DNA of 39,415 nt from a virus, in IMG/VR virus record IMGVR_UViG_3300038701_000689, positions 1-39,415 of that record; one strand, written 5' to 3'. The translations under genes were made by a program, and so were the position numbers. Positions 1-39,415 of this stretch are shown piece after piece (positions within the stretch are counted from its first letter, which is position 1; each line of letters begins with the position of its first letter). The notes beneath the pieces are model-generated. The model worked only from the letters and a program-made list of their open reading frames with translations, was not told the DNA's origin and did no database searches.

Positions 1-3000
1 GAACTTCTTTGTAATATTCTTTATTATTTTCAGAAAAAGCACTAATATTACTAGTATTACCATACTCATAAATATACTGATTTCCCAATCTAATTCCTAA
101 TTTTGGAACAGGTTTATATATAAAATAAGCTTCTTTAGGAGTTTTTTCTGTGGCAACTTTTTGATATAATACACCATCATTACCATTACTTAATAAAATA
201 TAGGGTTTATTATGAATTCCTTTAAAAGACCCTGATTTTATTTCCGGCAGTTTAAGTACATTTTTATTTATTATTTTAACACCATTCAATTGGTTTCTTT
301 TAAGAACTGGTACTAACTCTGGTTTATGCCAATTATTTCTAAATATTTCATTAATTAGTGAAGTACTATCAGTTCCACTATCAGCTAAAAACTCTTTAAA
401 ATGGTATATACCATTTTCTACCAATGGTTCGAGTCTATTAACTGGTATATGTTCATAAAAAGAATTCATATTAGTTTGAAAACCAGAAGTATTAAATGTA
501 TATATTATTAAATCTTCAGCAAAAGATTTTAGTTCTTGATCTTCTTCTTGGTCTATAGCTTGCTCCCAATGTCTAGTAAAATTATTTAATATCTCAACAG
601 ATTTCTTTTTAGTATTATCAAAATTGACAAATTTATATTTTTGTTTAATATCACCTTCTAATAAATTTAAAAAAGGACTATCTTGGTATTTATCTTTTAA
701 TTTAAAAAGTTGATCATATAAAGTATTATCCCCTACAAATAAACTTTCTAAAGATTGTGTACTAGCTCTTAAATCAGTACTTCCAAGTATAGTAGAGAAT
801 AAAGATTTTTCTAATAAGAAACCTAAGTTACTATTTGTTAATAGTTCTTCTTCTGGATTTATGATATTACTTATTGTATTATAAATTTCTTGTGCATAAG
901 GAGTAGCAGTAACTAAAGCTTGTTCAAATATTTTTAATGATAATTCTGTACTATTATCATAATATGTACCTAAAAATGTATTATCAAATTTAGCTTGGTA
1001 ATTTTCAAAGAGATTATTTTGTTTTAATTTACTTACTTTATTTTTATCTACTAAAGCTGATATAAAGTCTTTACCAGCACCATTGACATCTTGTTTGGTA
1101 CTTAGTACAGTTTGAGCAAAATCATTACCAAGGGTTTCCAAATAAGTATAGTAATCTAACATACTTATTTGGTTTGTAATATAATCTTCTATTTTTTTAT
1201 TATTAGTAGATTCTTCATCTGTTAAATTATCTCCTAATGTATAATTTACTTTAGGTTTGTTTAAACCTTTTTCAAAATATTTTTGTATTTTATCATATTG
1301 TTTTTTATCTCTAAAAGAGGTTAATTCTTCAATAGTAGCCTCAGCAGATAAAGTTTTGCTTTTAATATCATTTAATCTATTTTCTGGTATTTCATATTTA
1401 TTAATAAGTTTATTAATAGTTTCATCTCTAACAGAATTATACTTTGGTTCTACTATTCTAGCTTCTCTAGATTTTTTTTCATTAATATACTCTCTAACAG
1501 ATTCTTGCCCTATAATCCTATTAACTATTCTAAATGGTATTCCAGCTCTTTCTAACATAGAAACCACATTTTCTGTTTCTGGTATTCTATTACCTTTAGA
1601 AGTAAAATCTTCTTTAGCTATTTCTAAATAACCGTTTAATCCCATAGAGAGTACTTCTGAAATATTAAATTCACCAGTAGCATCTTTGATATGGTTAAAG
1701 GAAGTTTGATTTCCTTTATATTTTAAATCTTCTTCTAGTTGTTGTAATGGATCAAATTTAGAAGAAGTATAAATTTCCTTTTCTACTTCTATTTGTTTGT
1801 AACTTAATCCTATTTCTTCTGCTAATTTTTCATTTGAAGTTATATTAATTTCAGCCAATTGCTTATTAGCAGCATCTAATACTTCCTTTTGAGTATTACC
1901 TACAAATCCTCTTAAAGGTAAAAAATTACCTGTAGTTTTTTCTAATATGTTATAATTTCCATCATTAGTTTTTGTTAAAAACCCTTTAAAATTAGGAGCT
2001 TCTGTAGCTATAATATCATATCCTTCAAAATCTTTAAAGGTTGTTTTTTTACCTATTTTTTGAAATTCTCCAAAAACTAACCTGCTTTCTTTAACTTTTT
2101 TAAACTTTTTGGTATCTTTTTGTTTTTTAATTTGTTCTATAGGATTAATACCCAAATCCCTATTCATCTTTAAATCAGCTAATTGAGCTAAAGGCATATC
2201 AACTAATTGATTAGATTTTAAACCAACTCCTTTTTTTCCAACTGAATTATCAAATTTTTTATTTATTTGATAACTAGCTGAGAAGAAATTTAATCCTGGA
2301 TCAATTTCATCTTGAAAATATTCTTTAAATGTTTCTCTAACATCTTTTTCCAAAGCTTTGTTATCCAAAGGAGACATCATTTTTTCAAACATTTCTGGAG
2401 CTTCTAATACAGCTCTCATAGTCTCTATTAACTTATTCTCAACAGCTTCTTTAGGTTGCTTATTAGCAGATTTAGTATTATCATATTCAATATATTCTAG
2501 TTTTTCTACTTTACCTACACCATATTCTTTTCTATATTTATCAGCTAATTCATTATTATCAGAGAATAATATTTTAGTAATAACATCATCTTTAGCTTTA
2601 TTGAAAATTTGTTTTTCCTGTAATCTTTTATCTTGTTGCTTTTGTCTTTTTATTTCTACAACAGATTTTTTATTACTGTTAACAAACTTCTTAAACTCTT
2701 CTATATCTTGTTTAGAACCTAATATGTGGATTTGTTCTTTTAATTTAACAAAATGTTGAATACCTTTTTCATTTGTAATTAAATTAAAAGTTGTTTCGTT
2801 TGTTATATCTGGATTATTTAAAATAACAGCTAGAGGTTCTCCATAATTTTTAGCAGCTTGTTGAGTTGTTGTAAAGTAGTACCCATACCCCAATTCTCCA
2901 CTTTCATATGTTCTATCATCATCGGGTTCAAATAATTCAGCATTATTTTTAAATCCTTCTTTTAATATTTTTTCTTTATTGTCAGTACCATGATAAACAA

Positions 3001-6000
3001 TATCTTTTACTTTACTATCAGGGAATATAGTATCAAGATATTGAGAATATTGCTCTGGTGTACCTATATTAGCTAATTCAGGATTAGATTCAAATAGTTC
3101 TGATACTCCCTCTTTAACATCTACCTTCTTTTGTACTTCTGACGAAGAAATATCAAACATTAATTTTAAATCTTCTTCATCTAACTCAATATCGTATTTA
3201 TCTAATATATCTTGTAATGATTCTAAATCATCTCCTATATTATTTTTAATAAATTCTTTAGCATTTTTATAAGTCCCCTTGGTATACTTAACTTTAAGAT
3301 TAGGCATGATAATATACATTTTATCAATATCAAAATCACTACCTGTTTTAGTAGTAATATCTGCATAAGGAATAATTGTATCTCCTGATGATTCAGGTAA
3401 TATACCTACTATCTCTAAACTATCTGTAGAAGACAAAGTTTGGTTAGGAATTCTATAACCTATAATTCTTTTAGTTTTCTCATCTTGAAATAAAGCTCTT
3501 AATTCTTCATTAGTTAGCTTTTTCCAATTAGGTACTAATTTAGATATATACTGAGAAGATATAAATACTTGTCCAGGTTTTACTTTCTTTTTACCATTTG
3601 CAGTAATAACTTCAGGAGCTTGTAATCTATTTCTATCTACTAACATTTTAATGCCTAATTGATCAATATTATAATCATCTATAAACTCATCAATTAACCA
3701 ACTAGATTGTTGTATATAAGCTCCACCATTAGTTTTAATATCTACAGTAGCTTTCTTAATAACACTTTGTAGTATATATTGTATCTCAGTTCTTTTGTTT
3801 GCTATTAAATCTAAAGGGGTTTCTCTTTTTAAAGCCGTAATTAGGTTATCTGGAGAATTTTTATCAATAACAGTTTTTACTAGTTTATCATAAAAAGCTT
3901 CTTTATTTACAATATTACCATCTACATCAAGACCCAATTCTTTATTTAATTGCAATTTGCCTTTATTAGATAAATCAGAAACAACATCAACTAAATCATT
4001 AACCACTTGTTCCCCTAATAAATCTCCTAATTGTTGATCTTTAGTAATTCCTTCAATAATATTTTTAGTAAGCTGTGAGCCTAATAAAGTTTGCTTATTG
4101 CCTTTAGGAGTTAAATCTTGCTGTATTTTATATTCATCATTTCTTAACTCAGTAGTATAAAATTTAGATTTACTAAAATCATCAGTATCTATTTCATTTG
4201 GTAATTTAGCTCCTAGTTTAATACCATCAACTACTACAGCTTCATCTATACCTTCTGCAATCATTTGCTTATGTAATTCATCTAGTTTAGTTCCTTTTAT
4301 TACATGGGGAATTAAAGGAGCAGCAGAATATTTTACATAAGTAAAATGACCTTCTTTAGAAATACCAGAAAACACCCCTTTAATTGGTTGAGCAGTATAT
4401 TGCCAATCTTCAGCAGTTTGTGTACCAGCTTCTATTCTAGTAACAGCTTCAGCAAATTTAGGATTCCAATGGTTACTTCTTTGCATTATAAACTTCCATC
4501 TATCCCAAGTAATCCATCCTTGAGCATCTGTCTGATTAATATTACTATAAGCTTTTGCTAGTTGAGGATAATCAGCTCTAAGTTGTTTTAAATTAACAGA
4601 TTCTACCATTTGATTAGGTAATGTAGCGACTTTAAACCAAGTAGGATCACCTTTTCTTAGATGTAGATATGTTCCATCAGTTATAGTAGATGGGTATCTT
4701 TTAGACAAATCTATAAGCCCCTTAGCTTCAGCCCAATCACTCATAAACAATTTACTAAATTCAATATTAGCTATTAAACTATTTATAGAAAAATCTCTTA
4801 TTATATTTTCAGTATTATTATTATGATATTCTTTTATTTTTTTATCAATACCTAATATATCATTATCTTGATCTAATAAGCCAAGATTGTTAATTAAATT
4901 ATAATCTTGTATATAAGTTGCTTGTAAAGTAGTATTTATTATATCTAAAACTTCAGGAGAGTTTTTAAACTCTTTTTCTGTCCATTGTAATTGGTTATTA
5001 CTGTCAAACATTAAATCCCCATTTATCTTCATAGAAGTTTTTACAAATGGATTTAAGTTTGGAAATAAAGCAGATTTGAAAGCATTACCAGCAGGTCTTA
5101 TGCCTTTTATAGAAGTATCATTGGTTAATACTATAATAGTATTTCCTTCTTTATCTTTTTTAGTATATTCAAAATAATTTACTTTTCCTTTTTTATCTAA
5201 TTTAAAATGGTAGTCCTTTATTAATCTATCTGCATATTTAATTCTAGATTCTTCATCTTTAATATATTCATATTCTTGTATAGCTCTATTTATTTCATCT
5301 AAAGCATATCCAGCAAAAATATCAGTAATTTCTTTAGTATAAGTTTCTTCACCAGTAGTGGAGACATCTATTAAATCGAAACCTTCTATATGTACAGCTC
5401 TACCTTTATCAGCCATGGCAGGGGTATAAAAAATAGAATTCTCTCCTTCTTTTCTACCTTTAAGGGTTTTACTAATCATATCTATAAGTTGATCAGCTTT
5501 TTCAATTTTTTTATTATCAATACCAGCATCTCCAGAAGAATCTTTTTTAAGATTAAGAAAAGTATCTATTTTTAATTTATCTAATTCTTCTTTATTACCT
5601 TCTTTTATATTTTTTCTTACTTTAGCATCCCAAAGACTATATTTATAAAAACCATCTTCTAACTTAGTTTGAGCTAAATCCCCAAGTTTTAACTTTTCCA
5701 GTTTTTGTTTTAGGTAAGTTTTTTGTGAATAATTCCAGTTAGGTTTACCATCAGCCCCTAATGCTGTATTTTCAAATAAATCTATTCTATTTTTTAGTTC
5801 TGCTTGAGCTAATTGCTTAATTATTTTTTTAGCCCCTACATCTTTAGCAAATACATTTAAAGGATTAGTTGGATTACCATCTTGATATAAAACAGCCTCA
5901 CTTGGTTTTGATAGAGTAGTTCTAATATAAGAAAGTTCTCCACCGAGCCTTACAATAGAACCCATTAAATCTAATTCATCTTCCTTTTGATCTTGTTTTA

Positions 6001-7324
6001 AATAATCATATAAAGATTTTTCAGATATTTTAATACCACTTTGATTTAATACTTCTAATAAATCATCAAAATATTCTTGTTTATATTTAATTTTCTTTTG
6101 TCTGAGTTTACCATTAGTACCAATTAAATCATTAATTTTATCAACAACCTCTTTAGCTTTATTTTTATTGTAAACTAGTTTACTTTCCTCTTGATTGTAA
6201 TTAAAAAACTGTGATATAAAATAATTATCCCACTCCTTTTTTAATTTATTTGAAGGAGAATTGGTATTACTACTATTAAATATATTAACTTTTTCTTCCC
6301 CTAAAATAGTTGTAATAAAATTATTGGTTGCTAAATTAAATGCTTGTACAAACTCTGTTTTTTTAAATTGAGGAAATTTTGATATTTCATCTAACAAATA
6401 TTGAACAGTAGCATCATCTGCATATTCAATTCTCATTTTATTAAACATTACATCAAATTTATCTATTTCAATAATATTTTTATTATTGACTACGGATAAA
6501 TCTACTAGAGTAGTAACAAACTTATTATACACCTCATCAAATGAAGCAAAGTAAGGTTGTTCAGAAGTTACACCATTACTAAATGTAATTTCTTGTGTTA
6601 AGGGTTCATATAATTTTTTACCATCTTCATATACAAACCTAAGCTTAGGTACAAAATTAAAAAGTAGTTTAATATTAGCTGAAGCATTATCTTTAGAGTC
6701 CTTTTCAAAAGATTGTTTAAAATCCAAAACCTTTGAATTCTCAATTTCATCATTTGTTTCACCATCTTGTAGTTCCTCTCTGTCTATTACAGTTTTAATA
6801 CCAATATCTTTTAATCTTTTTTCTACTAATCCTTGTAAGATTTGTATTTGATTTTTATTTCCTCCTAATAGTTGATATATAGAACTTTCTGGTTCATATA
6901 ATGTACTAAAACTAACTCCTTCTAATATATCTGCATCGGCAGTAGAATTATCACCAAATAATTCATATAAAGCTAAATCTACTAAGTATTTTTCTGATAC
7001 AGGGTTTAAATCTAGTTTATTAAAATTTAACCAATATTTATCTCCATCTAAAGTAAATATATAATATTCTCCTTGATTATTCTTATGTAATAAAGGCTCA
7101 CCGTCTACATTAGTATGTTTACCTATTTGTAATAATCTATTACCTTCTGGTTTTTTAAAATCTTCTATATAGTCAACACCATATATATTATCTAGAAAAT
7201 CTTTATCAGTAAGCCTAGACCAAAAGTACAAAGCATCATCTTCATTAGGAAATGCTTCTATCAGTTGACCATAAAGTCTAGATTCTTTAGTAGGGTCTAT
7301 TATATTTGCTATTATACAAGTCAT
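1..7324 (-). CDS. Virion-packaged RNA polymerase of crAss-like phage (3' end beyond window), with internal ART-like domain
   Basis: This is a giant protein, at least 2441 residues, whose end lies beyond position 1. The frame was checked codon by codon over about 1-2000 and through the catalytic region, and no stop was seen. It starts at ATG 7324, just after the upstream stop (TAATATG), with MTCIIANIIDPTKES. The segment GYRIPNQTLSS (from residue 1289) leads into GSDFDIDKMY, where D1330, D1332 and D1334 match the metal-binding triad of two-barrel crAss-like RNA polymerases, such as Cellulophaga phage phi14:2 gp66. Later conserved-looking polymerase segments are QPKEAVENKL (from 1623), GKKGVGLKSN (from 1696) and a helical stretch near 1890. 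Between the catalytic loop and 1623 sits an ADP-ribosyltransferase-like domain. By analogy with phi14:2 the protein is packaged, injected and transcribes early genes; that role is inferred. Confidence 0.93.
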   Translation of the reverse strand, partial: MTCIIANIIDPTKESRLYGQLIEAFPNEDDALYFWSRLTDKDFLDNIYGVDYIEDFKKPEGNRLLQIGKHTNVDGEPLLHKNNQGEYYIFTLDGDKYWLNFNKLDLNPVSEKYLVDLALYELFGDNSTADADILEGVSFSTLYEPESSIYQLLGGNKNQIQILQGLVEKRLKDIGIKTVIDREELQDGETNDEIENSKVLDFKQSFEKDSKDNASANIKLLFNFVPKLRFVYEDGKKLYEPLTQEITFSNGVTSEQPYFASFDEVYNKFVTTLVDLSVVNNKNIIEIDKFDVMFNKMRIEYADDATVQYLLDEISKFPQFKKTEFVQAFNLATNNFITTILGEEKVNIFNSSNTNSPSNKLKKEWDNYFISQFFNYNQEESKLVYNKNKAKEVVDKINDLIGTNGKLRQKKIKYKQEYFDDLLEVLNQSGIKISEKSLYDYLKQDQKEDELDLMGSIVRLGGELSYIRTTLSKPSEAVLYQDGNPTNPLNVFAKDVGAKKIIKQLAQAELKNRIDLFENTALGADGKPNWNYSQKTYLKQKLEKLKLGDLAQTKLEDGFYKYSLWDAKVRKNIKEGNKEELDKLKIDTFLNLKKDSSGDAGIDNKKIEKADQLIDMISKTLKGRKEGENSIFYTPAMADKGRAVHIEGFDLIDVSTTGEETYTKEITDIFAGYALDEINRAIQEYEYIKDEESRIKYADRLIKDYHFKLDKKGKVNYFEYTKKDKEGNTIIVLTNDTSIKGIRPAGNAFKSALFPNLNPFVKTSMKINGDLMFDSNNQLQWTEKEFKNSPEVLDIINTTLQATYIQDYNLINNLGLLDQDNDILGIDKKIKEYHNNNTENIIRDFSINSLIANIEFSKLFMSDWAEAKGLIDLSKRYPSTITDGTYLHLRKGDPTWFKVATLPNQMVESVNLKQLRADYPQLAKAYSNINQTDAQGWITWDRWKFIMQRSNHWNPKFAEAVTRIEAGTQTAEDWQYTAQPIKGVFSGISKEGHFTYVKYSAAPLIPHVIKGTKLDELHKQMIAEGIDEAVVVDGIKLGAKLPNEIDTDDFSKSKFYTTELRNDEYKIQQDLTPKGNKQTLLGSQLTKNIIEGITKDQQLGDLLGEQVVNDLVDVVSDLSNKGKLQLNKELGLDVDGNIVNKEAFYDKLVKTVIDKNSPDNLITALKRETPLDLIANKRTEIQYILQSVIKKATVDIKTNGGAYIQQSSWLIDEFIDDYNIDQLGIKMLVDRNRLQAPEVITANGKKKVKPGQVFISSQYISKLVPNWKKLTNEELRALFQDEKTKRIIGYRIPNQTLSSTDSLEIVGILPESSGDTIIPYADITTKTGSDFDIDKMYIIMPNLKVKYTKGTYKNAKEFIKNNIGDDLESLQDILDKYDIELDEEDLKLMFDISSSEVQKKVDVKEGVSELFESNPELANIGTPEQYSQYLDTIFPDSKVKDIVYHGTDNKEKILKEGFKNNAELFEPDDDRTYESGELGYGYYFTTTQQAAKNYGEPLAVILNNPDITNETTFNLITNEKGIQHFVKLKEQIHILGSKQDIEEFKKFVNSNKKSVVEIKRQKQQDKRLQEKQIFNKAKDDVITKILFSDNNELADKYRKEYGVGKVEKLEYIEYDNTKSANKQPKEAVENKLIETMRAVLEAPEMFEKMMSPLDNKALEKDVRETFKEYFQDEIDPGLNFFSASYQINKKFDNSVGKKGVGLKSNQLVDMPLAQLADLKMNRDLGINPIEQIKKQKDTKKFKKVKESRLVFGEFQKIGKKTTFKDFEGYDIIATEAPNFKGFLTKTNDGNYNILEKTTGNFLPLRGFVGNTQKEVLDAANKQLAEINITSNEKLAEEIGLSYKQIEVEKEIYTSSKFDPLQQLEEDLKYKGNQTSFNHIKDATGEFNISEVLSMGLNGYLEIAKEDFTSKGNRIPETENVVSMLERAGIPFRIVNRIIGQESVREYINEKKSREARIVEPKYNSVRDETINKLINKYEIPENRLNDIKSKTLSAEATIEELTSFRDKKQYDKIQKYFEKGLNKPKVNYTLGDNLTDEESTNNKKIEDYITNQISMLDYYTYLETLGNDFAQTVLSTKQDVNGAGKDFISALVDKNKVSKLKQNNLFENYQAKFDNTFLGTYYDNSTELSLKIFEQALVTATPYAQEIYNTISNIINPEEELLTNSNLGFLLEKSLFSTILGSTDLRASTQSLESLFVGDNTLYDQLFKLKDKYQDSPFLNLLEGDIKQKYKFVNFDNTKKKSVEILNNFTRHWEQAIDQEEDQELKSFAEDLIIYTFNTSGFQTNMNSFYEHIPVNRLEPLVENGIYHFKEFLADSGTDSTSLINEIFRNNWHKPELVPVLKRNQLNGVKIINKNVLKLPEIKSGSFKGIHNKPYILLSNGNDGVLYQKVATEKTPKEAYFIYKPVPKLGIRLGNQYIYEYGNTSNISAFSENNKEYYKEV
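2795..3097 (-). other. ADP-ribosyltransferase-like (ART-PolyVal type) domain within the virion RNA polymerase
   Basis: Residues about 1410-1510 of the polymerase read NPELANIGTPEQYSQYLDTI, then DIVYHGTDN (H1445), GYGYYFTTTQQAAKNYG (from 1479) and AVILNNPDI (from 1499). The order YHGT, then YYFT followed by an A..YG helix, then a V.LNNP strand is that of H-Y-E class ADP-ribosyltransferases. The NPELxxIGTPEQY(S)xYLDxIFP lead-in is typical of the ART-PolyVal-like domain of phage and conjugative-element polyvalent proteins. The third acidic catalytic residue could not be assigned. Activity and target are unknown. Confidence 0.82.
3323..3337 (-). other. RNA polymerase catalytic motif DFDID
   Basis: Five codons in frame with the start at 7324 encode D1330-F-D-I-D1334, within GSDFDIDKMYIIMPN. 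In the two-barrel RNA polymerase superfamily (crAss-like virion polymerases, YonO, eukaryotic RNA-dependent polymerases) such an acidic triad holds the catalytic magnesium. All three aspartates are present, so the enzyme should be active. The preceding stretch includes GYRIPNQ (1289-1295) and ILPESSGDT. Confidence 0.93.
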
Positions 7325-7325
7325 A

Positions 7326-10300
7326 TTAACATTTATCTTTTGTTATTTTACTTACCTCTTTTTCTGTATTGTTGATTTTATTTTTTAATTTATCAAAAAT
7401 ATTAACCTCTGTAGGTTTTACTTGTGCTTTAAAACTTCCGCCAGTTGATTTCATAGTTGTATTCATTTTTTTTGTTATTTTATTAACTGGTAAAGTTGCA
7501 AATTCTTTTTGACTTTTCCTAGGTTTATTTAATTTATCTTTTGTAGTATCATTCCCAGGTTTAACCTGACTTACTTCATTAGCAACGTAAACAAAACCTC
7601 CCAAATGTCTTTTAGTAGGATCACTTAACCCTTCTGTTCTAGGAGTAAATAAAGTTTTATTTTCTTTTTCTATAACAGCATCAGTTAAAAGATAACCATT
7701 ATTAATAATAAATTCTTTATATTTAGAATCAGCCTTTATTTTTCTTATATTTATATTAGGAGCTTTAAATTGTTTTAAAAATGCTGTCAGTTCATCTAGT
7801 TTTTCCCCAAAGTTTGTACTGCCCACACTATTACCACCAAAATATAATTTACCTTTTTCTACATATAATTTTGTTATAGGGTTCTTTTTAGAATCTTCTC
7901 CTTCATAAACCAAATGAGATAATACTTCAGAATAAGTAGGTAGTTTTTGTTTACCATCTTGTAAATATTCTATAAGTTCTTTGGGTAATAAATCAGCTAC
8001 AGACTGTTTAATTGGTTTGCCAAAAACATTATTTTCTTTATCTTTATCAGATAATATTTCTCTGTAAAGTTCTTTAATAGCAGTACGTTCGTTAGTAGTA
8101 TGCTTTCTAACATTAATCTTTAAAGGGAATTTTTCACCATTAAGTTTAGATACTTCTGTAAATATAGCTCCCCCCAAAGGTGTATTATTATGCTCTACAA
8201 TAATATGATTAAATGTACTATTCCATTCACCATTAGTATTTCTAATTAATCCCTTATCATCAGAATACATAATTTTAATATCAGCTACATCTATATTTTC
8301 AAAATCGGGGATTTGATTTATATTTTTATTAGTTTCTTCGGTTTTTAATTCTCCACCATATTGACCTTTAATAATACCTGTTGCAGAAGAACCATTTAAT
8401 AAGTTAATTAATATCTGCTTCCTAAGCTGCATTTCAGCAGTATAAGCATCTACATCTTTTCCTTCTTTAGGTGGAAATAACCTAGTCCAGTATTGTTCTC
8501 CTAACTCACTAAATACAACTCTAATTGGTATTTTCTCAGCTACTAGTTCTAATAACCTATCATCTAAAGGTTTATTATTTAAAACTTGTTTTTGTAGTTC
8601 TTGATAGTATTTATATTCTTTTGAAAAGTTTTTCTTAAAAAATTCTAATTCACTTTGTCCACCGGTCTCAGTTATTTTATATTCTACTTGTTGTTCAGCT
8701 CTATCTATTGGAAATTTCAAATGTTCATTTAATGCTTTTGACATTTTAGAAGCATCATTAATAACTTTTACATCAGGTAAACCCTTAGATTCTTCTGGTT
8801 TAGTTTTATTAACCAAAGTATTATTTACTTCTTTAGTAACAGAGTTAGTTGGTAATATTTCATCAGAAGTGGATTTAGATTGCTGTAATACTTCTACATT
8901 TTCTTCTCCTTGGTTTTGTAATTTAGATAACTCCTGTTCAATTTCTTTTTTATTATTTTCATAAAACTGTTGATCTTCTGGAGTATTTCTAGATGTACCC
9001 TCACTTATATCTTTAGCAAAAGTTTTAACTTCTTTAGATATAGGAGATTCTTCTACAAAATCATCCATTGTGATAGCAGGTTCTTGAGAAGTATCGGCTT
9101 CTACATCTTGATAATCTTCAGGGTTTATTTGCTCTTGATTTTCTTTAATAAATGCATCTATTTCAGAAGGATTAGTTAACTCAGATAGTTCATTAGCTAA
9201 TTTTTCATTACCATTGTTTAATAATGTAGAGGTAGCTTGTTTTTTAGTTTGTTTTAATTGTTCTGGTATTTCTTGTTTATCTTCAACTACAATTTTTTTA
9301 TCTTTAACATTTTGTTTTTTAGCAGCTACAGATTTATCATTACCTTCATCAGTTATTTTATTTAAAGCTTTTTGTTCTTCCTCCTGTTTAGTTAATAGTT
9401 CATTTTTAGTTTTATTAATTGAGTTTTTTAATATATTATTACCAGTATTTTCAATAATGTCTTTATAAACACCTGATTTATCTTCAATTTTGTTTATAAA
9501 ATTATTTAATTTTTTACTGTCTGTAATGTTATCTAATTCATTATATAAATTTTTATTATTTGAGTTAAAAAAAGCATTTAATAATTTACTTTTAATTTGT
9601 AAGTTTCTACTCTTTTTAACTTCTTCTTCTAGTTCTTCTACTTGTTCTATTTTACCTTCTAAGGGTTCAGTAGAATTAATAATAGTATTTAATCTAACAA
9701 AAGGTTGTTGTGCATTAGCATCAGTTAGTTCTTGTCTATCTTGTATTATTTTAGTTTCAATTTCGTTAAATTGAGGTATTAACTTTTTTTGATTAACTAA
9801 GAAATTTACTGCATTGTTATTCCTTAGTGGTTTAGTATATAATTCTGTAAATTTAATCGGCACTTCATTAGAAAAACTAAATTCCTTTTTAGGATCAGCT
9901 TTCATAATCTCATCTATTATTTGACCTGTATTAATTTCAGGATCAGTATCAGCTTTTTTATTATTATTATAGTTATCTACATATACCCCTAATGTTTCTT
10001 CTAGCTCTTTTCTTTTTTCCTGGACTAACTCATTATTAATAATTTTAAGAGTGTTTATATTATCTTTTCTAAGTTCGTTTTCTAATACTTTAGTTGGATT
10101 ACCGTATTTTCTTACTTGATTATATCTTTGTTTTAAACTAGATAAGGTTTTTAATTTGTTTTGATGATATTCTTTTTCTTCTTGGGATACTTCGGGGTTA
10201 TTTATTTTTTCTTGTATAATAGAAGTTAATTGAGAATCTGTACCAATACCTATATTTTCCAAAGCAAGATCAATAAATTCTTTATCTGCTATTGCTTTAT

Positions 10301-11735
10301 GTAGTTCAGTATAATTTTCCTCAACCAACTTAGCTTTTAAATCTTGATTAGATATAAATTGTTTATTCTTTTTATCAAAGAATTCTTTAGCTTTTTGTAT
10401 TTGATCTTGTTGTTTGTTATATTGTTCTTTTTGTTCTTGAAAATTTTGAAATGGTAATTGTGTTACAGAATATTGAATTGGACCAGAAATTAATCCCATA
10501 GCTCCTTCTAATAAGGCTTGTTCACTAGTAGCAAAATTTAGTAATCTAGACATTGTGTCAGATTCAAAAGATACTGGTTTTACAAATTCAAATTCTTCTT
10601 CTGGTAATAACTCTCTGTTTAATTCTTCTTGTTTGTTTTTATTAACAATGTCTTTTAATTCTTCTTCAGCTCTAAATTGAGTCTCTTTACCAATAACACT
10701 TTGTCCTATTTCTTCTAGTCCTTCAAGAGGAGCATTCTTAACTTGAGCTTTCAAGAAGTTTCTTATAGAAGGATTATCTACAAGACCTCTAGCTCCTTTA
10801 CCTAAAGCATTTAATTGTACTGCATTATTAACAAAAAATAGTTGATTAAGTAAAAAAGTATTATTTGCAGCTTTACCAGCTTGAGCTGAAGCTAAACTAG
10901 CTAATCTTTTTAATTCTTCTTCGTTAGGTTCTCTATTATTATTAGATTTTTTAAAATTATCTACTAATTCTGTTAGACTATGATTGTAAGTACTCTCATA
11001 GGTTTCTAACCCCATCATAGTAGCTTCACCATAGTTTTGTAATAAAGCTGTACTAGTAGTACCTAATTTACCTTCTTGTAGGGCTGTACCTAATCTATTA
11101 GCCATCCATTGTACTCTATTAGCTTTAGTAGCTGTATTAGCTATTTTTAATAAACTTCCTAACCCTTTTACAGCAGCACCAGCTCCCATACCAGTTAAAC
11201 CAAATCCTACAGCAGAATCTACTACACTTGAAAAAGCATCCCAATAAAAACCTGAGTCACTAAAATCTATTAATTCATTATTTTTTCTGTAGATAGGTAA
11301 ATTGTCATACATGGCTTCTTTACCTTCTTTAGCTAAATCAGCTATGTAATTAGAAGTTATGGCTTTTCCTTCTATAATATTAGCTATATTAGAAGGAGCA
11401 TCTAGTATATAACTAGTAGTTTCTAGTGCGGTTAAAATACCATTAGTAACACCTCTACCTAAAGCATTACCCATTTGAGCTAATCCAGATTGTCTATTAG
11501 CTCTGATTTGTTGTAGATTAGGTAAATTAGCTTGTGCAATATTAGCATCATATTGAGAAGTACCTAAACCAGTTAACCCTACATTAGTTCTTTCTAATTG
11601 ATTAAAATTATTTAAATCATAAGGTTTATTATATTCTCCAGAATCTATTAAAGATTGTATATTACCGTTACTATTAGTTTTAGGAGAACTATTAGAATAT
11701 TTACCACTATCTATTAATTCTTGAATTGAACTCAT
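7326..11735 (-). CDS. Large virion cargo/ejection protein next to the RNA polymerase (1469 aa)
   Basis: The gene lies directly upstream of the RNA polymerase (TAATATG junction) and overlaps the 615-aa gene by 4 nt (ATGA), so the two are probably translationally coupled. The N-terminus carries two copies of a short motif, IQELIDSGKY (4-13) and IQSLIDSGEY (26-35). Glycine/alanine-rich stretches at roughly 90-120 and 165-200 look amphipathic and could interact with membranes. Residues about 430-960 are dominated by charged, helical, coiled-coil-like sequence. The last 450 residues look globular, with mixed alpha/beta content. The size and position match the giant cargo proteins encoded beside the virion polymerase in crAss-like phages. 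A role in forming the ejection channel or as polymerase partner is inference; no catalytic motif was recognised. Confidence 0.72.
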   Translation of the reverse strand: MSSIQELIDSGKYSNSSPKTNSNGNIQSLIDSGEYNKPYDLNNFNQLERTNVGLTGLGTSQYDANIAQANLPNLQQIRANRQSGLAQMGNALGRGVTNGILTALETTSYILDAPSNIANIIEGKAITSNYIADLAKEGKEAMYDNLPIYRKNNELIDFSDSGFYWDAFSSVVDSAVGFGLTGMGAGAAVKGLGSLLKIANTATKANRVQWMANRLGTALQEGKLGTTSTALLQNYGEATMMGLETYESTYNHSLTELVDNFKKSNNNREPNEEELKRLASLASAQAGKAANNTFLLNQLFFVNNAVQLNALGKGARGLVDNPSIRNFLKAQVKNAPLEGLEEIGQSVIGKETQFRAEEELKDIVNKNKQEELNRELLPEEEFEFVKPVSFESDTMSRLLNFATSEQALLEGAMGLISGPIQYSVTQLPFQNFQEQKEQYNKQQDQIQKAKEFFDKKNKQFISNQDLKAKLVEENYTELHKAIADKEFIDLALENIGIGTDSQLTSIIQEKINNPEVSQEEKEYHQNKLKTLSSLKQRYNQVRKYGNPTKVLENELRKDNINTLKIINNELVQEKRKELEETLGVYVDNYNNNKKADTDPEINTGQIIDEIMKADPKKEFSFSNEVPIKFTELYTKPLRNNNAVNFLVNQKKLIPQFNEIETKIIQDRQELTDANAQQPFVRLNTIINSTEPLEGKIEQVEELEEEVKKSRNLQIKSKLLNAFFNSNNKNLYNELDNITDSKKLNNFINKIEDKSGVYKDIIENTGNNILKNSINKTKNELLTKQEEEQKALNKITDEGNDKSVAAKKQNVKDKKIVVEDKQEIPEQLKQTKKQATSTLLNNGNEKLANELSELTNPSEIDAFIKENQEQINPEDYQDVEADTSQEPAITMDDFVEESPISKEVKTFAKDISEGTSRNTPEDQQFYENNKKEIEQELSKLQNQGEENVEVLQQSKSTSDEILPTNSVTKEVNNTLVNKTKPEESKGLPDVKVINDASKMSKALNEHLKFPIDRAEQQVEYKITETGGQSELEFFKKNFSKEYKYYQELQKQVLNNKPLDDRLLELVAEKIPIRVVFSELGEQYWTRLFPPKEGKDVDAYTAEMQLRKQILINLLNGSSATGIIKGQYGGELKTEETNKNINQIPDFENIDVADIKIMYSDDKGLIRNTNGEWNSTFNHIIVEHNNTPLGGAIFTEVSKLNGEKFPLKINVRKHTTNERTAIKELYREILSDKDKENNVFGKPIKQSVADLLPKELIEYLQDGKQKLPTYSEVLSHLVYEGEDSKKNPITKLYVEKGKLYFGGNSVGSTNFGEKLDELTAFLKQFKAPNINIRKIKADSKYKEFIINNGYLLTDAVIEKENKTLFTPRTEGLSDPTKRHLGGFVYVANEVSQVKPGNDTTKDKLNKPRKSQKEFATLPVNKITKKMNTTMKSTGGSFKAQVKPTEVNIFDKLKNKINNTEKEVSKITKDKC

Positions 11736-13579
11736 CCTTCTGTATTTTTAATATACTGTGTACCTTTCGTTGTAAACGCTTTCAAACCAGTTTCTATTTC
11801 TCTTTGAATAATTTGATTAGCATCCATTATACCTCCTCCAATATTATTGATTTCTTCTTTACTCATATTAGATAGTTGTTCTGGACTAACATCAGTATTT
11901 GATGGTAATACTATTACATTTATTCTTCTTGTTCTATAATTTGGTATAGCAATTTCTTTTACATATTGACCATTAGGTAATTCATATAATCCTAAATCTT
12001 TATAGGCTTCATTATTAATTATCATTTCATCAATAGCTTTACTTTTAACAGAAGCTCTGCTGACTTGTTTAGGGGGTTCTACATAAATAGTTTTGTATTC
12101 TTTATCATCGTCATCTTCTTTATATCTCATTTCAACCATAGTACCATTACTAAATTTATTAGTAATTCCTACCATTTCTAATGTAGAATAATCAATTGGG
12201 TTTTCTTTACCACCAAATAAACCAGTAGCTTTAAAATCTACTCTTTTTCCATCAGGGTTTATTACTTGATATTGATCTAGCCTTGCTTTATAAAGATTAT
12301 TAAATGCATCACTAACTCCCTCAGAAGTACCATATACATCTGTATAATTAGCTCCTACATCTTGATAAAATTTATTATAAATATCAATAGTTTTTTTATT
12401 ACCTTCTTTTTCTGATATAGTTCTTAGTTGAGGATTATTTTGTATAACTTCATTTACTATAGGACTATTATTAGGGTCCTTTAATTCGGCTATTTTTGCT
12501 TCTAATTTTTCATTATATCTTTGATCAATAATTCTCCTAGTCTCATAATCAGCATTATCTGGATATTTCCTAGGTCCTAATATTTCAGCAGCCCTATTTC
12601 TATAATCTACACTGCCTCCAGGCTTATAAGCAGCTAAATTACTATAAACTTCTGTTTGTTGTGCTACTCCAGGAATTATAGGAGTAAATGTGCCATCTTC
12701 ATTTTGTCTTTTATAAGATTCCTTAGCAGCAAAATCATCTATTTGAAAATATTTATCATCAGTAGTTACATTAGCTGTTGCTTTAGCTAAATTATCTATT
12801 TTATTTTGGAATTCAGACAGTGATTCTTCTGGTTGTAATCCTCTAACAGCACCAGACTGTACAATAGATTGAATATCTTCTCTACCTATTAAACTATTCA
12901 TTGTTTGCTGTGCTCTTTGAGCAGTAACACCCTCTCCTTTAGAGATTCTATATAAGTCAGTAAAGTTTAGACTAGCTATTCCTTCTGGTACATTATCACC
13001 AAATATTTGACTAGGGTCTAATCTTTCTGCTCCTTTTTGTGCTCTTTCTAATATGTCAGCTTCATCTATATGTTTTACATAATTAACATCTTGTATATTA
13101 CCTAAAGATATTTTACCATCATTTAATTTTGCTTCTCCAGGTCTTAGCTGAGATAAATAATAGTTAGCAATTTCTGGTTGATCTTTAAAAAATTCTTTAA
13201 TTTCTCCAGCCCTACTTCTGTACGTTTGTGTAGCAGCTTGTAATTGTCCTATACCGCCTCTAGGAGAAAATAGTTGAGTTTGTTGTCCCCTTAAATCCAT
13301 TGTTCTTTTAATAGCATTAGAATCTTTAACACCTTTTGTAGCTAAATCAGAAGATAAAGTATCTAATTCTTGTGTTAGTGGATCAACTAGTTGTGAGGCT
13401 ACTTCTCCATAAGGATCAAGTACGTCATATTGTTGAGCAGCAGCTTGTGTAGCAGCAGCACTTTCTAACGCAGCATCATGCCTTTGTCTAAGTATAGATG
13501 GAGCATAAGCCATTTCTTGTAAAGAAAGAGGATTATATATTGCTGGTCTTAAAGTTGTATAACGATTAACTACTGCCAT
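11732..13579 (-). CDS. Virion cargo protein (615 aa)
   Basis: The protein starts MAVVNRYTTLRPAIYNPLSL and continues with a long alanine/glutamine-rich helical region (about residues 25-130, including ALESAAATQAAAQQYD and LDTLSSDLATKG). A mixed globular part follows. It starts one base after the stop of the 496-aa gene and ends overlapping the 1469-aa gene by 4 nt. Co-transcription between the muzzle and the virion polymerase, the helical composition and the lack of enzyme motifs fit a packaged cargo protein ejected with the DNA, as described for crAss-like virions. No signal peptide or clear membrane segment is present. The assignment rests on context and general sequence character. Confidence 0.65.
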   Translation of the reverse strand: MAVVNRYTTLRPAIYNPLSLQEMAYAPSILRQRHDAALESAAATQAAAQQYDVLDPYGEVASQLVDPLTQELDTLSSDLATKGVKDSNAIKRTMDLRGQQTQLFSPRGGIGQLQAATQTYRSRAGEIKEFFKDQPEIANYYLSQLRPGEAKLNDGKISLGNIQDVNYVKHIDEADILERAQKGAERLDPSQIFGDNVPEGIASLNFTDLYRISKGEGVTAQRAQQTMNSLIGREDIQSIVQSGAVRGLQPEESLSEFQNKIDNLAKATANVTTDDKYFQIDDFAAKESYKRQNEDGTFTPIIPGVAQQTEVYSNLAAYKPGGSVDYRNRAAEILGPRKYPDNADYETRRIIDQRYNEKLEAKIAELKDPNNSPIVNEVIQNNPQLRTISEKEGNKKTIDIYNKFYQDVGANYTDVYGTSEGVSDAFNNLYKARLDQYQVINPDGKRVDFKATGLFGGKENPIDYSTLEMVGITNKFSNGTMVEMRYKEDDDDKEYKTIYVEPPKQVSRASVKSKAIDEMIINNEAYKDLGLYELPNGQYVKEIAIPNYRTRRINVIVLPSNTDVSPEQLSNMSKEEINNIGGGIMDANQIIQREIETGLKAFTTKGTQYIKNTEG

Positions 13580-13580
13580 C

Positions 13581-15071
13581 TTATTTTCTTTTTCTTGTTT
13601 TAAGTATATTTTTTAAGAAGTCACTAGTAGTTCCAGGGTTTTTACCATATTGTCCTGTATAACCATAACCTAATGCTTCCTCTACTGCTTTAGCCATCAA
13701 TTGTTCTTTTTGCCTAGCAGATAAATTTTCAGCTATTTGAGACATAATATTAGATTTATTAGATTGGTAAGCACCCAAATTTCTAGCATTAATATCTTCT
13801 ATTTGAAATCCTAATCCAATATTAGTTTGTTCAGTTCCTTGTCTAGCTAATTCTTGTTGCATCAACATTTGTTCTACTCTAGCTCTTTCACTAGCATTCA
13901 TTTGATCTACTTGTAAATTAGATTGTTGTTGTCCCATTCTAGCCCTACCAATAGCATCCATAACATTAGCTTTATTGGCTTGTTCATTAGCTAAAAATTG
14001 ACCAGAATTCCCACCAGATATGTTTCTATTAGTAGCACTAAATGTAGCAGCTTGTTCTTGAATACCTCTTTCAATAGGAGACATATCTACTTTTTCATAA
14101 TATTGTTGAGTAGGTACTTGAAAGTTAGGAGTATCTACTTGATAATCATTTAGTTGTGATCTAACATCTTTTGGTTTTCTAGCAGATAATAATTGTCCTA
14201 TATTCATAGCTAGTGGAGCTAAGTTAGATAAATTATAATTGCCAGAAGGATTTACTAAATCCGCAGTATTATAAGAACTACCTATAGAAGTATTATTAAT
14301 TCCTACTTGATTTTTAATAGCATTAGTAAAATCATCAGTACCTATAGTACTATTATTAAAACCCAACCCTACAGTATTTTGTCCCACATTGGTATCAAAA
14401 TTTAAATTAGGTTTTTGAAAAAGGGGATTAAAAGGTCCACCCACATCAAAAAATTTCCTATCTCCTGTTTTTCTGGTTTTAGAATCAAATTTAGGGTTTG
14501 ATTTAACTTTCCTCATTGGGGGTAAAGAGCTTAATACTTTTTGTATATCTATAGGTTGAGAAATAGTACTATCTTGCTCTACATTATTTATAGGAGGACT
14601 AACAGTGGTTCTAGTAGGTTTTACATTACTTACAAAACTCTCAGATGGAATGTCTACTACAGTATAACTTCCATCTTCATTTTGTATTTTATAAGAAAAG
14701 GGTTTTGGTTTATCTTCGTCATTATCTAAATCTCCCCCTGTTTCAAAATTTTGATTATAACTTTGACTTACTTTATTACTTACAGGTTGTTCTATATTAG
14801 GTAGGGCAGGGTTATTATTTTCAGTAATAGGAATTTGTTCTTCCATTACTTGTTGTTGCCCAATATTAGCAATAGTTTCAGTTAGTTTTTGTTGAAACAT
14901 TTGTTTCATTTGTTCCTGTTCCCTAACTTGTTCTTGTGCTTCTTTTAAAGAGGTCATTTCTTTCCTTCTACCTCTATTAGTAATAGGATCAAATCTATTT
15001 TCATATTTCTTTTGAATATCTTTAGATATTTCTGCAAAAGATTTTCCTTTGTATTTTTCTGGTAATGCCAT
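13581..15071 (-). CDS. Virion cargo protein, C-terminal part (496 aa), probably split from the 214-aa protein
   Basis: The N-terminus MALPEKYKGKSFAEISKDIQ is followed by DPITNRGRRKEM and a glutamine-rich coiled coil (about 40-85). A low-complexity linker with FETGGDLDNDEDKPK comes next, and then a long helical C-terminal region (about 340-470) rich in Gln, Asn and Ala. In related Bacteroidota phage proteins, as I remember them, a KGKSFAEISK-like segment follows directly after a YxFSDRL motif in the same chain. Here YIFSDRL ends the neighbouring 214-aa protein, and the two reading frames meet at TAATG with a one-base overlap. Position after the muzzle and composition support a packaged cargo role; the precise role is unknown. 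Confidence 0.62.
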   Translation of the reverse strand: MALPEKYKGKSFAEISKDIQKKYENRFDPITNRGRRKEMTSLKEAQEQVREQEQMKQMFQQKLTETIANIGQQQVMEEQIPITENNNPALPNIEQPVSNKVSQSYNQNFETGGDLDNDEDKPKPFSYKIQNEDGSYTVVDIPSESFVSNVKPTRTTVSPPINNVEQDSTISQPIDIQKVLSSLPPMRKVKSNPKFDSKTRKTGDRKFFDVGGPFNPLFQKPNLNFDTNVGQNTVGLGFNNSTIGTDDFTNAIKNQVGINNTSIGSSYNTADLVNPSGNYNLSNLAPLAMNIGQLLSARKPKDVRSQLNDYQVDTPNFQVPTQQYYEKVDMSPIERGIQEQAATFSATNRNISGGNSGQFLANEQANKANVMDAIGRARMGQQQSNLQVDQMNASERARVEQMLMQQELARQGTEQTNIGLGFQIEDINARNLGAYQSNKSNIMSQIAENLSARQKEQLMAKAVEEALGYGYTGQYGKNPGTTSDFLKNILKTRKRK

Positions 15072-15715
15072 TATTCGTATTTTAATCTATCTGAAAATAT
15101 ATAATTTCCTTCTTTGAATTTGTATTTAGATTCATTTTCTTCTACCATCCTCATTTGTCCATCAGAATTATAACCTTGAGGTATTCCTCCTAATGGGTTT
15201 ATTTCATGTGACCCACCATTATTAAATTCCGTGAAAGTTCCTACTGGATTTAATGTACTAGTTTGGTTCATATCTCCCCCCATAGCCATTGGTAAATTAC
15301 TCATATTTGAAGGAGTCATTAAACTATTAATTACAGACATATTTTGTTGTGTAATTTGTGATCTTTGTTGTTCTTCTAATTGATCTTGTATTTCTTCCTG
15401 TTCTTTTCTTTTTTTATCATTAACTAAATTAGATATTCCTACTATTGGATTTATTGCAAACCCCGCTGCCTTACCCAATTTAGATTGACCAAACTTAGTG
15501 TTATTATACATTTTACCTAATCCAGTAGATAATCCTATTATTGCTCCAGCAGCAGCTCCGTATGGTCCTGCTACACTAGCACCAGTGGATGCCAAAGAAG
15601 CAGATTGTTGAAAAGTATTTCCTATATCAGAACCAAATTGCCCATTATTCCAATAATCACTAGAAAATTGTCCTCCTAAATTATATTTAATACTATTTGG
15701 TATTTTTTTTCTCAT
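15071..15715 (-). CDS. Virion cargo protein, N-terminal part (214 aa) ending in a NPxGGI...YIFSDRL motif
   Basis: This is a glycine-rich start (YNLGGQFSSDYWNNGQFGSD) followed by an Ala/Gly-rich helix (about residues 35-75, ASVAGPYGAAAGAIIGLSTG) that could be membrane-active. A short coiled coil rich in Glu and Gln (about 100-125) comes next. The conserved-looking C-terminal block reads GGSHEINPLGGIPQGYN, then MVEENESKYKF, then YIFSDRLKY. This block recurs in structural proteins of Bacteroidota phages, usually inside longer proteins. The stop codon overlaps the start of the 496-aa gene (TAATG), so translation is probably coupled by reinitiation. I infer it is the first half of a cargo protein. 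Confidence 0.6.
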   Translation of the reverse strand: MRKKIPNSIKYNLGGQFSSDYWNNGQFGSDIGNTFQQSASLASTGASVAGPYGAAAGAIIGLSTGLGKMYNNTKFGQSKLGKAAGFAINPIVGISNLVNDKKRKEQEEIQDQLEEQQRSQITQQNMSVINSLMTPSNMSNLPMAMGGDMNQTSTLNPVGTFTEFNNGGSHEINPLGGIPQGYNSDGQMRMVEENESKYKFKEGNYIFSDRLKYE

Positions 15716-15784
15716 AATACAAATTTATTTTAATATATTATAAATATATAATTATTTTAGATATATATCATAATACAAAAATTG
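15712..15784. repeat. AT-rich spacer with a 12-bp direct repeat
   Basis: The gap between the muzzle and the 214-aa gene is almost purely A and T. The 12-mer TTTGTATTATGA (minus strand) occurs twice, at 15712-15723 covering the real start codon and at 15768-15779, where its ATG would open only a four-codon frame. No promoter or hairpin with a T-tract was recognised. Confidence 0.6.
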
Positions 15785-18700
15785 TTAATTTTTTGTTGGT
15801 GTATATGTTAATAATACATCATTAAGTATTCCTTTAATATCCATTGACTGATAATCAGATATTAATAAAGATTTATCAAAACCTAATTTAATACCTAACC
15901 AAGGGCTATTTAATCTATTTCTACTAGAGCTTTGTCTTGGTAAAACAAAATTCCATTTTCTTAATCTTCTTTTACCACTGCTTATATACGAATCTAAATC
16001 TAACGTTTGTAATACACCATTATTAGTATTTTGATATTCATTAAATAAAAGAAGTTGATTTATAGTGACTTTAGATAAATCTAAAGATTGCCTTAATCCC
16101 CCATCTTCTGGAAAAAAACCTTGATTTGTTAAATCTAAAAATTGAGAATTAAAATGTATATTATTCCATATTTTATTATTTTCAGGAAAATCACTTACAA
16201 TAAACATAATATTAAAAGGTAAATATTCCCCTTCGTAATGTTTATATATTTTATTTAAAGTTGTACCAGTAGAATATAATTCATTTTCAAAAGAAATATA
16301 CATACTAGGAGCACTAGTATAAAAAGAAGTAAAAGATTGCAATAATGTATTATAAACTAAAGTAGAATTAAAAGAAGGTTCTGTATTATCATTAAATGTT
16401 ATTAACAACTCTTCATTTAAATTATCATATATAGAATGTACATTATTTTTTGCAATACTATCATTTTCTTTAAATTGTGTACCATATAAATCCCTAACCC
16501 TATCCAAGAAACTTTTCATTCCTAAAGCAGTAGTAATTTCTGTGCTACCTCCTTGTCCACCTAAAAAGTTAACACTACTATTAAACCAATCGAAGTAACT
16601 TAATCCATTTTTAGTTTTGACTATAGACCATTTATTTAAACTACCTGAGTTAGTAGTAAGATATTGATATCTTTCTATTAGTCTACCAGTACCTAATTCT
16701 ATTGGGATTCCATCAGAAGCACTTAATTGTACTCTAGGGTTTATAGCTAAATAAGCAATTGCTTTATCCTGAAATGAATATATGTTATCATTATATTCAC
16801 CAAAACCGTTTAATGCTCCATATGTACCATCTAAATCTTTTTTATCATTTATAAGAAAGTCAGTAAAACTATCAATAAGTTCATTATTTATTTTGGTCTT
16901 TGATGGTAATATACTATTTGGGAAATTACTAGTTTCTTCAAAGTCAGCGGGTTTTGTAACATTAATTATAGTATTATTTTGTTGGTTATAAACCTCATTC
17001 CAACCATAACTATTTTCCTCAGTGGTATCATAATTAGTTAAAGTATTTTTTAATAAATCATATCTTAAATCTAAATTCAATGTAGTTTCTACAGGAAAGC
17101 TAACTACTTCAGTTATTTGTGTTGTGCTTGCTATATCAGCTTTAGTAGTTCTAACAGCGTTGAATCTTTGTATAAAAGTATCTCCCATATGAACAGTAGT
17201 AGTACTTTGATTTATTAATCTTAAACCACTATACGGTATAGTAGTATTTAATTGTCTTGCTTCATAAGTATTACCTCCATATTGATTAGGTAAATCTCTA
17301 TAAAACTCTACCATAACACCATAATGTTCGTCATTAGTAAGATTAGAAGCATCTGAACTAAGAATTCCTTTAAAGTTACTACCTACATTAAGATTTAATC
17401 CTGACATTACAATACATGTACCCATTTTATAATTAAATGAGTTATAAACAGTACTATTATATTTAATTTGTATTGATGGTTGAGAAGTGATAGTATAGGG
17501 ACTTGCTCCTACTCTAGGTACATTTATAATACCACTGGAAGGACGCATTAATGCTATTCTACCATCTACACTTCTTCCTACTCTTTCCCCTGTAGCTGAA
17601 GTATAGCCACTAAAATATCTAGTAAAAAAATATTGTTGTTTAGAAAAAGCATAATTATCTGGATCAGACTCATCTTCTTTATCAGCATTATCTCCTATTA
17701 ATTTACTTACTCTAGTTATAGACTCTTCTTGGTCAGCATTACTAAACCCTAACCCTGTACCAGTAAATAATTTACCATCTGTATCTAACGCTAATCTACT
17801 AAAATTATTAAATTGTAAATCTGCACTTACAGAAGATATATAAATACCATCTGTTAAATTTAAATCAGTATCGTACATACTTCTGGAAGTATGTGCACCA
17901 GAATTAAACAAGTAACCTAAGCGTCTAATTCTACCACTTGAAATAGGCAATCTATCATTAAATATTGTTTCTGGTGTTATAATAGTAAATAAATTATCGG
18001 ATTGCTCATAATCATTGTAATCAGCTAGTATCTCTCCTTCGTAATATTCATCACCTGGAAAACTACCATTATCATCATAATTCATAGATAATTTCCAAGA
18101 AGTATCTGGACTTCCTCCGTCAACATAGTTCATTCTTTTAGGATGAAGAAACTCCTCTGATTGTGTATTACTATATGTAGGGTCTGTCTCACTTACAGTT
18201 CTTTGTACATAAGAGGGGATGTAATCTACATCACTTGCATTATCTTTAATAGTAGTACTAACCAAACCTTGACTAACTACTGATTTATTCTCCTCTGTTC
18301 TTTCTACCATTGCAGTTCTCCATCCTATAATTGTAGAATCATCTGGAGTATCAAGTAGTTCTGTTTCTATATATATATATCTACCAGCACCATCTGTAGT
18401 CATAGGGACGAAACTAGTATTAGAACTATTTAAAAAATCACCTACTACTGGTACTTTAAAATCAGCTACCCATTTAGGAAAACTCCAAGAACCGTCATTA
18501 AATAAAAACTCAATAAACATCCTATATCTTTCACCAGTTTTTAAAGTAGTGAATTCATGAGTAGTTGCTACATTTCCATACAGATTGCTACTAGACATAC
18601 TGTTATTATCAAAATCATTACTTTTTGTATTACGTTTAAATTTGTATCTTACATTTGGTCCTGTACCTCCTCTTACAGTAGTATCATTATAAGGATAAAT

Positions 18701-19909
18701 ATAAGTCTCACTATATGTATCCCCATCTTCTGCTTGAACAGTAGGATTAATACAATCAAATGTTTCTGGTACTACAGCAGTAGCAGGGTTCCCTATATTT
18801 AATGTAGTTAATGTGGAATCTTCTAATCTAGCAAAATTACTAGAATTATAACTATACGCTCTTGTATCAAAATCTACATCTCTTTTAGTTGTCTTATAAT
18901 TACCTAAAAATAATGTATTATCTTTTATCGCTAAATGTTCAGGAATATAAGTATCTCCACCAAGAAACAAAAATTCATCCAATGTAATAGTACTAAATAC
19001 ATTCGTATTAGAATCTGTAATTGTTAAACTAGTTCCTGTTAACGGAATATCTTTTATTATTTTAACTTCAGGCGTAGCGTTTAAACTATTATATTTAACA
19101 GAATAAATTCTAATTCTATTAAAGTTAGTATCTAAATCAGTCAAGCTAATTATAGGAGCTTTATCTATTTTTTCATCTATTTGATTACCTTTATTTCCGT
19201 TATTTAATGGTATTAAATTAGATAATGGACTTATTTTAGTTTGAGCTTTATTTTTATTATAAAGATTGTAAGCATATTGTATCATACCAGAAGTATGAGA
19301 TGCTCCTGTAGTAAAGTCATTAACAAGAGGTTGTGTCAGAGTTACTTCTGGTACTGTAGAAATAAAATTTTTATTTAAATTAACAGATTCGATATCTCCT
19401 ACATTAATAAACCTCAAAGGATTTACACCATCAGCCCAATATATTTTTATATTATTCTCTGATTCATAATATATTTTTATATCTAGTCTTTTATTTTCTA
19501 TTTCTATTTCATCTATAAACTTAATTTCTAAATCATAAGAAGCATTTATTTTATAAATAACTAAATAATTAGAAGAACTGTAATTGTATTTTACAAAAGC
19601 ATATAAAATATTATTAATTTCTGTAGTACCTAGTAAATATAAAGGCTCAAATGTATTTACTCCATCTACAAAACCGGATATATCTTTTGTTAAAGTAGTT
19701 TCTGTTATATAATCTTCTACATTTCCCTCTGTTGTAAGGTCAGGAAATGTTATTTTTAAATCTATATCTTTTATACTAGTAACATTCCCATGTTCATTAT
19801 TACTAGTAATTCTTATATCAGTTGCTTCATAGTAAGTATCTTCAGGAACTTTATATTTAGATACATCCTGATTCATTCTAGCAAATGTTTTTTTAGCTAT
19901 TTGTTCCAT
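15785..19909 (-). CDS. Tail muzzle protein (1374 aa)
   Basis: This is a large, beta-rich protein without coiled coils, starting MEQIAKKTFARMNQDVSKYK and followed by YYEATDIRITSNNE. This N-terminal pattern (KxFxxxMNQDxSxxxxPxxxYxxAxNxR) is typical of the muzzle/nozzle-type proteins of crAss-like phages, the counterpart of phi-crAss001 gp44. The size and the gene order (ring-type protein upstream, cargo genes downstream) agree. In the virion it would form the distal tip of the short tail through which cargo and DNA leave. The start follows the upstream stop by one base (TAATATGG). About 70 nt of AT-rich spacer separate it from the next gene. Confidence 0.85.
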   Translation of the reverse strand: MEQIAKKTFARMNQDVSKYKVPEDTYYEATDIRITSNNEHGNVTSIKDIDLKITFPDLTTEGNVEDYITETTLTKDISGFVDGVNTFEPLYLLGTTEINNILYAFVKYNYSSSNYLVIYKINASYDLEIKFIDEIEIENKRLDIKIYYESENNIKIYWADGVNPLRFINVGDIESVNLNKNFISTVPEVTLTQPLVNDFTTGASHTSGMIQYAYNLYNKNKAQTKISPLSNLIPLNNGNKGNQIDEKIDKAPIISLTDLDTNFNRIRIYSVKYNSLNATPEVKIIKDIPLTGTSLTITDSNTNVFSTITLDEFLFLGGDTYIPEHLAIKDNTLFLGNYKTTKRDVDFDTRAYSYNSSNFARLEDSTLTTLNIGNPATAVVPETFDCINPTVQAEDGDTYSETYIYPYNDTTVRGGTGPNVRYKFKRNTKSNDFDNNSMSSSNLYGNVATTHEFTTLKTGERYRMFIEFLFNDGSWSFPKWVADFKVPVVGDFLNSSNTSFVPMTTDGAGRYIYIETELLDTPDDSTIIGWRTAMVERTEENKSVVSQGLVSTTIKDNASDVDYIPSYVQRTVSETDPTYSNTQSEEFLHPKRMNYVDGGSPDTSWKLSMNYDDNGSFPGDEYYEGEILADYNDYEQSDNLFTIITPETIFNDRLPISSGRIRRLGYLFNSGAHTSRSMYDTDLNLTDGIYISSVSADLQFNNFSRLALDTDGKLFTGTGLGFSNADQEESITRVSKLIGDNADKEDESDPDNYAFSKQQYFFTRYFSGYTSATGERVGRSVDGRIALMRPSSGIINVPRVGASPYTITSQPSIQIKYNSTVYNSFNYKMGTCIVMSGLNLNVGSNFKGILSSDASNLTNDEHYGVMVEFYRDLPNQYGGNTYEARQLNTTIPYSGLRLINQSTTTVHMGDTFIQRFNAVRTTKADIASTTQITEVVSFPVETTLNLDLRYDLLKNTLTNYDTTEENSYGWNEVYNQQNNTIINVTKPADFEETSNFPNSILPSKTKINNELIDSFTDFLINDKKDLDGTYGALNGFGEYNDNIYSFQDKAIAYLAINPRVQLSASDGIPIELGTGRLIERYQYLTTNSGSLNKWSIVKTKNGLSYFDWFNSSVNFLGGQGGSTEITTALGMKSFLDRVRDLYGTQFKENDSIAKNNVHSIYDNLNEELLITFNDNTEPSFNSTLVYNTLLQSFTSFYTSAPSMYISFENELYSTGTTLNKIYKHYEGEYLPFNIMFIVSDFPENNKIWNNIHFNSQFLDLTNQGFFPEDGGLRQSLDLSKVTINQLLLFNEYQNTNNGVLQTLDLDSYISSGKRRLRKWNFVLPRQSSSRNRLNSPWLGIKLGFDKSLLISDYQSMDIKGILNDVLLTYTPTKN

Positions 19910-19910
19910 A

Positions 19911-20651
19911 TTATATACTTCCTACTTTAATATATTCTTTTCTGCCTAAATCTTGAAATGAATTAGCTCCAGTATTAGCATTACTTAATAATTTAGTAAG
20001 ACTGTTTTTAAATGTTTCCGCTTGATCTATAGATTGTAACTGTGCTGTAGTATTGGCTCCTCCAATATACCAATCTCTTTCTTGTTCTGCTTTATATAAA
20101 ACTTTATCTGATATTTTTCCTAGCTCCCATAATACTCTATACCATTCAGCTTTTACATAATTTTCTACAGCTTTTTTAAATTTTACATTATCAGGAATCA
20201 TTGGTAGCCCATCTTCATCTACTTTTAATCCTTTATAAGATTGTTGAACATAACCTTCTTTAAAATTAGTATATATCCAACCATTATTAATACTATATGT
20301 CCAATCATAATTCCTAGTATGTTCTACAAAATCTGGAGAACCTACTTTATGATACTTTGAATGAAAAGTATCAGAAGCATATCTCATTGGTTCTAAATTT
20401 ACTTTAGTATCAGATAAAATATTCTTCTTCCTTGTTTGCCATATATAAAGCATGTCAAAAGGTAACAGACCTCTATAATTTTCTATTTTATATTCTCCTA
20501 CTTTATCTTCATAAGCCATAGGAGCACCTATGAGGCTAACACAGTCTGCAATATACTCAGCTACATCTACTTCATTTAAACTCTCCATAAGAGGGTTTTT
20601 ATAAAGGCTGCTAAGTATTTCTTTTATGGATATATATTGTGAGTTTAACAT
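19911..20651 (-). CDS. Tail ring/adaptor protein next to the muzzle (246 aa)
   Basis: An N-terminal helical region (MLNSQYISIKEILSSLYKNP, then VAEYIADCVSLIG) leads into a domain with YRGLLPFDMLYIWQTRK. Further on come GWIYTNFKEGYVQQSYKGL, VDEDGLPMIPDN, a helix KKAVENYVKAEWYRVLWE, and EQERDWYIGG. The combination of a small beta domain of the ...NFKEG.V...Y..L.vDEDG.P.IPDN type with a helical bundle is familiar from tail ring/adaptor proteins of Bacteroidota phages. The gene is directly upstream of the muzzle, separated by one base. The exact ring it forms cannot be told from sequence. The start is preceded by the shared A-rich leader. Confidence 0.62.
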   Translation of the reverse strand: MLNSQYISIKEILSSLYKNPLMESLNEVDVAEYIADCVSLIGAPMAYEDKVGEYKIENYRGLLPFDMLYIWQTRKKNILSDTKVNLEPMRYASDTFHSKYHKVGSPDFVEHTRNYDWTYSINNGWIYTNFKEGYVQQSYKGLKVDEDGLPMIPDNVKFKKAVENYVKAEWYRVLWELGKISDKVLYKAEQERDWYIGGANTTAQLQSIDQAETFKNSLTKLLSNANTGANSFQDLGRKEYIKVGSI

Positions 20652-20667
20652 AGTTTTAAATTAAAAA
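20649..20667 (-). promoter_or_regulatory. A-rich translation leader of the 246-aa ring gene
   Basis: The minus strand reads TTTTTAATTTAAAACT then ATG, and the stop codon of the upstream gene (TAA) lies inside it. The same element, with one substitution, precedes the 89-aa gene at 20928-20946. There is no Shine-Dalgarno sequence, as is usual for Bacteroidota. Confidence 0.6.
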
Positions 20668-20930
20668 TTTCTTTTATTGCCTTTATACCAAAAACTTTGA
20701 TTTGGTGTTCCATTGGGTGATAAATAAATATACCATTCATCTTTCCCTAAAATCCTTCGCCAAGTTGGAAGAGTAAAGCACAACCAACCTTTTTTAGTAC
20801 TAATATTTACCGCCCAATTCATAGCATTTTGTCCGAATATAGTAATCTTACCTATTGTAATATGGCCTCCCATAAAATTTTCAAACCAACTTAAACTTTT
20901 ATATTTTTTATGTATTCCCCAAATTTTCAT
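20661..20930 (-). CDS. Small uncharacterised protein (89 aa)
   Basis: I do not recognise this protein. It is basic and rich in Trp, Gly and Lys (KIWGIHKKYKSLSWFENFMG, WAVNISTKKGW, WRRILGKDEWYIYLSPNG) with predicted short beta strands and no membrane segment or signal peptide. It lies between two likely tail proteins, starting 4 nt after the upstream stop and ending 9 nt before the next start. Its leader is nearly identical to that of the 246-aa gene. Expression as part of the tail operon is likely. A minor virion component is possible, but nothing in the sequence shows this. Confidence 0.7.
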   Translation of the reverse strand: MKIWGIHKKYKSLSWFENFMGGHITIGKITIFGQNAMNWAVNISTKKGWLCFTLPTWRRILGKDEWYIYLSPNGTPNQSFWYKGNKRNF

Positions 20931-20946
20931 AATTTTAAATTAAAAA
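20928..20946 (-). promoter_or_regulatory. A-rich translation leader of the 89-aa gene
   Basis: The minus strand reads TTTTTAATTTAAAATT then ATG, 18 of 19 bases identical to the leader at 20649-20667. It overlaps the last codons and stop of the 182-aa gene. Confidence 0.6.
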
Positions 20947-21483
20947 TGCATCTACTATACCTTGTTTAATATTTTTAGCTAACGGTCTTGTTACTGTTCT
21001 TTTCATTTTAATGAAATATATTTTTTTATTTTTATATTTAGCTTTTTGTTTAAAGTATTTTAATTTAAAAACAAAACCACTAGAATGTTTATTTGTGTAT
21101 CTTATATATACTTTTTTTTCTTTAGCTTCCGGATTTTCATCCCATAATTTAGCAGTAGCTAAAGGATTAACAGGCATATAATTAATTAAAGTATTATCTG
21201 TTTGTAATTGAACTTTAGGTTTATATTTCCTTACGCCTATTGTACCTAATTGAAAAGGAAGTTCTAAATCTTTAGTTTTTTCTATTATATCTTCTGCTAT
21301 TTTTTTATTAAAATCCCCAATTATTTGGTTATATTTTATAGCACTAATATTGTTTATTTCAGTATCTTTTTTATATTTTTTAGAATAGAAATTATAATAA
21401 TCTGCCATCCCATAATCACTAGTAATATAATTTTTTTTATCTTTTCTACTAGTCGTTTTCATCCTTAGAGTTATTTTCTTCAT
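20935..21483 (-). CDS. Basic virion-region protein, possible tail component (182 aa)
   Basis: The first ATG is at 21483 (MKKITLRMKTTSRKDKKNY). A TTG lies one codon upstream, and a second ATG at 21462 (MKTTSRKDKKNYITSDYGMA) would remove most of the overlap with the preceding gene. The protein is lysine-rich, with a helical middle (IGDFNKKIAEDIIEKTKDLE), then LPFQLGTIGVRKYKP, and a C-terminal beta part ending KRTVTRPLAKNIKQGIVDAF. It overlaps the 229-aa ring-type gene and is followed by two small tail-region genes. I recognise the general type from crAss-like tail modules but can give no function. Nucleic-acid binding is conceivable from charge alone. Confidence 0.68.
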   Translation of the reverse strand: MKKITLRMKTTSRKDKKNYITSDYGMADYYNFYSKKYKKDTEINNISAIKYNQIIGDFNKKIAEDIIEKTKDLELPFQLGTIGVRKYKPKVQLQTDNTLINYMPVNPLATAKLWDENPEAKEKKVYIRYTNKHSSGFVFKLKYFKQKAKYKNKKIYFIKMKRTVTRPLAKNIKQGIVDAFLI

Positions 21484-22138
21484 CAACAGGTAATTGTTTT
21501 AATCCTGCTAATTCTTGAATTAAATCTTTAATTATAAACTCAGTCATCCAGGCTTCTATAGGATAAACCATATTATCATAATCAAAAACTATTTCTCCAT
21601 CATAATCAAACTTAGCAACATCTAATGGGTTTTCATATAATCCTGTAACAGCAATATAATCTAAAGCCCTATAGTAGTTTTCTACAGCTTTTATATATAT
21701 TCTACCATCTGTAGCTAATGTGCTAAATGTATATCTTTTTTCATATTTTGAATAACCAGTATGGGGAAATCTATTAAGTTCTACATGTTGAAATCCTTTA
21801 TCTGTTAATCCTACTGGACCAACTCTAAATATAGTGTTCTTAGAGTGTAATTCTATTGTAGGAGGTACTCTATCCACTGTACGTAAGATAGTACACTCTA
21901 GGTCACCTAATGGGGCAAATTCAGGAGACATTGATTCATCCACTTCTTCCAATTCCATAGCTATAGTTTGAAGTACATCAGCATCTACATTACGTTGATA
22001 CTGATTATACTCTCGTCTAATATAGAAAGCTCTTTTAAGATTGCCTAGATGTAGTAAGTACGAATCACTGTACCTACCATCGTCTACATATTCTTTAATA
22101 CCTTCCCTTATTGTGTATATAAATTCATTTACTGTCAT
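21449..22138 (-). CDS. Tail ring/head-tail connector protein (229 aa)
   Basis: The N-terminal helical segment MTVNEFIYTIREGIKEYVDD leads to helices LKRAFYIRREYNQYQRN and DVLQTIAMELEEVD. A beta domain follows (LGDLECTILRTVDRVPPTIE, RYTFSTLATDGRIYIKA), then a helical C-terminal part (AVENYYRALDYIAVTGLYEN ... MTEFIIKDLIQELAGLKQLP). The helix-beta-helix layout is that of crAss-like tail ring (adaptor) proteins. The start overlaps the stop of the small MRARKKPV gene by 4 nt (ATGA), and its own 3' end overlaps the 182-aa gene. It probably forms one of the dodecameric rings between portal and muzzle; which ring cannot be decided. Confidence 0.62.
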   Translation of the reverse strand: MTVNEFIYTIREGIKEYVDDGRYSDSYLLHLGNLKRAFYIRREYNQYQRNVDADVLQTIAMELEEVDESMSPEFAPLGDLECTILRTVDRVPPTIELHSKNTIFRVGPVGLTDKGFQHVELNRFPHTGYSKYEKRYTFSTLATDGRIYIKAVENYYRALDYIAVTGLYENPLDVAKFDYDGEIVFDYDNMVYPIEAWMTEFIIKDLIQELAGLKQLPVDEENNSKDEND

Positions 22139-22374
22139 TCTATTATATCATAAGTTTTATGGAATATATCTGGTTTACATGGATAAAATTCACCATTTAC
22201 TCCTTTACATATATGTTCTCCTTTTTCTACTGTAACAACTCCATTTAAAGTTTTAACATTTGGATAATTCAAAGTATTATCGTAATTACCTTGTAGAAAA
22301 TTCTTTACTTCTTTATAATTATCCCCACCCCAAATTATAAAATCTATTACTACAGGTTTTTTCCTAGCTCTCAT
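22135..22374 (-). CDS. MRARKKPV-type small phage protein of unknown function (79 aa)
   Basis: I place the start at ATG 22374, giving MRARKKPVVIDFIIWGGDNY. Two codons upstream there is a TTG, but homologous phage proteins begin with the (M)xxRKKPVVIEAxQW motif, which fits the ATG. The end GVNGEFYPCKPDIFHKTYDI matches the family's usual KGxxGEFYPCKPDIFxxTYE ending. The family is widespread in phages and prophages of many hosts and has no established function. It sits 2 nt after the metallophosphoesterase stop and overlaps the next gene by 4 nt, inside the tail-ring cluster. Confidence 0.85.
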   Translation of the reverse strand: MRARKKPVVIDFIIWGGDNYKEVKNFLQGNYDNTLNYPNVKTLNGVVTVEKGEHICKGVNGEFYPCKPDIFHKTYDIIE

Positions 22375-22376
22375 AA

Positions 22377-23663
22377 TCAAAACTTTAAAGTTGCTTCTGA
22401 AATAATTTCTGTATCTAAGTCTAATATTTCATAATCTATACCAGCTTCAGTTAATTCAAAGTTATCTAATACCCATTGAGAGCTACCAAACATTGAAGAT
22501 ACAGTTTTATATTTTTCTATATTTTTACAAGGAGCAGAAGAAGACATATGCAAATCTCCTTTAACTAATCTTATCCTTGCTTTTCTAGGAATATCCATTC
22601 TTTTAAGAAATGCTTCTATAAAGGATTCAGTTTTAGCATCGGGATATAATGGTAATCCAAATTTTCTATTTTCTTTATCTTTACCATGAGTTAATATATA
22701 ATCAATTCCTTCATGGTTTAAATGATTCATAAACTTATCTAGTACTTCTACCTTAACTTCAGGATAAACTCCTTCTATATAAGCCATAAGAGCTGCATTA
22801 GCTACATATAAAAAATCCCCGTCATGATTGCTATTCGTAATATTCCAAAGTTGGTATTTTTTAGCAGCACCAGAAGCAAACAATTTATCAAAGAACTTTT
22901 TATGAACTCTAAAATATGTTTCAAACATTTGTTTATTATCCATATTTTGTTTAAGTCTATGCTGTCTACTAACTGTAAATCCATCCATACCATCTAAAGC
23001 GTCTCCTAAATCAGCAATAGTAATAGTTTCAAATACTCCATTGGTTTTAACAAGATAAATAATATGATCAAATAATTTATTCATCCTATCTTCAAATACT
23101 TCAGCAGAATAATCATTATCTTCAGAACCAATAGCTCCTATATGTTTATCACTAGTCCAAACTTTTAAATCCTGACGATTCCAGTGTGTTCTACATGTAT
23201 CTATTACCTTTACTTCTTTAGTAGTGTAATCGAATTTTAAATTATCTAAGTGTTCTTCTACAGTCACTCCATATGGCAGTATGTTTAAATCTACTACCAC
23301 AGTTTCTTCTACATTTTTTTTGGAAATAATATCTTGAAATACACTATAATAATCTTCTGGTGCAATTCCTTGTCCTGCTTCTACAGTAGGTTTTAAAGAC
23401 ATTAACCATTCTCCAGCAGCATTTTGCCATTTAGATTTTACTTCAAACCCTTCTGGAATTTTATTATCTTCTACTACCTGTTCTAATACTTCTTTATCTG
23501 TAGATATTTCCCCAGTTTTAACAAATTGTAAAGCTTGTTTACATTCTTCTTCAGTAAAATCATAACCTTTATTTTCTAAAGCTAATTTAATTTTAAATGG
23601 ACTACATTTCTGATAACCTTGTTTTTCTTCTAAGAACTCTACTATTTCTTCTCTTATTTTCAT
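22377..23663 (-). CDS. Calcineurin-like metallophosphoesterase with N-terminal helical extension (428 aa)
   Basis: All metal-binding motifs of the metallophosphoesterase fold are visible: SDKH (D172, H174), GDALD (D221), NSNHD (N279, H280), THGKD (H326) and GDLH (H372). Residues 1-60 look like a winged helix (IREEIVEFLEEK, LALENKGYDF, EEECKQALQFV), followed by a linker of about 100 residues. The fold cleaves phosphomonoesters or phosphodiesters; the substrate here is unknown, and nucleases such as Mre11/SbcD belong to the same superfamily. It starts in a TAATG overlap with the preceding coiled-coil gene. Its place inside the tail cluster suggests late expression and possibly packaging, but that is inference. 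Confidence 0.88.
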   Translation of the reverse strand: MKIREEIVEFLEEKQGYQKCSPFKIKLALENKGYDFTEEECKQALQFVKTGEISTDKEVLEQVVEDNKIPEGFEVKSKWQNAAGEWLMSLKPTVEAGQGIAPEDYYSVFQDIISKKNVEETVVVDLNILPYGVTVEEHLDNLKFDYTTKEVKVIDTCRTHWNRQDLKVWTSDKHIGAIGSEDNDYSAEVFEDRMNKLFDHIIYLVKTNGVFETITIADLGDALDGMDGFTVSRQHRLKQNMDNKQMFETYFRVHKKFFDKLFASGAAKKYQLWNITNSNHDGDFLYVANAALMAYIEGVYPEVKVEVLDKFMNHLNHEGIDYILTHGKDKENRKFGLPLYPDAKTESFIEAFLKRMDIPRKARIRLVKGDLHMSSSAPCKNIEKYKTVSSMFGSSQWVLDNFELTEAGIDYEILDLDTEIISEATLKF

Positions 23664-24064
23664 TATTTTTTATTTATCTTTTCTTCTAATAAATCTAATT
23701 CCTCTTGTAATTTATTAATTTGCTCTGTATAATTAACTTTATTAGATAGAATCCTAGCTTTTAGTTTTTCATTTTCAGAAGTAAGTTCAATTACTTTAGC
23801 CTCAAGTTTTCTTTTTTCTGCTAAATATTTTCCCTCCATTTGTTCTAAGTGTTCTACTTTTTCTTTTAGTTCATCTATCTTTTTACTTTGTTCCTCAACT
23901 TGTATTTTTAATTGATTAACAAGATCAATAGCTGTACCATATTCAATATTTTTTGCTTCTGCTAAATCTCTTCTAGCAGAAGCATCATTTTTTTTAAAGT
24001 TAAATATACTATTTACAATCATTCCTAATAGTGAAATAATTGCTATTATCAGAGCTGGTTCCAT
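23663..24064 (-). CDS. Membrane-anchored coiled-coil protein (133 aa)
   Basis: An N-terminal transmembrane helix (PALIIAIISLLGMIVNSIF, residues 3-21) is followed by a short basic turn and then an almost unbroken coiled coil from about residue 45 to the end, rich in Glu, Lys and Leu (QSKKIDELKEKVEHLEQ). This N-in membrane anchor with a long coiled coil resembles inner-membrane spanin subunits and small phage membrane proteins of Bacteroidota phages. A complete single-gene spanin is already encoded at 29592-30131, so a spanin role here would be redundant. A holin-accessory or membrane-adaptor role is also possible. It ends in a TAATG overlap with the metallophosphoesterase. Confidence 0.78.
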   Translation of the reverse strand: MEPALIIAIISLLGMIVNSIFNFKKNDASARRDLAEAKNIEYGTAIDLVNQLKIQVEEQSKKIDELKEKVEHLEQMEGKYLAEKRKLEAKVIELTSENEKLKARILSNKVNYTEQINKLQEELDLLEEKINKK

Positions 24065-24075
24065 TTATTATTTTT

Positions 24076-24432
24076 TTAGTCAGTTAAAATATTATATTTT
24101 TTAAGTGTTAAAATCTCAAGAGGTGTTACTTCAAGTTCTTTTAAATCTTTTTTAGAAATAGTAATTGATTCTATTTCAGTAGTTTTTTCTAATAATTTAA
24201 AATACTCTTGGTTAGCTTCAAATTGTAGTTTGTTAATATTATCTGATTCATCTTTAGGTTTAAATTTTTCTTGTATTTTTTTAGTAAGTAATGTTACTTT
24301 TTTTCCTGCTTCTTCTAGTTTTAAATAATCATCTGCAACTAGTTCTGCTTTATCAAGATTAGCTAAAGAATGATTCATTAACTTATTATAAAAGTTAATA
24401 ATTAAATTTAAATCCGCATTTTTTACCTTCAT
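24076..24432 (-). CDS. Small helical phage protein (118 aa)
   Basis: The protein is all-helical in appearance: MKVKNADLNLIINFYNKLMN, then KAELVADDYLKLEEAGKKVT, then FEANQEYFKLLEKTTEIESI, ending in a short segment KDLKELEVTPLEILTLKKYN. Small proteins starting with MK(V/I)KN and having this helix-rich pattern are common in phage structural or lysis clusters; I cannot name a function. It lies 11 nt upstream of the membrane-anchored coiled-coil gene and is preceded by an AT-rich hairpin and an A-rich leader. No membrane segment is present. Confidence 0.72.
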   Translation of the reverse strand: MKVKNADLNLIINFYNKLMNHSLANLDKAELVADDYLKLEEAGKKVTLLTKKIQEKFKPKDESDNINKLQFEANQEYFKLLEKTTEIESITISKKDLKELEVTPLEILTLKKYNILTD

Positions 24433-24462
24433 AATTATATTTTTTTAATTTAAAATTTTTGT

Positions 24463-24481
24463 AAAGTTAAAATATAACTTT
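24463..24481. repeat. AT-rich perfect hairpin between two small genes
   Basis: The 7-bp arms AAAGTTA and TAACTTT flank a 5-nt loop (AAATA). It sits in the 57-nt gap between the 92-aa membrane protein and the 118-aa protein. There is only one G-C pair and no strong T-tract immediately after it on the minus strand, so it is at best a weak terminator or RNA-processing site. Confidence 0.4.
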
Positions 24482-24489
24482 TAATATTC

Positions 24490-24768
24490 CTAATCTTTTT
24501 TCATTTTTATATGAGGAGCAATTGATGTGATTCCCACTACACCTAATAATAATCCTAAAAAAGCTAAATCTAAAGGAAAACTAAAAAACAAAATCAATCC
24601 TACATTAAAATAAAAAGCCCACCCTGCTAAAGCTCTTACTATTTCATTGGGTTGTGGGATACCATTACCTCCGCATATACCTTTCCAGATAGTAATTCTT
24701 TTAAACCATCCCGTTACCAGAGGGATTAAAAAATACAAGAAACTAAGTATTAATTTATATATTATCAT
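24490..24768 (-). CDS. Small multi-pass membrane protein, holin candidate (92 aa)
   Basis: Three hydrophobic segments are visible: residues about 3-20 (IYKLILSFLYFLIPLVTG), 45-62 (ALAGWAFYFNVGLILFF) and 65-84 (PLDLAFLGLLLGVVGITSI). The C-terminus is short and charged (KMKKD). A conserved-looking loop GICGGNGIPQPNE lies between the first two. Size and topology fit a class I-like holin, and the lysis genes (spanin, endolysin) are in the same transcribed block, although the fibre genes intervene. No holin family was recognised, so the call rests on topology and context. It starts 6 nt after the fibre gene stop. Confidence 0.6.
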   Translation of the reverse strand: MIIYKLILSFLYFLIPLVTGWFKRITIWKGICGGNGIPQPNEIVRALAGWAFYFNVGLILFFSFPLDLAFLGLLLGVVGITSIAPHIKMKKD

Positions 24769-24774
24769 AATATT

Positions 24775-27700
24775 TTAAACAAAAGCTATTTCATGTTCTG
24801 TTCCAGCACCATCTTGGAAATATAGTTTGTTATCTGACTTGGTATAAACTTTACCATAGTTTGTTGTAGCTGTAGGTGTAGTAGTCTCTTGTAAAGAAAG
24901 TATCCCTGAATTTCCAATAATATCCCCTTCTGCGGTGAGGGAGCCTGAGAAGGTGGCGGATAAATTATTAATTGTTAGATAATCAACCTCACTACCCGTA
25001 TCATTTACACCTACTAGTTTCATCGAGGCGTATGTGGAGTTAATGATGTTTCTATTCCGAATTATAGCATTTCCCACTGAATTCTCAAATTCAATCCATT
25101 GGTTATTATCTACTCTCTTGGTTCTCAAGATACCCACAAAATCCCCTGTACCGCCTACACTCAAACTAGTCAACCCACTAATAGCACCTCCTGTCATAGT
25201 TCCTGATAGAGTAGGGCTACTTAAAGTCTTATTGCTTAAAGTCTGTGTAGCTGCTAATCCTACAAAAGTATCATTAGACCCGAAATCTGGTATAATGTAG
25301 GTTCTGGAAGTGCTGGGTGCTACTGAGCTTATTGTTGTGGTGTTGGTGGAGCCTAATATTAGTTGGTTTGTTGTTTTGAAAATTTCAAATTGATCAGAAG
25401 CATTAAATTGACCTACTAAATCAGTATAGTGATAAAATCCAATTGATGGTCTTGTTGATAATTTACTAGAATTATTTAAGGAGCCTGTTATCATTAAAGC
25501 AGGATTTGTTCCGGTATCTGAGCCAGATTGGACATATCCGTATAATGATAATGGCGCATTAGTTCCTGAATTAAGACCAACCAGTTCACCTCCTGAGTTT
25601 CTTAAGCCGTCATTTCTAAGTATTAAATCTACCGTACCTCCATCCCTGAATGAATGTCTATTATTCGTAAAGTCTTGATAATCTGTAGCTCCATCGAATA
25701 ACACGACATCTCCCGTTCCATCTGGCGAAATATTAACATCACCATTATTATCAGTAGAGCTCAATGTATTACCATCTAAACGTAGATTATCAACGTTTAG
25801 TTGATTAGTATAAGTCGTAATCCACGGTAAAGAAGATGTACCTAGGGAACTAGTCCCTCCTGAAATTTCAGGAGTTAACTCACCACTATTACCTCCTAAT
25901 CTAACATCACTGTTTAACAATATCCTGCTGCCTTCAAAAGATGCGCTCGTGCCTCCCCCTGAGTTACTTATTCTTAATCCAGACGAAGCAGCATTATAAA
26001 ATAAGCCCACATTACTACTTGAGCTAAATAATATAGAAGGACTTCCGGCACTGCCATTTCCTGACACGTTTAGTTGGCCTATACCTGAGAGGGTGTTGGA
26101 TTGAAAATTAAATAATCCTGCACTATTTATGGATAAACGGTTAATTGTAGCAGTATTTAGAAGTATTCCTGTACCATCTTGTATTTTTAAAAATCCTGCA
26201 TTGACACTTGCTAATGAATACTTAGATATAAACGCATTAGTACCATCTGAAACTAATTTTAAAAATACGCCCGAACTACTGCCGGTATTATTATTACTAA
26301 TATTAAAAGAGTTTTCCCCTGAGAAATTATTAATTAAGTTAAGTGTTGATTCATCAAAAGTCAAATTACTACTCCCAATAATATCTCCATCAGCATTACC
26401 ATAAGCAATTTGATCTTCTCCTAAACTAGTACCTGTAGCAGCAGTGATTAAATCCTTCCATTCAGCAGCTTCATAACCTTCTAATTTATCATTAGTAGTG
26501 TTATACCTAATCATACCATTAGTGGCTGTAGGTCTTTGTGCTGTAGTTCCAGAAGCTAGGGTTACTGCTCCTGTACCACCGAATACTGCATCTTTTGCTA
26601 ATATAGATGATAAAGCATAGCCTGTACCAGCAGTATTAATTGAAGTTGTTGGTAAGTCTTGTAAGCCTTCAAAGAAAGTCCAGGGTTTACCTGTAGCAGA
26701 CACATCTCTAAATATACCAGCCACTTCTTCTGTAGTTCCAAAATTATAAGACCAGTATGCTCCTAAATCTAATGTATTAGCAGGGTTTTCATCAGCACCA
26801 TGTATTAAAGGATCACTAGTTTCAAGGTTTGTTACATTAATAGAAGCTGTTGTACCATTAACAATTAAATCGCCTGTTACTGTTAAATCACCTGGAGTTA
26901 TGACCGATGATGGTAAACTTATAGTTGGATTACCAAAAACACCATCTCCATTAGTTACTGTAATTTCATTAGTAGTACCCGTAATAGTTCTACTAGTAAA
27001 TGTACCTTCAGATTGCCTAACTAATATTCCATTAGAAGTAAAAAAGTCATTTAAATTAGATATAAAAGCAGTAGTGGTATTATCATAATTTGACAAGTCA
27101 TCATCTACAGTAAAATTAAATAAGTTAGAACCATCAACATACCCAATAGATATTCTAGTAGTAGTACCAGCAGCAAAAGCAGAAGCTAATGCATCTTGTG
27201 CTCTTTCATCTGTAAAATACAAATTTGATCCTTCAGATAAGTCACTTGTGTCAAATGGTGATAATGTTATTGTTGGAGTATAAGTTCCTACTCCGTCATC
27301 ATATACCCAACTTATACCTGTTCCATTTTGGATAGTATTATTTATTTCATCTTGTACTCTTTCAATTGTAAAATATAAATTATCCCCTTCTGCTACATTT
27401 GTAGTAGTTAATGCTATATTTTCCCATCTACTGTTTGAATCATTCCATTTTAATACATCATTATCCGATATACTAGAAATATTTATATCAAATAAATCAG
27501 AGATATTATAACCTATGTTACCAGCATTTACTTGAATAGTACCAGTAGTAGCATTATCTTTAACTACATAGGCTATTGGTATTTTATAATTAGGTGCTAT
27601 TGGTTCAGTATTTACTAATGCACCAGCAGTTGCAGAAGATACATATAGTGTATTAAATACAGAAAAAGAACTTGTATCTATATCCTTTAGTTTACCATTA

Positions 27701-28395
27701 ACAACAATATTACCCGTTTCACCAGAAAGAATATCTTGTTTAGCTATACCGAGTATGTATTTATTAGATATACTACCATCAGCAATAAATTTTGTAGCAA
27801 TTAAAGTATTATCGTTATCAGAATTAGAAATATAAACTACTTCCCCTTTATCTATATCTTCTGAAGCTTGTACTAAAAGAGAATATTCTCTCCCCAAGCT
27901 TATATCTATATCTGTATCTACACCAGCAGAAAATGTTTTTTCATCTTGGTTCCATTGTAATTGTCCTTCTGCAAAAGGAGAAACCGTAATATTAGTAGTA
28001 TAATTACTATTACCAATATTATTAATATTAAAATTAGCAATATTAACATTTCCCAATGCTGGAAAAAGTGACCATTCAAAAGGACTACCAGAAATATTAT
28101 CATTAAATCTAATAATATTAGTTAAAGTAGGAAAAGAAATAAAAGGCGTTTTATCTAATTTATATCTAGCTGTATAAAAATCTACAGCTTGTAAAACAGG
28201 TTGATCTTTTAAAGAAGTTAAATCATCCCCTGTAAAATAAGGTAATATTAAACCTATTTCTTTTATATATTGGAATTCTTTAGAAGTAGCTGAATATATA
28301 CGTTGAGAATTAAGAAACTTTTGTCCTAATTCTCCCATATAAAATTGTAATTTGTTTACAAATTCTCCTACTCTGGTAATTGTAGATTGTTCCAT
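24775..28395 (-). CDS. Long tail fibre / receptor-binding protein (1206 aa) with mosaic distal part
   Basis: The N-terminal helical part (MEQSTITRVGEFVNKLQFYM) probably anchors it to the virion. The fibre shaft includes two copies of the tail-fibre repeat, VAEGDNLYFTIERVQD (about 336-351) and LSEGSNLYFTDERAQD (about 388-403), and many Gly/Asn/Ser/Thr-rich beta repeats. It ends TNYGKVYTKSDNKLYFQDGA, a frequent distal-end sequence of Bacteroidota phage fibres. DNA for roughly residues 700-1165 is far richer in G and C than the first half, which points to a recombined, horizontally exchanged tip. The start overlaps the 230-aa gene's stop (TAATG). Host adsorption is the likely role. Confidence 0.85.
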   Translation of the reverse strand: MEQSTITRVGEFVNKLQFYMGELGQKFLNSQRIYSATSKEFQYIKEIGLILPYFTGDDLTSLKDQPVLQAVDFYTARYKLDKTPFISFPTLTNIIRFNDNISGSPFEWSLFPALGNVNIANFNINNIGNSNYTTNITVSPFAEGQLQWNQDEKTFSAGVDTDIDISLGREYSLLVQASEDIDKGEVVYISNSDNDNTLIATKFIADGSISNKYILGIAKQDILSGETGNIVVNGKLKDIDTSSFSVFNTLYVSSATAGALVNTEPIAPNYKIPIAYVVKDNATTGTIQVNAGNIGYNISDLFDINISSISDNDVLKWNDSNSRWENIALTTTNVAEGDNLYFTIERVQDEINNTIQNGTGISWVYDDGVGTYTPTITLSPFDTSDLSEGSNLYFTDERAQDALASAFAAGTTTRISIGYVDGSNLFNFTVDDDLSNYDNTTTAFISNLNDFFTSNGILVRQSEGTFTSRTITGTTNEITVTNGDGVFGNPTISLPSSVITPGDLTVTGDLIVNGTTASINVTNLETSDPLIHGADENPANTLDLGAYWSYNFGTTEEVAGIFRDVSATGKPWTFFEGLQDLPTTSINTAGTGYALSSILAKDAVFGGTGAVTLASGTTAQRPTATNGMIRYNTTNDKLEGYEAAEWKDLITAATGTSLGEDQIAYGNADGDIIGSSNLTFDESTLNLINNFSGENSFNISNNNTGSSSGVFLKLVSDGTNAFISKYSLASVNAGFLKIQDGTGILLNTATINRLSINSAGLFNFQSNTLSGIGQLNVSGNGSAGSPSILFSSSSNVGLFYNAASSGLRISNSGGGTSASFEGSRILLNSDVRLGGNSGELTPEISGGTSSLGTSSLPWITTYTNQLNVDNLRLDGNTLSSTDNNGDVNISPDGTGDVVLFDGATDYQDFTNNRHSFRDGGTVDLILRNDGLRNSGGELVGLNSGTNAPLSLYGYVQSGSDTGTNPALMITGSLNNSSKLSTRPSIGFYHYTDLVGQFNASDQFEIFKTTNQLILGSTNTTTISSVAPSTSRTYIIPDFGSNDTFVGLAATQTLSNKTLSSPTLSGTMTGGAISGLTSLSVGGTGDFVGILRTKRVDNNQWIEFENSVGNAIIRNRNIINSTYASMKLVGVNDTGSEVDYLTINNLSATFSGSLTAEGDIIGNSGILSLQETTTPTATTNYGKVYTKSDNKLYFQDGAGTEHEIAFV

Positions 28396-29087
28396 TAATT
28401 ACAGCATTTATATTGTTTAGTTAAATTCTCAGTCATCTTTTGAGCTTCATATTTTTTATCAGAATAAAATCTATAAACAGTAGCTTGAATTAAAAATTTT
28501 AACTTTATTAAATTGTCTTCTGTAGTTTCATATTCTTTTTCAGTTTCTAATAAATCGGTATATGCATCTAATAAACAATTATATTGTATTTCTAATTTTC
28601 TAGTATAAATAGCATCAAGATTTTCTTGGGTATAACTAGATGTTAGTAATGTCTCATATTGAGTATCTGTAGTTATTTCTATTACACTAGAACCATCGTA
28701 ATATTTTAATCTAGAGCTAGTAGTAGAATAAAAAATATTATTTGCTGTAATATTAGCAGGGGCTAATGCATCTGTATAAGCTGGTACTGCTATCAAATTA
28801 ATGTTATACCATCCGTCTTTATAATAATTTATGTTAAATTGTTTGTCTGTATCAGAACTAAAGTCTACTACTACTTCTGGAGAATTTGCACTATCAGTAA
28901 GATTAACAAATACTCCTGTGAAAGGTTGATATTTAATATAAGTAACTAACGCTACATCTGCTCTATCTGTATTAGGAGTACCCCAACCACCTAAGTTATT
29001 AGCTGTATATACACCTGTAGTATCATCAATATAAATTGTAGAACTATCAGCAGAAAAAGAAACTTCAAATTTTAAATCTAGTGCCAT
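28395..29087 (-). CDS. Virion protein upstream of the fibre, possibly fibre-associated (230 aa)
   Basis: Residues about 1-110 look like a beta-sandwich (MALDLKFEVSFSADSSTIYI, YTANNLGGWGTPNTDRADV), followed by INYYKDGWYNINLIAVP. Residues about 140-230 are helical, with Tyr/Glu/Lys-rich amphipathic helices (QENLDAIYTRKLEIQYNC) and a Cys-Cys near the end (YKCCN). I know this beta-plus-helix layout from proteins encoded beside fibres in Bacteroidota phages, but no specific function is established for it here. It is translationally coupled to the fibre gene (TAATG) and starts one base after the endolysin stop. Confidence 0.6.
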   Translation of the reverse strand: MALDLKFEVSFSADSSTIYIDDTTGVYTANNLGGWGTPNTDRADVALVTYIKYQPFTGVFVNLTDSANSPEVVVDFSSDTDKQFNINYYKDGWYNINLIAVPAYTDALAPANITANNIFYSTTSSRLKYYDGSSVIEITTDTQYETLLTSSYTQENLDAIYTRKLEIQYNCLLDAYTDLLETEKEYETTEDNLIKLKFLIQATVYRFYSDKKYEAQKMTENLTKQYKCCN

Positions 29088-29088
29088 A

Positions 29089-29595
29089 TTAGTATGTTAA
29101 TTGTTGTTTAAACCAATCCCATTTGAATCCTGAACCAGGGTCATATTTTCTTCCAGGACTAAGGTCTGAATGTCTTTTAATTTTTTTAATTTTAAAATAA
29201 TCTATAATGCCTTGTGACATTAGTATTAATTCTTTGTACTGATCTGGAGTTACCCAATCAGTTTTAATTTTTTTTAAAAACTCTTCATAAGTATAAACCC
29301 CTGCTACTAATATTTCGATACCAATAGAACCAGCATTAAATCCTTTTGCATGCCAACAAATTTCTTTAGTACTTCTCTGCTTAATGAAACTACCATCTGG
29401 ATTTTGTAAAAAATGTGCAGATAGTCCTAACATTTGTAACCATTTATGTGCATGATAAGTGCCTTTATTAAAAACTTTATCCCCTACTTTAAAGGATTTT
29501 TCTACTTTAATGTATTCGGCCATAGCATGAATAATTAATAGTTCAGGAATATGACTTCCTCCACCTATACCAGTATAATCTTCAATTACTTTCAT
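29089..29595 (-). CDS. Endolysin: N-acetylmuramoyl-L-alanine amidase, T7 lysozyme-like (168 aa)
   Basis: Amidase_2 fold motifs are present: LLIIHAMAEY (H23), ICWHAKGFNAGSIGIEI (residues 79-95) and RHSDLSPGRKYDPG (H142, D152). H23, H142 and D152 are the expected zinc ligands; the third ligand is aspartate rather than the cysteine of T7 lysozyme, which is normal for many amidase_2 enzymes. The protein covers just the catalytic domain, without signal peptide or cell-wall binding domain, so it needs a holin for export. Its start overlaps the spanin stop by 4 nt (ATGA). It cleaves the bond between muramic acid and L-alanine in peptidoglycan. Confidence 0.93.
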   Translation of the reverse strand: MKVIEDYTGIGGGSHIPELLIIHAMAEYIKVEKSFKVGDKVFNKGTYHAHKWLQMLGLSAHFLQNPDGSFIKQRSTKEICWHAKGFNAGSIGIEILVAGVYTYEEFLKKIKTDWVTPDQYKELILMSQGIIDYFKIKKIKRHSDLSPGRKYDPGSGFKWDWFKQQLTY

Positions 29596-30131
29596 AAATA
29601 TTTTTTAGTTAGTCCTAATACAATTAGACACAATAGTATAATACCAGCTATTCTAACAGGTCTTTCTTTATGCCAGGGAATATTAGCATTAATTACAGTT
29701 TGCTCACAAGGAACTTCTTTTTTTATTTTCTGTTCTTTAAGTTTATAATCTACTACTACTCCATCTGGTTTTATTAATACAGTGAGAACAAGTAAAGAAT
29801 CTTCATAATTAATTGGTTTACTAGATAATATATTTTTATAAATATATTCTTTTACTTTAATAGAATCTTTACAATTTTCTAATATAACAGAATCTATTTT
29901 AGTTTTTTCTATAATACTATCTTTAAAAACTATTTGTTTTTTTACTTCAGGAATTTTAATAGTTATAGGTTTGTTTTCCATCCAAACAGAATCTAAATTA
30001 TGATAAGCTGCTATTTTTTCTATTTTATCTTTATAATCAGATATTTTATTTTTAGCTTTATTTTCATTTTTAGGAATTACAGCACAAGACCCTAGAAAAA
30101 ATATAAAAAAAATATATAGTAATTTATTCAT
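29592..30131 (-). CDS. Probable unimolecular spanin (u-spanin): lipoprotein with C-terminal membrane anchor (179 aa)
   Basis: The N-terminus MNKLLYIFFIFFLGSCAVIP is a lipoprotein signal peptide with lipobox LGSC, placing the lipidated Cys at position 16. The C-terminus has a transmembrane helix (about 160-175, RIAGIILLCLIVLGL) with a positive tail (TKKYL). The periplasmic part is Lys/Glu/Ile-rich with extended beta-like stretches (PITIKIPEVKKQIVF, LLVLTVLIKPDGVV). An outer-membrane lipid anchor plus an inner-membrane helix in one chain is the definition of a u-spanin (as in phage T1 gp11), which fuses the two membranes during lysis. Overlap with the amidase gene strongly supports a lysis role. 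Confidence 0.87.
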   Translation of the reverse strand: MNKLLYIFFIFFLGSCAVIPKNENKAKNKISDYKDKIEKIAAYHNLDSVWMENKPITIKIPEVKKQIVFKDSIIEKTKIDSVILENCKDSIKVKEYIYKNILSSKPINYEDSLLVLTVLIKPDGVVVDYKLKEQKIKKEVPCEQTVINANIPWHKERPVRIAGIILLCLIVLGLTKKYL

Positions 30132-30150
30132 AATAATTTATTTTAATGTA

Positions 30151-30190
30151 AAAATAAAAAAAGGCATTGAGATTAAAAAATCTAATGCCC
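30151..30190 (-). terminator. Intrinsic terminator after the 423-aa structural gene
   Basis: On the minus strand the RNA reads GGGCATTAGATT-TTTT-AATCTCAATGCC followed by TTTTTTTATTTT. This is an 11-bp stem (one bulged base), a 4-nt loop and a long T-tract. It lies 26 nt after the stop of the 423-aa gene and about 20 nt before the spanin start. It separates the head/connector block from the lysis/fibre block. Confidence 0.88.
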
Positions 30191-30216
30191 TTTTATTCAT
30201 AATAAGAAAATTGTTA

Positions 30217-31488
30217 TTAGCTTAAATCAGCTATTGTTAATCCTGTTACTGTTTCTAATCTTCCTATGACATTATCTGCAACATCATTAGTTCCATTGTT
30301 AGGACAAGCAATGACAAGTGATTTAGGTAATTTCACTGTATTAAACTCTCCACCCTCAACAGAATGTTGAATTTCAATAATATCATATGCAGTGCCAAAA
30401 GCAGAAAGCTTCTTAGTAGAGGTAGGATAACTATAAGGATAACCAACTCCTCTGTAAGCATCTCCCCTAGCTCCTCTATAAAAGAACTCCATATAAGCTA
30501 CTTGTTTTCCTGTACCAGTGCCTGGATTAGCAGATTGAACTACCACTTTATTAAAAGTGTAACCTGTATCTGGTTTTAATGTACCTTCAAAAGATAGAGG
30601 AAATCCATTTTTAAATGGTTCTAATTGAGCAGTTTGTGCTTTACCAGTAACTACTAAAGAAGCAGTAGCTGAAGTTCCAGCAATACTTACTACAATATTA
30701 GTAGAACCAGTATCAGTAAGTGTGAAAGTACTAATTGCAGAACCATCATCTAGTGTTACAGTTACAACTGTACCAACAGCAGCAGCACTTGCGGTTGTAC
30801 CTCCAATTGTAGTACCATCAATACCAGCAGCAATTTTGGTTGCATCTACAGTATCTGCATCAGTATCAGTAAGAGCAACTACAATATCAACACCATTAAT
30901 GTTAACAGTTACGTTACCACTAGTATCAGCAGTAGTTGTTACATCTAATGTCTGAGTAGTATAACCCTTACTAAAAGTAAATAATGGGTTTGTACTAGCA
31001 GTAGCCCCAGGTTCTTTAGAAAAGGATTTATTAAGATTACTAATCAAACCATCAACAATAGTTTCTCCTGTTAAAGAGCCAGTTTGGGTAAATACATAGT
31101 GTCCAAATTTATGGTAATAATCTAATGTAGAAGTTGATCCTGCATAACCATTAATTTTTAGTTCTAAAATATACTCAGCAGTTGTACCAGTAGTAGAAGG
31201 AACAGTAATATTACTAAATTCCAATACTTTTTGTGCTTCGGCTACAGTTGCTTTTGCTTGTACTTTTGCAGTAGAAGCTTTAATAACATCAGATACAATA
31301 ATATTATCAGATGTTTTTACAGCTACAACAAAATCATCACCAGCAGCTAATGTACCGCCGTCTTTAGAAAAGACGCCAATTTCACCAGCAGTAGCGGTAG
31401 ATTTAAATGTAGCTAAAGTAGTTTCACTAGGAGAAGTTACTCCCGTACCTACTATAATTTCTCTTGAATTAAATTGAGAATCAGCCAT
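30217..31488 (-). CDS. Virion structural protein with inserted beta (Ig-like) module (423 aa)
   Basis: The N-terminal (about 1-170) and C-terminal (about 288-423) parts look like one structural protein. The C-terminal part has MEFFYRGARGDAYRGVGYPY and YDIIEIQHSVEGGEFNTVKL, familiar from abundant virion proteins of Bacteroidota phages. Between them, residues about 176-287 form a Thr/Val/Ala-rich module: GNVTVNINGVDIVVALTDTD, then ATKIAAGI, then VGTVVTVTLDDGS. This resembles the beta module inserted into phage sheath and capsid decoration proteins. It is probably a surface-exposed virion protein; whether capsid auxiliary or tail cannot be decided. The gene follows the connector pair and ends at a strong terminator. 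Confidence 0.65.
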   Translation of the reverse strand: MADSQFNSREIIVGTGVTSPSETTLATFKSTATAGEIGVFSKDGGTLAAGDDFVVAVKTSDNIIVSDVIKASTAKVQAKATVAEAQKVLEFSNITVPSTTGTTAEYILELKINGYAGSTSTLDYYHKFGHYVFTQTGSLTGETIVDGLISNLNKSFSKEPGATASTNPLFTFSKGYTTQTLDVTTTADTSGNVTVNINGVDIVVALTDTDADTVDATKIAAGIDGTTIGGTTASAAAVGTVVTVTLDDGSAISTFTLTDTGSTNIVVSIAGTSATASLVVTGKAQTAQLEPFKNGFPLSFEGTLKPDTGYTFNKVVVQSANPGTGTGKQVAYMEFFYRGARGDAYRGVGYPYSYPTSTKKLSAFGTAYDIIEIQHSVEGGEFNTVKLPKSLVIACPNNGTNDVADNVIGRLETVTGLTIADLS

Positions 31489-31519
31489 AATTTTTAATTG
31501 TTTTTTATAGTTTATTTAT

Positions 31520-32230
31520 TTATTTACTTGGTAAAAATTTAGCTCTATCTTGTAAAGCTAATTCAACAGCTATTTCTAATATTTTATAATGACAACTATC
31601 ATTTAAAAGACATGTGGCCGAAGAATTTTGCCCTTCAATACTTACATCGTTATTAGAAAAATCTTCTAACAATATAGGAGAAGGTTGTTTAATATATCTT
31701 ACTTTGTAAGAATTAATTGTTACATTTGGAGGAGGTACTATTTCTAAAGTAGAAACTACTTCTCCCCCATAATCTAATCTCCAAGCACCAGCCCCTAACC
31801 CATAAGATTTAGGTTTTTTAAAGGGATTATTTTTCTGTATATGGTACTCATCTGTTCTAATAGGAACAACATTTATATCTTTTGTAATATCACTAATTGT
31901 AATATTTAAAACTTCATATACTATTTTCATTAAATTAGTAGGGGATTGATAAAATACAGTCTCTGTACTTATATCTGCATTAGCAGAGTTAACATTTCCA
32001 CCAGCAACCACGCTTAAAGAATCTTGAACTACTAATTTTTCTAATGTTCTACGAGCTTGCTCATCTTTTTCAAAATTTATACCTTCTATATAAATCCTTT
32101 GTGCTTTAGTAAGATATACAGATTTTTCATATTCATCAAATGCAAGCTTATCTACTTCACCAAAATTATATTTATGTAAATAACTATTTAATAATATGTC
32201 AAACTCATTAGAAAATTCTTCTGTAGTCAT
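31520..32230 (-). CDS. Connector-type virion protein, paralogue 2 (236 aa)
   Basis: It begins MTTEEFSNEFDILLNSYLHK and has DEYEKSVYLTKAQ, then a beta domain and a C-terminal VRYIKQPSPILLE, followed by an acidic helical end (LNDSCHYKILEIAVELAL). These features repeat, position by position, in the 259-aa protein encoded immediately upstream. The N-terminal helix with DEYEKSVxLTKAQ is common in connector/adaptor proteins of crAss-like and other Bacteroidota phages. The gene starts within a TAATG overlap and ends 31 nt before the 423-aa gene. A ring at the portal or tail is the likely location. Confidence 0.66.
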   Translation of the reverse strand: MTTEEFSNEFDILLNSYLHKYNFGEVDKLAFDEYEKSVYLTKAQRIYIEGINFEKDEQARRTLEKLVVQDSLSVVAGGNVNSANADISTETVFYQSPTNLMKIVYEVLNITISDITKDINVVPIRTDEYHIQKNNPFKKPKSYGLGAGAWRLDYGGEVVSTLEIVPPPNVTINSYKVRYIKQPSPILLEDFSNNDVSIEGQNSSATCLLNDSCHYKILEIAVELALQDRAKFLPSK

Positions 32231-32236
32231 TATTCA
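32213..32236. repeat. 24-bp exact direct repeat, copy at the junction of the two paralogous connector genes
   Basis: The 24-nt sequence spans the stop of the 259-aa gene and the start of the 236-aa gene (minus strand ..TGAATAATGACTACAGAAGA..). An identical copy lies at 32992-33015 at the preceding junction, one gene length (779 nt) away. It is a likely trace of a tandem duplication. Confidence 0.9.
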
Positions 32237-33009
32237 TTTCTTCTATTAACTGTTAAAATATCAGCAGGTTGTCCTGATGTATAATGTATTTTAGCAAGTT
32301 CTACAGCTCTATCTAGTATTTCTCTATGTATTAAGTCATCTAGCTCACACTCTGTTTTTGCAGAAACACCATTTATTGTTAAACTGTCAGAGGCGATACT
32401 TTCTAATATAATTGGTTGAGGTCTTCTTACATATCTAATTGTATAACCTCCAGAATCATCTGCGTCTGAAGTTTCAAATATTGTTAAATTATTGTTTATA
32501 ATAATTTCTGCATATCTAACTGTACCTGAATCTCTATGAAATAATCTCCACGCTTGTCTTTTTAAAGGTTGAGTATAAGGTTTAGACATTAATCTAGCAT
32601 ATTCTTCATATGTTAAAGGTATAACTACTAACCTTCTACCTAAAGCTGTGTAAGGACTTGTATCATCAGATGTATCTTTTTGACTAACAAATTCATTTAT
32701 TGGAAACCACATTTCACCTGGAACACTATATAATACACCCCTAGGGTCTATTTTTTGTTCAGCAGAAACTGTTAATTGATCTGGTGTATCTACATCCACA
32801 ATATTAGCAAAATCTACTTGTCTTTTTATAGAATCATCAAAACCCTCTTGATTGTCATTACTTTTTGGGTTAAAATACCCCTTTACAATTTCTTCTTGAG
32901 CTTTTGTTAAAAAAACAGATTTTTCATATTCATCAAGCCCTGGTGCACTTTGAGACTTTATATTGTTATATAAGGTATCAAACTCAACACTAAATTCTTC
33001 TGTAGTCAT
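32230..33009 (-). CDS. Connector-type virion protein, paralogue 1 (259 aa)
   Basis: It begins MTTEEFSVEFDTLYNNIKSQ, with LDEYEKSVFLTKAQEEIVKG, then a central beta part (LGRRLVVIPLTYEEYARLMS and QAWRLFHRDSGTVRYAEIII). The C-terminal YTIRYVRRPQPIILE is followed by a helical end (CELDDLIHREILDRAVELAK). The match to the following 236-aa protein is visible over the whole length. The protein type is a frequent head-tail connector in crAss-like phages. It starts in a TAATG overlap with the 285-aa gene. Confidence 0.7.
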   Translation of the reverse strand: MTTEEFSVEFDTLYNNIKSQSAPGLDEYEKSVFLTKAQEEIVKGYFNPKSNDNQEGFDDSIKRQVDFANIVDVDTPDQLTVSAEQKIDPRGVLYSVPGEMWFPINEFVSQKDTSDDTSPYTALGRRLVVIPLTYEEYARLMSKPYTQPLKRQAWRLFHRDSGTVRYAEIIINNNLTIFETSDADDSGGYTIRYVRRPQPIILESIASDSLTINGVSAKTECELDDLIHREILDRAVELAKIHYTSGQPADILTVNRRNE

Positions 33010-33015
33010 TATTCA
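32992..33015. repeat. 24-bp exact direct repeat, copy at the 285-aa/259-aa gene junction
   Basis: This is the second copy of the repeat at 32213-32236, covering the stop of the 285-aa gene and the start of the 259-aa gene. Both copies encode MTTEEF on the minus strand and share the codon preceding the stop (GAA). Confidence 0.9.
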
Positions 33016-33866
33016 CTTTTAAGTTTAATTTTTTCTTCGATTACTAACAATAATTCTTGATTAGCAGCAGCTTTTAAATAAGTAATTGCTTCTGTTAATG
33101 TTTTACCTAATAAGTCTCCATCTGCAAGTAGGTATTTAGTACCTTCTTTTTTAATAACACCAGTTTCAATACCTTCTGCCAAAAGAAGCATTATATCAAA
33201 ATTATCTGATTGAACAATCTCTACAAATTGTGTCATTTTATCTTCTATGATAGAAGTAACATCAGCTTGTAATTTATCTAGTTTAACAGATTTATCTATT
33301 TTTTGAAAAGGTTTGTTAAACATTTGTCCATATACTTTCAAAAAAGCTGCAAGTTTACTTGGATTATCTTCTATTTTACCATATTCTTTCCAAGCTACCT
33401 GATTTATATTAGCAGTAGTTTTCTTAACTTCATTAAGATCATCCTCATCTTCAATATAATATTTATAAGTAGCTTTTTTAGTTTTATCCTTAATTGAAGG
33501 AGCTATCTTATCTGTATTAGTTAAAAGAATTTTATAATCAATAAAATCAAAAGGGTCTGATAGATCAAGAAATCTTGTTTCTTTATTCAGCCTAACATTC
33601 CTATTAGCTACAATACTATCTTTATTATATACACCAAGCTCTTCTTTACCTCTACCTAATTCTTTAGAAAGAACTTCGATGTCTTCTTTAGAAAGTACAT
33701 TACTAATTTGACCATTTCTTTGTCTTGTTGGTGCAAAACTATCATAACAACCTTCTAATTTAAAATAACCAGCATGTCTAGGGTTTTTAATCCATCCTAC
33801 ATTCCTATCATTAGGTTTTATTTTTAATACTTTTTCACATGGAAATTTAATTTCTTCTCTACTCAT
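33009..33866 (-). CDS. Virion-region protein downstream of the major capsid gene (285 aa)
   Basis: It starts MSREEIKFPCEKVLKIKPND and continues with VGWIKNPRHAGYFKLEGCYD, which suggests a folded N-terminal beta domain. The middle is Lys/Asp-rich. The C-terminal third is helical (LDKLQADVTSIIEDKMTQF, then FDIMLLLAEGIETGVIKKEG and LLGKTLTEAITYLKAAANQE). I do not recognise a family with certainty. Its position, between the major capsid gene and the connector pair, suggests a capsid-associated or head-fibre anchoring protein. A head completion role is an alternative. The leader is the shared A-rich type. Confidence 0.55.
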   Translation of the reverse strand: MSREEIKFPCEKVLKIKPNDRNVGWIKNPRHAGYFKLEGCYDSFAPTRQRNGQISNVLSKEDIEVLSKELGRGKEELGVYNKDSIVANRNVRLNKETRFLDLSDPFDFIDYKILLTNTDKIAPSIKDKTKKATYKYYIEDEDDLNEVKKTTANINQVAWKEYGKIEDNPSKLAAFLKVYGQMFNKPFQKIDKSVKLDKLQADVTSIIEDKMTQFVEIVQSDNFDIMLLLAEGIETGVIKKEGTKYLLADGDLLGKTLTEAITYLKAAANQELLLVIEEKIKLKSE

Positions 33867-33966
33867 AATTTTTAATTTTAATTTATCTTTACTCTATTTT
33901 TACTCAAATTAAATTGTTGACTTAAAGAACGTTTTTGAAGATAGTCAGTCTTCAGAAGTAAAAGAA

Positions 33967-33983
33967 GGAGTAGAGGCTACTCC
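33967..33983 (-). terminator. Hairpin just after the major capsid stop, possible partial terminator
   Basis: The arms GGAGTAG and CTACTCC form a perfect 7-bp stem with a 3-nt loop, 14 nt after the major capsid stop. The flanks (AAAAG ... CTTTT) can extend the stem across an internal mismatch. On the minus strand it is followed by TTCTTTTACTTC, a short and imperfect T-tract. A second 6-bp hairpin lies at 33936-33954. Partial termination or RNA stabilisation of the capsid transcript would fit. Confidence 0.55.
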
Positions 33984-33997
33984 AACTTTTAAGGTAA

Positions 33998-35521
33998 TTA
34001 TGCAGCTAGTATAGAAGGAATTAAACTAGCAGTTCTAGAAGGGTCTCTTACAATTGCTCCTACACCCATACAAGCTCTATGGTATGTAGCACCATCTACT
34101 GAATTAGACATTTTACCCATCCAATCTGGTGCAGAAGGGAATGGATTTCTCAAACCATATTCCCAACCTCTAATATCCTCATCTCCTTTAACCATAGCTT
34201 TTTGGATATTTGGTTCTCCATCAAGAGTACCAATATAAAGAATATCGTATCTATAAGATTCAGCTACACCACCATCAGGGTGTTCAATTTTATTTCTAAT
34301 TTTATCATCATACATTGCATCAACTTCCAAAGTTACTTTAACACCATTTGGAGCTAAGAACTCAGTGAACTGGAAACCAGCAGAATAAGCATTACTATGC
34401 AATGGAGAAGAAGTTTTTTGAACAGAATTAGTATTTGTATTATCAAACCCAACATTGTTCGCAAGACCTTGCCATCCAGCACCATCTACAGTAACGGCTT
34501 CATGGAATTGTTTAGCACCCCTTTCACCTGTTCTAAGTACAAAATGCCTGTCGTCCATTGACAATTTACCCTCTGAAAGTTCAGTAAGCATGTTAGTCAA
34601 CATTTTAATACTAAATGTATTGTAATACAAAGTATTTGATACTTCCATTTGTTCTCTAATACCAGAACCCATTTTAATTACGTGTCCTGATTTACCAATA
34701 TTTCTATAATCACCATTAACATCTCTGTTAGTAGTAGCAAACATTAAAAGTCTGGATTTTTCTTGAGCAAATTGATATTCAAATACCCATTCTACATGTT
34801 CCATCCACATCTCATGCTTTACTTCATTTTGGGTTTTAGGATCAACAGAATAAAAAGGAGCAATTACTCGTCTTTTTCTCATATTACCAGGGGCAGTATG
34901 CTGCATCCTAATAGCAGAAAATTCATTTCTTAAAGCCATTGTAGAATTGAACCCAATGTCACCACCTTTGTAAGATAATGTATCTTCAACAGGAGAGTAG
35001 TCTTTAGAAAATCTTTTTCCTAATACTAATTCAGCTCCAGGCATTCCATCAATAACTCCACCCATTAGCTCACATTTATAAACCCAATTACCTCCTTCTG
35101 GAGTTGGGTCTTCAAGAACTCTTAATGGATAAATTTCATTTTTCTCACCAACAATAACGTTTACATCAGAGAAACATTTTTCTCCAAATACTAGTTCAAT
35201 AGTTTGACCAGCAGCACCAACGTTACTGTCAGAGGAAGCTACTACTGCTCCAGCAGCCCTAGCTTCGACAAGCTGGTAATTGCGTTCTAAAGAACCAATA
35301 AGGTCCCATGTAAATTCATCATCTGATTCAAAATACTTTACAGGGAATTTTGATAACATTGTATCCAAGTTTGGACCATAGTTGGCAGACAATAGCTTCG
35401 TTAAAATATTAGAAGCTTTTTGCGGTGCAGTATGATAGATAGACCCCAAGTGATTTGAGGTTGTCATACCATGCCAACTCTGAGCATCATACACTTGGTT
35501 TTTTCCTAATTGTGCACTCAT
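33998..35521 (-). CDS. Major capsid protein, crAss-like HK97 fold (507 aa)
   Basis: It starts MSAQLGKNQVYDAQSWHGMT, followed by LTKLLSANYGPNLDTMLSKF and the DDEFTWDLIGS segment. Further on come MALRNEFSAIRMQHTAPGNM and RKRRVIAPFYSVDPKTQNE. The length (about 500 residues), the position after an acidic scaffold gene and portal, and these segments identify the major capsid protein of crAss-like phages. Expression is expected to be the highest of the late genes; hairpins directly follow the stop. The start has an AT-only leader ending in ATTAAAAACT before ATG. No protease gene is seen next to it. Confidence 0.93.
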   Translation of the reverse strand: MSAQLGKNQVYDAQSWHGMTTSNHLGSIYHTAPQKASNILTKLLSANYGPNLDTMLSKFPVKYFESDDEFTWDLIGSLERNYQLVEARAAGAVVASSDSNVGAAGQTIELVFGEKCFSDVNVIVGEKNEIYPLRVLEDPTPEGGNWVYKCELMGGVIDGMPGAELVLGKRFSKDYSPVEDTLSYKGGDIGFNSTMALRNEFSAIRMQHTAPGNMRKRRVIAPFYSVDPKTQNEVKHEMWMEHVEWVFEYQFAQEKSRLLMFATTNRDVNGDYRNIGKSGHVIKMGSGIREQMEVSNTLYYNTFSIKMLTNMLTELSEGKLSMDDRHFVLRTGERGAKQFHEAVTVDGAGWQGLANNVGFDNTNTNSVQKTSSPLHSNAYSAGFQFTEFLAPNGVKVTLEVDAMYDDKIRNKIEHPDGGVAESYRYDILYIGTLDGEPNIQKAMVKGDEDIRGWEYGLRNPFPSAPDWMGKMSNSVDGATYHRACMGVGAIVRDPSRTASLIPSILAA

Positions 35522-35557
35522 AGTTTTTAATTTAGTTTAATTTAATTATAATTATTT

Positions 35558-36640
35558 TTAAGTTACTACATTGTCCAGAATTTTACTCCATTCGTTATTT
35601 GGTTTGGGAGTATTTGTATTTTCTGGTTTTACTTGATTACCTTGAAGAACTTTATCTAAGCTCTCCACAGCTTTTCTTTTTTGACTTTTTTGTATTTTAG
35701 AAAAATCTGTAAATCCTTTTGTTACATAAAACAAATAATTTAATTTTGTTTCAAAATCAACTGGATTTTCCATTCTTGCTTTCATTAAAGCATTTACTTG
35801 TTGTCCATTTTCTAAAGTAGCTACGGGCTTCATTGCCTGATCATATACTTTTTGTGCTACTTGTGTACTAATTTGAACGCCAGGAATTATTTCTTTAGTA
35901 TCAAATACATTCTTTTTAAAAGTTTCAATTTGTTTTTTATCTTCAGCTTCTTTTTGAGCTTTAATTTTTTCTTGTTCTTTTGATTGTTTTTGGTACTGTG
36001 TTTTTTCAAATACTTTAATACCATCTAATGCATCTAAGGCATCTGTTACATCTTCACCAATATCAATACTTCTCTGTGCAAGTTTTTTAGCTTTTTCCTC
36101 ATTATATCCTTTAATCATAAAATCTTGTACAATAAGTTGTTGTCTTAACTCCTCATTTTCTTTAATTTCATCTTCAGTTATATTACCAAGTTGAGCTTGA
36201 GTATTAAAGTGTTGCTTTACAACTTCTTCTGGAATACCATTTTCTAAGGCAGTTAAATATTCTTTTTGTGTTTCATTTAATCCAGAATATTCATTTACTT
36301 TTATTTCATTTCTAAAAGCATCTATTAAGTCATCTACTGTTTCAATTTTACTATTAGAATCCAATGATGGGAGAACCCCCTCTTCAACGAGAGTAGAGGC
36401 TAGAGTAGAGTAAAGATTTTGAGAAGATTCACCCTCGTCATCAGGAGTTTCTTCATCATCATCAGTTTCACCTACTTCCTCTGGAGTTTCCTCCTCAGTG
36501 TTTTCTTTAGTTTCTTCAACAGTTTCTTCAGGGAGAACTTCTTCCTCCTCTGGTGTTTCTTCAATTTCTTGTTCTTGTGTAATGGAAAATGCTGACATGT
36601 CTAAGTCATCAAATTTCACTTCTTCATTTTCATTAGCCAT
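35558..36640 (-). CDS. Scaffolding protein (360 aa)
   Basis: The first 75 residues are strongly acidic low-complexity sequence made of Glu, Asp, Thr and Pro. Then come a folded helical region (SLDSNSKIETVDDLIDAFRN, EYLTALENGIPEEVVKQHFN), a central Lys/Glu/Gln coiled coil (about 210-240) and a basic C-terminal third (about 300-330, KIQKSQKRKAVE). An acidic, helical protein with a basic C-terminal region, encoded between portal and major capsid genes, is the standard profile of an internal capsid scaffold. It would bind the capsid protein during procapsid assembly and then leave. The start has a purine-rich stretch (GAGAGAAG) 3 nt before ATG, unlike most genes here. Confidence 0.82.
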   Translation of the reverse strand: MANENEEVKFDDLDMSAFSITQEQEIEETPEEEEVLPEETVEETKENTEEETPEEVGETDDDEETPDDEGESSQNLYSTLASTLVEEGVLPSLDSNSKIETVDDLIDAFRNEIKVNEYSGLNETQKEYLTALENGIPEEVVKQHFNTQAQLGNITEDEIKENEELRQQLIVQDFMIKGYNEEKAKKLAQRSIDIGEDVTDALDALDGIKVFEKTQYQKQSKEQEKIKAQKEAEDKKQIETFKKNVFDTKEIIPGVQISTQVAQKVYDQAMKPVATLENGQQVNALMKARMENPVDFETKLNYLFYVTKGFTDFSKIQKSQKRKAVESLDKVLQGNQVKPENTNTPKPNNEWSKILDNVVT

Positions 36641-36739
36641 ATTCTTCTCTCTTTTTTATAAACTCTAAACAAAATTCTATTTTATATGTGTCTTATTAAA
36701 ACATTTTTAATATTTTCTTGAACACTCCTTATAGCACTT

Positions 36740-39106
36740 TTAGGTGCTTTTCTTAGAAGCTTGTTTTTTCTTAACCTCTATTTCTTTATTTTTTACTTCT
36801 ATTTCATCTTTATGCATTTGCATCTCTTGTTGAAGTTCTTTTATTTTTAACATTACATCATCTTTGTGTTTTTGAACTTCTAAACCATCTTCATCAACAA
36901 CACCATTATCCATAGCTTTTTCTAAGTTAAGTATTGCTACTTCTAATTTAGTTTGATTGTCTCTAATATTTCTAGATTCTTCCCCTTGTTCTTTAAGTTG
37001 AGCTTCTTGTTGTTTTGCCTGTATCTCATTTTCTTTAATCTCATTTTCTCTTTCAAATCTTTGAGAATCAGCTTGAGCTTTTTCTTCTTCTTTTTGCTCA
37101 ATTTTTCTCCTAATGTCAGATAAACTATCAGACATATAAATACTCATTAGAGTACTGAAGTCCATTTTATCATTTTGAATACCAGCATGTGCCAATTCTC
37201 TAAGAACTTGATTCAATTCTTGATACTTATTATTCAAACTAACAAGGATACCATAATCAGCATCTACAAAATCATCTCCATTAATATTTAATATTTGTAT
37301 AGATTCATCCCCTAATATATATTGTACTTTTTTACTTCTATTTCTTAGGGCATGTTTAGCTGTTTCAAGAAAAGCCTTCATTACTTCTACTTTAACAACA
37401 TCATGTTGTAAAAATCTTTCTTCTGTAATATGACTAGATTGATTAACTGATCTTTCCACACCGCCTACGGTTTCCCTACTGGATATTTGGCCTTCTCTTT
37501 GTTTACTAATACCAACTATCTCTGACATATCTGCTTTAATATATTCAAGCATACTAATATGTTGTTGAATATAATTACCAAGATCGAGGTTAAATACTTT
37601 GCCAGTAGTGTTCATACCACCTGCTAATTTACCAGTAGCGGAACCTTTATTACCTTCTTTAAAACTATCTACAACACCAATACCATTGGCATATGCAAAA
37701 TGCATCCATTTTTCAACTTCCCAATTTTCAGGAATTTTAGCAAGGTCTAATTCTAATATTGGTCCCATATATTTAGATAATGCTCTGTTGAGCCTATCTT
37801 TCATAGCATCATATAAATACTGATATTGCTTCATTCTATCCATCATACTAACAGATTTGAATTGATTGGTACTATAAATATATCCTACAATACCTGGACT
37901 ACATTTAGAAGGATTATCTATTCTATTATACTGAATTGGTCTAGGGCGCATTTGAATATAAATATCTTCACCTATTTTAGTGCCTTCCCACCATTCATTG
38001 ATCCATATTGTTTTTTCAGTTTCTCCTAAACTAGAATCAATTTCATAACTTTCAGGAAAAATATCTACTTGTTCCTCTCCATCTTCATCAAAGTAAGTTA
38101 CTTTTTTAACTTTTCTAAAAGACTTCCAATAAACTCTTAGTATTCTAATATTACCGTTAGTATCTGTTATTTGACCATAGTTATGACCATACATTTCAGA
38201 TAAATTAACATAGTCTTGAACTTCATCTCCTCTAACAAATAAATCAGGTTGTTGCTCAATAGCTCCTGTATGTTCATCTGTACTTCCTTGATAAGCAAAC
38301 CCTTCCTCTATTCTATCTATTTCTTTAGGTTTTAAATCATCAAAGAATGTATCAATAACTTTTCCAGGATTCCAATAATCTTCAATAATAATTAAATCAC
38401 TATCTTGAATCCAATTAGAACCTCCTGATCTAATAGTATGTACATGTAAAGGATTTAATTTATGTACAACAGGTTCATCTGCAACTATATCTGTTTGATA
38501 TATTTCTTCCCCACAGATTAAAGAATCTTTAAAGCCTTGATTAAACATTAATTGCATGTTGTATTCTGCATAATAATGTCTAAGTATATTATTTGCTGTT
38601 TTTTCTTTTATATCTTGCCATGATTGTTTTAAATAACTATCATGTTTTTGCATTCTTTCCTGAACTTGCCTTTGATCTAATTCAGGGTCATTAATTACTT
38701 CTAATAATTGATTTTTCCATTGTTCTTTTAGTTGTTCTTCTTTTTCAGATATAGCATCTGGATTAGTTACAACAACTTTATAATCAAATCTTCTTTTAGC
38801 TTCTTCTCCTACTAATAAATCTATTTTAGGGGCAGCTATTGGATAATGTGGTAATTCCTCTGGTATATAGGCAGCAACAGTATTATATGGATTTATAGTT
38901 AATTCCATATCCCGTTTATTTACAATACCATTATATAAATTATAATTTATTAACTTATTTTTTCTATAGTTTCTAACTCCTTCATATTGATAAAATCCTT
39001 TACTATCGGCAGCATCTAAACATTGTTTAGCCCATGTTTTAGTTTTTTGACCTTTAGTTTTTTTCTGTGAAGGAAAACCATTAAATACAGCACTTTCGTC
39101 ACTCAT
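36740..39106 (-). CDS. Portal protein (788 aa)
   Basis: The size, the position between terminase and scaffold and the sequence fit a crAss-like portal. Notable segments are YNLYNGIVNKRDMELTINPY near the start, PIAAPKIDLLVGEEAKRRFD and NILRHYYAEYNMQLMFNQGF. A central clip/stem region has IWINEWWEGTKIGEDIYIQM, followed by VGISKQREGQISSRETVGGV. The C-terminal 130 residues form a long Glu/Lys/Gln coiled coil (from about 665) ending KKKQASKKST, expected to form the barrel crown pointing into the capsid. Twelve subunits form the ring through which DNA and cargo pass. The start has an A-rich leader. Confidence 0.92.
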   Translation of the reverse strand: MSDESAVFNGFPSQKKTKGQKTKTWAKQCLDAADSKGFYQYEGVRNYRKNKLINYNLYNGIVNKRDMELTINPYNTVAAYIPEELPHYPIAAPKIDLLVGEEAKRRFDYKVVVTNPDAISEKEEQLKEQWKNQLLEVINDPELDQRQVQERMQKHDSYLKQSWQDIKEKTANNILRHYYAEYNMQLMFNQGFKDSLICGEEIYQTDIVADEPVVHKLNPLHVHTIRSGGSNWIQDSDLIIIEDYWNPGKVIDTFFDDLKPKEIDRIEEGFAYQGSTDEHTGAIEQQPDLFVRGDEVQDYVNLSEMYGHNYGQITDTNGNIRILRVYWKSFRKVKKVTYFDEDGEEQVDIFPESYEIDSSLGETEKTIWINEWWEGTKIGEDIYIQMRPRPIQYNRIDNPSKCSPGIVGYIYSTNQFKSVSMMDRMKQYQYLYDAMKDRLNRALSKYMGPILELDLAKIPENWEVEKWMHFAYANGIGVVDSFKEGNKGSATGKLAGGMNTTGKVFNLDLGNYIQQHISMLEYIKADMSEIVGISKQREGQISSRETVGGVERSVNQSSHITEERFLQHDVVKVEVMKAFLETAKHALRNRSKKVQYILGDESIQILNINGDDFVDADYGILVSLNNKYQELNQVLRELAHAGIQNDKMDFSTLMSIYMSDSLSDIRRKIEQKEEEKAQADSQRFERENEIKENEIQAKQQEAQLKEQGEESRNIRDNQTKLEVAILNLEKAMDNGVVDEDGLEVQKHKDDVMLKIKELQQEMQMHKDEIEVKNKEIEVKKKQASKKST

Positions 39107-39161
39107 ACTTTTTATTTTTAAACAAATTTATTATTTAATAAAATAGAATATATTAAAATTA

Positions 39162-39415
39162 TTAATTTTCTTTAACACCCCTTATAGCAGTTTCACCTAA
39201 ATTGAACTCATTTAATTGTATAGCTTTTATAGTAGGGTCTACTTTTTCCCCCCTTCTTTTTAAATGATTAACTTTAAAAAAAGGATCATTGGCTAAGTTT
39301 TTTACTTTCTGACCCATTGCTTCATCAGATACTTGTAATTTGTATTTTTTATATTCCTCTCTAAGAATCATTAACATGCCCATTGCAGAAACTCTATCAA
39401 AGTTACCATCTGGTC
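39162..39415 (-). CDS. Terminase large subunit, C-terminal end only (5' part outside window)
   Basis: The reading frame is open to the window edge, giving PDGNFDRVSAMGMLMILREE as the first residues seen. It continues with KYKLQVSDEAMGQK and ends TAIRGVKEN. The FDRVSAMGMLMILREEY segment looks like the last acidic motif and helix of a large terminase nuclease domain, in which the Asp would be a metal ligand. The position directly before the portal agrees. Only 84 residues are in the window, so the ATPase motifs cannot be checked. Internal ATGs at 39383 and below are not genuine starts, because the conserved motif continues upstream of them. Confidence 0.78.
   Translation of the reverse strand, partial: PDGNFDRVSAMGMLMILREEYKKYKLQVSDEAMGQKVKNLANDPFFKVNHLKRRGEKVDPTIKAIQLNEFNLGETAIRGVKEN

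What the first reader, a model, noticed from the sequence alone, without database searches (positions are those of the whole stretch)
2795..3337. ADP-ribosyltransferase-like domain embedded in the virion RNA polymerase, right after the catalytic DFDID loop
Seen: residues 1410-1510 contain NPELANIGTPEQYSQYLDTI, VYHGT (H1445), GYYFT (1481-1485) and V.LNNP, in one open frame with DFDID (1330-1334). Established: the YHGT...Y-F-T...LN layout is that of H-Y-E ADP-ribosyltransferases, and the NPEL..IGTPEQY lead-in is known from ART-PolyVal-like domains. Phage T4 injects the ADP-ribosyltransferase Alt with its DNA to modify host RNA polymerase. Inference: here the transferase is built into the injected polymerase itself, between the catalytic loop and the next conserved segment (QPKEAVENKL, 1623). 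One molecule could thus both transcribe phage early genes and modify host targets, or modify itself.
Basis: partly seen in the sequence, partly recalled or inferred. Interest (0 to 1): 0.88.

Follow-up and report, generated by a model that had tools for sequence, protein, structure and literature searches.

The report
ADP-ribosyltransferase inside an injected phage polymerase
A crAss-like phage carries a protein-modifying enzyme domain (an ADP-ribosyltransferase) inside the catalytic core of the RNA polymerase it is expected to inject into its host, and related phages repeatedly plug the same module into, or beside, their own polymerases.

Summary
Residues ~1398-1560 of the crAss-like virion RNA polymerase (window 2663-3133, minus strand) form an ART-superfamily domain in one open frame, 83 residues after DFDID. 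A profile of relatives that excludes its own subclade finds it at E=3e-40. 50 of 69 relatives match Pfam ART-PolyVal. An AlphaFold model (pLDDT 88) matches PARP/tankyrase ART domains. The third catalytic position is Gln (H1445-Y1483-Q1523), so it is H-Y-Q, not H-Y-E, and activity is untested. The module sits in a hypervariable loop: phi14:2 and 78 other related polymerases lack it there. It is not unique. About 30 distinct crAss-like RNAP-ART fusions were found in IMG/VR, mostly N- or C-terminal. Two more lie inside the core, at another loop just before DFDID, and one of these has ~95% identical relatives with the empty site. Of 80 ART loci fetched by ART sequence alone, 58 are fused to or within 8 kb of this RNAP. 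N4-like virion RNAP-ART fusions were already described, so this is a new variant of a known kind: an effector cassette carried in the core of a different injected polymerase. Most likely mechanism: tethered, co-injected mono-ADP-ribosylation of host proteins early in infection (inferred).

The parts
2..7324 (-). crAss-like virion RNA polymerase, 2441 aa, C-terminus off the window (P0001)
   Evidence: phmmer to 6vr4 (phi14:2 gp66) E 1.1e-145; tblastn to phi14:2 76% covered, 28% identity; crAss muzzle, cargo, ring and capsid genes alongside
3323..3337 (-). catalytic DFDID motif, residues 1330-1334
   Evidence: aligned with 79 relatives
3131..3292 (-). N-terminal part of the lineage-specific helical insertion after DFDID, also present in phi14:2, L006, L050
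   Evidence: alignment
2663..3133 (-). complete ART module, residues ~1398-1554
   Evidence: profile matches 2789-3133 and 2663-2776; AF2 pLDDT 88.4, pTM 0.79; fold matches all ART
2999..3115 (-). conserved leader KEGVSELFESNPELANIGTPEQYSQYLDTIFPDSKVKDI, helical in the model
   Evidence: region 1404-1447: mean pairwise identity 67% in the family against 23.5% in the middle
2990..2992 (-). His1445, first catalytic residue, strand 1
   Evidence: H in 68, R in 9 of 77; strand 45-49 of the model
2876..2878 (-). Tyr1483, second catalytic residue, strand 2
   Evidence: Y 46, F 22 of 77; strand 84-87 of the model
2756..2758 (-). Gln1523 at the third catalytic position, strand 5 (Glu is the commonest residue in relatives)
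   Evidence: E 27, Q 17, D 5 of 75; strand 121-128 of the model
2681..2737 (-). conserved tail EQIHILGSKQDIEEFKKFV
   Evidence: region 1529-1547: 71% mean pairwise identity in the family
2525..2659 (-). charged linker and the C-terminal part of the helical insertion
   Evidence: alignment with L050 and phi14:2
2429..2458 (-). QPKEAVENKL, where the conserved polymerase resumes
   Evidence: column occupancy rises from <0.4 to >0.95 here; phmmer segment 1586-1727 to 6vr4 1448-1589

Best explanation
An ART-PolyVal/PARP-like ADP-ribosyltransferase cassette has been inserted in frame into an exposed, hypervariable loop of the crAss-like virion RNA polymerase. The polymerase is packaged and ejected into the host cell, so the transferase is delivered with it as one polypeptide and refolds as a separate lobe. 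There it most likely transfers ADP-ribose from NAD+ to one or more host proteins (mono-ADP-ribosylation, T4 Alt-like in logic) while the polymerase starts early transcription. Shown here by computation: domain identity and fold, embedding, conservation, empty sites, and recurrent linkage to the RNAP. From the literature: packaging and injection of relatives. Inferred: activity with a Gln third residue, exposure as a separate lobe, the identity of the targets, and tethered action.
For: Homology and fold: profiles; AF2 pLDDT 88.4; top solved structures PARP4, tankyrases, PARP1/2, Foldseek E 0.04, Z up to 7.2; viral PARP-like and PolyVal ART proteins. Embedding; none of 79 related RNAP loci has it at this site. 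Purifying selection on the module (window-L003 dN 0.053, dS 0.80). Coupling to the injected polymerase: 25 of 80 ART-selected viral loci fused and 33 more with the RNAP nearby on the same strand; ~30 distinct fusions, mostly C- or N-terminal, 3 in the core. Occupied and empty site in near-identical polymerases, L215 against L263-L265. crAss001 RNAP proteins are in the virion and must be ejected (PMC10172136). An Alt-like role was proposed for N4-like RNAP-ART fusions (PMC5512222).
Against: Gln1523 replaces Glu/Asp, and the family's YDG motif is absent in this subclade, so activity could be low. No biochemical data. Fold matches are consistent but modest (E 0.04, Z about 7). The polymerase fragment with the insert was modelled on a faulty alignment, so independence of the lobe rests on loop variability and on the isolated model. 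This ART's own target is unknown.
Confidence: 0.6

Rival explanations
1. Catalytically dead or binding-only ART: Gln1523 abolishes transfer and the domain serves as an NAD+ sensor, adaptor or structural lobe.
For: Third position Q instead of E/D; YDG motif missing in the window, L002, L003 and L043. Leader and tail are conserved far more than the catalytic middle.
Against: H1445 and Y1483 kept; Q conserved in all four subclade members and found in 17 of 75 modules; strong purifying selection.
Confidence: 0.17
2. Cis-acting module: the ART modifies the phage polymerase itself or its partner subunits, switching it between virion, early and late states.
For: Embedding close to DFDID makes the core the nearest substrate and rules out separation by cleavage.
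Against: The same module occurs as a solo ORF, in non-RNAP giant proteins and at polymerase termini, and near-identical polymerases lack it altogether.
Confidence: 0.12
3. Neutral mobile cassette: it spreads by recombination into tolerant loops with little function in this context.
For: Recent gain or loss between ~95% identical polymerases; many host-protein contexts; RNAP-fusion label changes at least 6 times on the tree.
Against: Purifying selection; strong association with the RNAP block; no convincing direct repeats at the window's boundaries; identical-codon share about the same in the conserved ends and the middle.
Confidence: 0.08
4. Assembly chimera joining a polymerase to a paralogous ART gene.
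Against: In-frame continuity on both sides inside a conserved insertion; GC and GC3 equal to the flanks; two independent contigs with core-embedded ART, one with a precise empty site.
Confidence: 0.03

Closest known systems
ART domains of phage polyvalent proteins (Pfam PF18760 ART-PolyVal, Tox-ART-HYD2 clade)
   Same: Same fold and H/Y positions; inserted in giant phage proteins expected to be injected (PMC5512222).
   Different: Third residue Gln instead of Asp/Glu; carries a conserved ~40-residue leader outside the Pfam match; sits inside a polymerase core.
N4-like virion RNA polymerase fused to ART (Roseovarius Plymouth podovirus 1)
   Same: Injected virion RNAP and ART in one polypeptide; an Alt-like role was proposed (PMC5512222).
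   Different: Unrelated single-subunit polymerase; the paper describes fusion, and insertion into the catalytic core is not mentioned in the passages read.
Cellulophaga phage phi14:2 gp66 (PDB 6vr4)
   Same: Homologous polymerase, colinear over the core, with the same helical insertion after DFDID.
   Different: No ART: residues 1384-1585 here correspond to ~20 residues there.
Phage T4 Alt
   Same: Works-like comparison: ART packaged in the head and injected with the DNA, acting on host RNAP.
   Different: R-S-E clade ART, separate protein, different family.
PARP/tankyrase catalytic domains
   Same: Best fold matches; YHGT...YYFT...EQ layout corresponds to their catalytic motifs.
   Different: Gln at the PARP1 Glu988 position; ~15% identity; no regulatory helical domain.

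Membership tests
ART-PolyVal / ADP-ribosyltransferase superfamily | Significant profile match | tested here: met
   Window copy sub-threshold (E 0.007), but relatives reach 5e-14 (50 of 69) and the relatives' profile hits the window at 3e-40
ART-PolyVal / ADP-ribosyltransferase superfamily | ART fold | tested here: met
   AF2 pLDDT 88; the top PDB matches and all VIA rows shown are ART domains
ART-PolyVal / ADP-ribosyltransferase superfamily | His in strand 1 and Tyr in strand 2 | tested here: met
   H1445, Y1483
ART-PolyVal / ADP-ribosyltransferase superfamily | Acidic third residue (Asp/Glu) in strand 5; this marks the H-Y-D/E active-site subtype, and ART superfamily members with other third residues are known | tested here: not met
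   Q1523; the family column also holds Q in 17 of 75 modules. So it is filed as an ART-superfamily domain, not as an H-Y-D/E enzyme
ART-PolyVal / ADP-ribosyltransferase superfamily | NAD+-dependent transfer activity | not testable with these tools
   needs an assay
crAss-like virion RNA polymerase | Homology to phi14:2 gp66 with an intact DFDID motif | tested here: met
   E 1.1e-145; DFDID 1330-1334
crAss-like virion RNA polymerase | Location in the virion-gene block of a Crassvirales genome | tested here: met
   muzzle, CARG1, ring, auxiliary capsid and major capsid proteins
crAss-like virion RNA polymerase | Packaged in virions and ejected | not testable with these tools
   known for relatives (PMC10172136)

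The most novel reading that the evidence does not exclude
The catalytic core of crAss-like injected polymerases is a chassis: phages gain and lose effector cassettes in its exposed loops (after DFDID; between GGxxIQ and GYRIPNQ). Keeping the ART physically on the transcribing polymerase lets it act locally, for example on host RNAP or transcription/translation factors near phage DNA, or by attaching NAD-initiated transcripts to proteins.
Probability: 0.3. Interest if true: 0.8.

Novelty: new variant of a known kind. Interest (0 to 1): 0.63.

Why it matters
CrAss-like phages are among the most abundant phages known, yet what their ejected proteins do beyond transcription is largely open. A recurrent transferase carried on, beside or inside the ejected polymerase gives a concrete, assayable early host-takeover candidate. 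The naturally occurring occupied and empty sites make its contribution testable.

Tried and rejected
The Pfam scan of the whole 2441-aa protein missed the ART; the piece had to be scanned alone. The profile of A2 against PDB sequences found nothing. AF2 of residues 1100-1780 was run on alignment A3, in which the polymerase rows were misaligned around DFDID; the result (pLDDT 66, pTM 0.35) is uninformative for the core, although the ART part took the same secondary structure. An intein or homing element was considered: the insert is largely accounted for by the ART module, and the Pfam scan of the insert showed no splicing or endonuclease family. Boundary repeats: only weak, AT-rich chance-like matches. 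Recombination hot-spot ends: codon identity at identical residues is about equal in ends and middle. Annotated phage genomes hold no close copy. Literature searches found no crAss-like RNAP-ART report; subscription papers, including the gp66 structure paper, could not be read.

Full report
WHAT IS THERE. The minus strand of window 2-7324 is one open frame of 2441 residues that runs off the window. It is the crAss-like virion RNA polymerase: phmmer matches phi14:2 gp66 (PDB 6vr4) at E 1.1e-145, tblastn covers 76% of it at 28% identity, and the rest of the window holds Crassvirales muzzle, cargo, ring, auxiliary capsid and major capsid proteins. All motifs quoted in the finding are at the stated places.

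IS IT AN ART? Pfam ART-PolyVal gives only E 0.007 (17.6 bits, cut-off 31.2) for the window copy. Relatives settle it. Of 69 aligned modules, 50 match ART-PolyVal (best 5e-14), 4 match PARP (7.5e-7) and 1 KptA; several exceed the curated cut-off. A profile from which the window and its three nearest relatives were removed hits the window at 3.3e-40, and at 1.3e-13 when the conserved leader is also removed. The AlphaFold model of residues 1399-1575 has pLDDT 88.4 and pTM 0.79. Its top Foldseek matches in the PDB are PARP4, tankyrase and PARP1/2 ART domains (E from 0.04). The 50 VIA rows shown are all ART domains, Z 6.6-7.2. These structure scores are modest, but they agree with the sequence evidence.

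CATALYTIC RESIDUES. His1445 lies in strand 1 and Tyr1483 in strand 2. Counting back from the conserved EQIHILG, the position that is Glu in relatives with NEYVVFEPEQIHILG (like NEYIVYD around PARP1 Glu988; PARP sequence from memory) is Gln1523 here, in strand 5. The column is E 27, Q 17, D 5 of 75. The window, L002, L003 and L043 all have Gln. So the layout is H-Y-Q, a natural subclass whose activity is unknown. The module is under purifying selection (window-L003 dN 0.053, dS 0.80).

WHERE IT SITS. Between DFDIDKMY and the conserved QNRLIELY-like segment, related polymerases have anything from a ~25-residue turn (L004, L007) to a ~100-residue helical insertion (phi14:2, L006, L050). The window has that helical insertion with the ART placed inside it. 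Against 6vr4, residues 1384-1585 are extra. None of the 79 related RNAP loci has an ART there. The nearest, L050, has no ART anywhere in its 94-kb contig. The window has a single copy, and its GC and GC3 equal the flanks.

IT RECURS. The same module (leader VKxGVxELFESNPELAxIGTxEQYSQYLDTIFPDSKVKDIVYHG; tail EPEQIHILGSKQDIEGFK) is widespread in environmental phage contigs: solo ORFs of ~200 aa, giant polyvalent-like proteins, and polymerase fusions. Of 80 loci fetched by ART alone, 25 are fused to a crAss-like RNAP homologue and 33 have one nearby on the same strand. A profile classification found 19 C-terminal, 9 N-terminal and 2 core-internal fusions plus one unassigned. L182 carries two of the N-terminal copies, and one of the nine, L215, proved core-internal on inspection. 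On the module tree the window groups with L003 (giant protein), L002 (solo) and L043 (RNAP C-terminus) at 100/95, and RNAP fusion changes state at least six times on well-supported branches; bootstrap values are rough.

INSIDE THE CORE, THREE TIMES. L160/L233 carries the ART between GGAFVQLSS and GYRIPTE, just upstream of the DFDID position, where the contig ends. L215 carries it in the same loop, upstream of its intact DFDID. Three contigs with ~95% identical polymerase (L263-L265) have only two residues (DE) where L215 has 205, and no ART in the rest of their contigs. This is a clean occupied/empty pair. It shows that the polymerase does not need the module and argues against misassembly as the general explanation.

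HOW IT PROBABLY WORKS. crAss001 RNAP-associated proteins are virion cargo expected to unfold and refold during ejection (PMC10172136). Iyer et al. described ART fused to the unrelated N4-like virion RNAP and proposed Alt-like modification of host proteins coupled to early transcription (PMC5512222). By the same logic this ART is delivered with, and stays on, the polymerase. Activity, target and the purpose of tethering are inference.

NOVELTY. ART-virion RNAP fusion is a known theme. I found no report for crAss-like polymerases and none of insertion in the catalytic core, but not all papers are searchable. The module is absent from annotated phage records apart from three remote matches. I rate it a new variant of a known kind.

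Noticed in passing
L215:2-1441 against L263-L265:4001-4831: Near-identical crAss-like polymerases with and without an ART cassette in the loop between GGxxIQ and GYRIPNQ: 205 residues replace two residues (DE).
   Followed up: yes
module residues 1404-1447 and 1529-1547 (window 2684-3115): Leader and tail are ~67-71% identical on average across the family while the catalytic middle is only ~24%: the reverse of a usual enzyme, perhaps a conserved scaffold with a fast-evolving active site.
   Followed up: partly
window 13581-15071 and 15071-15715 (-): The Pfam crAss cargo protein 1 domain is split over two ORFs that overlap by one base (profile 2-66 in one, 75-128 in the other): split gene, coupling or a sequence error.
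   Followed up: no
L163-L175 (genome contigs): Solo ~200-aa ORFs with the same leader and ART occur in Patescibacteria (Falkowbacteria, Nomurabacteria, Paceibacterota) contigs, most grouping on the tree; whether prophage or cellular was not determined.
   Followed up: no
L182, ORF of 4382+ aa: A contig binned as Rickettsiales has two ART copies (aa 1652-1786 and 1828-1977) upstream of a crAss-like RNAP core in one open frame.
   Followed up: no
L003 ORF 1256-9247: The leader is split there: FESNPELANEVYEALGF is separated from YSQYLDTVFPDSKVKDIVYHG by ~100 residues, suggesting two building blocks.
   Followed up: no
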